A stretch of 64,000 nt of DNA, taken from assembly GCF_003056055.1 (NCBI RefSeq), contig NZ_PYFP01000002.1, forward strand, positions 620,001 through 684,000, written 5' to 3'. Both the position numbers and the translations under genes were made by a program. Below the pieces are notes generated by a model that saw only the letters and a program-made list of their open reading frames with translations, did no database searches and was not told the DNA's origin. This document shows, piece after piece, positions 1 through 64,000 of this stretch. Numbering within the stretch: position 1 is the first letter of the stretch; every line of letters starts with the position of its first letter. Source of the DNA: Glaciimonas sp. PCH181 (lineage in GTDB: Bacteria; Pseudomonadota; Gammaproteobacteria; Burkholderiales; Burkholderiaceae_D).

Positions 1-204
1 CAAAAAGTCTTCGATGTCGTTACCCGCACTAAATATTTGCGGCTGGCCGACGAACAAAATCGCGCGCACTTCCGCATCTGCTTCTGCGTCTTTCATTGCG
101 TCAACCATGGATTGATACATCACTGCGGTAAATGCGTTCTTCTTTTCCAGACGATTAAAAGTAATCGTCAAAATGCCATTTTCCTTGCTCGTCAAAATAT
201 CCAT
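1..204 (-). CDS. enoyl-CoA hydratase/isomerase family protein (partial, N-terminal 68 residues)
   Basis: The reading frame runs from an ATG at 204 off the left edge of the window. The visible 68 residues match the start of the crotonase fold: a short beta strand with GILTITFNR, then NAFTAVMY, and the oxyanion-hole region FSAGNDIEDF at residues 58-67. The protein would hydrate trans-2-enoyl-CoA or isomerise double bonds in beta-oxidation. A GGAG ribosome site lies just before the ATG. It is the last visible gene of the fatty-acid operon on this strand, but a terminator-like hairpin separates it from the thiolase gene, so it may also have its own promoter. Exact substrate cannot be told from this fragment. 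Confidence 0.85.
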   Translation of the reverse strand, partial: MDILTSKENGILTITFNRLEKKNAFTAVMYQSMVDAMKDAEADAEVRAILFVGQPQIFSAGNDIEDFL

Positions 205-284
205 ATTTATCTCCAGTAAAGCAAAAAAATAAAGGTCAATCGGGTCATCTTAAAATCGCCTCAGATGACGAAATCTTCACCCAT

Positions 285-320
285 AAAAAAGCCGCACAGC
301 AATCGCGGTACGGCTTTTTT
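285..320 (-). terminator. Rho-independent terminator after the thiolase gene
   Basis: AAAAAAGCCG at 285-294 and CGGCTTTTTT at 311-320 form a stem. On the minus strand the stem is followed by a T run, 27 bases past the thiolase stop codon. It may end most transcripts of the fad operon or only attenuate the downstream hydratase gene. Confidence 0.7.
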
Positions 321-346
321 GATGCCAATGCACGATAGTGACCGGA

Positions 347-1543
347 TTACATCCGCTCAAAAATACCTGCGGCGCCCATGCCCGTACCGACGCACATTGT
401 CACCATCCCGTATTTCAGATTCTTACGGCGTAATGCATGGATAGTCGTGGCTGCGCGGATCGCACCGGTCGCGCCCAACGGATGACCCAAAGCAATCGCG
501 CCGCCCATCGGATTGACCTTGGATGGGTCCAGCCCCAAGTCCTGAATCACCGCCAATGCTTGCGCCGCAAACGCTTCGTTCAACTCGATCCAATCCAGTT
601 GATCTTGCGTAATCCCCGCTGCGCGCAACGCTGCCGGAATCGCTTCTTTTGGACCGATTCCCATGATTTCAGGTGGAACGCCACGCACCGCAAACGATGC
701 GAAACGTGCCAGCGGCGTCAGATTGAATCGCTTCAGGATTTTTTCGCTGACCAGAATCAATGCACCCGCGCCATCCGACGTTTGTGAACTGTTACCGGCG
801 GTGACGCTGCCTTTAGCAGAAAACACCGGCTTCAATTTAGCCAGCGCAGCCAACGTCGATTCAGCTCGCGCACCTTCGTCGCGGCTGACGGTACGGGTGC
901 TGGTATCGATCTGTCCGGTCGCCAGATTAGGGAAGCGCTCGATGATATCGACTGATGTAGTCTCATCATCAAACTCGCCCGCCAATTGCGCGGCAATCGC
1001 CTTTTGATGCGATTGCAACGCAAATGCATCTTGCGATTCACGCGAGACTTTCCATTGCTTGGCGACGTTTTCCGCAGTCAAGCCCATGCCATACGCCATG
1101 CCAATATTTTCATCTTTGAAGACGTTCATATTCACCGATGGATGGAAGCCCATCATTGGCACCATCGACATCGATTCGGCACCGCCAGCAATCATCACAT
1201 CAGCCTGACCGACACGAATCCGGTCAGCGGCCATTGCAATAGCAGTGATGCCTGAGGCGCAATAACGATTGACGGTGACGCCACCAACAGTGTTCGGCAA
1301 GCCAGCCAGCAACACGCCGTTACGCGCCATGTTCAGGCCTTGTGCGCCTTCAGGGAATGAGCAGCCGATGATGGCATCTTCGATCAGCTTCGGGTCCAGA
1401 TCAGGCACCTGCGCCAACACTGATTGCAGCACACGCACCAACAAATCGTCAGGGCGCGTGTTCTTGAACATGCCACGCGGCGCTTTGCCGATTGGGGTAC
1501 GGGTAGCGGCAACAATGTACGCATCTTGTAGTTGTTTGGTCAT
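347..1543 (-). CDS. fadA: acetyl-CoA C-acyltransferase (3-ketoacyl-CoA thiolase)
   Basis: 398 residues, the normal length for a thiolase. The last step of beta-oxidation: 3-ketoacyl-CoA plus CoA gives acetyl-CoA and a shortened acyl-CoA. The catalytic Cys95 sits in NRYCASG, His354 in GHPLGATGA and Cys384 in CVGTGMGA. The start ATG at 1543 has GGAG six bases upstream. It lies 14 bases behind the dehydrogenase/hydratase gene, so the two are co-transcribed. The pairing with a FadN-type rather than FadB-type partner argues for the FadA naming of the fadNAE kind. A broad-range acyl substrate is expected but not shown. Confidence 0.92.
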   Translation of the reverse strand: MTKQLQDAYIVAATRTPIGKAPRGMFKNTRPDDLLVRVLQSVLAQVPDLDPKLIEDAIIGCSFPEGAQGLNMARNGVLLAGLPNTVGGVTVNRYCASGITAIAMAADRIRVGQADVMIAGGAESMSMVPMMGFHPSVNMNVFKDENIGMAYGMGLTAENVAKQWKVSRESQDAFALQSHQKAIAAQLAGEFDDETTSVDIIERFPNLATGQIDTSTRTVSRDEGARAESTLAALAKLKPVFSAKGSVTAGNSSQTSDGAGALILVSEKILKRFNLTPLARFASFAVRGVPPEIMGIGPKEAIPAALRAAGITQDQLDWIELNEAFAAQALAVIQDLGLDPSKVNPMGGAIALGHPLGATGAIRAATTIHALRRKNLKYGMVTMCVGTGMGAAGIFERM

Positions 1544-1557
1544 TTAAATCTCCGTTA

Positions 1558-3945
1558 TTAGTTGCGGACCGGTTTGCCGGTTTGCATCATGCCCATGATG
1601 CGCTCTTGGGTTTTTGGATGATTCAGCAATTCCATGAAAGCCTTGCGCTCCAAATCCAGCAACCATTGTTCATTGACGACGCTGCCCTCTTCGACTTCAC
1701 CGCCGCAGACGATCTCAGCAATCATGCATCCCAGTTTATAGTCATGCGCCGAGATAAAACCACCGTCACGCATGTTTACCAATTGCGCCATGATGGTCGC
1801 GATGCCGCTGCGACCGACGACTGGAATCAACGCTTTTAAAGGCGGACGATAACCGGCGTCAAACATCGCACGCGCCTCAACCTTAGCGACATGCAGCAAT
1901 TCGTAGGCGTTAAAGACGATGACATCGCTGTCCTTCAGATAGCCCATTTTCTTGGCTTCCAAAGCCGATTTCGACACATTTGCAGTGGCAGCATTCAGGA
2001 ACGACGATTTGAGGAATTGCAGGATGTCATTTCCGTTGGCGTCATGCGCAGCGCGCAACGCCGCTTCTTTCAATCCACCACCAGCCGGGATCAAGCCAAC
2101 GCCGACTTCCACCAGACCGATATACGATTCAATCGCCGCCACACGTTTCGATGCATGCAACGCCAATTCGCAACCGCCGCCAAGCGCCAGACCGGCCACA
2201 GCCGCCACTACCGGAACGCTGGCATACTTCAGGCTCATGAAGGCTTGCTGCAATTGGGCAACCATCGGCTCAATCGCTTTAACGCCGCCAGACATGAATA
2301 ACGGCAACATCGATTGTAGATCGGCACCGGCCGAAAATGCGCCGCCATTGGCTGCATCTGCGTGCCATAACACCAAGCCCTTGAAGTTCTTTTCAGCCTC
2401 GGCGATTGCCATATTCAGACCGGCGATCACGCCCGGTCCGATAACGTGCAATTTAGTTTTGAACGAGATGATCAGGACTTCGTCGTCTTGATGCCAGAGG
2501 CGCACAGATTCGTCTTCAAATACGGTCGTGCCAGCAGTGCTACCATCAGCGACGCCTTCGCCAACTAGTGGCGCGCGGAATACCTGACGCTGATACACCG
2601 CCAGATCAGAGCGTGCAACGTTGGCTTTCTTGGCCGGAGAATAAGAACCTTCGGCAGTGTGCACACCGGTGCGGCCATCGAATACCCATGCTGGCAACGG
2701 CGCGTTGCATAACGCTTTACCGGCTTCGATATCTTCTTTAACCCAACCGGCAATTTGTTGCCAGCCAGCAGCTTGCCAGATTTCAAACGGACCTACGCTC
2801 CAGCCAAAGCCCCAGCGCATCGCGAAATCGATATCGCGGGCATTGTCAGCAATCGACGCAAGATGGATAGCGATGTAATGAAAGCCATCACGGAAAATCG
2901 ACCACAGAAATTGTGCCTGAGGATTGGTCGATTCACGCAGCGCCTTCATGCGCTTGACCGGATCTTTGTCTTTCAGAATGCGTGCGACCAGATCATCGGC
3001 CTTACCGCCGCCAGTGACGTATTCGCCTTTGACTGCGTCAATCCGCAAAATATCTTTGCCAACTTTTTTGTAAAATCCTGCGCCGGTTTTCTGACCCAAT
3101 GCGCCCTGCTCAATCAGCTTTGCCAATAGTGGTGGCGTGGCATAGACGCTGTAGAAAGGATCGTCTTTCAGACTGTCTTGCATCGTCTTAATAACATGGC
3201 CCATGGTATCCAGCCCGACGACGTCTGCGGTGCGGAAAGTACCCGACTTGGCACGGCCCAGTTTAGCCCCGGTAAGGTCATCGACAACGTCGACCGACAG
3301 ACCGAATTTCTCAGCCTGATGCGCAGTCGAAAGAATGCCGAACACGCCAACGCGATTAGCGATGAAGTTAGGCGTATCTTTGGCGCGTACAACGCCTTTG
3401 CCCAGCGTGGTAGCAAGGAAGCCTTCTAACTGATCCAGAATTTCCGGCTTGGTGGTCGCGGTAGGAATCAGCTCGACCAAATGCATGTAGCGCGGTGGAT
3501 TGAAAAAATGCACGCCACAAAAGCGAGCTTTCAATTCTGCGTCAAAACCTTCTGATAAACCAGTGATCGACAGACCCGAAGTGTTGGAAGCAAAAATCGC
3601 ATTCGGCGCAATATGCGGCGCGACTTTCTTATACAGATCATGCTTCCAGTCCATGCGCTCGGCAATCGCTTCGATGATCAAATCGCACTCTGCCAACTTG
3701 GCGATATCGTCTTCGTAGTTACCGACTTCGATCAGCGCAGCGTCATCTTTATTGCCTAGCGGGGCCGGGCTGAGTTTTTTTAGATTCTCAATGGCGCGCA
3801 AGACGATGCCATTCTTTGGGCCTTCTTTGGCTGGCAAGTCAAACAGAATGACCGGAACTTTGGCATTCAGGCAGTGCGCAGCGATTTGGGCGCCCATCAC
3901 GCCGGCACCCAGTACGGCGACTTTTTTTACGATGAAATTGGACAC
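1558..3945 (-). CDS. fadN: 3-hydroxyacyl-CoA dehydrogenase / enoyl-CoA hydratase, FadN type
   Basis: 795 residues counted from a GTG start at 3945, chosen because AAGGAG lies six bases before it; an ATG further upstream at 3987 keeps the frame but has no such site. The N-terminal half is an NAD-binding 3-hydroxyacyl-CoA dehydrogenase with the Rossmann motif GAGVMG at residues 13-18, SNTSGL at 120-125 and the catalytic His146 in GVHFFNP. The C-terminal half, from roughly residue 480, is a crotonase domain with FSAGADL and LALGGGCELAL. This order, dehydrogenase first, is that of Bacillus FadN and the reverse of E. coli FadB. It carries out the hydration and oxidation steps of beta-oxidation and sits between acyl-CoA dehydrogenase and thiolase genes. 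Confidence 0.9.
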   Translation of the reverse strand: MSNFIVKKVAVLGAGVMGAQIAAHCLNAKVPVILFDLPAKEGPKNGIVLRAIENLKKLSPAPLGNKDDAALIEVGNYEDDIAKLAECDLIIEAIAERMDWKHDLYKKVAPHIAPNAIFASNTSGLSITGLSEGFDAELKARFCGVHFFNPPRYMHLVELIPTATTKPEILDQLEGFLATTLGKGVVRAKDTPNFIANRVGVFGILSTAHQAEKFGLSVDVVDDLTGAKLGRAKSGTFRTADVVGLDTMGHVIKTMQDSLKDDPFYSVYATPPLLAKLIEQGALGQKTGAGFYKKVGKDILRIDAVKGEYVTGGGKADDLVARILKDKDPVKRMKALRESTNPQAQFLWSIFRDGFHYIAIHLASIADNARDIDFAMRWGFGWSVGPFEIWQAAGWQQIAGWVKEDIEAGKALCNAPLPAWVFDGRTGVHTAEGSYSPAKKANVARSDLAVYQRQVFRAPLVGEGVADGSTAGTTVFEDESVRLWHQDDEVLIISFKTKLHVIGPGVIAGLNMAIAEAEKNFKGLVLWHADAANGGAFSAGADLQSMLPLFMSGGVKAIEPMVAQLQQAFMSLKYASVPVVAAVAGLALGGGCELALHASKRVAAIESYIGLVEVGVGLIPAGGGLKEAALRAAHDANGNDILQFLKSSFLNAATANVSKSALEAKKMGYLKDSDVIVFNAYELLHVAKVEARAMFDAGYRPPLKALIPVVGRSGIATIMAQLVNMRDGGFISAHDYKLGCMIAEIVCGGEVEEGSVVNEQWLLDLERKAFMELLNHPKTQERIMGMMQTGKPVRN

Positions 3946-4019
3946 TGTTGTCTCCTTAATTAGCAAATCCTGATACGAAAAATGCACAGCGGGAACGGTG
4001 TTCTACTGTGCATCAATAT

Positions 4020-5810
4020 TTAAAACAGATCAGCATCTAACGCCATGAGGCTGGCCGAACCAGAGCGCGCCTGACGAATCAGCATCGCCGTTTCTGGCAG
4101 CAAACGCGCAAAGTAGAAACGGACTGTCGCCAGTTTTGAAATATAAAATTTATCGCCGCTATCTTGTTTTTCCAACGCGATCTTGGCCATTTGTGCAAAG
4201 AAATAGGCATATACCAGATGACCGACGACGCGCAAATAGGGCACCGCGGCGGCACCGGCCTCATCTGGATTCTGGAATGCTTTCATACCGATTTCCATGG
4301 TTAACTTGGTGACCTTATCACCTAAATCGGCCAATGGTGTGATGAACTCGGATAATGCTTCGTCCGTGCCATTTTCTTCGACGAATGCCTGAATCTTCGC
4401 GCCGAACTTTCTCAGCTTGGCACCGTTATCCATTAAGACTTTGCGACCCAGCAAATCCAGCGACTGGATCGTGTTAGTGCCTTCGTAAATCATGTTGATG
4501 CGGGCATCGCGCACGTATTGCTCCATGCCCCATTCGGCGATAAAACCATGACCGCCGTAGACTTGCATACACTCTGAGGTGGCGACCCAGGCATTGTCGG
4601 TAATAAACGCTTTGACTACCGGCGTCAGCAACGCTACTTCGTCCGCGGCGTCTTTACGCACTGCTTCGTCAGGATGATTTAGTTCTTTGTCGATTTGCAG
4701 CGCAAGGTAAGTACAGAACGCGCGACCGCCTTCTGCGTAGGCTTTTGCCGTCAACAACATACGGCGCACATCAGGGTGAACAATGATCGGATCGGCGGCT
4801 TTATCCGGGGCTTTGATGCCCGACAGACTGCGCATCTGAATCCGGTCTTTGGCGTATATCAATGCATTTTGATACGCTACTTCAGTCAGGCCAAGACCTT
4901 GCATGCCGACGCCAAGGCGCGCTGCATTCATGAACACAAACATGGCGTTCAAACCTTTATGCGGGCTACCGATGATCCAGCCGGTAGCGCCGTCGAGATT
5001 CATCTGGCAAGTTGAATTGCCGTGAATGCCCATTTTTTCTTCGATTGCACCGCAAGTGATCGGATTGCGCTCACCAACCGAACCATCTGCATTGGGCAGA
5101 AATTTCGGTACCAGAAATAACGAAATGCCTTTCGAGCCTTGCGGTGCATCAGGCAAACGTGCCAGTACCAAATGCAGGATATTGTCGGCCATGTCGTGCT
5201 CACCGGCTGAGATGAAAATCTTGCTGCCAGTGATCCGATAAGAGCCGTCAGTTTGCGGCTCTGCCTTAGAACGCAGCATGCCGAGATCGGTCCCGCAATG
5301 CGCTTCAGTCAGGCACATTGTGCCAGTCCACTCGCCCGATACCAGCTTCGGCAAATACAATGCTTTTTGTTCTGGCGTACCGTGTTCAAGCAGGCATTCG
5401 TAAGCGCCGTGCGACAGACCGGGATACATGGTCCACGCTTGATTGGCGGAATTCATCATTTCGTAGAAGGCGTTGTTCATCACCAACGGTAAGCCTTGGC
5501 CGCCAAATTCTGTGGCGCAAGAAAGCGCGGGCCAACCAGCTTCTACGTACTGTTTGTAGGCTTCTTTAAAGCCTTTCGGTGTAGTAACGGACTTGGTTGT
5601 TTTGTCGTGATGACAGCCTTCGCGATCGCCAGAATGATTCAACGGAAACAAGACTTGCGAAGTAAATTTTCCGCCCTCTTCCAACACCTGATTAATGATG
5701 TCGGCATCGATTTCTGCGTGTTTCGGCAATTGCTTCAGCGTATCTTCTACACGTAACAACTCGTGCATGACGAATTGCATATCTCGCAGTGGCGCGACGT
5801 ATTGACCCAT
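4020..5810 (-). CDS. acyl-CoA dehydrogenase (long, 596 residues)
   Basis: Flavoprotein for the first step of beta-oxidation, acyl-CoA to trans-2-enoyl-CoA, passing electrons to ETF. Visible signatures: MCLTEAHCGTDLG at 165-177 (FAD/substrate region), QVYGGHGF at 416-423, and the catalytic glutamate Glu443 in IYEGTNTIQ. At 596 residues it belongs to the longer class with an extra C-terminal helical domain, as in many proteobacterial AcdH-like enzymes. The start ATG has AGGAG six bases before it. It follows the TetR gene by 22 bases and precedes the FadN gene by 74, so all appear to be one transcript. The preferred chain length cannot be told. Confidence 0.9.
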   Translation of the reverse strand: MGQYVAPLRDMQFVMHELLRVEDTLKQLPKHAEIDADIINQVLEEGGKFTSQVLFPLNHSGDREGCHHDKTTKSVTTPKGFKEAYKQYVEAGWPALSCATEFGGQGLPLVMNNAFYEMMNSANQAWTMYPGLSHGAYECLLEHGTPEQKALYLPKLVSGEWTGTMCLTEAHCGTDLGMLRSKAEPQTDGSYRITGSKIFISAGEHDMADNILHLVLARLPDAPQGSKGISLFLVPKFLPNADGSVGERNPITCGAIEEKMGIHGNSTCQMNLDGATGWIIGSPHKGLNAMFVFMNAARLGVGMQGLGLTEVAYQNALIYAKDRIQMRSLSGIKAPDKAADPIIVHPDVRRMLLTAKAYAEGGRAFCTYLALQIDKELNHPDEAVRKDAADEVALLTPVVKAFITDNAWVATSECMQVYGGHGFIAEWGMEQYVRDARINMIYEGTNTIQSLDLLGRKVLMDNGAKLRKFGAKIQAFVEENGTDEALSEFITPLADLGDKVTKLTMEIGMKAFQNPDEAGAAAVPYLRVVGHLVYAYFFAQMAKIALEKQDSGDKFYISKLATVRFYFARLLPETAMLIRQARSGSASLMALDADLF

Positions 5811-5832
5811 GGTGCTCTCCTGATTAGTTTTG

Positions 5833-6534
5833 TCAGACTGCCTTGTGGACAGTAGATTTTTGATGCGATGACGAAGTCTTTTTGCCGACTTCCGTGTATT
5901 GTTCCGAAGGATTGCTGTGATAGCTTTGGATCAGACGATCAAAGGCTTTTTGAGCGCGCTCTTCACTTCCGGCTTTTTTGAGGAATCGGGCATCATGATG
6001 CAGACCCAAAATTAACCCGTACATTTCATAGACCAATTGCTCTGCATCGGTATCGGCGCGTAAATGGCCAATCTCGACTGCCTGTAGCACGCAGCGGTGC
6101 AAGGCTTGTTGCCAGGTCCGTACCATCGACACCAGCTGATCACGAATTTCCCCCGGGCGATCATCGTACTCAACTGCACCGCTAATATAGATACAGCCAG
6201 ATGAAATTTCGATCGTGACTTGTTTGATCCAGCGCCCAAACATGCCACGCAGACGCGGCAGGCCTCTTGGTTCCTTGATGCTTGGATAGAATACTTCTTG
6301 CTCGAAATGGCGGTGATACAGCTTGACGACTTCCAGTTGCAAATCTTCGCGGGACCCAAAATGCGCAAAAACCCCGGATTTGCTCATGCTCATTTTTTCA
6401 GCTAACAAGCCTATCGTGAGTCCTTCCAGGCCGTCGCGGCTGGCAAGGCTCAGCGCAACATCCAGAATAGCTGCACGCGTAAGCTCCCCTTTTCGCATAA
6501 ATTTGGCGGGGGTGCCGATGATTAAATGTGCCAC
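5833..6534 (-). CDS. TetR/AcrR family transcriptional regulator of the fad operon
   Basis: 233 residues from a GTG at 6534; an ATG at 6498 (MRKGELTRA) is an equally reasonable start, as neither has a clear ribosome site. The N-terminal helix-turn-helix is typical of TetR (LTIGLLAEKMSMSKSGVFAH), followed by an all-helical ligand domain. As the first gene of the beta-oxidation operon it most likely represses its own operon and is released by acyl-CoA or fatty acid, as for FadR/PsrA-like TetR proteins. The ligand and regulon are inference. A candidate operator is noted at 6587-6598. Confidence 0.85.
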   Translation of the reverse strand: MAHLIIGTPAKFMRKGELTRAAILDVALSLASRDGLEGLTIGLLAEKMSMSKSGVFAHFGSREDLQLEVVKLYHRHFEQEVFYPSIKEPRGLPRLRGMFGRWIKQVTIEISSGCIYISGAVEYDDRPGEIRDQLVSMVRTWQQALHRCVLQAVEIGHLRADTDAEQLVYEMYGLILGLHHDARFLKKAGSEERAQKAFDRLIQSYHSNPSEQYTEVGKKTSSSHQKSTVHKAV

Positions 6535-6586
6535 AATAATCTGTCTTTCAAGTCATGGTTTTAATGATACGGCGATAGAATAATGC

Positions 6587-6598
6587 GAACGACCGTAC
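6587..6598. promoter_or_regulatory. candidate operator of the TetR-type fad regulator
   Basis: GAACGACCGTAC lies 53 bases upstream of the regulator start. Its two half sites, GAACG and the complement GTACG, agree in four of five positions. This looks like the short ACG/CGT dyads used by several TetR repressors. No better dyad is visible between the regulator and the terminator at 6687. Confidence 0.3.
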
Positions 6599-6686
6599 TA
6601 TTATGCACCAGAAAAACACTCTGTAACATGACTTAGAGGGCAAATTCTAGTGAACCGGATTGCCCCTCGTTTGACTCTCTCAAAAT

Positions 6687-6725
6687 GAAAAAACCGCCTG
6701 CGATTTCTCACAGCCGGTTTTTTTG
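6687..6725 (-). terminator. Rho-independent terminator after the Tim44-like gene
   Basis: AAAAAACCG near 6688-6696 pairs with CCGGTTTTTT near 6713-6723. Read on the minus strand this is a GC-rich hairpin followed by a T run, 70 bases past the stop codon of the Tim44-like gene. Confidence 0.75.
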
Positions 6726-6792
6726 CTTCCTCGAGGCATGCGGACCTGCAATACCTTAATCACGCTTCAACAAAATCCTAGACTCCCAGACT

Positions 6793-7767
6793 TTAGGCAA
6801 CCTGCTCGATACCCGCCAAAGTCCATCCGCCCTGACCGTTGATAGGCTTGGTCAGATTCCAGATTTCATTGAATGGCTCTGCCAGCTTGGTCGGATCTTC
6901 TTTGATCATGCCGGAGAATTTAACGCCCGCCATGTAATCGCTGCCGATGGTTTCCAGACCGAGGAATTCGGCGTCGATGGTAATAACGTCGGTATTGTTA
7001 GCAGAAGCACCACGTTCTTGCAATTGCATTTTCAGCTCGGCAAACATTTCCGGCGTCGTGAAATCACGAATATCCTCGATATCTGCTTTATCCCAGGCGG
7101 CTTGCAAACGGATAAAGTTGGTTTTTGAATGACGCACAAAACCAGCTACATCGAAATCTGCTGGCACTTCAATCGCATTGTCAGCGTTAAATTGTCCTGC
7201 GTTAGTGCTACCAAATTGCGCGCCGCCAAATGTCGACCCGGCAGTGCTTGGCGCGTCAAATGTTGTCTTTTGCACTGGCTCAAGCCGTGAAGCGATTGCC
7301 GGGGTGAAACTGGCGTTGTGCACGTTATTTGACGAACCGGCAGCGGAAAACGCTGGCTTCATGCCGTTGTTATTGCTGTCCATTTTTTTACGAAACATAC
7401 GGTAGATGAACAACCCTGCTACTGCCAGCAATCCGACCATCAACATGGTGCTGATCATACTGGCCATCGCGCCGCCGAGTCCCATGCTCGACAATAATGC
7501 GCCTAAGCCCAAGCCCAACAACGCGCCACCCAACATGCCCTTCCATGGGCTGGATTTAGCTGCTGCGGCCGCGCCGCCTGCGGCTGCAGCAGGCGGTGCC
7601 GCCTTGGCTGCCGCCTGATTTTGCGCCGGGGTCGCTTGTTGACGGTTCATGCTTTGCGATTTTTTACCGAACGAGCTGCCGCCGCCCATCCGCTTCGCCT
7701 CGACCGTTGAAACACCAATTGATAACGTCATCGCAACGACGATCAATGCCACAAACATCTTCTTCAT
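6793..7767 (-). CDS. Tim44 domain-containing membrane protein
   Basis: 324 residues. An N-terminal signal-like stretch (residues 1-24) is followed by a glycine/serine/glutamine and alanine-rich linker, then a hydrophobic segment of about 50 residues (GGALLGLGLGALLSSMG onwards), which is one or two membrane spans, and RMFRKK. The C-terminal 130 residues form a Tim44-like domain, seen in mitochondrial Tim44 and in bacterial TimA-type proteins. The bacterial role is not settled; a part in membrane or envelope protein handling is a guess. The gene stands alone with its own terminator. Start: ATG at 7767 preceded by AGGAGTAAGC. Confidence 0.85.
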   Translation of the reverse strand: MKKMFVALIVVAMTLSIGVSTVEAKRMGGGSSFGKKSQSMNRQQATPAQNQAAAKAAPPAAAAGGAAAAAKSSPWKGMLGGALLGLGLGALLSSMGLGGAMASMISTMLMVGLLAVAGLFIYRMFRKKMDSNNNGMKPAFSAAGSSNNVHNASFTPAIASRLEPVQKTTFDAPSTAGSTFGGAQFGSTNAGQFNADNAIEVPADFDVAGFVRHSKTNFIRLQAAWDKADIEDIRDFTTPEMFAELKMQLQERGASANNTDVITIDAEFLGLETIGSDYMAGVKFSGMIKEDPTKLAEPFNEIWNLTKPINGQGGWTLAGIEQVA

Positions 7768-8145
7768 GCTTACTCCTGAGTTTTAAAAACGGTATGAAAT
7801 AGGGCCACACCTGCCGAAACAATCCTGACTTTCTTGCCTGAATGGAAACACCAGACACGGACAGCGAAATCAGGCCAAAACCTTACAATTAATTATTTAA
7901 TATGCATTGCCTGAAAGTAACTACCAAGCAAACTCACGCTTCGCTAGAAAACTTTGGCGCGCTACCAATGACTATGTAGCGTCGCCAGATGCCCCTTAAC
8001 GAAGGCAAAAATGCGCGAAAAATAGCTTAAATCAGGACTTATTGTGAGCAGGCGAGTTACCGGTGGCAGATTTTGTAGTCGTCATCTGCCAGTAAGCTCT
8101 GCAACATCCGCGACTTAGTGCGGAACGCAGTGATCGGCAACACGC
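7768..8145. other. intergenic region, Tim44-like gene to small exported protein gene
   Basis: No gene seen. The AT-rich stretch around 7885-7905 probably belongs to the promoter of the Tim44-like gene. TGGCAGAT at 8064-8071 and ATCTGCCA at 8084-8091 form a perfect 8-base stem downstream of the small exported protein gene, without a T run, so it is at best a weak terminator. Confidence 0.5.
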
Positions 8146-8532
8146 TTATGCGCGAGGCGGAGGAAAATCTACAGGAAGGAAAGGCGGTTCACGCACGTTA
8201 TCGTTACCGTGCGCGAGAGTCAAAGAAGGTAAATTTGGCGCGAAATGAAAAGCATGCGCGGGGACAGTTTCGTCACCAAGATCGGCATGCAAGCTCAGGT
8301 CGGTTGTATCGTCACCGAATGAACAACAGTCATTGGTGTCATCGATTTGCTGCGCCATCAAATCGACAGCGACGTGCAATTGTTGCTGTTGCAAAGAGAC
8401 AGCCTTGCTGTGCTGCGTATGCAGCAATTGCTGGACATGAAGCGCAGAAAATCCTTTTGGCGCGTCCGTCCCGCCCGCAAATACTTGCAGGGGCAGTAAG
8501 AACATCAAAAAGATTATGAGCGAACGCATCAT
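8146..8532 (-). CDS. small exported histidine-containing protein, CzcI-like at most
   Basis: About 128 residues from the ATG at 8532 (or the adjacent ATG at 8529). The start, MRSLIIFLMFLLPLQVFAGG, is a clear signal peptide. The mature part is rich in His, Gln and Asp, has a Cys-Cys pair (NDCCSFGDD), and ends in a proline-rich tail (REPPFLPVDFPPPRA). Size, signal peptide and tail recall the small periplasmic CzcI-type proteins of metal-resistance loci, but no czc genes are nearby and the likeness is loose. No known function can be claimed. No ribosome site is obvious. Confidence 0.5.
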   Translation of the reverse strand: MMRSLIIFLMFLLPLQVFAGGTDAPKGFSALHVQQLLHTQHSKAVSLQQQQLHVAVDLMAQQIDDTNDCCSFGDDTTDLSLHADLGDETVPAHAFHFAPNLPSLTLAHGNDNVREPPFLPVDFPPPRA

Positions 8533-8899
8533 GAATAAGGGCAATCACAGTTTAAAGGCGTAATGAGCACGATTATACCAAAGGCGGCTCCAAACCGCCG
8601 AGAAACACAAGCCTTCCGTCGCACTTGCGGTCAGGTCGCCACGTTGTCAACAATTCTGTTCAGGTCATAGCGCAATGCTTGCCGCTACCCCTAAAACGCC
8701 ATAGACTACAATGGCAACTAAAGCACATATTTAAAGTCGATCAAGTAAAAATATAAACATATCGCCTGAAATAATCATCCTTGGCGCAATATCGCGATCT
8801 GGGAGGCTATCGGAATTATGGGAGCGTAAATCCGACAGTCTTCTAAACGCTCACATACAGCGCCCACAGGTCACAAGTATCTAAAAAGGCAACTTAGCC
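8533..8899. other. intergenic region before the two-component system
   Basis: Divergent region between the small exported protein gene (minus) and the response regulator gene (plus). It must hold promoters for both. I see no coding frame and no clear dyad; TACAAT near 8706 is one possible -10 element for the plus strand. Confidence 0.4.
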
Positions 8900-9625
8900 A
8901 TGCGCATTTTACTCGCTGAAGATGATAGTGTTTTAGCCGACGGGCTGACCCGTTCTTTGCGCCAGTCCGGTTACGCAACCGATTGCGTATTGAACGGCGT
9001 GGAGGCCGATTCGGCATTGTCTACGCAGGATTTTGATTTATTGATCTTGGATCTGGGCTTGCCCAAAATGGCCGGTCTGGAAGTATTACGGCGGTTGCGC
9101 GCCCGCAATTCGCGCTTGCCGGTACTGATATTAACGGCCGCCGACTCAATCGAACAACGCGTTAAAGGACTTGATCTGGGCGCCGATGACTATATGGCAA
9201 AGCCCTTTGCCCTGTCCGAACTGGAAGCCCGCGTGCGAGCACTGACGCGCAGAGGTGCCGGCGGCGGCCCGACGGTGATTAAACATGGTCCGCTATCCTA
9301 CGATCAGGTGGGCCGAATTGCCTATATCAGCGATCAGATGCTGGATTTGTCGGCGCGCGAAATCGGCTTGCTGGAAGTATTGCTGCAACGCACGGGTCGC
9401 TTGGTTTCTAAAGAGCAGTTGGTCGATCATTTGTGCGAATGGGGCGAGGAAGTCAGCAATAACGCGATTGAAGTCTATGTGCATCGCTTGCGTAAAAAAA
9501 TCGAAGTCGGCGGCGTACGCATTGCGACGGTGCGCGGACTGGGTTATTGCCTTGAAAAAATCGCCGAAGCGCCTGCCGCGCCAATCACGCCTGTCACGCC
9601 CTTCGCCGCCTCTAATCCTAGCTGA
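8900..9625 (+). CDS. OmpR-family response regulator (TctD/QseB type)
   Basis: 241 residues. Receiver domain at 1-115 with the acidic pair Asp8-Asp9, phospho-acceptor Asp51 (LILDLGLPKM), Thr79 and Lys101 (YMAKPF). A winged-helix DNA-binding domain follows at about 125-220 (LSAREIGLLEVLLQ and SNNAIEVYVHRLRKKI). The last 20 residues are a proline/alanine tail beyond the usual family end. The histidine kinase starts 8 bases after the stop, so they form one operon. The symporter genes just downstream are a likely target, as TctDE-like pairs often control a neighbouring carboxylate transporter; that is inference. Confidence 0.9.
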   Translation: MRILLAEDDSVLADGLTRSLRQSGYATDCVLNGVEADSALSTQDFDLLILDLGLPKMAGLEVLRRLRARNSRLPVLILTAADSIEQRVKGLDLGADDYMAKPFALSELEARVRALTRRGAGGGPTVIKHGPLSYDQVGRIAYISDQMLDLSAREIGLLEVLLQRTGRLVSKEQLVDHLCEWGEEVSNNAIEVYVHRLRKKIEVGGVRIATVRGLGYCLEKIAEAPAAPITPVTPFAASNPS

Positions 9626-9633
9626 TTTCGCCC

Positions 9634-11223
9634 ATGCTTGACGCCGAACCAGCACGACCCATGACGGCGAAGGCGTCGCCCGACCTGCTTTCCGGACAGG
9701 ACCAAAATGCCCCGGATAGCGCGTTCGATCCCAGCTTGATGATGGAAACTGAATCCAAAGAACGCATTCAACGCTCTCTGTTTGGCGAAATTCTAGACTG
9801 GATGCTGGTGCCGCTGCTGCTGCTGTGGCCGATGAGCATTGCGATTACGTATCTGGTCGCAAAGTCGATTGCCAATCAGCCTTTTGACCGTGCGCTGGAC
9901 GACAGCGTGACGGTATTATCCCAACAGGTCAGCCAGACCAATGGCAAAGTCGTCACGCGACTATCGGGTGCGGCGCGCGATTTCTTGCGTGCTGACGATA
10001 TTGATAATGTCTATTTTCTGATCACAGGCCCCAAGGGCGAATACGTCGATGGCGACAAAGAAATGCCCGCGCTCGCCCCGGAAGAAGATCCACCCCACGC
10101 TGGCACGGTGCAATTTCACAATGGATCGATGCATGGCACAGACGTGCGGGTTGCTTACACTTATGTCGATCTGCGCAATGATACGGCCAGCAACGGTAAC
10201 GATCAGAACGCGCCAATGGCCTTGGTGCAGGTCGGGGAAACACTGGAAAAACGCGCGCAATTAGCCAACGAAATCATCAAGGGTGTGATCCTGCCGCAGT
10301 TTTTGATCCTGCCGATTGCGCTGGCGCTGGTCTGGTTTGCGCTATCACGCGGGTTATCGCCGCTGTCAGAGTTGCAGCAACGGATACGCGCCCGCCGGCC
10401 GGATGATTTAAGTCCGATTGATTCCGGTCAAGTGCCAGAGGAAATTTCACCGTTGGTACGCTCGCTTAACGACATGCTGGCAAGGCTGTCGCATACGATA
10501 CAAACCCAGAAACGGTTCATTGCCGATGCCGCGCATCAAATGAAAACACCGCTAGCCGGGATGCGAATGCAGTCCGAGTTGGCGCTGCGTCAAACGGACG
10601 GACAAGATATCCGCCGCTCATTGGAACAGTTGGCCAAGAGTTCAGATTCTGCAACGCGGCTGGTGAATCAATTGCTGTCTTTAGCCCGGGCAGAAAATCA
10701 AACGCAGGAAAACACCTCGCTGAGCTCGATTGAAATCTCTGACCTGGCACGCGAGGTCGTTGGCGACTGGGTTCAGACCTCATTTACGCAGCGGATTGAT
10801 CTGGGTTTTGAAGAGGCGGACCGCCGCCTGATGGTCACGGGCAACCCGATTATGTTGCGTGAATTAATGCGCAATTTGATCGATAACGCCTTGCATTACA
10901 CCCCGCCGGGCGGCCACGTCACGGTGCGCATCCGCGCCAGCGAAAACGGCGATGAGGCGATTCTGGAAGTTGAAGATACCGGCCCGGGCATTCCTCCGGC
11001 AGAGCGGCAACGCGTATTTGAACGCTTCTATCGCATCCTCGACAGCAATCGCAGCGGCAGCGGTCTGGGGCTGGCCATCGTGCGAGAAATCGCGCAGCAA
11101 CATGATGCCGAGGTCGCTATTCTTTACAATCCACGCAGCGAAAATCCCAAACTTCCGGGCAGCCTGTTCCGTGTCACCTTTAAGCTGACACCGGCTCTCA
11201 GCCCAAGAGCGGAGTATCGCTAA
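9634..11223 (+). CDS. sensor histidine kinase (TctE/QseC type)
   Basis: 529 residues. Two membrane spans, about 56-74 and 216-238, enclose a periplasmic sensor domain of about 140 residues. Then come a HAMP-like linker, the H-box with His301 (FIADAAHQMKTPLAG), the N-box (RNLIDNALHYTPPGG) and the G-boxes (DTGPGIP, GSGLGLAI). It phosphorylates the response regulator encoded just upstream. The first ATG (9634) has no good ribosome site; ATGs at 9661 and 9739 could serve instead, since the first 40 residues look disordered. The ligand is unknown; the adjacent symporter suggests a small carboxylate. Confidence 0.9.
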   Translation: MLDAEPARPMTAKASPDLLSGQDQNAPDSAFDPSLMMETESKERIQRSLFGEILDWMLVPLLLLWPMSIAITYLVAKSIANQPFDRALDDSVTVLSQQVSQTNGKVVTRLSGAARDFLRADDIDNVYFLITGPKGEYVDGDKEMPALAPEEDPPHAGTVQFHNGSMHGTDVRVAYTYVDLRNDTASNGNDQNAPMALVQVGETLEKRAQLANEIIKGVILPQFLILPIALALVWFALSRGLSPLSELQQRIRARRPDDLSPIDSGQVPEEISPLVRSLNDMLARLSHTIQTQKRFIADAAHQMKTPLAGMRMQSELALRQTDGQDIRRSLEQLAKSSDSATRLVNQLLSLARAENQTQENTSLSSIEISDLAREVVGDWVQTSFTQRIDLGFEEADRRLMVTGNPIMLRELMRNLIDNALHYTPPGGHVTVRIRASENGDEAILEVEDTGPGIPPAERQRVFERFYRILDSNRSGSGLGLAIVREIAQQHDAEVAILYNPRSENPKLPGSLFRVTFKLTPALSPRAEYR

Positions 11224-11376
11224 ATGCCCCCAAAATACGTCCTATCGACTGCAAATAACTATCAACCTACGCCATTTTTACATCTCGGCGATACAAGCGA
11301 TGCTATTCAAATGGCACCTGAAAGCAAACCGACTGCCGTTCTTTGCAATCTAAACTAAGACTAGCTCACATTGACC

Positions 11377-11721
11377 ATGCCGCCATCCGCCCTTCAAAAT
11401 ACCGCCGCCAGCAACGCCCGACATTGGCGCAGGACAAAAACGCTGACGTTTAGCTTGATGCTGATCTGGGTGCTGGTCACGGTCTTTGTGATTTTTTTTG
11501 CGCGCGAATTATCGAGTTTTACCGTGTTTGGCTGGCCGCTATCGTTCTATATGGCCGCGCAGGGATTAGTCGTAATTTATCTCATCATCGTGGCCGTTTA
11601 TACCTGGCAAATGGGGCGTTTTGACCGGGATGCAGGGATCGGCAAGACCGCACAGCATCCTCACTCGCCAAAGCCATCTCAGACGACCTCATCCGACCAC
11701 GCGCTTAACAATGAAAAATAA
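11377..11721 (+). CDS. DUF4212 small subunit of a sodium/solute symporter
   Basis: 114 residues with two membrane spans (about residues 28-48 and 60-82) and a short basic segment HWRRTKT before the first. This matches the DUF4212 family, which is nearly always encoded directly upstream of a large SSS-family symporter. Here its 3' end overlaps the symporter start by 11 bases, so the two are translationally coupled and probably form one transporter. An in-frame TTG lies six bases upstream of the chosen ATG. The exact role of the small subunit is not established. Confidence 0.85.
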   Translation: MPPSALQNTAASNARHWRRTKTLTFSLMLIWVLVTVFVIFFARELSSFTVFGWPLSFYMAAQGLVVIYLIIVAVYTWQMGRFDRDAGIGKTAQHPHSPKPSQTTSSDHALNNEK

Positions 11722-13762
11722 ATCATTCTTATCGCGGCTTACGCGTTACTACAGTTGGTATACCGCTGGTTTTATCGGCTTTTTGATTATTTTGGCGATT
11801 CTGGAAAACGAAGGTTTTCCGCGCTCATGGATCGGCTATCTATTCATGTTTGCGACGATCGCGTTATATGCGGGGATCGGCGTCGTTAGCCGAACATCAG
11901 ACGTCTCCGAATATTACGTTGCCGGACGCCGCGTGCCGGGGATATTCAACGGGATGGCGACCGCCGCCGACTGGATATCGGCAGCGACGTTTATTAGCCT
12001 GGCGGGTGGCTTGTATTTGCAGGGTTTCGATGGCTTGGCCTATATCATCGGCTGGACCGGTGGCTATTGTCTGGTCGCGCTGATGATCGCGCCGTATTTG
12101 CGCAAATTCGGTCAATACACTATTCCCGACTTTTTGGCGGCGCGCTACAGCGGTCGTTTTGGCGGCAAATATGGCGGCAACCCCGTCCGTATTTTGGCCG
12201 TGATCGCGACAGTATTGATTTCCTTTACCTACGTCGTCGCACAGATTTACGGCGTCGGCCTCATCACATCGCGCTTCACTGGCGTCGATTTTTCGGTCGG
12301 CATATTTCTCGGTCTGGCAAGCATTCTGGTGTGTTCGTTTTTGGGCGGCATGCGGGCGATTACCTGGACGCAGGTCGCGCAGTACATCATCATCCTGTTT
12401 GCGTATTTGATCCCGGTGATCTGGCTATCGGCCAAGCATACGCATAATCCGATACCGCAATTTGCCTATGGCTCGGTCATGATGCAATTGGGCGACATCG
12501 AAAAGACGTTGAGCGATGATCCTAAAGAATTAGAAGTGCGGCGTATTTTCAAAGAACGGGCGGCGATCTATGACAAGCGTCTTCAGGACTTGCCACAATC
12601 CTGGGCGCAAGGCCGGATGGAAGCCCAACGTCAGCTAAAAATCTTGAAACACAGCAGCGAAACTTCTCTGATTGATATTCGTGCCGCCAATCGAAAATTA
12701 AGCGACTATCCCAAATCACCCGATGAGGCCAGGCAACGATGGACCGAGGCCAAAGCGCTGAATCTGGCGCATGCTGATCCTCCCACTCCGCAAGCAACGC
12801 CTTTTCCTGGCAAGGATAAAGAAGCGTCGGATATCAAGCGCAACAACTTTTTGGCGGTGGTCTTTTGTTTGATGCTGGGCACGGCCGCGCTGCCGCATGT
12901 GTTGATGCGCTACTACACCACGCCATCGGTGCAAGAAACCCGCAAATCAGTATTTTGGACGCTGTTTTTTATCTTACTGATTTATCTGACCGTGCCAGCG
13001 TTGGCAGTGCTGGTGAAGTACGACATCTACACCTCGCTCGTGGGTACGGAATATTCCCATCTGCCGAACTGGGTCTCGTACTGGGCGAATATCGACAAAA
13101 CTAATCCGTTGGTCAGCATCATTGATCTGAATCACGACGGCATTGTGCAGCTATCGGAAATTACGCTAGACGGCGACATGATCGTACTGGCAACGCCCGA
13201 AATCGCGGGACTGCCGTATTTCATTTCGGGACTGGTCGCTGCCGGTGGTCTGGCGGCGGCGCTGTCTACCGCCGATGGTTTATTACTGACGATCTCCAAC
13301 GCGTTATCGCATGACGTGTACTACAAAATGATCGATCCGGCGGCCTCGACCCAGAAGCGCGTGACGATCTCGAAATTGCTGTTGCTGGTGGTGGCGCTGC
13401 TGGCGGCATATACCGCATCGTTGAAACCCGGGGATATTTTATCGATGGTTGGCGCGGCATTTTCGCTGGCTGGTTCGGCACTTTTCCCGTCCCTGATCAT
13501 AGGCGTATTCTGGAAACGGGCGAATCAGCAAGGCGCGCTGGCGGCTATTATTGTCGGCTTCGGCACCTGCGTGTATTACATGCTGCACACGCTGCCTGCC
13601 TTTGGTGGAACCGCCGCGGCCCAGTGGTTTCACATCGCGCCGATTTCCGCCGGGGTTTTCGGCGTGCCTGCCGGATTGCTGGCGATGGTGTTAGTCAGCC
13701 TGCTGACGCCCCCGCCGGATGCGCGCACGATGGCGTTGGTCGACTATATTCGCGCGCCCTAA
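11711..13762 (+). CDS. sodium:solute symporter, VC_2705/ActP-like subfamily
   Basis: 683 residues from the ATG at 11711 (MKNKSFLSRLTRYYSW); the frame stays open further upstream but that part overlaps the DUF4212 gene. About 13 membrane spans. SSS-family signatures include SEYYVAGRRVPGIFNGMATAAD-type sequence near residue 60 and LAAALSTADGLLLTI near residue 520. A hydrophilic insert of about 130 residues (roughly 255-375) interrupts the membrane core, as in the VC_2705 subfamily. A loop before the later spans reads DLNHDGIVQLSE, which matches a calcium-binding EF-hand loop. The substrate is probably a short carboxylate such as acetate, by family analogy only. Confidence 0.88.
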   Translation: MKNKSFLSRLTRYYSWYTAGFIGFLIILAILENEGFPRSWIGYLFMFATIALYAGIGVVSRTSDVSEYYVAGRRVPGIFNGMATAADWISAATFISLAGGLYLQGFDGLAYIIGWTGGYCLVALMIAPYLRKFGQYTIPDFLAARYSGRFGGKYGGNPVRILAVIATVLISFTYVVAQIYGVGLITSRFTGVDFSVGIFLGLASILVCSFLGGMRAITWTQVAQYIIILFAYLIPVIWLSAKHTHNPIPQFAYGSVMMQLGDIEKTLSDDPKELEVRRIFKERAAIYDKRLQDLPQSWAQGRMEAQRQLKILKHSSETSLIDIRAANRKLSDYPKSPDEARQRWTEAKALNLAHADPPTPQATPFPGKDKEASDIKRNNFLAVVFCLMLGTAALPHVLMRYYTTPSVQETRKSVFWTLFFILLIYLTVPALAVLVKYDIYTSLVGTEYSHLPNWVSYWANIDKTNPLVSIIDLNHDGIVQLSEITLDGDMIVLATPEIAGLPYFISGLVAAGGLAAALSTADGLLLTISNALSHDVYYKMIDPAASTQKRVTISKLLLLVVALLAAYTASLKPGDILSMVGAAFSLAGSALFPSLIIGVFWKRANQQGALAAIIVGFGTCVYYMLHTLPAFGGTAAAQWFHIAPISAGVFGVPAGLLAMVLVSLLTPPPDARTMALVDYIRAP

Positions 13763-13787
13763 GCGAACCCAAAAGCAGACGGATAGC

Positions 13788-13907
13788 ATGGGCAAATTGA
13801 AAGAGAAGAATATGACCTATTGGCATAAGAATTGCTTACTGCTTATTCTGACTTTCCTTGCATTGAATCATCATTTCGGTTGTTGCTTTAAGCCCAATCA
13901 GGAGTAA
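13788..13907 (+). CDS. possible small membrane peptide
   Basis: A 39-codon frame (or 31 codons from the ATG at 13812, which has the purine-rich GAAAGAGAAGAA just ahead). It encodes a basic start, a hydrophobic stretch NCLLLILTFLAL and a Cys-rich end HHFGCCFKPNQE. It lies in the 290-base gap between the symporter and cupin genes. No family recognised; it may be chance. Confidence 0.22.
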   Translation: MGKLKEKNMTYWHKNCLLLILTFLALNHHFGCCFKPNQE

Positions 13908-14052
13908 AGTTATATCTACCGTGGTTTTACGGGGATAGTGCATTTAAGGTCGCCGAAGACAGCCCATGCGACCACTATATCAACGGTCTCGCTGCCGTTG
14001 ATTGTCGTCATGGTCATGTTAAATACGTATTTTGCATGAAAGGAACGATGCA

Positions 14053-14538
14053 ATGGATGCGCAAAACACCAATGACCAAGTAGTCCCAAAAACCGCGTTT
14101 TCTCACGTTCGTGAGGGTGATACCGCTTTTGAACCGGGTGGATTACGAGATTTTTTCCAATATCGCGATCTCGGCATCAGTGCTGCTACTGGTGGGCAAG
14201 TTATTGCCCAGTTGGTACGCGCAAATATCGCCCCCGAAGCAGGCACCGGCTGGCATCGACACGAGGCCAACTTCCATATCGTCTACATGCTTAAAGGTTG
14301 GGCGCGTTTCATGTATGAGGATCAGCTAACACTGGTCAACACAGGTGATTGCGTGCATCAACGCCCCGGAATAGTGCATTTTTTGTTCGACTATTCTCCC
14401 GATATGGAATACCTGGAAATCGTTAGTCCTGCTGATTTCACCTCGATTTCGGTTCTCGGACCGTGCGAGGTACCAAAGCCAACGCCATGGTTCAGCAAAT
14501 TAAACGACGGGACCGACTCCCCACTCAATAGCGAATAA
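14053..14538 (+). CDS. cupin domain protein
   Basis: 161 residues from the ATG at 14053, preceded by AAAGGAACG; a TTG at 14032 is in frame but less likely. One cupin barrel: motif 1 GTGWHRHEANFHIVYMLKG and motif 2 GDCVHQRPGIVHFLFDYS, giving the usual His/Glu metal site. Small single-domain cupins of this kind may bind or convert small molecules, or act as sensors; no substrate is evident. It lies just upstream of the ATP-grasp/alpha-E/transglutaminase/Anbu cluster in the same direction, but a hairpin and a new promoter lie between, so it is probably a separate unit. Confidence 0.8.
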   Translation: MDAQNTNDQVVPKTAFSHVREGDTAFEPGGLRDFFQYRDLGISAATGGQVIAQLVRANIAPEAGTGWHRHEANFHIVYMLKGWARFMYEDQLTLVNTGDCVHQRPGIVHFLFDYSPDMEYLEIVSPADFTSISVLGPCEVPKPTPWFSKLNDGTDSPLNSE

Positions 14539-14568
14539 CACCGCGATCACACTTGAAAGAGTAGCCGC

Positions 14569-14588
14569 GGTGAGATTTGAATCTCACC
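14569..14588 (+). terminator. hairpin after the cupin gene
   Basis: GGTGAGA at 14569-14575 pairs perfectly with TCTCACC at 14582-14588 around a six-base loop, 30 bases past the cupin stop codon. There is no T run, so termination is only possible. Confidence 0.35.
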
Positions 14589-14607
14589 CAGAATAAATAG
14601 TGCTATT

Positions 14608-14636
14608 TTGACAATTCCAATATGAGACTGAATAAC
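14608..14636 (+). promoter_or_regulatory. candidate sigma-70 promoter of the ATP-grasp/Anbu cluster
   Basis: A perfect -35 TTGACA at 14608-14613, a 17-base spacer and AATAAC at 14631-14636 (four of six matches to TATAAT). It would start transcription near 14643, about 78 bases before the ATP-grasp gene. Confidence 0.5.
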
Positions 14637-14642
14637 ATCGGC

Positions 14643-14675
14643 ATTGATCGATGCCTTTTAACCACATCGATCAAT
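14643..14675. promoter_or_regulatory. perfect 11-base dyad at the predicted transcription start of the cluster
   Basis: ATTGATCGATG at 14643-14653 and its exact complement CATCGATCAAT at 14665-14675, separated by 11 bases. Its place, at the predicted +1 of the promoter before the ATP-grasp gene, fits an operator for a dimeric repressor or a 5' RNA hairpin. Confidence 0.5.
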
Positions 14676-14720
14676 CAGCCTTTCGATATTTAATCATCAA
14701 ACAACTGCAAAGCAAAAGTC

Positions 14721-16136
14721 ATGGCAAATTTTTTCGATGAAATGTACACCGACGGCACCAATTTGGCGCGTCCCCATTATGGTGAGTTTTGTAGCTGGCT
14801 AGGTCAGCAGTCCGCCGAAACCATTGCACGGAAAAGGGTCGAAGCTGACGTTATTTTTCGCCGCGTCGGCATTACCTTTGCGGTCTATGGCAATGATGCA
14901 GGCACTGAACGACTGATCCCGTTCGATATCATTCCGCGCATCATCCATGCCGCCGAATGGACGCAACTGGAAGCGGGGCTGATTCAGCGCGTTACCGCCC
15001 TGAATATGTTCATCCATGATATTTATCACGATCAGAACATCATTAAAGCCGGTGTCATTCCCGCTGAACAAATTCTGCGCAATGCCCAATATCGCCCTGA
15101 AATGCAGGGAATTTCAGTGGCTTCCGACATTTACGCACACATTGCTGGCGTCGATATCGTGCGTGCCGGTGAAGGCGATTTTTACGTACTGGAAGACAAT
15201 CTGCGGGTCCCGTCCGGCGTGTCTTACATGCTGGAAGATCGCAAAATGATGATGCGCTTGTTTCCAGAGCTATTTACCCGCCACAAAATCGCGCCGGTCG
15301 ATCATTATCCCGACATGTTGCTGGACAATCTTCGCTCAGTCGCACCGGTCGGCGTCACCAATCCGACGGTCGTGATCATGACGCCGGGTATGTATAACTC
15401 GGCCTATTTCGAGCACGCATTTCTAGCCCAGCAAATGGGTGTAGAACTGGTCGAAGGCAAGGACTTGTTTGTCAAAGACAATGCGGTATATATGCGCACC
15501 ACGCGCGGACCGAAACGGGTTGACGTGATTTATCGTCGGATTGACGATGACTATCTTGATCCACTGGCATTCCGCCCTGACTCAACCCTCGGCGTACCTG
15601 GCTTGTTATCGGTATATCGGGCTGGCGGCGTGACGTTGGCGAACGCGATCGGCACCGGCGTTGCCGATGACAAATCGATCTATCCGTATGTTCCTGACAT
15701 GATCAAGTTTTACCTGTCCGAAAAACCCATACTGAACAACGTTCCAACCTTTCAATGCCGTAAAAAAGACGACTTGGCCTATACCCTGGCTAACCTCAAA
15801 GATCTGGTCGTCAAAGAAGTCCACGGCGCGGGCGGTTATGGCATGTTGGTCGGGCCAGCCTCAACCAAGCAGGAAATCGAAGACTTTCGCGCTCGCGTGA
15901 TTGCTAATCCAGAAGGTTATATCGCCCAGCCGACGTTGGCATTGTCGGCCTGCCCTACTTATGTCGAAGCCGGGATTGCCCCGCGCCACATCGACCTGCG
16001 CCCGTTTGTCCTGTCGGGTAAAACCGTCTCGATGGTACGTGGCGGTCTGACGCGCGTGGCACTGAAAGAAGGATCGCTAGTCGTCAATTCATCGCAAGGC
16101 GGCGGCACAAAAGACACCTGGATACTGGAGAAATAA
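14721..16136 (+). CDS. circularly permuted ATP-grasp family protein
   Basis: 471 residues. Matches the CP_ATPgrasp family (DUF404/DUF407), in which the ATP-grasp elements occur in permuted order. Visible elements are LEDNLRVPSGVSYMLEDR near residue 155-175, YRRIDDDYLDP near 275, the nucleotide-loop-like VKEVHGAGGYGMLVGP near 370, and DLRPF followed by GGLTRVALKEGSLVVNSS at the end. ATP-grasp enzymes ligate carboxylates to amines or thiols, and a peptide-tag or small-peptide ligase role has been suggested for this family, without a proven substrate here. It starts a tight operon: the alpha-E gene follows after one base. Relatives are often linked to Anbu peptidase genes. Confidence 0.88.
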   Translation: MANFFDEMYTDGTNLARPHYGEFCSWLGQQSAETIARKRVEADVIFRRVGITFAVYGNDAGTERLIPFDIIPRIIHAAEWTQLEAGLIQRVTALNMFIHDIYHDQNIIKAGVIPAEQILRNAQYRPEMQGISVASDIYAHIAGVDIVRAGEGDFYVLEDNLRVPSGVSYMLEDRKMMMRLFPELFTRHKIAPVDHYPDMLLDNLRSVAPVGVTNPTVVIMTPGMYNSAYFEHAFLAQQMGVELVEGKDLFVKDNAVYMRTTRGPKRVDVIYRRIDDDYLDPLAFRPDSTLGVPGLLSVYRAGGVTLANAIGTGVADDKSIYPYVPDMIKFYLSEKPILNNVPTFQCRKKDDLAYTLANLKDLVVKEVHGAGGYGMLVGPASTKQEIEDFRARVIANPEGYIAQPTLALSACPTYVEAGIAPRHIDLRPFVLSGKTVSMVRGGLTRVALKEGSLVVNSSQGGGTKDTWILEK

Positions 16137-16137
16137 C

Positions 16138-17139
16138 ATGTTAAGCCGCACCGCCGATCACTTATTCTGGATGGCCCGCTACACTGAGCGGGCAGAAAAT
16201 ACCGCACGCATGCTGGATGTGCATTTACAAACCGGGATGTTGCCACAGGCCGTAGAAGACACCGAACAAGGCTGGCGCGCAATTCTGGGGATTTCCGAAT
16301 TGCAGGAAGCCTACGACAAACGCCATGAAACTCTGACGGCGAAAGACGTCATTGACTTCATGGTGCGCGACCCGAGTAATTCTTCGTCTATCGCTGCCTG
16401 CCTGACACAAGCGCGTGAAAATGCACGGGCCGTGCGCGGCGCGCTGACTACGGAAGCATGGGAAATCCAGAACGCTACCTGGCTGAAGATGCAGACCTAT
16501 CTCAAAACCAACGCGCTGGAACAAAATCCGGCCGAGTTTTTTGAGTGGGTCAAACATCGCTCGCATCTATCTCGTGGCGTCACCATCGGCACCATGCTGA
16601 AAGACGAAGCTTTTCACTTTATTCGTCTTGGGACTTTTCTGGAGCGTGCGGATAACACCGCACGGATTATCGACGTCAAATTTCATGGCGCCAAAGAAAA
16701 GCAGCAAAAACAAACGCAGTCGCAAGGTCTGCGCCAAAGTCAGGGCGAGCACGCAGAAGTCACCGCAGAACCGCAGCTGGACTTCTATTACTGGGCTGCG
16801 ATTTTGCGTTCCGTCTCGGCATTTGAAATTTATCGGAAAGTCTATCGCGACGTCATCTCACCGGCCCGCGTAGCCGATCTGCTGATCCTGCGTGCCGACA
16901 TGCCACGTTCGCTGCTGGCCTGCCTTGAAGAGGTCGTGAACAATCTCAAGCACGTCAGCAACAATGCATCCGCCGATACCGAGCGCTTCGCTGGCAAACT
17001 GCACGCCGAACTACAGTTCAGTAATATCGATGAAATTCTTGAAGACGGTTTGCATGATTATCTGACCGTATTTTTTGAGCGCATCTTCGAACTGGGTAAT
17101 CGTATCAGCCGTGACTTTCTGGTTCCGCTAACGGCCTGA
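16138..17139 (+). CDS. alpha-E domain protein (DUF403)
   Basis: 333 residues, almost wholly helical. It begins MLSRTADHLFWMARYTERAENTARML, the usual start of the alpha-E family, and has repeated ERADNTARIIDVK-like segments (residues 17-30 and about 166-180), suggesting an internal duplication. A glutamine-rich linker lies near residues 185-205. No catalytic residues are known; the family always travels with the permuted ATP-grasp protein, so it is probably its partner or a scaffold. One base separates it from the ATP-grasp stop and seven from the next start. Confidence 0.88.
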   Translation: MLSRTADHLFWMARYTERAENTARMLDVHLQTGMLPQAVEDTEQGWRAILGISELQEAYDKRHETLTAKDVIDFMVRDPSNSSSIAACLTQARENARAVRGALTTEAWEIQNATWLKMQTYLKTNALEQNPAEFFEWVKHRSHLSRGVTIGTMLKDEAFHFIRLGTFLERADNTARIIDVKFHGAKEKQQKQTQSQGLRQSQGEHAEVTAEPQLDFYYWAAILRSVSAFEIYRKVYRDVISPARVADLLILRADMPRSLLACLEEVVNNLKHVSNNASADTERFAGKLHAELQFSNIDEILEDGLHDYLTVFFERIFELGNRISRDFLVPLTA

Positions 17140-17146
17140 CCCGTTC

Positions 17147-17959
17147 ATGCTACTGACCATCAGGCACGAAACGGTCTATCGCTATACTGAGCCGCTCACT
17201 TATACGATTCAGCAATTGCGGTTGTCGCCTCGTGCCGAACCACAGCAGCGCACGCTGGACTGGCGCATCACCAGCTCTGGCGTGCATCATCCTTTTAACG
17301 ACGCATTTGGCAACCTTTGCCACATGCTGACCATTACCGGGCAACATAATGAAGTCCGGATTGTGGCAGAAGGCAGCGTTGTGGTGGCGCCATTGCATCT
17401 GGGCCGGCTATCGCAAGCAGGTGAATTTTTGCCGCTTGTATTTACGGTGCCGACCCAACTTACGCAACCCTCCCCCGCGATTATCGATTTTGCCCATAGA
17501 CATTTAATCCGGGCGGCAAACAGCGACAATCTGCTTGCGCTAGCCACCGCAATTTGTGATGCCGTGGCATATCAAAGCGGCGCAACTCTCGTCACCACCA
17601 GCGCCGACGACGCGCTGCGGCTCGGTCAGGGGGTGTGCCAGGATCATGCGCATTTATTCCTCGCCTGCTGTCATGCGCTGGGCATTCCTGCACGCTATGT
17701 TTCAGGCTATATCGACCCCGGCAACAGCGACCATGCAGAAAGCCATGCATGGGTGGATGTCTGGATTGTGCAACCCGATTTTTCGGGCTGGATTAGCGTC
17801 GACGTCACGCATGCGCGCTTTGCCAGCGACGTGTATTGCCGTCTCGCAATCGGCCGCGATTATGATTCTGCTGCGCCGGTGCGCGGTGTACGACGTGGCG
17901 GCGGTTCGGAAACCCTTAGCGTACGCGTCAACGTTACTGCGACAGCATCGGATCAATAA
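17147..17959 (+). CDS. transglutaminase-like cysteine protease family protein
   Basis: 270 residues. An N-terminal beta-rich domain (the bacterial transglutaminase-like N-terminal region, RHETVYRYTEPLTYTIQQLR) precedes a transglutaminase core with the full triad: Cys164 in GQGVCQDHAHLFLACC, His200 in ESHAWVDVW and Asp219 in WISVDVTH. In bacteria such proteins are usually peptidases or amidases rather than cross-linking enzymes. It sits seven bases behind the alpha-E gene, and the trio with the Anbu gene is a known recurrent neighbourhood. A role in cutting an ATP-grasp-made peptide link is a reasonable guess only. Confidence 0.88.
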   Translation: MLLTIRHETVYRYTEPLTYTIQQLRLSPRAEPQQRTLDWRITSSGVHHPFNDAFGNLCHMLTITGQHNEVRIVAEGSVVVAPLHLGRLSQAGEFLPLVFTVPTQLTQPSPAIIDFAHRHLIRAANSDNLLALATAICDAVAYQSGATLVTTSADDALRLGQGVCQDHAHLFLACCHALGIPARYVSGYIDPGNSDHAESHAWVDVWIVQPDFSGWISVDVTHARFASDVYCRLAIGRDYDSAAPVRGVRRGGGSETLSVRVNVTATASDQ

Positions 17960-18008
17960 TTCTTAATATTTCGTCAACAACCGTTGCGCTGAAAAGTGAT
18001 AGCCTCCG

Positions 18009-18037
18009 TTGTTAGTTATTCTTCAGATAACTAACAA
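18009..18037. promoter_or_regulatory. perfect 11-base dyad between the transglutaminase and Anbu genes
   Basis: TTGTTAGTTAT at 18009-18019 and ATAACTAACAA at 18027-18037, a perfect inverted repeat with a seven-base spacer. AT-rich and with no T run after it, so an operator is more likely than a terminator. A possible -10 (TAAAAT) lies 14 bases downstream at about 18052, so the dyad would cover the -35 region of a promoter for the Anbu gene. Confidence 0.5.
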
Positions 18038-18085
18038 TGTGGCGCAATCCTGTAAAATCTGTCCTTTAGATTTTTTATTTGCATC

Positions 18086-18961
18086 ATGACTTATTGCGTC
18101 GCTATGCGCCTGAAGACCGGGCTGGTTTTCTTGTCCGACTCTCGCACCAATGCCGGTGTCGATCACGTCGGCACTTTCCGTAAGATGAGCGTGTTTGAAA
18201 ATCCGGGCGAGCGCATGCTGGTCATGATGACGGCAGGCAACTTATCGATCTCGCAATCGATTAAACAAATCATCTCGGAACACACCACCGCCACCGGAAA
18301 AAGTATCTGGACCGCCAATTCGATGTACGAAGCGACGCAAATTGTGGGCGATGCTATTCGAATAGTATTTGAACGCGATGCCAGCGCGTTGCAAAAATTC
18401 GGCATCGATTTCAACGTCGGGATTATTTTTGGCGGCCAGATCAAAGGCGAACGTTGCCGTTTATTCCAGATTTACTCCGCAGGCAATTTCATCGAAGCGC
18501 ATGATGAGAACCCTTATTTCCAGATCGGCGAAGCCAAATACGGCAAACCGATCATCGATCGGGTTTTCGTCGGCTCAGATTTGACGCTTGATCAAGCTGC
18601 AAAATGTGCGCTGCTATCAATGGATTCGACCTTACGCTCCAATTTATCGGTCGGCTTGCCACTTGATTTGCTGGTGTATGAAAGCGAAAAACTGGCGCTA
18701 ACCCATTTCGTGACCATCGATGAAAAAAATCAGTACTTCAAGTCGATTATCGGCAGTTGGTCTAGCCAGCTTAGGCGGGTCTTCGATGAAACCGCAGATC
18801 CGTTGTGGCATCCAGTCCCGGCAGAGGTTTCCGATAGATTGACGTTGAAAGCCGACCAAACTCAGTCGCTGGTGATAACGCCGCCCAAGGATATTCTGTG
18901 GGATAGCATCCCAACTGCATTGCAAACGCTGGCCCAGAGTCAGAATAGCGGGCAAAGCTAG
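18086..18961 (+). CDS. Anbu proteasome-type peptidase
   Basis: 291 residues. It starts MTYCVAMRLKTGLVFLSDSRT, which matches the Anbu (ancestral beta subunit, COG3484) family of Ntn-hydrolases related to HslV and the proteasome beta subunit. After removal of Met1 the nucleophile would be Thr2; Asp18 and Lys33 are spaced like the Asp17 and Lys33 of proteasome subunits. No ATPase partner (HslU, Mpa or FtsH-like) is encoded nearby; instead it follows the ATP-grasp, alpha-E and transglutaminase genes after a 126-base gap containing a dyad. Its substrate and physiological role are unknown for the family. Loss of function is not suggested: the frame is intact. Confidence 0.88.
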   Translation: MTYCVAMRLKTGLVFLSDSRTNAGVDHVGTFRKMSVFENPGERMLVMMTAGNLSISQSIKQIISEHTTATGKSIWTANSMYEATQIVGDAIRIVFERDASALQKFGIDFNVGIIFGGQIKGERCRLFQIYSAGNFIEAHDENPYFQIGEAKYGKPIIDRVFVGSDLTLDQAAKCALLSMDSTLRSNLSVGLPLDLLVYESEKLALTHFVTIDEKNQYFKSIIGSWSSQLRRVFDETADPLWHPVPAEVSDRLTLKADQTQSLVITPPKDILWDSIPTALQTLAQSQNSGQS

Positions 18962-19023
18962 CGTTAGTTTGCGTAATCGTTGTAAGCGCTGAGTATTTCA
19001 GCTGCGGCGATTATTCCAGCCAT

Positions 19024-19054
19024 AAAAAAAGCTCCCGATGCCGGGAGCTTTTTT
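19024..19054. terminator. bidirectional terminator between the Anbu gene and purM
   Basis: GCTCCCG and CGGGAGC around a three-base loop, flanked by seven A on one side and a T run on the other. It can end both the plus-strand Anbu transcript and the minus-strand purM transcript. Confidence 0.85.
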
Positions 19055-19078
19055 ACTATCAATCTTGCAAAAATAGAT

Positions 19079-20122
19079 TTACAGCACAATCGTCTGTGCT
19101 TCGCCGTCAGCGCGCGTCCGGATTTCACCGATTGTAAATACTGTCTCGCCCGCAGCCTGCAATTGCGCCAATGCAGCTTGTGCATTTTCTTTCGCCACGA
19201 TCACGGCCATACCGATACCGCAGTTGAAAACCCGATGCATTTCATCATCAGCGACGCCGCCATGCTCTTGCAGCCATGTAAATAGTGGCGGCATCGTCCA
19301 GCCATCGCGATGCAGTACAGCGGTTAAATTGTCTTGCAGCACGCGCGGGATATTCTCTACCAGACCACCGCCGGTAATATGGACCATACCTTTGACTTCC
19401 ATCGATTCCATCAATGCCAGCAGCGGCTTGACGTAAATACGGGTCGGTGCCATCAGCACATCGGCCAGACTACGGCCATGGAAATCAGCATCAAGGTCAG
19501 GTTTAGCAACAGCAATAATCTTGCGAACCAACGAATAACCGTTGGAGTGCGCGCCCGATGATGCCAGACCGAGGATCACATCACCGGGAGTGATTTTGGT
19601 GCCGTCGATCAGCTTGGATTTCTCGACTGCGCCAACCGCAAAACCGGCCAGATCGTATTCGCCGTCTGGATACATACTTGGCATTTCGGCAGTTTCGCCG
19701 CCGATTAAGGCGCAACCGGCTTGCTCGCAACCTTGGGCGATGCCCTTGATGACATCGGTCGCGCTAGGCACGTCAAGCTTGCCGCAGGCGAAATAATCGA
19801 GGAAAAATAGTGGCTCGGCGCCTTGGACCAGAATGTCATTGACGCTCATTGCGACCAGATCGATACCTACGGTATCGTGACGATTCAGCATAAAAGCTAG
19901 TTTTAGCTTGGTGCCAACGCCATCCGTGCCAGAAACCAACACTGGCTCTTTGAATTTCTTGCTGATTTCGAACAGCGCACCAAAACCGCCGATGCCGCCC
20001 ATTACGCCTTCGCGCATTGTGCGTTTAGCAAATGGCTTGATGGCCTCGACTAAAGCGTCGCCGGCGTCCATATCAACGCCGGCGTCGCGATAGGAAAGAG
20101 AAACATTGGATGTTGAAGTCAT
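19079..20122 (-). CDS. purM: phosphoribosylformylglycinamidine cyclo-ligase (AIR synthetase)
   Basis: 347 residues from the ATG at 20122 ([15 protein letters not shown]); an upstream in-frame codon at 20176 would add 18 unlikely residues. It closes the imidazole ring of purine biosynthesis: FGAM plus ATP gives AIR. Signature elements: [44 protein letters not shown] (nucleotide-binding loop) and [10 protein letters not shown]. Length is normal (E. coli 345). Divergent from the AI-2E-family permease gene, as often found upstream of hda in betaproteobacteria. Confidence 0.95.
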
Positions 20123-20275
20123 GATGTGATTGGCAGCAGAGGCGGTAAAATAGAAGAATTCGTCCGCGCATAACAAAATAACAACAAATAAACATTCTAT
20201 TATTAGGTTTATTTAGGTTTGTTATCGCGGCAAAAACGCTATTTTATCAAACCGATTCAACTATCCCCAAAATAC

Positions 20276-21358
20276 ATGCCATTTTCTTTTACTGAAGAGC
20301 AAAAACAAACAACGTTGTGGTGTGTCATGGGTGCGTTGCTCATTGCGTTATTCGTCGCATTGGGCCCGATCATGACGCCATTCGTTGCCTCGGCGATTCT
20401 GGCGTACGCTCTTAACCCGGGTGTCGACTGGCTGGCGAAACGACGAATAGGCAAATATCGGCTGCCCCGCGCCTTGGCGGTATTTCTGGTCATGATGATA
20501 CTGTTGTTGGCGATTCTGGCGATGATCCTGATCGTGATTCCGGTGCTGCACAAAGAAATTCCATTGTTGCAAAATCAAATACCGACCTTTTTAACCAGAC
20601 TAAACGATACGCTTGGGCCGCATTTGCACGACCTTGGGATTAATTTTCGACTGGATGGTGCTGGCATCAAAGATATGCTGGTCAAACAACTCTCCACTAG
20701 TGGGGATGAAATCTGGACTTCGGTGCTTGCCTCCATCAAAGTTGGCGGCACCGCCGTCATTGGCTGGCTGGCGACCTTATTACTAGTCCCTATCGTGTTA
20801 TTTTATTTATTGCAGGATTGGCACCAGTTTCTATCCCGCCTTGGCAAAATGGTGCCGCGTCGCTGGCAAGCAAAGACGGCTAGCATGGCGCATGAAGTCG
20901 ACGAATTGTTAGCGCAGTATTTGCGTGGTCAATTATTGGTAATGTTAGTACTGGCAGTCTATTATTCTACCGGGCTGGCAATTGCCGGATTTGACGTTGC
21001 GCTGCCAGTCGGTATCATTACCGGATTGTTGGTATTTATTCCATACGTCGGCTTCGGGCTAGGCTTGGTGCTGGCGCTGATTGCCGCGATGTTGCAGTTC
21101 GGCGGCTTTCATGGATTAATCGCGGTGGCGATTGTGTATGGCATCGGTCAGGTGCTCGAAAGCTTTATCCTGACACCGCGCCTGGTCGGCGAACGCATTG
21201 GTTTGCACCCGCTGGTAGTCATTTTTGCGTTGATGGCCTTTGGGCAGTTGTTTGGCTTTGTCGGCATCTTGCTGGCGTTACCCGCTTCGGCAATTATCTC
21301 CGTGATGGTCAAACATCTTCGTATGCACTATCTCAGCAGCAGTTTTTATAATCAGTAA
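20276..21358 (+). CDS. AI-2E family transporter (PerM/YdiK type permease)
   Basis: 360 residues from the ATG at 20276 (MPFSFTEEQKQ); upstream in-frame TTG at 20219 is less likely. About seven or eight membrane spans, with the family's central soluble stretch (IPLLQNQIPTFLTRLND) and the conserved late motif FIPYVGFGLGLVLALI and GQVLESFILTPRLVGERIGLHP. Family members have been linked to AI-2 export or to Na+/H+ exchange, so the substrate is open. It lies 39 bases before hda and may share its transcript. Confidence 0.88.
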   Translation: MPFSFTEEQKQTTLWCVMGALLIALFVALGPIMTPFVASAILAYALNPGVDWLAKRRIGKYRLPRALAVFLVMMILLLAILAMILIVIPVLHKEIPLLQNQIPTFLTRLNDTLGPHLHDLGINFRLDGAGIKDMLVKQLSTSGDEIWTSVLASIKVGGTAVIGWLATLLLVPIVLFYLLQDWHQFLSRLGKMVPRRWQAKTASMAHEVDELLAQYLRGQLLVMLVLAVYYSTGLAIAGFDVALPVGIITGLLVFIPYVGFGLGLVLALIAAMLQFGGFHGLIAVAIVYGIGQVLESFILTPRLVGERIGLHPLVVIFALMAFGQLFGFVGILLALPASAIISVMVKHLRMHYLSSSFYNQ

Positions 21359-21397
21359 AATGCCATTACAACAGCAATCAAGTAGGAAAACCCAAGC

Positions 21398-22138
21398 ATG
21401 AGGCAGTTACTGCTCGACATTACTGCCGACGACGCACAAACCCTGGATACTTTCGTCATCGGAAATAACCAGGAAGTGTTGCATTTTTTGCAGCAATTAA
21501 CAGCACCATCAACCGCCGTAGTTACCGCACCGGGCGATAGATTCGTCTACCTGTGGGGTCAATCCGGCGCAGGGAAAAGCCATTTACTACAAGCTTTTGC
21601 ACGTGCCACCAACGCGCATTTGATCTCTGCCGCCGATTTAAACGCGCATCATGCGACTGAATACAATGAGGCCTATAGCGCGGGCCTGTTTCATTTTTCG
21701 CCCGACGATACCGGCTATCTGATTGATGACTGCGACAAATTATGTGCAGAAGACCAGATTCTTGCATTTGCATTGTTTAACCAAATCCGCGAACATGGCG
21801 GCTGGCTGATTACCAGTGGCGGCCAACCGCCCGCAGAACTGACGAACACGGTGCGCGAAGATTTGCGTACGCGTCTCGGCTGGGGCCTGATTTATCAATT
21901 GCATGGCTTAAGCGACGAGGAAAAAATCTCGACATTGACGCAGGCAGCACAAGCGCGTGGGCTTACCCTGTCAAGTGGCGTGCTACCCTATCTCATTACC
22001 CATTTCAGACGTGATATGCGTTCATTAATGGCAAAGCTGGATGAACTCGACCGTTATTCGCTAGAAACCAAACGCCCTATAACCCTGCCGTTATTACGCA
22101 GCCTGTTACAACTCGAATCTGAAGAAAAATCATTATGA
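21398..22138 (+). CDS. hda: DnaA regulatory inactivator Hda
   Basis: 246 residues. A DnaA-like AAA+ domain alone, without DnaA's DNA-binding domain: Walker A WGQSGAGKSHLL near residue 51, Walker B YLIDDCDKL, and LRTRLGWGLIYQL (box VII-like). With the DNA-bound sliding clamp it stimulates ATP hydrolysis by DnaA and so limits re-initiation. The N-terminal MRQLLLDITADDAQTLDTF fits the clamp-binding QLxLD/QL motif. The stop overlaps the next start by four bases (ATGA), so the two are translationally coupled. Confidence 0.92.
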   Translation: MRQLLLDITADDAQTLDTFVIGNNQEVLHFLQQLTAPSTAVVTAPGDRFVYLWGQSGAGKSHLLQAFARATNAHLISAADLNAHHATEYNEAYSAGLFHFSPDDTGYLIDDCDKLCAEDQILAFALFNQIREHGGWLITSGGQPPAELTNTVREDLRTRLGWGLIYQLHGLSDEEKISTLTQAAQARGLTLSSGVLPYLITHFRRDMRSLMAKLDELDRYSLETKRPITLPLLRSLLQLESEEKSL

Positions 22139-22806
22139 ATCTAGCGCTATTCGACCTTGACCACACACTGCTGCCTATCGACTCGGATTTCGAGTGGGGG
22201 CAATTTTTAATCCGTATCGGCGCAGTGGATGCCGATGCGTTCAAAAAAAGTAATGCTGAGTGGTTTGCCCAATATCAGGCAGGCACCCTTGATCCTGTGA
22301 AGTATCTGGAATTCACCTTCGGCACGTTGTCAGCATTTCCGCGTAAGCAGCTGGATGCCTGGCATGAGCAATTTATGAAAGAAGTGATCCTGCCGCGTAT
22401 TACACCGCAGGCGCTGGACCTGTTGCAACAGCATCACGATGCGGGCGATCTGGTTGCCATCGTGACTGCCACAAACAGTTTTGTCACCGAACCAATTGCC
22501 AAAGCGCTAGGCGTCGATTTTCTGATCGCGTCCGACCCGGAAACCACAGATGAAGGCGAAATTACCGGCAAACTGCTGGATACCCCAACATACGGTCCGG
22601 GCAAAGTCATCCATACGCATGCGTGGCTGGCTACGATGGACATGACGCTGGATAGCTTTCCGCGCACTTTTTTCTATAGCGATTCGCATAATGACTTGCC
22701 GCTAATGAAACTAGTTACCGACCCGATTGCGACCAATCCGAACGCGCAACTGAAAGCACATGCTGACGCGCACGGCTGGTCGATTCTGAATTTATTCGAC
22801 GAATAA
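22135..22806 (+). CDS. HAD-superfamily phosphatase (HAD-IB, SerB-like)
   Basis: 223 residues. HAD motif I DLDHTLLP with Asp7 and Asp9, motif II in AIVTATNS, and motif III/IV with Lys in GPGKVIH and FFYSDSHNDLPLM. The cap domain inserted after motif I is helical, as in the HAD-IB group with phosphoserine phosphatase. Genes of this kind sit between hda and pcnB in many betaproteobacteria. The substrate is unknown; a small phosphorylated metabolite such as histidinol phosphate or phosphoserine is possible. Confidence 0.85.
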   Translation: MNLALFDLDHTLLPIDSDFEWGQFLIRIGAVDADAFKKSNAEWFAQYQAGTLDPVKYLEFTFGTLSAFPRKQLDAWHEQFMKEVILPRITPQALDLLQQHHDAGDLVAIVTATNSFVTEPIAKALGVDFLIASDPETTDEGEITGKLLDTPTYGPGKVIHTHAWLATMDMTLDSFPRTFFYSDSHNDLPLMKLVTDPIATNPNAQLKAHADAHGWSILNLFDE

Positions 22807-22829
22807 GGCGCTTTGAAGAAATAAGCATG

Positions 22830-22947
22830 ACGTTTGGATCGGCCCCGGCCAGCGCTTCTGGCAACATGGCGCGCAAGAGTTATAGTGCGCCTTGTAATAA
22901 CCAGTACGTTACTGCTACTGTAAATGGCACCGATCCGATCCAAACGT
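22830..22947. repeat. 118-base element bounded by 13-base perfect inverted repeats
   Basis: ACGTTTGGATCGG at 22830-22842 and CCGATCCAAACGT at 22935-22947 are exact complements. The interior holds a further short hairpin (GGCGC...GCGCC near 22869-22892) and no coding frame. It fills most of the gap between the HAD gene and pcnB. It could be a structured 5' leader of pcnB or the remains of a small non-autonomous mobile element. Confidence 0.5.
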
Positions 22948-23015
22948 GAGAATTATTTCGGAATGCACCTAGTCGAGACGACGCCTCTGCATCGCCCACC
23001 TATAATCAAACCACA

Positions 23016-24374
23016 ATGATCAAAAAGCTGATTCGCTCCATCCTCGGACCCAAGAAAAAGATGGACGACCACACCACACCAGTGGTGCTGGCCCCCAAGC
23101 AACATGGCATTGACCCACAACTGGTTTCGCCCAATGCGATACGCGTGACCAGTACGCTGCAAGAGGCCGGTTTCAAGGCCTTCATCGTAGGCGGGGCGGT
23201 GCGCGATCTTTTGCTGGGCGTAAAACCGAAAGATTTCGACGTTGCCACGAATGCCACGCCGGAACAGGTCAAACGGCTATTCCGGCGTGCGTTCCTGATC
23301 GGCAAGCGTTTTCAGATCGTGCACGTCATGTTTGGTCAGGAATTGATCGAAGTCACCACATTCCGTGGCGCTTCATCGACCGGCGCGCCGAAAGATGAGC
23401 ATGGCCGCGTATTGCGCGACAATACCTTTGGCGAGCAGCACGAAGACGCCGCCCGCCGCGATTTCACTATCAACGCCATGTATTACGATCCAAGCAACCA
23501 AAGCGTGCTGGATTATCACGGCGGAATTGCCGACGTTCGCGGCAAAATCTTGCGCATCATCGGCATCCCTGAAGCCCGCTATCGCGAAGATCCGGTGCGG
23601 ATGTTGCGTATCGTCCGCTTTGCCGCCAAGCTTAACTTCACCATCGAGCCAGAAACCCGGGCCCCGATTCCCGTCATGGCAACTCTCATCAATAACGTTC
23701 CGACAGCACGCGTATTCGATGAAATGCTAAAGCTGCTGATGAGCGGCCATGCGCTGGCTTGCCTGCAACAGCTGCGTAAAGAAGGCTTGCATCATGGCTT
23801 GTTGCCATTGCTGGACGTGGTGCTGGAGCAACCAATGGGCGAAAAATTCGTCACTTTGGCGCTGGCAAATACCGATCAGCGCGTCCGTGAGGGCAAACCA
23901 GTTTCGCCCGGCTTCCTATTTGCCGCATTGCTATGGCATCAAGTGCTGGAAAAGTGGACTGCCTATAAAGCGGCTGGTGAATTTCCTATCCCCGCGCTGC
24001 ATCTTGCGGCCGATGATGTGCTGGATGCACAAACCGATAAGCTGGCGCTACAACGCAAAATCGCGTCCGATATGCGTGATATCTGGTCGATGCAACCGCG
24101 ATTCGAGCGTCGTGTCGGCAAATCACCGCACAAATTGCTGGAACATCTGCGATTGCGTGCTGGCTACGATTTCTTGCTATTGCGTTGCGCCTCGGGCGAA
24201 CTTGACAGCGAATTAGGCGAATGGTGGACGGCCTTCATGGAAGCCGATGGGACCGGGAGAGAAGTATTGCTGGCACAAAAGCCAAAGGTCACAAACGAAC
24301 CGCCGCCACCGAAAAAACGTGCACGCAGACGTAGTAGCAGCACGGGCGGCGGCGGTGCGCAAAACGGGGCGTAG
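23016..24374 (+). CDS. pcnB: poly(A) polymerase I (polynucleotide adenylyltransferase)
   Basis: 452 residues. Adds poly(A) tails to RNA 3' ends, marking them for decay. The nucleotidyltransferase signature GGAVRDLLLGVKPKDFDVAT, then RAFLIGKRFQIVHVMF and the RNA-binding region RRDFTINAMYYDP and YREDPVRMLRIVRFAAKL are all present. The C-terminus is a basic tail (PKKRARRRSSSTGGGG), as in other proteobacterial PcnB. The choice of PcnB over a CCA-adding enzyme rests on length, the basic tail and the position just before folK. Confidence 0.93.
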   Translation: MIKKLIRSILGPKKKMDDHTTPVVLAPKQHGIDPQLVSPNAIRVTSTLQEAGFKAFIVGGAVRDLLLGVKPKDFDVATNATPEQVKRLFRRAFLIGKRFQIVHVMFGQELIEVTTFRGASSTGAPKDEHGRVLRDNTFGEQHEDAARRDFTINAMYYDPSNQSVLDYHGGIADVRGKILRIIGIPEARYREDPVRMLRIVRFAAKLNFTIEPETRAPIPVMATLINNVPTARVFDEMLKLLMSGHALACLQQLRKEGLHHGLLPLLDVVLEQPMGEKFVTLALANTDQRVREGKPVSPGFLFAALLWHQVLEKWTAYKAAGEFPIPALHLAADDVLDAQTDKLALQRKIASDMRDIWSMQPRFERRVGKSPHKLLEHLRLRAGYDFLLLRCASGELDSELGEWWTAFMEADGTGREVLLAQKPKVTNEPPPPKKRARRRSSSTGGGGAQNGA

Positions 24375-24376
24375 GC

Positions 24377-24883
24377 GTGACGATTCCCCCCAATCCCCCT
24401 ATTTGCGCTAATGTAGTCGCTTACATAGGCGTCGGCGGCAATCTTGGCGATGCCAGAGCGCAGGTAGAAAATGCGATTGTGCAGCTGGGCGCGTTACCGC
24501 ATACCAAGCTCAGCGCACAATCCAGTTTGTTTCGCACCGCCCCCATAGAGTCCAGCGGTGATGATTACGTCAATGCAGTCGTGCGCATTGATACGCAACT
24601 AGATCCGCATGCATTGTTGCAGGCATTACAAGATGTCGAACACAATTTCGGTCGTGAACGTCCTTATCTGAACGCTCCGCGAACGCTGGATCTGGATTTA
24701 TTGTTATATGGGACAACAACGATTGCCGATGCAACATTAACTGTGCCACATCCCCGCATGGTTCAGCGCGCCTTCGTTTTGATCCCTTTGCTGCAAATCG
24801 ATCCTTTTATTGCGATTCCAGGACTCGGTCCGGCACACCAGTTCGTGCCGCAAGTCACCGATCAGGCAATTGCTAAAATTTAA
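24377..24883 (+). CDS. folK: 2-amino-4-hydroxy-6-hydroxymethyldihydropteridine pyrophosphokinase
   Basis: 168 residues from a GTG start two bases after the pcnB stop. Transfers pyrophosphate from ATP to the pterin in folate synthesis. HPPK signatures: YIGVGGNLGDARAQ, SSLFRTAPIES, and the substrate-binding block RERPYLNAPRTLDLDLLLYG, then VPHPRMVQRAFVLIPL. Translationally coupled to pcnB by position. Confidence 0.94.
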   Translation: MTIPPNPPICANVVAYIGVGGNLGDARAQVENAIVQLGALPHTKLSAQSSLFRTAPIESSGDDYVNAVVRIDTQLDPHALLQALQDVEHNFGRERPYLNAPRTLDLDLLLYGTTTIADATLTVPHPRMVQRAFVLIPLLQIDPFIAIPGLGPAHQFVPQVTDQAIAKI

Positions 24884-25036
24884 CCTGAGATGCAAGTCGG
24901 CTGACTGCATCGTCTCAAAAAACATGCACGCTCTACGCTAGTCACGGTGTCGTTTTACAGACTGTAAATACGACAATTTGCGGGACTCCATCCTCGCCAG
25001 ACGCTTTGCTACAGCGAAGCATTTTATTTACCGCAT

Positions 25037-25684
25037 ATGAATCTACAATCTTACAAGTACGTCGTGGTTGAAGGCCCCATCGGGGCCGGAAAAACGACCC
25101 TGACAAAAAAAATAGCCGCACACATCGGTGCGCAAGTGCTGCTGGAACAACCGGAAAATAACCCTTTTCTGGAAAAGTTCTATTACGATCCAGCCCGCTA
25201 TGCGCTATCGACGCAGATGTTCTTTTTGTTCCAGCGTATCAATCAATTGCGCGATCTGGCACAGAGCGATTTATTTGACAGCTCAGGCGCCGTTGCGGCC
25301 GATTTTTTACTAGATAAAGATCCGATTTTTGCCAATCTGACACTCGCCGATGATGAGCTAAAACTCTATCAACAGCTGTACAGCCATCTGCGCCCGCAAA
25401 CGCCGACGCCGGATCTTGTCATTTATCTGCAAGCAGAACCGGATACGCTGTTCGAACGCATCAAAAAACGCGGAATTCCTATGGAATCCGGTATTTCACC
25501 CGATTATCTGAAACGACTGTGCGAGAGCTATAGCCGCTTTTTTTACGATTACGAGGCCGCGCCATTATTAATCGTGAATAACGAACATCTGGATTTATCC
25601 GGCAGTGATGCCGATTTTGAGTTGCTGCTGGCCCGTATCGATAGCATGCGCGGAAAGCGTGAATTTTTTAATCGCGGAGAATAA
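25037..25684 (+). CDS. deoxynucleoside kinase (deoxyadenosine/deoxyguanosine kinase family)
   Basis: 215 residues. P-loop [17 protein letters not shown] at about 11-27, followed by the dNK signature region [29 protein letters not shown]-type sequence and the lid/arginine segment [15 protein letters not shown]. Phosphorylates deoxynucleosides for salvage, with ATP. The E-x-R-like motif of the family appears in [10 protein letters not shown]. One base separates it from panB (stop 25684, start 25686). In betaproteobacteria it is found regularly between folK and panB. Confidence 0.88.
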
Positions 25685-25685
25685 T

Positions 25686-26519
25686 ATGGCGGGTTACTTA
25701 CAAGGCGACACGGCGTCGCCAACACGGACAAAACCGGTGACGGCTCCGGTACTGCAAGCCATGCATGACAAAGGTGAAAAAATCACCATGCTGACTTGTT
25801 ACGATGCTAGCTTCACAGCGCTGCTGGACCGTTGTGGCATCGACACTATCCTAGTGGGAGATTCGCTCGGTATGGTCTGTCAGGGTCACGCATCGACGCT
25901 GCCAGTATCCGTGCAAGATATTGTGTATCACACCGCCAGCGTTGCACGTGCCAATCCTACTGCAATGGTGCTGGCCGACTTGCCGTTCGGGAGTTATGGC
26001 ACACCTGAGAGCGCGTTCGCCAACGCCGTTCAGGTGATTCAGGCAGGCGCGCAGATGGTCAAAATCGAAGGCGGCGCCTGGCTGGCGCCAACCGTGCGTT
26101 TTCTGACTGATCGTGCCATTCCGGTGTGCGCGCATCTGGGTCTGACACCGCAATCTGTGCATCAGATGGGCGGCTACAAAGTACAAGGTAAAACCGATGC
26201 AGCGGCGGAGCAATTGAAAGCGGACGCGCTGGCATTGCAAACGGCTGGCGCAACGCTGATTGTGCTGGAAGCGATTCCCGCAACGTTAGGCAAAGAAGTG
26301 ACGGCATTGCTAAACATCCCGACGATTGGCATCGGCGCGGGTCCGGATTGCTCCGGCCAGGTGTTGGTGTTGCATGATTTGTTGGGCGTTTTCCCAGGCC
26401 ACAAAGCACGTTTCGTGAAGAATTTCATGGAAGGTCAAACCAGCATTGACGCCGCGGTAAAGACCTATATCGCGGCAGTCAAGGACACGTCATTTCCTGC
26501 GCCGGAACATTGTTTTTAA
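25686..26519 (+). CDS. panB: 3-methyl-2-oxobutanoate hydroxymethyltransferase
   Basis: 277 residues from the ATG at 25686, which has GGAG nine bases ahead. First committed step of pantothenate synthesis: ketoisovalerate plus methylene-THF gives ketopantoate. Signatures: [37 protein letters not shown] (Mg2+-binding Asp), [15 protein letters not shown] and [21 protein letters not shown]. The product ends at a convergent terminator. panC is not adjacent in the window. Confidence 0.95.
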
Positions 26520-26554
26520 TGTTCAATCCGGCTTTGGCCTGACGAGAAAATAAT

Positions 26555-26595
26555 AAAAAATCCCCAATCCGGCTAACCGAATTGGGGATTTTTTT
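26555..26595. terminator. bidirectional terminator between panB and the carbonic anhydrase gene
   Basis: AAAAAATCCCCAAT and ATTGGGGATTTTTT form a stem of 14 pairs including the A/T arms, 35 bases past the panB stop and 78 bases past the stop of the convergent carbonic anhydrase gene. Confidence 0.85.
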
Positions 26596-26672
26596 ACAGC
26601 TAATTGAATGTTTATAATTCCGCTTAGAAAAGTGTGTTCACCATTCCACGCATTCCTAGCTGCACATCAATC

Positions 26673-27338
26673 TCACTCGTCGTAACGCTTCAAACTGCAG
26701 GCCATATTGTGTGCGAGATCGTCCGGACCATTCACTGTGACGCCCAAATCACGCAACAAGCCGTCTTGCACGCCGTACACCCAGCTATGGATCGTCAGTT
26801 CTTGTCCACGTTCCCAAGCGTCTTGAACGATCGTCGTCTGGCAAACGTTAGACACCTGCTCCATTGAGTTGAGTTCGCACAGACGATCATGTCGTAGCTG
26901 TTCGGACAGCCCTTCTCCCAAATAACGCTCATGTTTTTGATGCACATCTTGCACATGGCGCAGCCAGTTGTCAGCAAGACCAACACGACGCTTGGTCAGG
27001 GCCGCATGGACGCCGGAGCAACCATAATGGCCGACGACGAATACGTGCTTGACCTTAAGTACATCTACCGCAAATTGCAGTACCGACAAGCAATTCAGAT
27101 CGCTATGCGCGACTACGTTCGCAATGTTGCGATGGACAAATAATTCGCCCGGTAGCAAGCCAAGTAATTCATTGGCAGGAACCCGGCTATCAGAGCAGCC
27201 GATCCAGAAATAATCAGGCGATTGTTGGGCGGCCAGCGTTTTAAAAAAGACCGGATCGCGTGCAATCATTGCAGCGGCCCATTGACGGTTGCTATCGAAA
27301 AGTTGTTCCTGTGTGAGGACGTCTTTATGCTTTATCAT
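26673..27338 (-). CDS. can: beta-class carbonic anhydrase
   Basis: 221 residues. Interconverts CO2 and bicarbonate with a zinc ion held by Cys48, Asp50 (CSDSRVPAN), His104 and Cys107 (HYGCSGV), the same spacing as in E. coli Can (Cys42, Asp44, His98, Cys101). Supplies bicarbonate for biosynthetic carboxylations. Stands alone, convergent with panB. Confidence 0.93.
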   Translation of the reverse strand: MIKHKDVLTQEQLFDSNRQWAAAMIARDPVFFKTLAAQQSPDYFWIGCSDSRVPANELLGLLPGELFVHRNIANVVAHSDLNCLSVLQFAVDVLKVKHVFVVGHYGCSGVHAALTKRRVGLADNWLRHVQDVHQKHERYLGEGLSEQLRHDRLCELNSMEQVSNVCQTTIVQDAWERGQELTIHSWVYGVQDGLLRDLGVTVNGPDDLAHNMACSLKRYDE

Positions 27339-27511
27339 CGTTTTCCGTTCAGGGTAAGCTTTTAATTAACATGATATTTTTACAACTCACGTAAATCAAC
27401 TTGACCGCCATTTTATCGAAACTGTAGAGTTACATTTATTTTTTTCAAAATCCGCATGCAGGAAGAGTAAATATTGCATCAAATGCGGTTCTTCGTATGC
27501 ACTGAAATTGT

Positions 27512-27548
27512 AAAAAAGCCGTTGATCTGTCAAGATCAGCGGCTTTTT
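27512..27548 (-). terminator. Rho-independent terminator of the grpE-dnaK-dnaJ operon
   Basis: AAAAAGCC with TGATCT inside pairs with AGATCA and GGCTTTTT; four-base loop. On the minus strand it follows the dnaJ stop by about 37 bases and ends in a T run. Confidence 0.82.
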
Positions 27549-27585
27549 GCAACTATTTTTAGACGTTTTATCGAGAACGCCTTAA

Positions 27586-28722
27586 TTACTCAAAGAACTC
27601 TTTAACTTTGTCTTTCCAAGACTTGGTCTGAGGATTGTGTTTAGCGCCGCCTTCAGTTGTCAGCAAATCAAAATCACGCAGCAGTTCTTTCTGGCGATCA
27701 CTTAACTTCACTGGCGTTTCGACCACGACGTGGCAAAACAGATCACCGGCATAGCCTGAACGAACCCCTTTGATCCCCTTGCTACGCAAACGGAAGGTTT
27801 TGCTAGACTGCGTGCCTTCTGGGATCGTGAACGAGACCTTGCCATTGAGCGTCGGCACTTCAATTTCGCCGCCCAAAGCCGCCTTAGCAAACGAAATCGG
27901 CATTTCGCAATGCAAATCATCGCCATCACGCTGAAATACGCCGTGCTGCTTGATATGAATTTCGACATACAAATCGCCTGGAGGCCCGCCGTTCATGCCC
28001 GGCTCACCGTTGCCGGATGACCGAATGCGCATGCCATCGTCGATCCCTTCAGGAATCTTCACTTCGAGGGTTTTATTGCGTTTGATACGACCGGCACCTG
28101 CACAAGACGCGCATGGTTCAGCGATGACTTTGCCGCTACCATGACATTTTGGACAAGTTTGCTGAATGCTGAAAAATCCTTGCTGCATCCGGACCTGACC
28201 ATGACCACCGCAAGTCGGGCATGTCACTGGCTCTGTGCCAGGCTTGGCACCGCTGCCGTGACACGGCTCGCAAGCATCCCATGAAGGAACGCGAATAGTG
28301 GTGTCAAAGCCGTGCGCAGCCTGCTCTAGCGTGATTTCCAGGTTGTAGCGCAAATCTGCACCGCGATATACCTGCGGGCCAGCGCTGCGACCGCCACGTT
28401 GACCACCGCCACCACCGAAGATATCGCCAAAGATGTCGCCAAAGGCATCCGCAAAACCACCACTGCCACCACCACCGCCTCCGCCACCCATATTTGGGTC
28501 TACACCGGCGTGACCATAGCGATCATAGGCCTCACGTTTTTGCGGGTCGGACAGCATCTCGTAGGCTTCTTTCGCCTCTTTGAATTTATCTTCAGCACCT
28601 TTGCTATCCGGATTACGGTCCGGATGATGTTTCATCGCGAGTTTGCGGTACGACTTCTTGATTTCTTCATCAGAAGCGTTTTTCGCAACCCCTAGAATTT
28701 CGTAAAAATCACGTTTCGCCAT
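27586..28722 (-). CDS. dnaJ: chaperone DnaJ
   Basis: 378 residues. J domain at 1-70 with the HPD motif (KHHPDRNPD), a Gly/Phe-rich linker, then four zinc-binding repeats [24 protein letters not shown] and CASCAGAG, and the C-terminal substrate-binding domain. Stimulates the DnaK ATPase and delivers clients. Third gene of grpE-dnaK-dnaJ, with a 221-base gap after dnaK. Confidence 0.97.
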
Positions 28723-28943
28723 GTTTTGGCACCCTATTATTGAAGAACATATTTGTAGCTGACGTTAGTGGCTTTTCAATTCGTTCGTCCCGGAATCGGG
28801 GACGTAAAACGATGGATCGAGCTCAACAACGCAGCAACATGGCAATTTGCTCTAAGCGAAAACGCCGAACAGAGCTAAAAGCTTTGTCCGGCGCGTCATT
28901 GCAGTGCATCGGAAGACTTCCCGATGCACCGCCGGACGAATGT

Positions 28944-30893
28944 TTACTTGTCTTTTACTTCTTTGAAATCAGCATCAACGACGTCGTCTTCTTTTGCTTT
29001 GCCTTCTGATGCACCGGCGTTACCACCAGCACCAGCAGCACCTTCAGCGCCCGCAGCAGCTTGTTGCGCTTGCATGTCGGCATACATCTTTTCGCCGAGT
29101 TTTTGCGCTGCTGTGCTCAAAGCGGCGGATTTGTTGTCGATGGCTGCTTTGTCGCTGCCCTTCAACACTTCTTCCAGTTCTTTGATCGCGGCTTCGATGC
29201 TTTCTTTCTCAGACGCTTCCAGCTTGTCGCCGTACTCAGCCAGTGATTTACGTGTCGAATGGACCAGCGCATCGCCTTGGTTATGCGTTTCAGCCAATTC
29301 TTTCAAACGCTTGTCGTCTTCGGCATTCAATTCCGCATCACGCACCATCTTTTGAATTTCTTCTTCGGTCAAACCAGAGTTTGCCTTGATGGTGATCTTG
29401 TTTTCTTTACCAGTTGCTTTGTCTTTCGCGCCGACGTGCAAGATACCGTTCGCGTCGATATCGAAAGTCACTTCGATCTGCGGTGTACCGCGTGATGCTG
29501 GCGGGATACCTTCCAGATTGAATTCGCCCAGACCTTTGTTACCGGCTGCCATTTCGCGCTCGCCTTGGAACACTTTGATGGTCACTGCTGGCTGATTGTC
29601 GTCAGCAGTCGAGAACACTTGGCTAAACTTAGTCGGAATAGTCGTATTTTTCTTGATCATCTTGGTCATGACGCCGCCCATCGTCTCGATCCCGAGCGAC
29701 AAAGGCGTAACATCCAACAGCAGCAAGTCTTTACGATCGCCGGACAACACCGAACCTTGAATCGCAGCACCGACAGCAACGGCTTCGTCAGGATTCACAT
29801 CTTTACGTGCATCTTTGCCGAAGAATTCTTTGACCTTTTCTTGCACTTTAGGCATACGGGTCATACCGCCGACCAGAATGATGTCGTCAATGTCAGAGAC
29901 CTTAACGCCAGCGTCCTGAATCGCAATACGGCAAGGCGCGATGGTTTTTTCGATCAATTCTTCAACTAACGATTCCAACTTAGCGCGTGTCATCTTCATA
30001 GTCAGATGGACTGGTGCGCCATTTGCCATCGCGATGTACGGCTCGTTGATTTCTGTTTGTTGCGAAGATGACAATTCAATCTTAGCGCGTTCTGCCGAAG
30101 CTTTGATACGTTGCAATGCAATCGCATCTTTGCCCAAATCGATACCATTGACCTTTTTGAACTCGTCCAGAATGTAATCGATCATGCGTTGATCGAAATC
30201 TTCACCACCGAGGAAGGTATCGCCGTTCGTCGACAACACTTCAAATTGCATTTCACCGTCAACGTCCGCGATTTCGATGATCGAAATATCGAAAGTACCG
30301 CCGCCCAAGTCATACACAGCAATCTTGCGATCGCCTTTTTCAGTTTTATCCAGGCCGAATGCCAGCGCAGCAGCGGTTGGCTCGTTGATGATGCGCTTTA
30401 CGTCCAGACCAGCGATACGGCCAGCGTCTTTAGTTGCCTGACGTTGCGCATCGTTAAAATAAGCAGGAACGGTGATGACCGCTTCAGTTACTTCTTCGCC
30501 GAGGTAGTCTTCAGCGGTTTTCTTCATTTTGCGCAAAACTTCTGCGGCGATTTGTTGAGGTGCCAGTTTTTTGTCGCGGACAGCAATCCATGCATCGCCG
30601 TTATCGGCTTTAGTGATCTCGTAAGGCATCAACGCGATGTCTTTTTGGACTTCTTTTTCGTCGAACTTACGACCGATCAGACGCTTAGTAGCGTACAGGG
30701 TATTTTTTGGGTTGGTGACTGCCTGGCGTTTTGCCGGGGCGCCGACCAGAATTTCGCCATCTTCTTGATACGCGATAACGGATGGCGTAGTACGCACACC
30801 TTCCGAGTTTTCGATAACCTTAGGCTTGCCGCCTTCCATGATGGAAACACAAGAATTGGTGGTACCCAAGTCAATGCCGATAATTTTACCCAT
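28944..30893 (-). CDS. dnaK: chaperone DnaK (Hsp70)
   Basis: 649 residues. ATPase domain signatures [33 protein letters not shown] and [13 protein letters not shown]; the substrate-binding domain follows; the alpha-helical lid ends in an Ala/Gly-rich tail and the conserved [11 protein letters not shown]. Central chaperone working with DnaJ and GrpE. Open frames on the other strand across this gene are the well-known antisense effect of dnaK codon use. Confidence 0.98.
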
Positions 30894-31015
30894 GATGCTG
30901 TCCTTTACTTAATTTGTTGAATTTTGATGTTCTGAATATTGGGAGAAAAACGATGCTTTCAACCCTTTTCAGGTCCCAATAAGCGTTTATTTTTAATTTT
31001 TCGCTTATTTTTCGT

Positions 31016-31573
31016 TTATTTGCTTTGAGCAACAGTGACCAACGCCGGACGCAATAAACGGTCCGAAATGGTATAACCTTTTTGCAACACGCTGACGACT
31101 GTATTAGCTTCTTGCTCAGAAGGCACCATCGAAATCGCCTGATGCTTCATCGGGTCCAAACGGTCGCCCGGTTCAGGCGCAATTTCCAGCAGGCGATTTT
31201 TGTCAAACGCCGCGGTCAACTGTTTCAACGTCATTTCCACGCCTTCTTTTAACGACTCTACCGATGGCGCTTCCAGCTTTAAGGCGATTTCCAGACTATC
31301 TTTAACTGGCACCATTGCTTCAGCGAAATTTTCGATGGCGAATTTGCTGGCACGGGCGATATCTTCCTGAGCGCGACGACGGATATTCTCGGATTCGGCC
31401 TTGGCACGCAAAAACGCATCGTGCATATCAGCGATTTTGGCTTGCGCTTCGGCTAATGCGATTTCCAGAGCCGATTCGGTCGTGACGGCTGCTTGCTCTT
31501 CAGCAATGGTTTTTTTCGTTTTCAACTTGCACGGTCTGCTTTTCCATATCTTCCATTCAAAAATCTCCAGCAA
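31016..31573 (-). CDS. grpE: nucleotide exchange factor GrpE, frame disturbed near the start
   Basis: The GrpE body is intact: coiled-coil ([21 protein letters not shown]), then [12 protein letters not shown] and the beta domain ending [32 protein letters not shown]. The coordinates given are those of the open frame. The natural start should be the ATG at 31556, which has GGAG seven bases ahead and encodes [16 protein letters not shown], but that frame hits a TGA after 18 codons. The two frames meet at a run of seven A (31510-31516 on this strand); six would join them into one protein of about 179 residues. So this is a sequencing or assembly error, a real mutation, or slippage. GrpE releases ADP from DnaK. 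First gene of its heat-shock operon. Confidence 0.85.
31510..31516 (-). other. A7 homopolymer at the grpE frame break
   Basis: Seven A in a row on the minus strand. One A fewer would put the ATG at 31556, with its good ribosome site, in frame with the whole GrpE coding region. Confidence 0.7.
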
Positions 31574-31713
31574 TATATGACTTAAATAATGTGTTTAGCG
31601 TGTTAATGCGGTGGTTAATGCGGGTATTTGCGCCGCTGCTATGGCGAACCCACTGTAATACGCGTTGAATTCAGCTTGATACGAGGCTTGCCCCGCTCGC
31701 TCTATGCATAGCC

Positions 31714-31741
31714 AAATGGGGCTATCTCCTACTTTTTCAAG
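31714..31741 (-). promoter_or_regulatory. sigma-32 heat-shock promoter of grpE-dnaK-dnaJ
   Basis: On the minus strand CTTGAAA (-35, 31735-31741), a 13-base spacer and CCCCATTT (-10, 31714-31721). This is an essentially perfect match to the RpoH consensus CTTGAAA...CCCCATnT. It lies about 160 bases before the grpE start. No CIRCE inverted repeat was seen here, so control is through sigma-32 rather than HrcA. Confidence 0.88.
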
Positions 31742-31899
31742 GGATTTATATCCCATCAAATTACAGCCGTAGCAACAATTTGTTGCACATTTTACCGGTT
31801 TGCGTTTGCTGCGATGCCGCAATAGCCCTATTCTGAATCAAATTGCTCTTACATATAGCAATTTCAGGCCATAGAAGTTGAATCTGCAAGGAGAAAATC

Positions 31900-31992
31900 G
31901 TGAAATTGTCCCTTATTTACGCCATGACGCTCGTTTATATATCGCTTGCAGCCGGCTGGATTAGCTATTCAAATTTAATTGCGCTTTACTAA
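31900..31992 (+). CDS. possible 30-residue small membrane protein
   Basis: A GTG start with AAGGAG six bases ahead, encoding 30 residues that are nearly all hydrophobic or aromatic (start MKLSLIYAMTLVY, end SYSNLIALY), enough for one membrane span. It lies on the plus strand in the gap between grpE and the end of hemH, so it is convergent with hemH and divergent from the grpE promoter. No family recognised. The strong ribosome site and clean span argue for a real small protein. Confidence 0.45.
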   Translation: MKLSLIYAMTLVYISLAAGWISYSNLIALY

Positions 31993-32026
31993 TCATAAAC
32001 ACAACCAACCTCGAACTGTTCTTGCC

Positions 32027-33133
32027 TTACGAGACTGCACCGATCCTGATCGCCTCATTTTTTTGCACAACTGCTTGCGCTTTCTGTTCTGCCAATTCGC
32101 TGACGGACAACCGCGTCGGCCAGCCAATTAGTTGCTCCTCCACCAACATCGCCAGCGCATTAATCCATGCGGGCGATTGATTCAGGCAAGGGATAAGATA
32201 AAACTCTTTCCCTCCAGCCTTCAAAAAATCCGCCTTTGCTTCAATTCCGATCTCTTCCAGCGTTTCCAGACAATCACTGGTAAAGCCTGGACACATCACA
32301 TCAACCCGCCCAATACCCTGCTTCGCCAACTTTTCCAATGTCGGCGCAGTGTAAGGCTGCAGCCATTCGGCCTTGCCGAAACGTGACTGAAACGTGACCA
32401 TATATTGGTCTTGCGACAGATCCAACGCGTGCGCCAACAATCTTGCTGTTTTATAGCATTCACAGTGGTAGGGATCGCCCAGAAGCAAGGTCCGCTTCGG
32501 TACGCCATGAAAGCTCATCACCAGTTTGTCTGGCAAGCCATTCATTTCCCAATGGGCCAAAACTGACTCTTTTAACGCTTGGATATACGCTTCATGGTCG
32601 TGGTAATTTTTTACCAGACGCAATTCCGGGATATTCCGGATTTGTGCGTAATGGCTGAATACCGCATCAAAAATAGAGGCCGTTGTGGTCGCTGAATACT
32701 GTGGATACGCTGGCAGAATCAATATCCGATCACAGCCATCGACTTTTAACTTATCCAACACTGACGACAAGGATGGATTGCCATAACGCATGCCGTAAGC
32801 AACCTCGACTTTATGGCCACGTTGACCTAAATAACCCCGCAACAGCATGGATTGCTTTTCTGTATTCACTTTTAACGGCGAACCTTCATTGGTCCAGATC
32901 GATGCATATTTTTGCGCTGATTTGCTGGAGCGAAACGGCAAAATGATCCAATGCAAAATGCACCACCAGATGATGCGGGGGATTTCGACCACGCGAGTAT
33001 CGGATAAAAACTGTTTCAAATAGCGTCGCACGGCGCTGGCGGTTGGCGCATCCGGCGTTCCCAGGTTGACCAACACTACCGCTGTTTTTAGCGTAGCGCC
33101 ATGCGTGAAAGGCGGTTCTTTACGAAAAGTCAT
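32027..33133 (-). CDS. hemH: ferrochelatase
   Basis: 368 residues. Inserts Fe2+ into protoporphyrin IX, last step of haem synthesis. Conserved segments: VLVNLGTPDAPTASAVRRYL, RIIWWCILHWIILPFRS, AYGMRYGNPSL, ILPAYPQYSATTTAS, and VMSFHGVPKRTLLLGDPYHCEC with the catalytic His, then FQSRFGKAEWLQPYT. Position upstream of grpE is usual in Oxalobacteraceae and Burkholderia relatives. Confidence 0.95.
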   Translation of the reverse strand: MTFRKEPPFTHGATLKTAVVLVNLGTPDAPTASAVRRYLKQFLSDTRVVEIPRIIWWCILHWIILPFRSSKSAQKYASIWTNEGSPLKVNTEKQSMLLRGYLGQRGHKVEVAYGMRYGNPSLSSVLDKLKVDGCDRILILPAYPQYSATTTASIFDAVFSHYAQIRNIPELRLVKNYHDHEAYIQALKESVLAHWEMNGLPDKLVMSFHGVPKRTLLLGDPYHCECYKTARLLAHALDLSQDQYMVTFQSRFGKAEWLQPYTAPTLEKLAKQGIGRVDVMCPGFTSDCLETLEEIGIEAKADFLKAGGKEFYLIPCLNQSPAWINALAMLVEEQLIGWPTRLSVSELAEQKAQAVVQKNEAIRIGAVS

Positions 33134-33297
33134 GCGGAATTTCCTGAAAATTTGCCGCGCCGAGATAGGCGCGTGCAGTTTTGGGGACAGCTTAGCGCTG
33201 GCTTTTTCGGTAAAAGGTCAAACGTGGATTGTTGCGGATAATGCCTACAAGAATCTCATCGCAGCAGGTAATCAGCTAGCTACCGTAGCAGCGCCAA

Positions 33298-34977
33298 CTA
33301 CGACGCCAATAATTCTCGTGCATGTTTACGCGTCGTGGCGGTTATTTCTATTCCACCTAGCATCCGCGCAATTTCTTCCACTCTGCTTTTGGTATCGAGA
33401 CCATCAATCGCCGACACCGTTTTGTTTGCTGCGCTTTGCTTGCTGACTTGAAAATGTTGATTAGCCTGACTGGCGACTTGCGGCAAATGCGTTACGCATA
33501 ATACCTGACGCGCTTGACCGAGGCGCTTAAGCAAACGGCCGACAACCTCGGCCACGCCGCCCCCGATGCCACTATCGACCTCATCAAAGATCAAGGTTGG
33601 CGTGGCGGTAGCGCTGGAAGTAATGACCGAAATCGCCAATGCAATCCGCGCCAACTCGCCCCCAGAAGCGACCTTCGCCAGCGGTCGCGGTACCACGCCA
33701 GCATGACCGGCGACCAAAAATTCAACTTGCTCTATTCCATGCAGCGTTGGTTCGCAAGGATTCAAGGCGACTTCAAAACGCCCGCCGCTCATGCTTAATT
33801 CTTGCATCGCCGCTGTCACTGTGGCGGTCAGGCTTTTGGCTGCTTTACCCCGCGCCTTGGATAATTTCTGCGCCAATCCAAGATAGGTCGCCTTTAGTTT
33901 CTCTTCCTGCACGCGCAATGCATCAAGATCGCTGGCGTCGGCCAACTGCTGCAATTGCGTGGAAAGCGTCGCCAGTTCCTGCGGTATGGCATCTGGTTCC
34001 AGTCGGAATTTGCGCGACGCGGAATGGATAACTTCCATCCGGCGATCAACTTCGTGCAAGCGGGCGGGGTCCAGCTCCATCCTGCTTAAATAATCATTGA
34101 GCGCATAAACTGCCTCTTGCAACTGAATCCGTGCTGGCTCCAGCGCTTCCAATACTGGCTTTAAATCGTTGTCGACGTCGACCAATTTACTAATCTTGAT
34201 ATTCAAGCCGGCCAACTGGGACAGCATCGGAATTTCTGCTTCAGAGATCAGATTCAGCGCTTCTTGCGCACCTTCGATCAGACTGGCAGCGTGGGACAAA
34301 CGGCTATGCTCATTGGTAATGTCATCCCATTCACCGGGCTTGACGGCGAGCTTTTCCAGCTCATTGACTTGCCATTCGAGCCGTTCACGTTCCAGCATGA
34401 CGTTTTTGGCGTTAGTTTCAAATTCCAGCCGTTGTTTAGCTAAGGCGCGCCAGCTCTTGTAAGCGGTGGAAACCAGTTGCAGTTCATCTTGCAAACCGGC
34501 TTGCCCATCCAGCAACAGCCGTTGCGAATCGGCTTTCAACAATGATTGATGCGCGTGCTGACCATGAATATCGACCAGCATTTCACCCAATTCGCGCAAC
34601 TGTCCTGCTGTCGCGGCAATCCCGTTGATATACGCTTTAGAGCGTCCGGCGTTGTCGATAACGCGTCGCAGCAGCACACCGCCCTCTTCGCTTTCAAATT
34701 CATTTACCGCCAGCCACGCTCTGACTGCCTCACTGGTATCAATCGGGCTGCCTTCGCTGTAGCGAGAGACTGAAAACTCGGCACTGATATCTGCTTTAGC
34801 CGCACCTTCACGTACCACGCTGGCATCGCCGCGCCCGCCCAGCGCCAAGGCCAACGCATCGATCAGGATGGATTTGCCTGCACCGGTTTCGCCGGTGAAA
34901 ACAGTAAAGCCAGACGCCAGATCAAGCTCAATGGCATCAACGATGACAAAATCGCGAATGGAAAGGGTGCGCAGCAT
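33298..34977 (-). CDS. recN: DNA repair protein RecN
   Basis: 559 residues (E. coli 553). SMC-like ATPase: Walker A FTGETGAGKSILIDAL near residue 29, two coiled-coil arms in the middle, the ABC signature ASGGELARIALAI and Walker B LIFDEVDSGIGG near the C-terminus. Acts early in double-strand-break repair with RecA. The start ATG has no Shine-Dalgarno sequence; instead a 12-base repeat stands three times directly before it. Confidence 0.95.
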   Translation of the reverse strand: MLRTLSIRDFVIVDAIELDLASGFTVFTGETGAGKSILIDALALALGGRGDASVVREGAAKADISAEFSVSRYSEGSPIDTSEAVRAWLAVNEFESEEGGVLLRRVIDNAGRSKAYINGIAATAGQLRELGEMLVDIHGQHAHQSLLKADSQRLLLDGQAGLQDELQLVSTAYKSWRALAKQRLEFETNAKNVMLERERLEWQVNELEKLAVKPGEWDDITNEHSRLSHAASLIEGAQEALNLISEAEIPMLSQLAGLNIKISKLVDVDNDLKPVLEALEPARIQLQEAVYALNDYLSRMELDPARLHEVDRRMEVIHSASRKFRLEPDAIPQELATLSTQLQQLADASDLDALRVQEEKLKATYLGLAQKLSKARGKAAKSLTATVTAAMQELSMSGGRFEVALNPCEPTLHGIEQVEFLVAGHAGVVPRPLAKVASGGELARIALAISVITSSATATPTLIFDEVDSGIGGGVAEVVGRLLKRLGQARQVLCVTHLPQVASQANQHFQVSKQSAANKTVSAIDGLDTKSRVEEIARMLGGIEITATTRKHARELLAS

Positions 34978-34980
34978 GGA

Positions 34981-35016
34981 GTTGAGTTAGAGGTTGAATT
35001 AGAGGTTGAACTTAGA
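34981..35016. repeat. three tandem 12-base repeats in the recN leader
   Basis: GTTGAGTTAGAG, GTTGAATTAGAG and GTTGAACTTAGA stand head to tail, ending three bases before the recN start codon. They take the place of a ribosome site. Copy number could vary between strains. Confidence 0.7.
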
Positions 35017-35121
35017 TCGGTTTGTGAGACAAAAATCGGTTTCAAGCGTTTTCACGTGAGCGCTCAGCAACGTCGATAACAGAAACGGTTCAGGCATTTG
35101 AGCGGGCAGTGTACTGCAATT

Positions 35122-35145
35122 GATCGCCCAGAATACAGGGCGATC
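35122..35145. other. hairpin between nadK and recN
   Basis: GATCGCCC and GGGCGATC form a perfect 8-base stem with an 8-base loop, 28 bases past the nadK stop codon. There is no T run, so it may reduce read-through or protect the nadK 3' end rather than stop transcription. Confidence 0.4.
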
Positions 35146-35173
35146 TGATTGCGGCTTTCTGACTCGGTCTGGC

Positions 35174-36100
35174 TCAGCGCAAATGTCCATCCGCAGAAGG
35201 ATATTCGTTCCAGTGTAATTTTTGACGCAGCGTCTCGTAATAGCTCCAGCCAGCAGGATGCAAAAAGGTAATCGTGTGATCGGAACGTTTAATCGCGATA
35301 CGATCGCCCGATTGCAGGCTGGCTAGCGATTGCATGTCAAAATTGACACTAATATCCCGGCCATTGACGATTTCGATCACGATTTCGCTGCTGTCGGGCA
35401 CCACGATCGGTCGATTTGATAACGCATGCGGCGCAATCGGCACCAAAACAATGCCGCTAAGCGACGGATGTAGCAATGGACCGCCAGCCGACAACGCATA
35501 GGCCGTCGAGCCGGTCGGGGTCGAGACAATGAGGCCATCCGAACGCTGGTTATACATAAATCGACCATCGACATCGACTCGGAGTTCGGCCATGCCAGTC
35601 GTCGCACCGCGTGACACGACGATGTCATTAAACGCCAGCGCACTAAAAATAACCGCATTGTCGCGTTTCACTACCCCTTGCAACAACGTACGACGTTCGG
35701 ATTCAACGTTGCCATCTAGCATTTCGCCCAGGACCGGCAGCATCCGCTCTAGCGAAATATCGGTCATAAATCCCAGTCTGCCTTGATTGATACCAATCAA
35801 CGGCACATCGTAGGGCGCGAGTTGGCGGGCAATACCAAGCATGGTGCCGTCGCCGCCAAGGACAATCGCAGCATCGGCCTGAAGGCCGATTTGCGCAGGC
35901 GTCAACGCGTCAAATCCGGTCAGGGCGATGTTTTGCGCGGTCTCAGCTTCAAACACGACGTTATGCCCGCGCGCCAGCAAAAATGCGGCGACCTCGTTTA
36001 ATGATTCGGCAATACCGGCGGCATAATACTTGCCAACAATCGCAATGGTTTTTGGCAAATTGGGGAAATTTTGCTGATGAGATAATTTTATAGGCCACAT
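35174..36100 (-). CDS. nadK: NAD kinase
   Basis: 308 residues from the ATG at 36100 ([23 protein letters not shown]); the frame is open 65 codons further upstream but that part runs into the divergent HAD gene and looks non-coding. Phosphorylates NAD to NADP. Motifs: [26 protein letters not shown], the substrate-binding NDIVVSRG, and [16 protein letters not shown]. Precedes recN by 196 bases. Confidence 0.93.
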
Positions 36101-36175
36101 GCTGGCGATTAAACCATAATTTAGCCCGGTGTTACAGCTTCCTTGGAGGATACTCCGCAGACAATTTGATCTATC

Positions 36176-36916
36176 ATGCGCAATATGACAAATACCGCTA
36201 ACCACCCACAATCCCATGCCCCCATAAAAGCTGTCCTGTTCGATCTGGATGACACGCTGTGGCCGATTATGCCCGTGCTGGTGAGAGCCGAACAATTACT
36301 GTACGACTGGTTAGCGTTGCATGCACCGGCAGTCACGCAGACATTTACGATTGAAACGCTGCGGCAAAGACGTATTGCGATGAGCAATACAAATCCGCTA
36401 TTCAAGATCAATTTATGGGCTTTACGCCATGCCGGACTGACCGAGGCATTTCAAAGTGTGGGAGAAGATACGGCCAAGGTCGATGCTGCGATGGCGCTGT
36501 TTTCCGAAGCGCGCCATGCGGTCACGCCATTCGACGATGTTCAGCCAGCGTTAACCCGTCTGGGTCAACGTGTTTTGCTGGGATCGATATCCAATGGCTT
36601 TGCCGATCTGGATAAAATCGGCTTGGCACCGCATTTTTCCATCTCCATAGCCGCCCATACTTTCGGCTGCGCCAAACCCGATCAGACCATCTTTCATGCC
36701 GCTTGCGACGCGCTTAAGGTCCGGCCGGAAGAAACTGTTTATGTCGGTGATGATCCATTGCTGGATGTAGTCGGTGCTCGCCAGGCTGGCCTGCGCAGTG
36801 TCTGGATCAATCGTTTTGAGCGGACGCTACCGGCCGGAATCGATGCCGATGCAGAATGCGTGACACTGCACGATTTGGAGGCTTGGCTGCATTTGCAGAG
36901 CGTCACAAGCCGCTAA
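36176..36916 (+). CDS. HAD-family hydrolase
   Basis: 246 residues. HAD motif [12 protein letters not shown] (Asp at about 22 and 24), motif II in [11 protein letters not shown], Lys in [14 protein letters not shown] and the acidic motif [20 protein letters not shown]. The helical cap after motif I marks it as a HAD-IA type, like haloacid dehalogenase, phosphoglycolate phosphatase or YjjG-like nucleotidases. Substrate unknown. Divergent from nadK and upstream of hrcA. The ATG at 36185 is an alternative start. Confidence 0.85.
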
Positions 36917-37055
36917 GCCGCCAGCAGCATCTAAACTCTGCCGTCAGAGAGTAAGTAAACGACAACAACTGAACAAGCGCAACGTGGCGTAACAGTGTAT
37001 AAGTACATCCATAAGGGGCTGGCAAGCTGAGCCAGCGCTCGCTAAAATACTGCCC

Positions 37056-38078
37056 ATGCATCTTGATACCCGCGCTCAAACTCTTCTGAAAGCCCTCGTA
37101 GAACGTTACATTCTCGACGGCCAGCCGGTAGGCTCGCGCGCGCTTTCAAAGATTTCGGGATTAGAGTTATCGCCTGCCACGATTCGCAATATCATGGCGG
37201 ATCTGGAAGAAATGGGCTTTGTCGCCAGTCCGCATACCTCTGCCGGACGGGTACCAACGCCGCGTGGTTATCGGGTGTTTGTCGATACGTTACTGACGGT
37301 ACAGCCGATTGATGAAAGCGCCCTTGAATCCCGGATGCAATCGCGCCTGCAAACCAACTCGCCGCAAAAGATCATTGCCAACGCTGCGCAAGTGCTATCG
37401 TCGTTGTCGCAATTTGCTGGTGTCGTACTAACGCCCCGGCGCGAATCCATCTTCCAGCAAATCGAATTTTTACGGTTATCCGAAAAACGCATCTTGCTGG
37501 TCATCGTGGGCCCCAGCGGCGATGTCCAGAACCGGTTGCTGCTAACCGATGTCGATTACACCCCGTCCCAGTTAGTACAAGCCGCAAATTACATCAATCA
37601 ACATTACGGCGGCCACAGCATAGACGATGTTCGCCATCGTTTACAAAGCGAAGTGCTGCAACTGCGCGACGACATGACGCGCTTGATGCAAGCCGCGGTT
37701 GAGGCTGGCAGCGATGCGATGACGGACAACGCAGATGATGTTGTGATTTCAGGTGAACGCAATCTTTTGAGCGTGACCGATTTATCGTCGAGCATGGCTT
37801 CGTTGCGTAAGCTATTCGATATGTTTGAGCAAAAAACCAATTTGATGCGCTTGCTAGATATCTCCGGCAAGGCTACAGGTGTGCAAATTTTTATCGGCGG
37901 AGAATCCCAACTCGTCCCGATGGAAGAAATGAGCGTCGTTACCGCGCCGTATGAGGTCAACGGTAAGATCGTCGGTACGCTAGGCGTCATCGGACCAACC
38001 CGGATGGCCTATCAAAGGGTCATCCCGATTGTAGACATTACGGCAAAATTACTCTCAAACGCATTAAGCCAGAACTAG
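37056..38078 (+). CDS. hrcA: heat-inducible transcription repressor HrcA
   Basis: 340 residues. N-terminal winged helix ([22 protein letters not shown] and [34 protein letters not shown]), then a GAF-like domain. Binds CIRCE repeats, usually before groESL in betaproteobacteria; its activity depends on GroEL. No CIRCE is visible in this window, so the target lies elsewhere. The last codons and the stop lie inside a perfect 18-base-pair hairpin. Confidence 0.94.
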
Positions 38079-38096
38079 TCTGGCTTAATGCGTTTG
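38056..38096. terminator. perfect 18-base-pair hairpin over the hrcA stop codon
   Basis: The arms at 38056-38073 and 38079-38096 are exact complements around a five-base loop; the hrcA TAG (38076-38078) lies in the loop. No long T run follows, so either it is an unusual terminator for the convergent hrcA and fur genes or it acts on hrcA translation end or mRNA decay. Confidence 0.55.
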
Positions 38097-38159
38097 GCTT
38101 AATTGCCGGCATCTGACTACCTACGTAGCAAAAATCCCGCGTGAAATCTTTCTTCGCCG

Positions 38160-38579
38160 TTATTTCTTAACGCATGACCGGCAATGGCCATATAGCGCCA
38201 AAGCATGATCGGCAATCTCGAAACCGTGCTCTTTGGCAACTGCTTTTTGACGACTTTCGATTTCTTCGTCGTAAAACTCTTCCACAAGACCGCACACCAG
38301 ACAGACCAGATGGTCATGATGTGAGCCTTCGTTAAGCTCAAAAACCGCTTTGCCGGTCTCAAAATGATTACGCTGCAATAGGCCAGCTTGCTCAAATTGC
38401 GTTAATACGCGATATACAGTTGCCAAACCGACATCAAGATTTTCGGTCAGCAGAATTTTATAAACGTCTTCAGCGCTCAGATGACGTACTTCACTATTTT
38501 GGAAGATTTCCAAAATTTTAAGTCGTGGCAAAGTAGCTTTTAGGCCGCTTGCTTTTAGTTCAGATGGATTGTTAGGCAT
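38160..38579 (-). CDS. fur: ferric uptake regulator Fur
   Basis: 139 residues. Winged-helix domain ([22 protein letters not shown] and [18 protein letters not shown]), the metal-site histidines [11 protein letters not shown] with the Cys-x-x-Cys pair, and a final HCRSCVKK. Fe2+-Fur represses iron uptake genes; the hemP promoter at 50.2 kb carries a Fur-box-like site. Divergent from bamE, the standard arrangement in proteobacteria (fur next to omlA/smpA). Confidence 0.96.
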
Positions 38580-38653
38580 GTTTACGTCGCAAATGGATGA
38601 TCTGCTTTATCATATAGCGTTTTAGCACAATTGCTCAATCAATTGAGATCCTT

Positions 38654-39250
38654 ATGCGCATGTTGCTCTCTTGTATTAACCGCACCTCTGTCCTGACCAT
38701 CGCTGCTGTTTCAGTAGCGTTACTCGCTGGCTGCGCTTCCAAAAATCCCCTGATCGACAATCCGACGGCGGCCACCGGCACCAATGCAGGCACCACCAGC
38801 GCAACAGCGCCGACTGCCGCGACAGCAGATGCAGGCGTCCAAACCGTCAAGAATCGCCGGTTTTTCGGTATCTTCTCGCCTTATCGCCCAAATATTCAAC
38901 AGGGCAATTTTGTGTCGAGAGAAATGATCTCGCAGGTAAAAGAAGGCATGACTACCGAGCAGGTATCATTTGCACTTGGCACGCCATTGCTAACAGATAT
39001 ATTTCACGCGAATCGCTGGGATTATGTATTCCGTCTGCTAAAAGGCAACGGCGAAATCACCTCCAGTCGCGTCAGTGTATTCTTTAAAGACAACCTGGTG
39101 ACCCATGTTGAAGGCGGCGGCGATTTGCCGACCGAGGCAGAATATCTGGCACAAATTTCCGGTGGCGATAAAGAAGCCAAGAAAGCGACCCAAGATAAGG
39201 GTATTGCCAAGGATGTGCCTTTGCCTCCTCCTACATCTACAGTCAAATAA
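38654..39250 (+). CDS. bamE: outer membrane assembly lipoprotein BamE (SmpA/OmlA)
   Basis: 198 residues. Signal peptide with lipobox LLAGC (Cys at about residue 27), a Thr/Ala-rich linker, then the BamE domain: [22 protein letters not shown] and [20 protein letters not shown]. Small part of the BAM complex that inserts outer membrane proteins. It has an extra C-terminal tail of about 35 residues compared with E. coli. Divergent from fur and 35 bases before dapB. Confidence 0.94.
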
Positions 39251-39285
39251 CACTGCAAATAATAAGTCGGAAGTTTAAATTAACG

Positions 39286-40092
39286 ATGAATCAAATGAAA
39301 ATTGCCGTTGCTGGCGCATCCGGGCGTATGGGTCACATGCTGATCGAAGCTATTCAGCATGCGGACGATGCGATATTGGCGGGCGCGCTGGATGTACCGA
39401 CATCGCCCGGATTGGGAACCGACGCTGCTGCTTTTCTAGGCGCACCCGCTGGCGTGATAATTGAATCCGATCTGGCGACCAGCCTGGCGAATGCCGATTA
39501 TCTGATCGACTTTACGCGCCCTGAAGGCACGCTGAAGCATCTGGCGTATTGCGCTGAGCATGGCATCAAGATGATTATCGGCACGACCGGCTTTGACGAA
39601 GCAGGTAAAGCAGCCATTTCCGCTGCTGCTGAAAAAACCGCCATCATGTTCGCGCCGAATATGAGTGTCGGCGTCAATGTCACCATGAAATTGCTGGAAT
39701 TGGCCGCGAAGAGCTTCTCGCACGGCTATGACATTGAAATCATCGAAGCCCATCACCGTCATAAGGTTGATGCGCCATCGGGCACGGCCTTAAAAATGGG
39801 CGAAGTCATCGCCGCTGCGCTAGGCCGCAAACTCGATGATGTTGCGGTCTATTCCCGCGAAGGCGTCACTGGTGAACGCGATCCTTCTTCTATCGGTTTC
39901 GCTACCATCCGTGGCGGTGATATCGTCGGCGATCACACAGTCATGTTTGCGGGCGATGGCGAACGGGTAGAAATTACACACAAATCCTCCAGCCGGGTTA
40001 CTTATGCGCATGGCAGTCTGCGTGCTGCACGTTTCCTGATTGACAAGACAACCGGATTGTATGACATGCAGGATGTGCTCGGTCTGCGTTAA
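39286..40092 (+). CDS. dapB: 4-hydroxy-tetrahydrodipicolinate reductase
   Basis: 268 residues. NAD(P)H-binding [14 protein letters not shown] at the start, [13 protein letters not shown], and the signature [20 protein letters not shown] with the catalytic His pair and Lys. Reduces HTPA in the diaminopimelate/lysine pathway. Start at 39286 (MNQMK) or the next ATG at 39295. Follows bamE closely. Confidence 0.96.
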
Positions 40093-40149
40093 TTTTATGT
40101 CTTTTCCGCTATCTTTCTTGTCATTTATGCCAACCTCTGGATCACCATC

Positions 40150-40842
40150 ATGAATGATAATCTTGGTTTCGCGCATTATTGGGCACAGGGCGATGCAGTC
40201 TCGCATGCCGTGGCATATTTGCTACTACTGATGTCTGTCGTCAGCTGGTTTTATATCCTGTCTAAAACCTTAAGTTCGTGGCGCATTCGCCGCAGCGCCT
40301 CGGCGCTGGATGGCTTTTGGCAAGCGTCCACAATGCGCGATGCAATTGCCCTCATCAAACCCGTCGATACTGAAAACGTCTATGCGCCATTAGCCGAGCA
40401 AGCAGCCGATGCTGCTGCGATCAGAACCCCGGCGGCTGGCAATTCCGCCGCATCCCTGAATGCGGCGACTGACCTTGGCGAATTGATCACACGCACTTTA
40501 CGCCGCGAAATCAACCGTGTTTCTTCACGACTGGAAAGCGGCTTAACCTTGCTGGCATCGGTCGGTTCAACAGCACCGTTTGTCGGCTTGTTTGGCACTG
40601 TCTGGGGTATTTACCATGCATTGATGGCGGTTTCTGCATCTGGCACAGTGCAAATCGATAAGGTCGCGGGCCCGGTAGGCGAAGCGCTGATCATGACTGC
40701 GCTCGGTTTAGTGGTCGCTATCCCTGCTGTGCTGGCATACAACGCATTCACCCGCGTGAATCGGATTACACTGGCGGAATTAGATGCATTTGCCCATGAT
40801 CTGCATGCTTATCTGACAACAGGTAGCCGAGTCGGTAAATAA
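40150..40842 (+). CDS. exbB: MotA/TolQ/ExbB proton channel family protein (first ExbB)
   Basis: 230 residues. One N-terminal span (AVAYLLLLMSVVSWFYIL), a cytoplasmic loop of about 100 residues, then two spans with GLTLLASVGSTAPFVGLFGTVWGIYHALM and GEALIMTALGLVVAIPAVLAYN. With ExbD it uses the proton gradient to energise a TonB-like partner. It is a paralogue of the ExbB at 52032; no tonB is adjacent here, so its partner is unclear. Paired with the next gene. Confidence 0.88.
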   Translation: MNDNLGFAHYWAQGDAVSHAVAYLLLLMSVVSWFYILSKTLSSWRIRRSASALDGFWQASTMRDAIALIKPVDTENVYAPLAEQAADAAAIRTPAAGNSAASLNAATDLGELITRTLRREINRVSSRLESGLTLLASVGSTAPFVGLFGTVWGIYHALMAVSASGTVQIDKVAGPVGEALIMTALGLVVAIPAVLAYNAFTRVNRITLAELDAFAHDLHAYLTTGSRVGK

Positions 40843-40912
40843 ATTACCAGCATACGGATACGACTACAAAATACAGCGCTATTAATCGACAGCAACTCAT
40901 CCAGGATTAAGA

Positions 40913-41344
40913 ATGGCATTCGGCGGATTTAACGACAATCAGCAAGCTGCACCAATGGCGGATATCAATATCACGCCGATGGTAGACGTGATGTTGGTGC
41001 TGCTGGTGATATTTATCATCACGGCGCCGTTGTTTACGCACGCGGTGAAAGTCGACCTGCCAACCGCACAATCCGCCCCTGCCCCTGAAAAGCCAGAGAC
41101 AATTGCGCTGTCGATTGATCGTGCCGGAAAAATGTTCTGGAACGACGCCCCTATTGCCGAAAATGAGCTAGCCCCGCGACTTATTGCCGCTGCTCAAAAG
41201 CAACCGCAACCAGAATTACAATTGCGCGCCGATAAAGACACCCGTTATCAAGTTCTGGCTGAAGTCATGTCTTTGGCGCAAAATAATGGGTTGACCAAGA
41301 TTGGTTTTGTTACCGATCCTAAAAATACCCAGGCAAACAAGTAA
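40913..41344 (+). CDS. exbD: ExbD/TolR family protein (first ExbD)
   Basis: 143 residues. Single N-terminal span with the key acidic residue: MADINITPMVDVMLVLLVIF, then a periplasmic domain. Clearly paralogous to the ExbD at 52769 (both have a VDVMLVLL span, LSID.AGK, WND and GL.KIGFVTDP elements). Forms the channel with the ExbB upstream. Confidence 0.9.
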   Translation: MAFGGFNDNQQAAPMADINITPMVDVMLVLLVIFIITAPLFTHAVKVDLPTAQSAPAPEKPETIALSIDRAGKMFWNDAPIAENELAPRLIAAAQKQPQPELQLRADKDTRYQVLAEVMSLAQNNGLTKIGFVTDPKNTQANK

Positions 41345-41538
41345 ATTCACCAAGGTCTACCCGCTAGACAATCGCTGCTCTACTCCTCCAGAATTCCTCT
41401 ATCCATGGCGTTATCAGGCTTGAATCAGCCAAAATCTGCCTAGTCGACACTCAATGATGAGCGGCATATAGATCCCGTTTGTATCGCATTGGATAGCATC
41501 TCCGTAAGTCCCCTGTCGTACACCAGCACATGAACCAG

Positions 41539-44252
<2,714 letters not shown>

Positions 44253-44435
44253 AAAGCGGCCATCGGTACTAAGTAAGACAATGAAGTAATCCGGCGAAGT
44301 AAGCGGTTGATATTCGGCCGCAGCCAGCAACAGCTTGGCCTTTAAGTTTGATCTTGTGGCCGGGTACACTCAAGTAGTAATGAGTTAGCCCGGTCATTGC
44401 ATGTCGTTCCGCATCTTGAAACAAGGACTATCTGT

Positions 44436-45023
44436 ATGACGCGCATTTCCCTGAGCCGCCTTCCTTTTTTTCGCTGGTCGATGATTATCGCCGTCAGCGC
44501 ACTGCTCGCCGCCTGTGGCTTTCATTTGCGCGGTTCGGCCAATTTACCGTTTAAATCTATCTATCTCGGCTCGGCTACCGGCACGCCATTGGGTATCGAA
44601 TTGAAACGTAATATTGTCGCTAGTGGCACCACCACAGTGTCAGAGAAGGAAGCTGGCGCAGAAGCGATTATGGAAGTCCTCGCGCAGAGTCAGGAAAAAG
44701 TCATTTTGACTCTGAACAGTCAGGGCCGTGCACGTGAATACATGCTGTATTACAAATTTTCATTCCGCCTGAAAGATGCGCAGCAGAAAGAATTGATGAC
44801 GCCGACCCAAATCACACTGAAGCGCGATATCAGCTATAACGAATCGCAAGAATTATCAAAAGTTGCCGAGGAAGCGCTGTTGTATCGCGACATGCAAACC
44901 GATCTGGTACAGCAAATTCTGCGTCGTCTGGCCGCGCTCAAACCTGCTAATGCCGGAATCACTGATGCGGTAACGCCGACGCCGCCAGCGTCGTCAGTCC
45001 CATCGGTCACTCCAGCGCAATAA
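44436..45023 (+). CDS. lptE: LPS assembly lipoprotein LptE
   Basis: 195 residues from the ATG at 44436, with AAGGA ten bases ahead. Signal peptide with lipobox LLAAC; then GFHLRGSANLPFKSIYLG, the conserved LptE start. It plugs the LptD barrel and helps place lipopolysaccharide in the outer membrane. The order leuS-lptE-holA is conserved in proteobacteria and supports the call. Confidence 0.92.
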   Translation: MTRISLSRLPFFRWSMIIAVSALLAACGFHLRGSANLPFKSIYLGSATGTPLGIELKRNIVASGTTTVSEKEAGAEAIMEVLAQSQEKVILTLNSQGRAREYMLYYKFSFRLKDAQQKELMTPTQITLKRDISYNESQELSKVAEEALLYRDMQTDLVQQILRRLAALKPANAGITDAVTPTPPASSVPSVTPAQ

Positions 45024-45034
45024 AGAGGCTAGGC

Positions 45035-46051
45035 ATGCAACTGCGGATTGACGCCCTTGAAGGCCACTTGGCAAAAGCCGTGGCCCCGCTGTACGTCATC
45101 ACCAGCGATGAGCATCTGCTGGCGCTCGAAGCTGCGGATAAAATCCGCAAAAGCGCGCGCGCACATGGCTGCTCGGAACGCGATGTTCTGATCGTTGATC
45201 GTAGTTTTAAATGGGGCGAGTTACAGGCTGCGAATCAGTCGCAATCGTTGTTCGGGGATAAAAAACTGATCGAGTTGCGTATCCCGACCGGCAAACCCGG
45301 CAAAGATGGCGGCCAGGCATTGCAGCAATATGCCGCCACGTTAAATCCGGATAACGTCACTATTATTACGTTGCCGAAGTTGGATTGGGCAACACAAAAA
45401 GCGGCGTGGGTAGCCTCCTTACAGCAGACCAGCGTCTATCTCGACATTCAGCAAGTAGAACGGTCACAGTTACCGAACTGGATCGGCGTGCGTTTGGCTG
45501 GGCAGCAGCAAAGTACCGACCGACAGTCGCTGGATTTTATTGCCGATCGGGTTGAGGGAAATTTGCTGGCAGCGCATCAGGAAATCCAGAAACTGGCGTT
45601 GCTACATCCAGCGGGCAAACTAAATTTCGAGCAGATCCACGACGCAGTGCTAAACGTAGCGCGCTATGATGTTTTTAAATTGAACGAGGCGATGCTGGCC
45701 GGGGATATCGGGCGTCTGGTACGGATGATCGATGGACTAAAAGGCGAAGGCGAAGCGCTGCCGCTGGTACTCTGGGCAATCTCAGAAGAATGTCGCACGT
45801 TATTAAAATTGAAATCAGGCATGACGCAAGGCCGCCCGCTGAATGCGTTGATGAAGGAATACCGCATTTGGGGGCCGCGTGAACGCTTGATGGAACCGGC
45901 GTTGCGGCGCTTATCGCTGGCGACCATCGAAGCAGCGCTGCAACAGGCCGCTCAGATCGACAAAATGGTCAAAGGCTTGCGCGCCAAAACATTTGCTGGC
46001 GACGCCTGGGATGCTTTGCTGCAATTAGGATTAAAGGTCGCTCGCTCTTAA
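45035..46051 (+). CDS. holA: DNA polymerase III delta subunit
   Basis: 338 residues. Clamp-loader subunit that opens the sliding clamp. Features: [23 protein letters not shown]-like N-terminus, [38 protein letters not shown], and the helical C-terminal collar region. Follows lptE by 11 bases as in other proteobacteria. Confidence 0.93.
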
Positions 46052-46101
46052 ATGCCTCTGCGCCGTCACCACTTTCCAACGGATTAGACAGACTAGAAAC
46101 T

Positions 46102-47373
46102 ATGGATATCCAACACTACATCGCTGAAGTCGGTCAACGTGCCCGCGTAGCATCGCGCTTGATGGCACGCGCGGATACCGCCGCCAAGAATCGTGCGTTG
46201 ACCTTGATCGCAGAAGCAATCCGCCGCGACGCCGATATCTTGCGCACCGCCAATCAAAAAGATCTGGAAGCCGCGCGCGCCAGTGGATTAGAAGAAGCGA
46301 TGCTGGATCGCCTGACCTTATCCGACAAAGCCATCGCGACCATGATCGAAGGCTTGCAGCAAATCGTAGCCCTACCCGATCCGATTGGCGAGATTTCCAA
46401 CATGAAATATCGTCCTACCGGGATTCAGGTAGGTCAAATGCGCGTCCCGCTTGGCGTCATCGGTATCATTTATGAAGCACGGCCTAACGTGACTATCGAT
46501 GCTGCTGGTTTATGTATCAAAAGTGGCAACGCAACGATTTTACGCGGCGGCTCAGAGGCAATTCACTGCAATCAGGCATTAGCGAAACTGGTCAAAGAAG
46601 GATTAAAGGGCGCAGGTTTGCCAGGCGATGCAGTGCAAGTTATCGAAACGACCGATCGCGCAGCAGTGGGTGCATTGATCAGCATGCCTGAATATATTGA
46701 TGTCATCATCCCGCGCGGCGGCAAAGGTCTGATCGCCCGTTTGATCAAAGAATCAAAAGTCCCGATGATCAAACATCTGGATGGTATTTGTCATGTCTAC
46801 ATCGATGATGCGGCAGATCCCGAAAAAGCCCTGAAGATCGCCTTCAACGCCAAATGTCATCGCTACGGCACCTGCAATACGATGGAAACCTTGCTAGTAG
46901 CGCGTTCCATCGCGCCACATGTGCTGCCAGAACTGGCGCATTTGTATCGGACTAAAGATGTAGAACTACGTGCGGATGCCGAAGCCAGCAAGATATTGCG
47001 CTTCTGCGACTATCCGCATCTGACCGATGCGACCGAAGAAGACTGGAGCACTGAATATCTGGCGCCGATTCTTGCGATCAAAATCGTCGAAGACATGGAC
47101 GAGGCGATCACCCATATCAATCACTATTCTTCTCACCACACTGACAGTATCGTCACCGAAAACTATTCGCATTCGATGCGGTTTTTGCGTGAGGTTGACT
47201 CGGCCTCCGTCATCGTCAACGCATCAACCCGCTTTGCGGACGGTTTTGAGTTTGGCTTAGGCGCTGAAATCGGTATTTCAAACGATAAATTGCATGCGCG
47301 CGGTCCGGTCGGGCTAGATGGGCTGACATCGCTGAAATACGTCGTGTTTGGTCATGGCGAAGTACGTACATAA
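46102..47373 (+). CDS. proA: glutamate-5-semialdehyde dehydrogenase (gamma-glutamyl phosphate reductase)
   Basis: 423 residues. Second step of proline synthesis: gamma-glutamyl phosphate plus NADPH gives the semialdehyde. Motifs: [20 protein letters not shown], the catalytic Cys258 in [14 protein letters not shown], and [26 protein letters not shown]. Single-domain form without the kinase (proB). proA after holA is usual in betaproteobacteria. Confidence 0.95.
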
Positions 47374-47451
47374 CAAACCAAAGAATTGATAACCTGAGCA
47401 ACCAACCCGCTAGATAACCCCACTCCCGGACTCACCAATAAGGATACCTTC

Positions 47452-47874
47452 ATGCTTTGGATTAAAGCGCTACACATCGTCTTCATGGTTTCATGGTTTG
47501 CTGGCTTGTTTTATCTGCCCCGTATCTTGGTCAATCTGGCGCAAGAGACCGAACCAATGGCGACGCAACGGTTATTGTTGATGGCGCGCAGACTGTACCG
47601 TTTCATGTTGCCATTGGCGATAGGCACGGTGATCTTTGGTGCTTGGTTGTGGATGGGTTACGGCATCGGCAGAGGCCCGGGTAACGGCTGGATGCATGCT
47701 AAATTATTCCTGGTTATTTTAGTCCTCGGTTATCACCATGCGTCCGGCAGCATGCTAAAGAAATTTGAACTGGGAACGAATAAACGCAGCCATGTCTGGC
47801 TGCGCTGGTTCAATGAAGTCCCGGTTATTTTGTTGTTGGCTATCGTTATTCTCGTCGTCGTCAAGCCATTCTAA
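47452..47874 (+). CDS. HemJ/CopD-like membrane protein
   Basis: 140 residues, four membrane spans. The first span carries WIKALHIVFMVSWFAGLFYLPR with the conserved His and Arg, and the third GWMHAKLFLVILVLGYHH with the conserved His and Lys. This pattern fits the HemJ-type protoporphyrinogen IX oxidase family (UPF0093), which is also listed as CopD-like. If so it would convert protoporphyrinogen to protoporphyrin, ahead of HemH. Confidence is moderate because related CopD-like proteins have other roles. Confidence 0.7.
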   Translation: MLWIKALHIVFMVSWFAGLFYLPRILVNLAQETEPMATQRLLLMARRLYRFMLPLAIGTVIFGAWLWMGYGIGRGPGNGWMHAKLFLVILVLGYHHASGSMLKKFELGTNKRSHVWLRWFNEVPVILLLAIVILVVVKPF

Positions 47875-47904
47875 TTCTGGTCCCTTACCTGCCAAGGATG
47901 CAAC

Positions 47905-48507
47905 ATGAGTAAAATCTGTGAGTATTATTTCGCGCCCCATTCGCCATTTGCCTATCTCGGGCATGCACGATTGACGGCGTTGGCCAAACAATATGGCGTT
48001 CAGATTGTGTTGAAACCGTTCGATTTGTCGAAAATTTTCCCGATCTCCGGCGGCCTGCCGCTGGCTAAGCGGTCACCTCAGCGACAAGCCTACCGCCTGC
48101 AAGAATTGCAACGTTGGAGCGCGTATTTAGAGCAGCCGCTGAACTTGCAACCGACCTACTTCCCGGTTCATAGCGATGATGCGGCCAAGTTAATCATCGC
48201 AACCCAGCTCGCCCACGGCACGCAGGCCGCGCTAGATTTGACCGCAGCCATCATGCGCGGCGTATGGGCAGAAGAGAAGAACATCGCTGATACCGATACG
48301 TTAATCGCGATGGCAACGGCGCTCGGCTATGACGGCAAAACACTATTGAAATCGGCCGAAACCGTCAGCGTAGAGGCTGAATTTGTGCGGTTCACGGATG
48401 AGGCCATTGCAGCGAACGTGTTTGGCGCGCCTTGGTACATCGTTGATGGCGAAGGATATTGGGGCCAGGACCGGCTCGATTTTGTCGAACGCGCATTTGC
48501 AAAATAA
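47905..48507 (+). CDS. 2-hydroxychromene-2-carboxylate isomerase (DsbA-like thioredoxin fold)
   Basis: 200 residues. Starts YYFAPHSPFAYLGHARLTAL, with the Ser in place of the DsbA Cys that marks the kappa-GST/HCCA isomerase family, and ends FGAPWYIVDGEGYWGQDRLDFVERA (cis-Pro loop). It uses glutathione in aromatic degradation in known members; here it lies among housekeeping genes, so the true substrate is unknown. Confidence 0.82.
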   Translation: MSKICEYYFAPHSPFAYLGHARLTALAKQYGVQIVLKPFDLSKIFPISGGLPLAKRSPQRQAYRLQELQRWSAYLEQPLNLQPTYFPVHSDDAAKLIIATQLAHGTQAALDLTAAIMRGVWAEEKNIADTDTLIAMATALGYDGKTLLKSAETVSVEAEFVRFTDEAIAANVFGAPWYIVDGEGYWGQDRLDFVERAFAK

Positions 48508-48651
48508 AATCGTCGGTCGCTCTTTTACAAGGCGGCCATCGTTAAAGTAGTAAAGTAACCCTGCAACACGACGGCTATTTACCATCGCGTAAATAGCCAT
48601 TTCACCACACCATCGACTGTAGATGGTGTTAACGGATAAAGAGAACCCCTC

Positions 48652-49905
48652 ATGGCACAAGCATTAACCGCACAATCACCGACCTCAAAGCACTCTTATT
48701 TCTGTCCATGTCCACGTGGACTTGAAGCTGCGCTTGCAGAAGAAATAAACGAAATTGCGCAATTAGCTGCACCGACAGTCACGCTGCGCGTCCACAATCA
48801 AGTACCTGGCGGCGTACATTGCTCTGGCTTACTCAGCGATGCATGGCGCATCAATCTGCATTCACGGATTGCCAGTCGGGTGTTAATGCGTCTGGCGCAT
48901 GGCTCTTATAAGACCGAAAACGATATTTACGATACCGCCCTGGAACAAGAATGGGAAAACTGGTTTAGCGTTAGCCACACTATCCGGGTCGATATCACCG
49001 CCATCAAATCCCCGTTGCGTAGCCTGGAATTCACTACGCTGAAGATCAAAGATGCGATTTGCGACCGTTTCCGTGACATCTGCGACGAACGGCCATCGGT
49101 CGATACGCATACGCCGGACATGCGTGTAGTTGGTTTTCTGGATGCACATAATTTCACGCTTTATCTGGACACCTCCGGCGAAGCGCTTTTCAAACGCGGC
49201 TGGCGCGCTGAGACCGGCGATGCGCCGCTTCGCGAAAATCTGGCCGCAGGATTACTCCGCACCGCTGGCTGGAAACCGGGCACAGTTTTATTCGATCCAA
49301 TGTGCGGCTCTGGCACGATTCTGATTGAAGCTGCGCAGATTTTGGCCGGTATTCCATCCGGTGCCCGTCGCGAATTTGCCTTCGAAAAATTTCATGGTTT
49401 CGAGATTTCTCAATGGCAAGCGATCAAAGGGGCGATTAAGCCAAATCCAATGCCGCTGATCCCGACTATTTTCGGTAGCGATATTTCTGGCGATATGGTC
49501 GCGATGACCGCAGAAAATCTGCGCAACGCGGGGATTCTTTTTGAAGTTCCGCTAAAGCAGATTGAAGCGCAGGAAGTACGTCCGCCAAACGAACTCAGCG
49601 GTAGTGGCGGAATTATGCTGACCAATCCTCCCTACGGCGAGCGTATCGGTGTACGTGGCGACAGTACGTTGACCACCGATGACCTGTTCAATGAGTTCTT
49701 CAATGCGCTCGGGAACACGCTTAAACAGCGCTTCGCTGGCTGGACCGTATTCCTCTTTACCGCCGATCTGACATTGCCGAAATTGCTGCGTCTGAAAGAA
49801 GCGCGAAAAACACCATTTTTCAACGGCGCACTCGAATGTCGCTTGTTCCGTTTTGATATGGTAGCGGGATTCAATCGCCGGGAAGCGGCGAAGCCTAAAG
49901 AGTAA
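48652..49905 (+). CDS. THUMP-domain SAM-dependent RNA methyltransferase (RlmL N-terminal-half type)
   Basis: 417 residues. N-terminal FSYFCPCPRGLEAALAEEI-like region and a THUMP domain at about 45-160, then a Rossmann methyltransferase: DPMCGSGTILIEAAQI (SAM site), GSDISGDMVAMTAEN and the catalytic LTNPPYGERIG. This is the m2G methyltransferase part of E. coli RlmL (23S G2445) as a free protein without the fused RlmK half, like the shorter YcbY/YpsC proteins. It has a terminator shortly after its end. Confidence 0.88.
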   Translation: MAQALTAQSPTSKHSYFCPCPRGLEAALAEEINEIAQLAAPTVTLRVHNQVPGGVHCSGLLSDAWRINLHSRIASRVLMRLAHGSYKTENDIYDTALEQEWENWFSVSHTIRVDITAIKSPLRSLEFTTLKIKDAICDRFRDICDERPSVDTHTPDMRVVGFLDAHNFTLYLDTSGEALFKRGWRAETGDAPLRENLAAGLLRTAGWKPGTVLFDPMCGSGTILIEAAQILAGIPSGARREFAFEKFHGFEISQWQAIKGAIKPNPMPLIPTIFGSDISGDMVAMTAENLRNAGILFEVPLKQIEAQEVRPPNELSGSGGIMLTNPPYGERIGVRGDSTLTTDDLFNEFFNALGNTLKQRFAGWTVFLFTADLTLPKLLRLKEARKTPFFNGALECRLFRFDMVAGFNRREAAKPKE

Positions 49906-49935
49906 GGTTATAGAATCAATAATTCTGCGTAATAC

Positions 49936-49966
49936 AAAATGCCATCAAATTTGATGGCATTTTTTT
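49936..49966 (+). terminator. Rho-independent terminator after the RlmL-like gene
   Basis: AAAATGCCATCAAAT and TTGATGGCATTTTTT form a long near-perfect stem with almost no loop apart from the central AT bases; a T run follows on the plus strand, 31 bases past the stop. Confidence 0.82.
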
Positions 49967-50155
49967 GTCTGGACGTAAATAAAACCAATCTGAAGCAGGT
50001 TTCGGCATAAAGAAAAAGATAGAAACATTATCTCGTCATTTCAAAAAATAAACATTTTCGGTTGCCCTAACCCGATCAGCGGCAGAATTTATTGACAACG
50101 AGAAAACATCCAGTCGCTTTTATACAAAAAACTATGGAGAAGATAGTAAAAGCAC

Positions 50156-50184
50156 TTGCAATTCCTGTTTAAATAGCGAATAAT
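50156..50184 (+). promoter_or_regulatory. hemP promoter
   Basis: TTGCAA at 50156-50161, 17 bases, AATAAT at 50179-50184 (five of six). Predicted start near 50191, inside the Fur-box-like site. The preceding 190 bases after the terminator hold nothing else recognisable. Confidence 0.6.
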
Positions 50185-50187
50185 CTA

Positions 50188-50206
50188 AATAAGAATTGTT
50201 CGCATT
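50188..50206 (+). promoter_or_regulatory. Fur box at the hemP promoter
   Basis: AATAAGAATTGTTCGCATT is a 9-1-9 dyad whose arms agree in six of nine positions and resembles the proteobacterial Fur consensus. It covers the predicted transcription start, the place where Fur blocks transcription. Confidence 0.6.
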
Positions 50207-50222
50207 TACATAAAGGACTATC

Positions 50223-50429
50223 ATGGGCCACTCGTTACAGCGCGCAACGGAACATCTGGAGGGTGAGAAATCACCCACTTCAAGCGTCACAAAAGCAGTC
50301 AGGCCAGCCATCACGCGTATTAATAGCCATGACCTGTTCCAGCAAATGCGTGAGTTGGAAATTGATCACGGCGGCAGAATTTATAAATTACGACTGACGC
50401 AATTGAATAAGTTGATTTTGACGGCATAA
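50223..50429 (+). CDS. hemP: hemin uptake protein HemP
   Basis: 68 residues. The C-terminal half, SHDLFQQMRELEIDHGGRIYKLRLTQLNKLILT, is the HemP family signature. HemP is a small iron-regulated protein needed for haem use in some proteobacteria, with a proposed regulatory role. It starts the iron block after a Fur-box promoter, with AAAGGA nine bases before the ATG. Confidence 0.88.
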   Translation: MGHSLQRATEHLEGEKSPTSSVTKAVRPAITRINSHDLFQQMRELEIDHGGRIYKLRLTQLNKLILTA

Positions 50430-50504
50430 ATCGTCAATGCCAGGAAATTCGGCCTACCAGCTAGCCAGGATGTACCGCCAGCGAGCCACTGACAAGGAAC
50501 ATTG

Positions 50505-50837
50505 ATGGTTACCGAGGATATGAATACTGCTTTTATTGCCCCCAACGAGGCACCGGCGCAACCAGAACTGCTGGTCTCTGCCGTATTGCATTTGATGTCG
50601 CATTACACCGCGCATCATCAGACGATGCAGCCGGAAGCACGTGGTTGCACCAAGCTGGCATCGGTCATTGAACGGCATCTGAAGGCGCTGGCGGCACTTC
50701 CTAACCTGGCGCCGGTGTTACGGACTACCTGCCAACAATTATCGGAACAGTGGGCGACGTTAGTAGAACGCAGCATGCCGGGCCCGGAGAAATATAATTT
50801 GTTCACGCGTTTGGTCGGCGGCACGCGTACTACTTGA
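50505..50837 (+). CDS. conserved hypothetical protein between hemP and bfd
   Basis: 110 residues from the ATG at 50505, with AAGGA eight bases ahead. Soluble, mostly helical (AVLHLMSHYTAHH, TKLASVIERHLKALAALPNLAPVLRTTCQQLSEQW), no motif recognised. Its spot between hemP and a bacterioferritin-associated ferredoxin gene suggests an iron-related role, possibly haem or iron binding through its His-rich HYTAHHQ stretch. Confidence 0.65.
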   Translation: MVTEDMNTAFIAPNEAPAQPELLVSAVLHLMSHYTAHHQTMQPEARGCTKLASVIERHLKALAALPNLAPVLRTTCQQLSEQWATLVERSMPGPEKYNLFTRLVGGTRTT

Positions 50838-50918
50838 AATAGTTGTAAGAGTTAACGGTTATGGCGTAAATATCACGCTTATTTATTAATATAGAGTTTA
50901 TTAGTAGTAAGGTAAAAA

Positions 50919-51158
50919 ATGATTGTTTGTGTTTGTAACAACGTCTCCGAACAAAAAATACGCCACGCGGTGGATTCCGGCATGTCCTCTATGCGGGAAC
51001 TTCGCCAAAAACTCGGAGTCGCAGATAGCTGCGGAAAATGTCATTCTTGCGCGAAAAACGTCTTGCGCGAATGTTTAGAAAATAACGTCCCAACAGCACA
51101 TCGTCATCTTCATGCTTTGGTATTTCAACCGATGCCCTCCATAGCAACCGCCGTATAA
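50919..51158 (+). CDS. bfd: bacterioferritin-associated ferredoxin
   Basis: 79 residues. BFD-type [2Fe-2S] fold: CVC at residues 4-6 and SCGKCHSC at about 38-45 supply four cysteines. It reduces and releases iron stored in bacterioferritin, whose gene is 2.4 kb downstream. In the iron block between hemP and tonB. Confidence 0.88.
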   Translation: MIVCVCNNVSEQKIRHAVDSGMSSMRELRQKLGVADSCGKCHSCAKNVLRECLENNVPTAHRHLHALVFQPMPSIATAV

Positions 51159-51173
51159 GAGTAGTATAAGTAA

Positions 51174-51878
51174 ATGAGCGCAACAATGTCGTCGTCATCA
51201 TCGCCATACCTTCCCACCTTTGTGTGGCGTCAAGTTAAACGTATCGGGCCCCTAGGCGCGATTATTTTGTTGCATGTGGGTTTCTTCATTGCGCTAAAGA
51301 GTGGCTTGATTCATCAGGCTGTACAGGCAATTCCAAAAGAAGTATTCGCCACTTTCATTACGCCAGAACGTGCGCCGGAACCAACTCCACCGAAACCACA
51401 ACCGGCTGTCCCCAAAACAGTACCAGTGGTAAAAAAGAACATTGCACCTCCCCGCCCGACCCCTGTTGTAGTCAACAATACACCTTCTGAAAAAGCTATC
51501 TCTGTGCCAGTTGCGGCGCCACAGCCACCGCAACCTATAGAAGCTGCTGCGCCAGCGCCAGCACCAGTTGCTCCCCCGGCCGCACCGTCTGCACCGCGTA
51601 CCATTAGCTCTGGCGTCGAATATATCCGTCAACCGAACCCTGAATATCCTTCCGCTGCGAAACGCATGGGCGAAGAGGGCAAAGTTGTCATGCGCGTACT
51701 GGTCAATGAAAAAGGCCGCGCAGAACGGGTGGAGATACAAAAAAGCTCAGGTTCAGCTCGTCTGGATGACGCGGCCAAACAAGCCCTATTGCGTGCTCTC
51801 TTCAAGCCTTACATGGAAGATGGTAAGCCGATGCCGGTATATGCTATCGTCCCCATCAATTTCCAGCTGTCGAATTAA
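51174..51878 (+). CDS. tonB: energy transducer TonB
   Basis: 234 residues. One N-terminal membrane span (GPLGAIILLHVGFFIAL), a proline/lysine/alanine-rich periplasmic linker (PTPPKPQPAVPK and onward), and the C-terminal TonB domain (PNPEYPSAAKRMGEEGKVVM to PVYAIVPINFQL). Carries energy from ExbB-ExbD to outer-membrane haem and siderophore receptors. Starts 16 bases after bfd and precedes the second exbB/exbD pair. Confidence 0.93.
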   Translation: MSATMSSSSSPYLPTFVWRQVKRIGPLGAIILLHVGFFIALKSGLIHQAVQAIPKEVFATFITPERAPEPTPPKPQPAVPKTVPVVKKNIAPPRPTPVVVNNTPSEKAISVPVAAPQPPQPIEAAAPAPAPVAPPAAPSAPRTISSGVEYIRQPNPEYPSAAKRMGEEGKVVMRVLVNEKGRAERVEIQKSSGSARLDDAAKQALLRALFKPYMEDGKPMPVYAIVPINFQLSN

Positions 51879-52031
51879 TCAGGCATTTGCCCTTACCCCT
51901 TATACGCTACATCTCGCGAACCAGAATTTACCTACTATTTAATCAACAATTCAGAAAATTGCGGTCGCTTATTCGTGTGAATAAGCCCCCTACCAATTCA
52001 ACGATACCTTTTACAGAAACAAGGAATAATC

Positions 52032-52772
52032 ATGGAAGTCAGTCCGTACGGTTTAGAGGCACTCTGGTCACAGGGTGATTTTGTTATCAAATGCGTTGCC
52101 ATGTTGTTAGTCGTCATGTCGATCTCTTCCTGGTACGTGATTTTGACCAAGGCGCTGCAAATTCTGCGTTTGCAGCGTGCCGCCAGTGCAGCTGGTCACC
52201 AATTCTGGGATACCACTAATTTGCCGGAAGGAATTGCCACATTGGGCACCGACAATCCTTTCGCAGAAGTCGCTCAGGCTGGCGTACTTTCAATGCGCCA
52301 TCACACCGCGCATAGCGGACATCTGCACGATCAGCTATCCACCAGTGACTGGGTAACGCTATCCTTGCGTCAGGCGATCGATGAAGCATCCGGCAAACTA
52401 CAAACGGGCATGGCGGTATTAGCATCAGTCGGCTCTACAGCACCGTTCGTTGGTCTGTTTGGCACGGTGTGGGGGATTTATCACGCATTGGTGGCCATTG
52501 GCACTTCCGGTCAGGCTAGTATCGATAAAGTCGCTGGTCCTGTCGGTGAATCACTGATCATGACGGCGCTGGGTCTGGCGGTTGCGATTCCGGCTACTTT
52601 TGGTTATAACGCGCTGGTACGCGGTAACAAAACGATTATTGCCAAATTGAATAAATTTGGTTTTGATTTGCATGCGTTATTCGTCACCGGTTCACGTGCT
52701 GATATGAACAAAACCGGCACTGGCGATACGGAAAATACTCCTTCCAAGCTGGTCGCTGTGAAAGGTGCATGA
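52032..52772 (+). CDS. exbB: TonB-system proton channel ExbB (second copy)
   Basis: 246 residues, three spans. Same layout as the copy at 40150: VIKCVAMLLVVMSISSWYVIL, then GMAVLASVGSTAPFVGLFGTVWGIYHALVAIG and GESLIMTALGLAVAIPATFGYN. Encoded between tonB and exbD, so it drives TonB. Its stop overlaps the exbD start by four bases. Confidence 0.94.
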   Translation: MEVSPYGLEALWSQGDFVIKCVAMLLVVMSISSWYVILTKALQILRLQRAASAAGHQFWDTTNLPEGIATLGTDNPFAEVAQAGVLSMRHHTAHSGHLHDQLSTSDWVTLSLRQAIDEASGKLQTGMAVLASVGSTAPFVGLFGTVWGIYHALVAIGTSGQASIDKVAGPVGESLIMTALGLAVAIPATFGYNALVRGNKTIIAKLNKFGFDLHALFVTGSRADMNKTGTGDTENTPSKLVAVKGA

Positions 52773-53188
52773 TGTCAATGGGTTCCCTGTCCGACTCGGA
52801 CGACGACTTTAATCCGGAGATCAACACCACGCCACTAGTTGACGTGATGCTGGTCCTGCTGATCATCTTTATCATGACGATACCGGTGATGAATCACGCG
52901 GTCAAAATTGATCTGCCACGCGCCACCAATCAACCCGATGATGTAAAACCGGAGAGCATCAATTTATCGATCGATGCTGCTGGAAAAGTTTATTGGAATG
53001 ACGAAGTGGTTGATCGCAATCAATTGCAGGTGAAGATTGCCGTTGCGGCGAAAAAAGAACCGCAACCGGAATTACATTTACGCGCTGAACGCACCACTGA
53101 ATACGAAAAAATTGCGCAAGTAATGGCGGCGGCACAATCTGGCGGCCTTGGAAAAATTGGTTTCGTTACCGATCCAGACGCCAAATAA
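52769..53188 (+). CDS. exbD: TonB-system protein ExbD (second copy)
   Basis: 139 residues. N-terminal DDDFNPEINTTPLVDVMLVL with the essential Asp in the span, then a periplasmic domain ending GGLGKIGFVTDPDAK. Works with ExbB and TonB. ATGA overlap with exbB shows coupled translation. Confidence 0.94.
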   Translation: MMSMGSLSDSDDDFNPEINTTPLVDVMLVLLIIFIMTIPVMNHAVKIDLPRATNQPDDVKPESINLSIDAAGKVYWNDEVVDRNQLQVKIAVAAKKEPQPELHLRAERTTEYEKIAQVMAAAQSGGLGKIGFVTDPDAK

Positions 53189-53537
53189 TCGCAGCAACGT
53201 CTTACAGTAATATCACCCTGCTCCAATCGATAAAGCCTTTGCCTACTTTGTAGGCAAAGGCTTTATGCTATCCGCACCACATCAATCATCCATCCCCGCC
53301 TCTGAGACATATCGGGCGATAGAAGGTATTAAAATAATCTGGCTTCCAAGTATATTCTCACGCATTTTCTTAGTCCCGGCGATCCCCGATTGAGCGCTAA
53401 ATAGGAGTGCGAATGATTCCTGCTAATGAATGATGAAAAAGCTGAGTGCCTAGGCTATCATGGCGACTTTAAGGCGGTCCGGGTCGTATTTCCAAGGCTA
53501 CTCTCGCCCCACGTCGGTTTATTTTTAAGAGGCTCCC
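53189..53537. other. intergenic region between exbD and bacterioferritin
   Basis: Contains the 16-base-pair hairpin at 53230-53266. The remainder must hold the promoter of the bacterioferritin gene, but I see no clear Fur box or consensus promoter and no coding frame. Confidence 0.4.
53230..53266. terminator. hairpin after exbD
   Basis: A perfect 16-base-pair stem (arms 53230-53245 and 53251-53266) with a five-base loop, 41 bases past the exbD stop. No T run follows, so it may end transcription only partly, or protect the tonB-exbBD message. Confidence 0.55.
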
Positions 53538-54008
53538 ATGCAAGGCGACAAAAACATCATTAAGCTGCTCAACGCACAGTTGACTAACGAACTCACCGCA
53601 GTGAACCAATATTTTCTACACGCCCGCATGTACAAGCATTGGGGCCTGGAAAAACTTGGTAAGAAAGAATATGAAGAGTCGATCGGTGAAATGAAGCATG
53701 CTGATCGTCTGATTGACCGGATTCTGATGCTGGATGGCTTGCCGAATCTGCAAGCGCTGCACAAATTGATGATAGGCGAAAATACGCCAGAAATGCTGGC
53801 CTGCGATCTGAAGTTGGAACAAGCTGCGCAGAAGACAGTGAAAGAAGGCGTTGCCACCTCTGAGGCAGCTGGCGATTATATTTCGCGCGAACTGTTCAAA
53901 GACATTCTGGATGACACTGAAGAGCACATCGATTGGCTAGAAACCCAAATCGATCTGATCGCCAAAGTCGGCATCCAAAACTATCTGCAAAGCCAAATGG
54001 CTGCCTAA
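53538..54008 (+). CDS. bfr: bacterioferritin
   Basis: 156 residues, four-helix bundle. Ferroxidase ligands Glu18 ([10 protein letters not shown]), Glu51 and His54 ([11 protein letters not shown]), Glu94 and Glu127/His130 ([11 protein letters not shown]); Met52 for the haem. Stores iron as a 24-mer with bound haem. Separate from the hemP-tonB block by a 350-base gap. Confidence 0.95.
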
Positions 54009-54341
54009 ACCGCCATGCGTTCAAGGCTATGCGGGGACATCCTATGTGGAAATTTCCTGCATAGCCTATATCAAATAGGGATCTGGGATGTGCACTTGAA
54101 AAAAGTGTAACGTCACTGCATCCCTCAAAAATCCTCTATATCCCCCCTGCTGCACGCCTTAAGCGTCAACTAGCACTAGCGAGACGGTGAAGCGCTTTTA
54201 TACGCCCAATCACAGCGCTGCACATTGCAATTCCCGGATCAACGGCAGCGGAGAAGCCCTCTACCTCAGACTAGTCGCCACCACCCTCCAAACCCGGGGA
54301 AACACCCTCACACGCTATCTTTGTACGGAATCTGGCGAACC
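54009..54341. other. intergenic region between bacterioferritin and YggT genes
   Basis: No gene. AGGCTATGC at 54024-54032 and GCATAGCCT at 54059-54067 are exact complements 15 bases past the bfr stop, a possible weak terminator or 3' hairpin. The rest is unremarkable. Confidence 0.45.
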
Positions 54342-54884
54342 TTATACAAGCCACTGAATCAATGCGATCAGAAGTTGGTGTACGACTCTTAACAGGATCA
54401 GGGCCACTAAAGGCGATAGATCGATACCGCCTAACAACGGAATAAAGCGACGAATCGGTCCCAACAGCGGCTCATTCAAAGCCCGCACAAATGGGGCCAA
54501 CGGTGCCTGCGGATTTACCCAGCTAAAAATTGCCTCGATAATCAGCAGTGCGATCAAACCATAAAAAACCCATTGAAGAAACAGCAATGCCGCCAGCATT
54601 AACAAGATCGGCGCACTCAATGCCGACGCCACCACCAGCTGCAGCGCAATGCAGACCACCGCGACCAAAAGCGCACCGATCAGACTAGCCCAGTCATAGC
54701 CACTAAATCCGGGTAACACTTTGCGCATCGGGCGCACCATCCAATCCGATATTGTAAAAATAAAATGTGCTACCTGTTGCGGCGGGCGCACGCGCACAGC
54801 CTGAATCCAGAAGCGTAACAACAGCACGCCGCCCAATACACTGGCGGCGGTCTCAATAATCAATGAAAAAATATTCTGCAACAC
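54342..54884 (-). CDS. YggT family membrane protein
   Basis: 180 residues with two copies of the YggT repeat, each one or two spans (IFSLIIETAASVLGGVLLLRFWIQA and LIALLIIEAIFSWVNPQAP), and motifs DWMVRPMRKVLPG and LNEPLLGPIRRFIPLLGG. Role unclear; implicated in osmotic or cell-division functions in various bacteria. Its 5' leader holds nested inverted repeats at 54932-54970. Confidence 0.85.
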   Translation of the reverse strand: MLQNIFSLIIETAASVLGGVLLLRFWIQAVRVRPPQQVAHFIFTISDWMVRPMRKVLPGFSGYDWASLIGALLVAVVCIALQLVVASALSAPILLMLAALLFLQWVFYGLIALLIIEAIFSWVNPQAPLAPFVRALNEPLLGPIRRFIPLLGGIDLSPLVALILLRVVHQLLIALIQWLV

Positions 54885-55068
54885 GATGGTTTCTCTCTTT
54901 CAAGATGGAGCGGGGCATTTCGTTTCCAAGTCAGCGTAACAACTGAAAGTTGTGACAGATAGTAACGCTGGGCACATCATGACGCAAAATGGTGAAGATG
55001 AAAATCAAATTGCCGTACAGAACCAGTTCACACTTCTTTTACAAGACGTCATCATCGTCGCGCCAAAC

Positions 55069-55106
55069 AAAAAACCCGCTGAATAGCACGAGGCCATAAA
55101 GCGGGT
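55069..55106 (-). terminator. Rho-independent terminator after the H1-like gene
   Basis: ACCCGCT at 55074-55080 pairs with AGCGGGT at 55100-55106; on the minus strand the second arm is followed by six T. It lies 44 bases past the stop of the H1-like gene. Confidence 0.72.
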
Positions 55107-55149
55107 AGTGCGCCTGAATTTAACCAGGCCTCCTTCTGACACACGACAA

Positions 55150-55968
55150 TTACGGACGTGTACCAGTTGGGAACGGCCAAGCCGCTGCAGGATTAAGTAC
55201 AGTTTTTACTGCTGAATCAGCAGCAGGTTTTGCAGCTACTGGCTTAACTACTGTTTTTTTTACAGCTGGTTTTTTAGCCGCAGGTTTGGCCGCTGGCTTA
55301 ACAGCTGGTGCTGCTTTAGCTACTGGCTTTACGGCTGCTTTAGCTGCAGGTTTTGCTGCTGGCTTCGCTGCCGGTGCTGCTTTAGCTGCTGGCTTTTTAG
55401 CTGCAGGTTTCGCTGCTGCTTTGGCGGCTGGCTTTGCCGCAGGTTTAGCTGCTGGCTTCGCTGCTGCTTTAGCTGCCGGTTTTTTAGCTGCAGGTTTCGC
55501 TGCTGCTTTGGCCGCTGGCTTTGCCGCAGGTTTAGCTGCTGCTTTAGCTGCCGGTTTTTTAGCTGCAGGTTTCGCTGCTACTTTTGCCACAGCTTTTTTA
55601 GCCGCTGGCTTAGCTGCAGGTTTCGCTGCTGCTTTAGCTACCGGTTTTTTAGCTGCAGGTTTCGCTGCTACTTTTGCCACAGCTTTTTTAGCCGCTGGCT
55701 TAGCTGCAGGTTTCGCTGCCGGTTTTTTAGCGACAGGTTTCGCTGTTGCTTTTGCCACTGGCTTTGCTGCTGCTTTTTTCGCTACCGGCTTTTTGGCCGC
55801 TGGCTTAGCTGCAGGTTTCGCTGCCGCTTTTGCCACAGGTTTCGCTGCTGCCTTAACTACTGGCTTCTTAGCGGCGACTGGTTTTTTAGCTGCTACTGGC
55901 TTTTTGGCCGGAGCGGCTTTCTTCACAGCGGGTTTCTTCGCTGCGGGTTTTTTTGTTGCTGTTGCCAT
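55150..55968 (-). CDS. lysine/alanine/proline-rich H1-like nucleoid protein
   Basis: 272 residues made almost wholly of KPAAKKPVAK-type repeats, with Lys, Ala, Pro and Val as nearly the only residues. Similar tails occur in AlgP and in histone H1-like proteins of proteobacteria and Chlamydia Hc2. The high positive charge and low complexity point to DNA binding and chromatin compaction. Only about the last 25 residues (TVLNPAAAWPFPTG) are ordinary sequence. Repeats make exact length uncertain from strain to strain. Downstream of nrdAB and upstream of yggT, all on the minus strand. Confidence 0.8.
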   Translation of the reverse strand: MATATKKPAAKKPAVKKAAPAKKPVAAKKPVAAKKPVVKAAAKPVAKAAAKPAAKPAAKKPVAKKAAAKPVAKATAKPVAKKPAAKPAAKPAAKKAVAKVAAKPAAKKPVAKAAAKPAAKPAAKKAVAKVAAKPAAKKPAAKAAAKPAAKPAAKAAAKPAAKKPAAKAAAKPAAKPAAKPAAKAAAKPAAKKPAAKAAPAAKPAAKPAAKAAVKPVAKAAPAVKPAAKPAAKKPAVKKTVVKPVAAKPAADSAVKTVLNPAAAWPFPTGTRP

Positions 55969-56478
55969 TTTGTTTCTCCTTCACGTGATGGAAAAAATCA
56001 AGCTCCAAGTTGGAAACCCGACGGACCCATCGCGATGAGTACGGCGGATTATTCATCGGCGCAATCAAATATCTGCTTGCGCTAATGAATTCGGCACCAG
56101 CTGAACTGCTCCATCCCCTCATTGATGCAGCACTTCAGCCATTATTGGTTAAGGATTTCTTCCTCTTTATCGGAAAGATAATCCACCGTTCGTAGCGCCT
56201 TCAGGCGGCGAACGTAACCAAAAAAACGCGGGCAGTTACGCCAGCGTCGGAATTCAATTATTTCTTTTATGTCGTTTGCAAAAGGCTTTCGGATTTTCCA
56301 AAGAAAACGCCGCCATGCCCGATTTAGTCGGGATGAGCGGCGACGACAGATAAGATCTTTTCGGTCTTTGACTGTTCATTAAATTGGATTGCTACCTTTG
56401 GTTATGCAGCGTTTTTTATATACTGATCGCTGCATCTTTCCGTCCACCTCGTTATTCTTGTCCGAGATTCCGGAGCCG
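55969..56478. other. intergenic region between nrdB and the H1-like gene
   Basis: 510 bases without a gene. It holds the nrdB terminator at 56308-56342 and an 8-base dyad ATGCAGCG...CGCTGCAT at 56404-56411 and 56428-56435. The stretch 55970-56060 should carry the promoter of the H1-like gene. Nothing else stands out. Confidence 0.5.
56308..56342 (-). terminator. terminator of the nrdAB operon
   Basis: CGCCGC and GCGGCG enclose an inner stem CCCGA/TCGGG with a five-base loop. On the minus strand it is followed by GTTTTCTTT. It stands about 140 bases past the nrdB stop. Confidence 0.65.
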
Positions 56479-57588
56479 TTATTCCCAGTTCAGTGCACCG
56501 CCGGTTTGATACTCAATAACCCGTGTCTCAAAAAAGTTGCGCTCTTTTTTCAGATCGATCATCTCGCTCATCCAGGGGAAGGGATTTTCTTCCTGAGGGA
56601 ACATTGGATCCAGTCCGATTTGTTGCGCGCGGCGATTTGCGATAAACCGCAAATAACCTTTAAACATTGGCGCATTCAAACCGAGCACTCCACGCGGCAT
56701 TGTATCCTCTGCGTAGCGATATTCCAACTCTACCGCGCTTAAAAACAACGATTTAATTTCGTCGCGGAATTCTGCGGTCCATAAATGCGGATTTTCCATC
56801 TTGATTGTGTTGATCAGATCGATGCCGAAGTTACAGTGCATCGACTCATCACGCAAAATATATTGGTACTGTTCTGCTGCGCCCATCATCTTATTTTGAC
56901 GACCGAGTGCAAGGATTTGCGTGAAACCGACATAGAAGAAAAGACCTTCCATGATGCAAGCAAACACGATCAGCGAGCGCAATAATTTTTGATCATTCTC
57001 AGTGGTGCCGGTCTTGAATTCAGGATCGGTCAGCGTGTTGATAAACGGAATCAAAAATTCGTCCTTGTCACGAATCGACTTCACTTCATGATAAGCGTTA
57101 AAAATTTCTGCTTCATCCAAACCGAGCGACTCAACAATGTACTGATAAGCATGCGTATGAATCGCTTCTTCAAACGCTTGACGCAACAGATACTGACGGC
57201 ACTCTGGCGCAGTAATATGACGGTAAGTTCCCAGCACGATGTTATTGGCAGCCAACGAATCGGCAGTCACAAAGAAGCCAAGATTGCGCTTTACCAGACG
57301 GCGCTCATCATCGGTCAGACCATTTGGACTTTTCCACAACTCGATATCGCGCTGCATGTTGATTTCTTGCGGCATCCAATGATTCGCGCAACCTGCCAGA
57401 TACTTGTCCCATGCCCATTTGTACTTAAACGGCACCAGTTGATTCACGTCGGTGTGGCCATTGATAATACGTTTGTCTGCAGCATTCACCCGATGCGTTG
57501 TATCTACCGCAGGCTCGGTCGACTGCACCGGCAGCGGCATCGCACGCGGGGCGGGTGTTGAACTTACTTGTTCATCCCAAGAGAGCAT
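56479..57588 (-). CDS. nrdB: class Ia ribonucleotide reductase beta subunit
   Basis: 369 residues. Provides the di-iron/tyrosyl radical cofactor. Features: [45 protein letters not shown] (iron ligands), and [14 protein letters not shown]. The ATG at 57588 follows GAAGGAAG. Second gene after nrdA with a 158-base gap that contains two strong hairpins. Confidence 0.95.
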
Positions 57589-57662
57589 ATTTCTTCCTTC
57601 ATTTTATCTTTTGATTAGCGAGACTGGCTTTAGTTCAGCCAATGCAACTTATCTGTTATCAG

Positions 57663-57692
57663 CGGCACGTTCGATGGGTCATAAACGTGCCG
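57663..57692 (-). other. hairpin in the nrdA-nrdB spacer (first)
   Basis: CGGCACGTT and AACGTGCCG, exact complements with a 12-base loop, 74 bases before the nrdB start. No T run. Confidence 0.55.
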
Positions 57693-57710
57693 TCCTTCCT
57701 CATTTATTTC

Positions 57711-57737
57711 GGTGTAACTGCGTTGCCGCGTTACACC
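57711..57737 (-). other. hairpin in the nrdA-nrdB spacer (second)
   Basis: GGTGTAAC and GTTACACC with an inner GCG/CGC extension and a single bulged T; it lies 10 bases past the nrdA stop. Together with the first it makes a paired hairpin structure between the two genes. Confidence 0.55.
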
Positions 57738-57746
57738 ATTACAGAA

Positions 57747-60671
57747 TTACTGGCAGGCTTCGCACTCTTCAAAGCCTGGGTCGCCTGGACGCATCACGCA
57801 TGCCGGGCCATCCAGTTCGATCTCATCCGATACGACCGGCTTGGTTGCATAATTTGCCATCGCACCGCCGCTTGCGCCGCCATCCACTGACACTGCATTC
57901 AATGCACCTGTTTTAGTGGTGGATTTTTCAGTGTGAGTCGCGCCAATTGTGCGCAGGTAATAAGTCGTTTTCAGACCGCGCAACCAAGCCAGCTTGTAAG
58001 TCTCATCAAGTTTTTTGCCCGATGCACCGGCCATATAAATATTCAATGACTGCGCCTGGTCGATCCATTTTTGACGACGCGATGCAGCTTCAACCAACCA
58101 TGACGGTTCAACTTCGAACGCCGTTGCGTAGATCGCACGCAAATCTTGCGGAATGCGATCAATCTTGGCCAGACTACCGTCGAAATACTTAAGATCCGAG
58201 ATCATGACTTCATCCCACAAACCGCGCGCCTTCAAATCACGTACCAGGTAAGCGTTGATTTCTGTAAATTCGCCAGACAGATTCGACTTCACATACAGAT
58301 TTTGGTAAGTCGGTTCGATACAGGCCGACACGCCAATGATGTTCGAAATGGTCGCCGTCGGTGCAATCGCTACGCAGTTCGAATTACGCATACCGAATTC
58401 TTTGATACGGCCGCGCAACTCAGTCCAGTCCAACGATTCCGACATATCCGTTTCGAGATAACCGCCGCGCTCTTCGGCCAATAATTTCAACGAATCTTGC
58501 GGCAGAATGCCACGATCCCACAACGAACCACGGTATGAACTGTAACGACCGCGCTCTTCGGCCAAAGCCGTCGAAGCCCAATACGCGTTGTAGCACACTA
58601 GTTCCATCGAACGATCGGCAAACGTGACCGCTTCTTGCGAAGCATAAGGAATCCGCATCATGTGCAGGCAATCCTGGAAACCCATAATACCCAGACCAAC
58701 AGGACGATGACGCAAATTAGAATCGCGCGCCTTCTTCACTGCGTAATAGTTGATATCAATGACGTTATCCAACATCCGCATTGCCGTGTTGATCGTTTTT
58801 TGGAGTTTGACCGCATCCAACTGACCGTCTTTCATGTGCGCGGGCAAATTGACCGAACCCAGATTACATACTGCGATTTCTGATTCGTTAGTATTCAACG
58901 TAATTTCTGTACATAGGTTTGAGCTATGTACCATCCCGACGTGTTGCTGCGGGGAACGGATATTACAAGGATCTTTAAAAGTAATCCAAGGATGGCCGGT
59001 TTCAAACAGCATCGACAACATCTTGCGCCACAGATCCAGCGCATGGATTTTCTTGGATGTACGCAACTCGCCACGTGCAGCTTTAGCTTCGTAACCGACA
59101 TAAGCGGCTTCAAATGCCTTGCCGACCTTGTCATGCAGGTCTGGCGCATCGCTAGGCGAAAACAAAGTCCATTCGCCCTTCTCCATCACGCGTTTCATGA
59201 ACAGGTCAGGAATCCAGTTGGCAGTGTTCATGTCATGCGTACGACGACGATCATCGCCGGTGTTTTTACGCAGGTCCAGGAACTCCTCGATATCCATATG
59301 CCATGTTTCCAGATAGGCGCATACCGCCCCTTTACGCTTACCGCCCTGATTGACCGCAACCGCTGTGTCGTTGACCACTTTCAAAAATGGCACCACACCT
59401 TGTGATTTACCGTTCGTGCCTTTGATATGCGCACCCAGCGAACGCACCGGCGTCCAATCGTTACCCAAGCCGCCTGCATATTTCGCCAGCAAGGCGTTTT
59501 CTTTAATGGCATCGTAAATGCCTTCAAGATCGTCCGACACTGTCGTCAGATAGCAGGATGAAAGTTGCGAACGCAGTGTCCCGGAATTGAACAGCGTTGG
59601 AGTCGAACTCATGAAATCGAAACTGGACAATAAGTTATAGAACTCGATTGCACGCTCTTCGCGGTTAATTTCGTTCAATGACAGGCCCATCGCCACGCGC
59701 ATGTAAAACGCCTGTGGCATTTCGATGCGGCTGTCCTGAATATGCAGGAAATAACGGTCGTACAGCGTTTGCAGACCAATATAAGCAAATTGCAGATCGC
59801 GTTCAGGTTGCAACGCTTCAGCCAGTTTTTTCAAATCAAACTGCGCCAGCTTGCTATCAAGCAGATCTGCCTCTATACCCTTTTTAATATATTTTGGGAA
59901 ATATTCAAGATATTCCGCAGGCGCATCCGCTTGCGCGACTTCTTTGCCGAAGACTTCCTTACGAATCGTATGCATCAGCAAACGCGCCGTAACGGTGCTG
60001 TAGGCCGGATCTTTTTCCATCAGAGCACGCGCTGCCAGAATCGCTGACTTATGCAGTTCTTCAACCGGCACGCCGTCGTACAAATTCTTGACTGCCTCTG
60101 ACAGAATGGCATCAGCGTCGACGTGCTTTTCCAGACCGATACACGCCGCGGAAATCAAATCGCGCACTTGCTGCATATCGAGGACGCGACGTTGGCCACC
60201 TTCCGTCACATACAGCTCAGCTGCCGCAACCGCCGGGCTAGTGGTCGATAGCTGTGCGCGCTCTTCCATCCGCTTGGCGCGATACAAAACGTAAGCACGC
60301 GCAACATCGTGCTCACCAGAGCGCATCAATGACAGCTCGACCTGATCCTGGATATCTTCAATGTGAAAAGTGCCACCAGTAGGCTGACGACGCACCAACG
60401 CATTCACAACGTTGGAAGTCAGTTCTTCGACCAGCTCACGGACGCGCGCAGAAGCCGCGCCCTGGCCGCCGTTGACCGCGAGAAATGCTTTAGTGACCGC
60501 GATCGAAATTTTGGATGGCTCGAAACCGACAACAGAACCATTACGACGGATGATCCGATAATCGCCAAAACTGATAGGCGCCTTCGCGGGAGCGGAGCTA
60601 GTACCTGTCTGCGACGATGCGCCACCGAACTCGGATAAAGATTTAACGGAAATTTCTTGAGTAGATTGCAC
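57747..60671 (-). CDS. nrdA: class Ia ribonucleotide reductase alpha subunit
   Basis: 974 residues from a GTG at 60671, picked because GGGAGG lies four bases ahead; an ATG at 60704 would add 11 residues. Reduces ribonucleoside diphosphates. N-terminal region contains an ATP-cone (RIIRRNGSVVGFEPSKISIA, about residues 40-135) and what looks like a second, degenerate cone (residues about 155-245), as in the two-cone NrdA of Pseudomonas. Active-site and radical-transfer elements include SNLCTEITLNTNESEIAVCNLGSVNL-type sequence, and the C-terminal redox pair CEAC in FEECEACQ. Tandem NrdR boxes lie in the promoter region. Confidence 0.93.
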   Translation of the reverse strand: MQSTQEISVKSLSEFGGASSQTGTSSAPAKAPISFGDYRIIRRNGSVVGFEPSKISIAVTKAFLAVNGGQGAASARVRELVEELTSNVVNALVRRQPTGGTFHIEDIQDQVELSLMRSGEHDVARAYVLYRAKRMEERAQLSTTSPAVAAAELYVTEGGQRRVLDMQQVRDLISAACIGLEKHVDADAILSEAVKNLYDGVPVEELHKSAILAARALMEKDPAYSTVTARLLMHTIRKEVFGKEVAQADAPAEYLEYFPKYIKKGIEADLLDSKLAQFDLKKLAEALQPERDLQFAYIGLQTLYDRYFLHIQDSRIEMPQAFYMRVAMGLSLNEINREERAIEFYNLLSSFDFMSSTPTLFNSGTLRSQLSSCYLTTVSDDLEGIYDAIKENALLAKYAGGLGNDWTPVRSLGAHIKGTNGKSQGVVPFLKVVNDTAVAVNQGGKRKGAVCAYLETWHMDIEEFLDLRKNTGDDRRRTHDMNTANWIPDLFMKRVMEKGEWTLFSPSDAPDLHDKVGKAFEAAYVGYEAKAARGELRTSKKIHALDLWRKMLSMLFETGHPWITFKDPCNIRSPQQHVGMVHSSNLCTEITLNTNESEIAVCNLGSVNLPAHMKDGQLDAVKLQKTINTAMRMLDNVIDINYYAVKKARDSNLRHRPVGLGIMGFQDCLHMMRIPYASQEAVTFADRSMELVCYNAYWASTALAEERGRYSSYRGSLWDRGILPQDSLKLLAEERGGYLETDMSESLDWTELRGRIKEFGMRNSNCVAIAPTATISNIIGVSACIEPTYQNLYVKSNLSGEFTEINAYLVRDLKARGLWDEVMISDLKYFDGSLAKIDRIPQDLRAIYATAFEVEPSWLVEAASRRQKWIDQAQSLNIYMAGASGKKLDETYKLAWLRGLKTTYYLRTIGATHTEKSTTKTGALNAVSVDGGASGGAMANYATKPVVSDEIELDGPACVMRPGDPGFEECEACQ

Positions 60672-60969
60672 TGAGCCTCCCGAGCTGAGTTGACAGACGC
60701 GCATTGCGCCTGTTGTTAATAACTAATAATAAGGACTAAAAAAACCACACCGCCAACGCCACTACGATTGCTACATATCATCACCAAACTAATGCTGATG
60801 CCATGCCACACGCAAACGCAAAATCCAACTGACGCTTGCGTCAAACTTGATCAATTTCAAATAAGGGGGCTGTCCTCAGGCCCATACAACATGAATACCA
60901 AAACCTTCTTAGTTATGCAGCCTAGGCACCTGGAACAGCTAAAGGAGAAATTGCGTTTAAGATCATAAA

Positions 60970-60985
60970 ACACTAGATATAGTTT
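60970..60985 (-). promoter_or_regulatory. NrdR box 1
   Basis: ACACTAGATATAGTTT differs from the NrdR consensus (ACACnATATATnGTGT) at few positions. It is about 14 bases downstream of the predicted transcription start of nrdA. Confidence 0.65.
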
Positions 60986-60999
60986 TTAGATCGTTGTTT

Positions 61000-61015
61000 G
61001 CACTAATTGTAGTAC
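61000..61015 (-). promoter_or_regulatory. NrdR box 2
   Basis: GCACTAATTGTAGTAC keeps the CACTA and TAGT half-site cores. The two boxes are 14 bases apart (start-to-start 30, about three helical turns), the typical arrangement of NrdR site pairs. This box overlaps the -10 element. Confidence 0.6.
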
Positions 61016-61034
61016 CTAGCGAGTACAGACGCAA
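61006..61034 (-). promoter_or_regulatory. candidate nrdAB promoter
   Basis: On the minus strand TTGCGT (61029-61034), a 17-base spacer and TACAAT (61006-61011). Transcription would start near 60999, leaving a leader of about 330 bases before nrdA that holds no recognisable gene. Confidence 0.5.
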
Positions 61035-61098
61035 TGCTTAAAGAGAGGGATCGATATAATCTTTTTTGCTAAGAAAAATCAAAATTCCATTGACTTTT

Positions 61099-61812
61099 CT
61101 AGGTGCCGCACGGGAAGCGCAATGTCGGGTTGGTGAGTGCTCGCAGGCGCGTATCGACGCAACCTTGCTGGTACAGGTGCCAGTCGAAAAAAGGCCCTGG
61201 ATCGGTTTTTCTGCCCGGTGCAATATGTTCATGCCCGCATACTGCCAACAGATGATGGCGCGACAGCAATGCGTCCGTCATCGCGCAAAGAGACTGGTAC
61301 TGCGGCATGGTAAAAGGCGTGAAATCAGTCCCTTCGAGTTCAATCCCGATCGAAAAGTCATTGCAGCGCTGACGTTCGCCAAATGTCGATACGCCAGCGT
61401 GCCAGGCCCTATCGTTAGTCGATACAAACTGCATCACGCTGCCGTCGCGACGAATCAGAAAGTGGGCAGACACCCGTAACGACCGCAACTGTTCAAAATA
61501 CGGATCGGCATCGTAATCCAGAGAATTGCCAAATAAATCAGCAATAAACGGTCCGCCAAATTGACCGGGCGGCAAACTGATGTTGTGGATCACTAGCAGA
61601 TCAATACCGCTGCCTTCTGGCCGGGCATCGCAATTCGGCGAGCGCAGATGACGCACTTCGGGCGCATCCTTCGCGCCGCTTTCCGCTACGCACCAGCCAT
61701 CTTCGCCAATCTGAAAAACGGGCGTAACTGGCTGGACGAAGGTTGCCTCGGCAGCCGCAACGGCACCTTCAGCAGCGGTGACCACGGCGATCTTTGGTAC
61801 GTTATCCGTCAT
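61099..61812 (-). CDS. ampD: 1,6-anhydro-N-acetylmuramyl-L-alanine amidase AmpD
   Basis: 237 residues. Cytoplasmic zinc amidase of peptidoglycan recycling; its loss induces AmpC-type beta-lactamase in other species. Zinc ligands His76 (VIHNIS), His194 (CGHEHIAPGRKTDPG) and Asp204, with NDFSIGIELEGTD in between. It has an N-terminal extension of about 35 residues before the usual start; the ATG at 61812 fits the frame and the pilR-ampD gap. Confidence 0.92.
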   Translation of the reverse strand: MTDNVPKIAVVTAAEGAVAAAEATFVQPVTPVFQIGEDGWCVAESGAKDAPEVRHLRSPNCDARPEGSGIDLLVIHNISLPPGQFGGPFIADLFGNSLDYDADPYFEQLRSLRVSAHFLIRRDGSVMQFVSTNDRAWHAGVSTFGERQRCNDFSIGIELEGTDFTPFTMPQYQSLCAMTDALLSRHHLLAVCGHEHIAPGRKTDPGPFFDWHLYQQGCVDTRLRALTNPTLRFPCGT

Positions 61813-61823
61813 CGCGAATACTC

Positions 61824-63341
61824 TTAATCCTGTTCATGGATCGATAATCTTTGCATCCGATAACGCAATTGCCGAAAACTTATGCCCAACAATTCCGCTG
61901 CTTTGGTGCGATTGAATTGCGTTCGCGCCAATGCTTGTCGAATAATATTACGCTCAACATCGTCGAGATGCATGGGTAACGACGGCGGCAACGCAGGATT
62001 AGCTTCGGCGGTAACAGAGGGATCGCTGACAAATTTTTCTGCCATTGCCATGATTGAGGCAACCGCGGCCGCCGATTCCTCTGGGCCGATTGGCTCTTTG
62101 GGTTCATTCAGATCGGCTGCAAGATTCTGCTCAGGCTGAAGTAAGCCCGTTACTTTCAATGCCAGATCAAACACTTCGATCTGACCATCGTTAGCAAAAG
62201 CCAATGCCCGCTCAAGAATATTTTCAAGTTCACGGACGTTGCCCGGAAAGCTATAAGTACGTAAGGCTTGCAATGCCGAGGGGGTCAATGACATCGAGGT
62301 CAAATGGGGATCGGGGATCGCCAGACGCGCCAAAATAACCTCCGCCAGCAAACCGATATCCTCCAACCGCTCGCGCAAAGGTGGCAATCGCAATTCAATC
62401 ACGTTTAAACGGTAATACAAATCCTGCCGGAATTTGCCTTTCTCCACGCATTCCGCCAGATTTTGATGCGTTGCGCTGACCAACCGCACATCTACAACCT
62501 CTTCCGTCGTCGCGCCGACTTTGCGGACCCGGCGCTCTTGAATTGCGCGCAGCAATTTAACTTGCATTGCCAGCGGCAAATCGGCCACCTCGTCGAGCAG
62601 CAACGTCCCGCCGTTAGCAGCCTGAAAAAAGCCATCCCGATCGTCTGCGGCACCGGTAAAAGCGCCTTTGCGATAGCCGAAAAACTCCGCCTCCATCAAA
62701 TTCTCGGGGATGGCACCGCAATTGACTGCAATAAAAGGTTTGTCGGCACGCGGACTGAGCGCGTGTAAATCGCGGGCAGCCAATTCTTTGCCGCTGCCGG
62801 ATTCGCCGCTAATCGCAATCGGCGCCATACTGCGCGCTAATCTGGCAATCTGCGCACGCAAATCCTGCATCGCCGCAGAAGTGCCGATCAGCCGTAACGG
62901 CTGCGCCCCTACCTTACTATCCGTAGCGCTATTGCGCGATGACAGCCCTGCGTGGGAAGGACTGCGCTCCGGCACGTTCATACGTAATGCCGACTGCACC
63001 ATTAAACGTAGCTGATCCAGCGCAACAGGCTTGGATAAATAGTCGAATGCCCCCGCCTTCAAGGCCATCACGGCGTTATCGGCGCTACCGAAGGCGGTAA
63101 TCACCGCTATCGGTGTCATTTTGCAACTGGCAACAACTTCGTGCACCAGTTCAATACCAAGGCCGTCGAGCAGTCGCATGTCGGTAAGTACAAGGGCGTA
63201 TTCGCGCTGCGACAGAAATTGCCGGGCTGTTGCCAGCGAATCAGCACTATCGACATCCAAACCCATTTTGACTAAGGCGATTTCCAGTAATTCGCGTAAA
63301 TGCGCCTCGTCATCGACGACCAGAATACGGGGTGAAGTCAT
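61824..63341 (-). CDS. pilR: sigma-54-dependent response regulator PilR
   Basis: 505 residues. Receiver domain with phospho-acceptor Asp54 (LVLTDMRL) and Lys in YLSKPVAL; AAA+ sigma-54 interaction domain with Walker A GESGSGKELAAR, GAFTGA in RKGAFTGAADDRDGF, and Walker B LLLDEVADLP; C-terminal Fis-type helix-turn-helix. The length, and the kinase next door, fit PilR, activator of type IV pilus pilin genes. The pilin genes are not in the window. Confidence 0.9.
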   Translation of the reverse strand: MTSPRILVVDDEAHLRELLEIALVKMGLDVDSADSLATARQFLSQREYALVLTDMRLLDGLGIELVHEVVASCKMTPIAVITAFGSADNAVMALKAGAFDYLSKPVALDQLRLMVQSALRMNVPERSPSHAGLSSRNSATDSKVGAQPLRLIGTSAAMQDLRAQIARLARSMAPIAISGESGSGKELAARDLHALSPRADKPFIAVNCGAIPENLMEAEFFGYRKGAFTGAADDRDGFFQAANGGTLLLDEVADLPLAMQVKLLRAIQERRVRKVGATTEEVVDVRLVSATHQNLAECVEKGKFRQDLYYRLNVIELRLPPLRERLEDIGLLAEVILARLAIPDPHLTSMSLTPSALQALRTYSFPGNVRELENILERALAFANDGQIEVFDLALKVTGLLQPEQNLAADLNEPKEPIGPEESAAAVASIMAMAEKFVSDPSVTAEANPALPPSLPMHLDDVERNIIRQALARTQFNRTKAAELLGISFRQLRYRMQRLSIHEQD

Positions 63342-63370
63342 GGCAACAATCTTTTCCGGTCAACTAACAT

Positions 63371-64000
63371 TTAAAGTGGCCCACGAGCAGCAAACGCGAT
63401 AACAAAACGTCCGGTGAGATGCTCGTGCGCTTCATGACGATATTCATAGTCCAGCTTTGCAGCGTTATTCAAACACAACTCGCGTGCCAAAAATAGTCCA
63501 AGGCCGGTTCCTTTATTAGAGGTCGTATAAAACGGCTCAAATAAATGCAGGCGAATTGCCGGGGTAATCGGCTGGCCATCGTCCTGTACGTGCAGCTCCA
63601 GACCGCCCGCCGCATTGGTGGTAACCAGCAAACGGATGCTGTTGGCCTCGCCGCTGGCGTAGCGCAGTGCATTCGACAATAAGTTAACCACGACCTCACG
63701 CAAATGTAACGCATCAAACCACACGCGATGTTGGTCAGTCGCCGGGATCAGCAATTGCAGCACCCCAGCCTTTATCAGGTTAGTTTGCTGAAATTCTTCA
63801 GCGATCTCAGCGACCAGTGGAGCCAACAGGATAGGCGCAGTTTGTCGTTGCGCCTTACGCGATAGCGACAGAATATCTTCGATCATACGATTAAGCCGCG
63901 CCACATTATCCTCAATAATGTTGAGCAGACGTACTTGCGTCGGACTGACGGCTTCTTCGATCAACAAGGTCGCAGCATAAGAAATGGACGACAGCGGATT
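63371..64000 (-). CDS. pilS: sensor histidine kinase PilS (partial, C-terminal)
   Basis: Runs off the right edge; the frame is open to 64000. The visible end starts at NPLSSISYAATLLIEEA, the part of the H-box just after the phospho-acceptor His, which lies beyond the window. It includes the dimerisation helix, the N-box LLSNALRYASGEAN, and the G-boxes QDDGQPITP and GTGLGLFLARELC. Partner of pilR, which starts 29 bases downstream. Confidence 0.9.
   Translation of the reverse strand, partial: NPLSSISYAATLLIEEAVSPTQVRLLNIIEDNVARLNRMIEDILSLSRKAQRQTAPILLAPLVAEIAEEFQQTNLIKAGVLQLLIPATDQHRVWFDALHLREVVVNLLSNALRYASGEANSIRLLVTTNAAGGLELHVQDDGQPITPAIRLHLFEPFYTTSNKGTGLGLFLARELCLNNAAKLDYEYRHEAHEHLTGRFVIAFAARGPL

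Follow-up and report, generated by a model that had tools for sequence, protein, structure and literature searches.

The window analyzed here, a 64,000-nucleotide stretch of the Glaciimonas sp. PCH181 genome, contains four intact genes between positions 14721 and 18961 that code for an ATP-grasp protein, an alpha-E protein, a transglutaminase-like protein and the proteasome-like hydrolase Anbu (Table 1). This is the gene order of the known Anbu operon. Successive genes are separated by 1, 7 and 126 bases, and so Anbu is joined less tightly than the other three. Open reading frames and Pfam matches agree with the original prediction of four unbroken frames in this order, the first three tightly spaced: CP_ATPgrasp_2 (PF14403, 3.2e-168), Alpha-E (PF04168, 1.2e-98; 330.9 bits against a cut-off of 20.8), Bact_transglu_N (4.1e-20) with Transglut_core (4.6e-22), and Proteasome (4.4e-6). 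NCBIfam provides no family for these four proteins or for the cupin encoded upstream.

Table 1. Positions of genes and candidate control elements at the Anbu locus, numbered from the first base of the window.
Feature	Position	Strand	Basis
Sigma-54-type promoter-like site TTGGCATAAGAATTGCT, symporter-cupin gap	13820-13836	+	Score 24 of 27; kept in three same-genus genomes
Hairpin in cupin gene leader	13964-14013	+	17 predicted pairs over four genomes
Cupin gene, between sigma-54-type site and operon	14032-14538 (conserved ATG 14053)	+	Cupin_2, 1.1e-8
Dyad, 9-bp arms	14569-14588		Inverted-repeat search
Sigma-70-like candidate promoter TTGACA-N17-AATAAC	14608-14636	+	Read from the sequence; missing from the promoter scan's list
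Dyad, 11-bp perfect arms, 11-base spacer	14643-14675		Inverted-repeat search
ATP-grasp protein, circularly permuted, predicted amide ligase	14721-16136	+	Intact ORF, Pfam, 3n6x match, EDNxRxPxG and GGYG
Alpha-E, all-helical protein	16138-17139	+	Intact ORF, Pfam; model mean pLDDT 83
Transglutaminase-like protein	17147-17959	+	Intact ORF, Pfam; Cys164, His200, Asp219
Dyad before Anbu, 11-bp perfect arms, 7-base spacer	18009-18037		Inverted-repeat search
Anbu, proteasome-like N-terminal threonine hydrolase	18086-18961	+	Intact ORF, Pfam, solved relatives; Thr2, Asp18, Lys33
Terminator-like hairpin between convergent Anbu and purM	19025-19054		13-bp arms, 4-base loop

The best solved relative of the ATP-grasp protein is 3n6x (3.8e-236) and that of the transglutaminase is 3isr (6.7e-13), while Anbu is most similar to 5loy (3e-85), 5nyw (6.6e-75) and 5nyj (1.2e-74), and all five PDB sequences matching it at E ≤0.001 are Anbu or peptidase entries. 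The alpha-E protein has no solved relative by sequence up to an E-value of 1. In a fold comparison, cytochrome bd (9.0) and NasR (8.9) scored too low for a helical protein to be claimed as relatives.

The catalytic residues predicted for the two hydrolase-like proteins are present and are also conserved. Residues Cys164, His200 and Asp219 of the transglutaminase are identical in all 59 proteins compared (58 relatives and the window), as are Thr2, which directly follows the methionine, Asp18 and Lys33 of Anbu in 81 of 81 (80 relatives and the window). Among 29 more distant Anbu proteins, the aspartate and the lysine are each present in all 29 and the threonine in 28, with serine in the remaining one. 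The ATP-grasp protein carries both EDNxRxPxG and GGYG, which we take to be the metal motif and the glycine-rich loop expected of an enzymatically active member of this family. Both are kept in the free-standing ATP-grasp proteins of all 74 close and all 40 distant relatives (114 of 114), the loop pattern GGYG having been picked after we saw that GxGGxG missed 18 of the 40 distant proteins. Concern that this protein might lack catalytic residues is thus answered by its retained signature motifs.

The locus is an ordinary intact copy of an operon type that is already known, and the association of the four gene families was, as originally stated, established in print. The Anbu operon of Pseudomonas and Yersinia has the same four families, order and Thr/Asp/Lys triad; the window differs in having a cupin gene between a likely sigma-54 promoter and the operon, and no enzyme difference is apparent from the excerpted accounts (PMC5666114, PMC6376114). 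Other Anbu proteins are known to form open split-ring assemblies (PMC5666114, PMC6376114). The NtrC cluster I35_5080-5083 of B. cenocepacia likewise includes ATP-grasp (DUF404, DUF407), alpha-E (DUF403) and transglutaminase genes, but its listing in the excerpted text includes a large transglutaminase protein and lacks Anbu (PMC5491218). The Pseudomonas RimK/RimB and RloABC systems also pair an ATP-grasp protein with a peptidase, and rlo adds a transglutaminase-domain protein. In contrast to the operon in the window, their peptidases are aspartic enzymes rather than Anbu, their transglutaminase is an inactive membrane protein, and the excerpted text makes no mention of alpha-E for either (PMC12239564).

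The original prediction also held that no unfoldase gene lies nearby, and the Pfam scan of neighboring proteins agrees, since it reveals no HslU-type unfoldase and a single AAA+ protein, which is Hda-like (21398-22138). A separate pair of genes elsewhere in the genome (L090), with a match to PF00227, presumably encodes HslV and HslU. HslVU and the proteasome share the Ntn-hydrolase fold family and threonine nucleophile with Anbu, for which kinship with the ancestor of the proteasome has been suggested, but unlike Anbu they have unfoldase partners.

How strictly these genes travel together was evaluated in 150 Pseudomonadota genomes. Anbu is found in 54 of them, and alpha-E is also present in 53 of these 54, the one exception being genome G133. 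Alpha-E was likewise found in all 10 incomplete close relatives that were searched. Conversely, Anbu is missing from 31 of the 84 genomes that have alpha-E. This asymmetry suggests that Anbu depends on the ATP-grasp/alpha-E ligase module and that the reverse is not so, a dependence that the present comparison adds to the published association. The two genes lie within 10 kb of each other in 47 of the 53 genomes that have both, and are farther apart or on different contigs in the other six; in 3 of 80 close relatives, Anbu is apart from the other operon genes. Hence the cluster is conserved as regards Anbu and the ligase pair. The transglutaminase, which the original prediction grouped with the other genes, is not a fixed member: no Bact_transglu_N match is found in 4 of the 54 Anbu genomes, and the gene is missing from the operon in 16 of the 80 close relatives.

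The same genome has a second version of the ligase module. At locus L087, ATP-grasp and alpha-E are fused in one paralog, and the Pfam families for ATP-grasp, alpha-E and transglutaminase are those of the Anbu operon. Unlike the operon, this module is fused, lacks both ATP-grasp motifs and adjoins a DUF2126 amidoligase protein. The motifs are absent from all 19 fused copies inspected (17 fused loci were fetched, with frames chosen under tblastn guidance). A fused copy is present in 44 of the 84 alpha-E genomes and is never found without a free-standing alpha-E gene. A sigma-54 site (score 24) at L087 was discarded because it is 289 bases ahead of the fused gene and the space between the genes there spans only 274 bases.

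The original prediction further described unexplained dyads, and these exceed chance. Three single-base shuffles of the window yielded no inverted repeats with arms of at least 11 and loops of at most 20, and the dyads at 14643 and 18009 are each above chance. The former occurs at a single place in the genome even when up to three mismatches are allowed, and the latter is a unique perfect match. Their conservation did not bear up: among close relatives, with arms of at least 9, the first is found ahead of none of 74 ATP-grasp genes and the second ahead of none of 80 Anbu genes, and neither is present in four same-genus genomes (arms of at least 8), which rules them out as a conserved regulatory element. 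Of the dyad before Anbu, three same-genus genomes keep only the sequence around its right half. Some relatives carry different dyads of their own. The sigma-70-like candidate begins with the very base at which the original prediction set the start of its feature, and TATTTTGA plus the bases that follow are kept in three same-genus genomes. A search of positions 13700-19100 with Rfam gave nothing at gathering score; its best match was Phe_leader (E 0.059), over the terminator.

The conserved control signal is instead the candidate sigma-54-type site in front of the cupin gene, which lies outside the region originally described. When scored against a sigma-54 consensus (maximum 27), the site at the same position in three same-genus genomes reaches 27, 26 and 26, and the score of 24 in the window was reached in 4 of 1000 shuffles of the 958-base region. 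No sigma-54 site lies directly upstream of the ATP-grasp gene in the window. The cupin gene occupies the corresponding position in the three same-genus genomes and probably shares the operon transcript. In its leader hairpin, two of the 17 predicted pairs are changed on both sides and others are broken in one of the four genomes.

Among relatives, a weighted scan places a sigma-54-like site near ATP-grasp above the shuffled 99% level at 37 of 75 loci, and at 17 of 40 across the phylum; Herbaspirillum loci lack the box. A strict scan requiring GG and GC cores gave no signal (9 of 74 upstream regions versus 13 of 74 gene interiors); the excess appears in the weighted scan because most relatives have TTGAT rather than TTGCW. 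Of 60 relatives, 28 have an NtrC-like site with two or fewer mismatches ahead of the box, against an expected 2.0. The best such site within 400 bases upstream of the sigma-54-type site in the window has four mismatches, and those in the same-genus genomes have three or four. The genome carries a sigma-54 gene. These signals point to control of the operon by nitrogen shortage, and the site ahead of the cupin gene would fit the published control of such operons: that of P. putida responds to nitrogen limitation and NtrB/NtrC (PMC7801951, PMC8050072), and the B. cenocepacia ATP-grasp, alpha-E and transglutaminase genes belong to the NtrC regulon (PMC5491218). In one P. putida study with three strains, the three operon partners of Anbu (PP_2685) rose 11- to 37-fold, against only 1.12-, 4.81- and 1.45-fold for Anbu itself (PMC7801951).

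Our favored reading, held tentatively and with slightly less than even confidence, is that the operon encodes an amide-ligase module that is switched on when nitrogen is limiting, and that Anbu, usually along with the transglutaminase, cleaves or transfers the product of this module. When nitrogen is short, NtrC and sigma-54 would raise transcription, in the present genus from a promoter ahead of the cupin gene. Judging from family chemistry, the ATP-grasp protein with its alpha-E partner would convert a carboxylate to an acyl phosphate and join it to an amine; the amide product would then be cleaved by Anbu, a threonine hydrolase that has no unfoldase, and may be transferred or trimmed by the transglutaminase in operons that carry one. 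The ligase pair would form the core, with Anbu as an accessory that depends on it, as seen in their co-occurrence. Because the operon has no constant peptide gene, its substrate is probably a metabolite or protein that originates from elsewhere in the cell or genome. That a bond made by the ATP-grasp ligase is the target of the hydrolases, as originally proposed, is an idea already in print, and both the retained motifs and the co-occurrence of Anbu with the ligase speak for it; formation of the link itself remains predicted. The Y. bercovieri ATP-grasp protein releases phosphate from ATP (PMC6376114). This release is not raised by Anbu, glutamine or glutamate, and might be plain hydrolysis (PMC6376114). 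The literature consulted reports no amide product for the operon, and a 2021 paper still describes Anbu as having no known function (PMC8665760). Further observations that run against the favored reading are the weak rise of PP_2685, the four mismatches of the best NtrC-like site, the TTGAT box, the Herbaspirillum loci, genome G133 and a P value uncorrected for kinship.

Anbu might instead act as a protease on its own, increasing protein turnover when nitrogen is limiting, with its three neighbors co-regulated for separate work. It binds proteasome inhibitors, and the authors who reported this favor protein degradation and rate a role in peptide synthesis less likely (PMC5666114); the genomes in which Anbu is separated from its partners would also suit such a role. 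A free protease would not need alpha-E, however, and alpha-E is retained even where Anbu is unlinked, which makes this explanation unlikely.

We consider it improbable that the ligase adds tags in the manner of ubiquitin or Pup and that Anbu strips the tags or degrades the tagged proteins, as proposed by Iyer 2009 (cited in PMC6376114) and as might be expected of a proteasome relative. A small-protein gene is not constantly present, with just 9 bases preceding Anbu in 4 of the 80 relatives, the neighborhood scanned offers no unfoldase, and pull-downs, as excerpted, gave no stable complex among operon proteins.

ATP-grasp enzymes build nitrogen-storage or export polymers in other systems. More doubtful still is that this module, which is linked to nitrogen status (PMC5491218, PMC8050072, PMC7801951), makes such a polymer for later degradation by Anbu and the transglutaminase, as induction at nitrogen shortage suits mobilization rather than formation of a store and no polymer is reported in the literature consulted.

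The fused paralog allows a more speculative extension of the amide-ligase reading, which we regard as unlikely, wherein the system has two tiers: an active ATP-grasp/alpha-E pair, and a fused, motif-less pseudo-ligase that steers the substrate or passes it to the DUF2126 amidoligase, with Anbu as the product hydrolase and nitrogen shortage as the switch. If so, these bacteria would run a nitrogen-scavenging conjugation and release pathway with a regulatory pseudo-ligase, and the occurrence of a second, fused copy in about half of alpha-E genomes would be explained. Anbu's reliance on the ligase, together with the nitrogen signal, directs the search for its function to a ligase product that would accumulate in nitrogen-starved cells lacking Anbu.

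The gene content of the operon is established: four intact frames stand in the order that the original prediction gave them, separated by gaps of 1, 7 and 126 bases, and the catalytic residues it named (Cys164, His200 and Asp219 of the transglutaminase; Thr2, Asp18 and Lys33 of Anbu, a proteasome-like N-terminal threonine hydrolase) are present and kept among relatives. On the 5' side are genes for a cupin protein and a sodium:solute symporter, and a convergent purM is the 3' neighbour of Anbu. Two earlier papers describe this operon, citing Iyer 2009 for it, together with Anbu ring structures and a Y. bercovieri Anbu that showed no peptidase activity on three substrates (PMC5666114, PMC6376114), and the Y. 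bercovieri ATP-grasp protein is stated there to release phosphate from ATP (PMC6376114). As of 2021, according to another paper, Anbu was still without an assigned function (PMC8665760). Among the open-licence matches listed, no title or abstract assigned a reaction to the operon, proposed that Anbu depends on the ligase, or raised the pseudo-ligase idea discussed below.

Coordinates of the features discussed (plain numbers, the window; G000, source genome; G133, a database genome; C, contig; L, locus cut from a genome)
Feature	Position	Strand	Remark
Sigma-54-type site	13820-13836		TTGGCATAAGAATTGCT, shortly 3' of the symporter stop
Cupin leader	13837-14052		from the sigma-54-type site to the cupin ATG
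Hairpin in cupin leader	13964-14013		
Stretch of the cupin gene	14194-14467		relative at G000:C1:20668-20941, 71% DNA identity over 274 bases
Dyad	14643-14675		directly 3' of a TTGACA-N17-AATAAC candidate
Circularly permuted ATP-grasp	14721-16136	+	intact frame
Alpha-E	16138-17139	+	intact frame
Transglutaminase-like	17147-17959	+	intact frame
Anbu	18086-18961	+	intact frame
Long perfect inverted repeat	38056-38096		arms 18, loop 5
Long perfect inverted repeat	53230-53266		arms 17, loop 3
Second module	G000:C2:778808-786093 (L087:4809-12094)		DUF2126 amidoligase with transglutaminase domain, fused ATP-grasp/alpha-E without motifs, second transglutaminase
Third proteasome-like gene (L089)	G000:C1:2473783-2474283		PF00227, 29 bits
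Anbu gene in genome without alpha-E match (L136)	G133:C88:6041-6775		sole case among 54

The ATP-grasp/alpha-E ligase pair exists without Anbu, and Anbu without the pair is very rare. Of 150 Pseudomonadota genomes drawn for comparison (cut-offs E 1e-15 for Anbu and E 1e-10 for alpha-E; both searches assumed to span identical genomes because their handles agree), 54 have Anbu and 84 have alpha-E; 53 carry both, 31 only alpha-E and one only Anbu (Fisher P 4e-17, uncorrected for kinship). The two genes lie within 10 kb of each other in 47 of the 53, and on a single strand in 37 of those 47. Since 53 of 54 Anbu genomes carry alpha-E and 31 others carry alpha-E only, this established co-occurrence suggests that Anbu depends on the ligase pair, although the Anbu-only genome, G133, is an exception. 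The third proteasome-like gene of the source genome, situated between lipoyl-domain dehydrogenase subunit-like genes, is perhaps BPH.

Motif conservation is established as well. EDNxRxPxG and GGYG, which we take to be the metal loop and the glycine-rich loop of ATP-grasp enzymes, occur in the window protein and in all 74 close and all 40 distant free-standing relatives; 28 of the distant ones come from genomes with Anbu and 12 from genomes that lack it. None of the 19 fused ATP-grasp/alpha-E paralogs compared has either motif: 17 were fetched from the 43 other draw genomes with a fused copy, one is the source-genome copy and one comes from a relative's locus, L039. Judged from sequence, this loss predicts that fused paralogs are no longer catalytic, as a pseudo-ligase would be. 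Fused copies, counted as open frames of at least 800, occur in 44 of the 84 alpha-E genomes, all 44 of which also have a free-standing alpha-E. In the source genome the fused gene sits between a transglutaminase gene and the DUF2126 amidoligase gene; the transglutaminase domains of this locus align and keep Cys, His and Asp.

The transglutaminase is a less constant partner at the locus. Bact_transglu_N matched in 49 of 53 other Anbu genomes plus the window (50/54), and was not found in G121, G141, G070 and G133; in G070 and G141 the ligase pair adjoins Anbu, with no transglutaminase within the stretch read. Among the best 80 of 487 relatives, the full set of four stands in order in 59. In 16 more, 14 of them titled Herbaspirillum, the locus has no transglutaminase; three have Anbu alone, one (L027) has only transglutaminase and Anbu close to a contig end, and L039 has the fused paralog and a distant transglutaminase. 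Ten of these 21 incomplete loci were searched genome-wide, and alpha-E and Bact_transglu_N were found in 10/10. Glaciimonas soli (G001; L048, L088) has Anbu alone next to purM, and the other three genes together elsewhere, on contig C28.

The original prediction had also pointed to unexplained dyads. These exceed chance, three shuffles yielding none, but are not kept in relatives; the one listed is placed as an operator might be. As far as sequence comparison can tell, the conserved control element is a putative sigma-54-type box, and its promoter-like conservation is established. Within 250 bases 5' of ATP-grasp, the shuffled 99% level is exceeded at 37 of 75 loci, the window and 74 relatives, against 0.75 expected. 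It is also exceeded in 17 of 40 ATP-grasp upstream regions that we chose across the phylum from the 84 alpha-E genomes. All nulls for the box, and those for NtrC below, come from shuffling single bases, and the relatives do not count as independent samples. A stricter scan of ATP-grasp upstream regions gave no excess because the usual box, TGGCACG-N4-TTGAT, has a weak -12 element. Within those 250 bases the window reaches a score of 14, and at the listed site 24 of 27, a score reached in 4 of 1000 shuffles of the surrounding 958-base region. Three same-genus genomes with matching gene order score 27, 26 and 26 at the equivalent position, where the flanks differ, and G. soli has a score-24 site 216 bases 5' of its ATP-grasp gene, in the group lying apart from Anbu. 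The cupin leader is kept in the three same-genus genomes, with both sides changed in 2 of 17 hairpin pairs; the window leader folds barely better than shuffles (z -1.9, 7/200 as good).

Of 60 relatives, 28 have NtrC-like sites with at most two mismatches 5' of the box, versus 2.0 expected, some of these sites at least 250 bases off and possibly inside the preceding gene; the best match has four mismatches in the window and three or four in the three same-genus genomes. Published studies report nitrogen control of P. putida PP_2685-2688 (PMC7801951, PMC8050072), count ATP-grasp, alpha-E and transglutaminase genes among the members of the B. cenocepacia NtrC regulon (PMC5491218) and tie the same domains to urea metabolism in marine metagenomes (PMC3597751).

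Amide formation by the ligase pair, its substrate and the order of action are what we infer, as is NtrC control in Glaciimonas sp. PCH181. Several published results argue against an amide ligase serving Anbu: a P. putida study found Anbu up by just 1.12-, 4.81- and 1.45-fold, against 11- to 37-fold for its partners (PMC7801951), neither Anbu nor glutamine nor glutamate stimulated the Y. bercovieri ATP-grasp protein, no stable complex among operon proteins was seen (PMC6376114), and the authors of PMC5666114 favour plain proteolysis. In four relatives the gap 5' of Anbu measures 9 bases, and therefore no peptide gene is constant at that position. The sigma-54-type box would drive the cupin gene and the four operon genes. 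The operon in the window, intact and ordinary, belongs to a system that is known but has yet to be explained.
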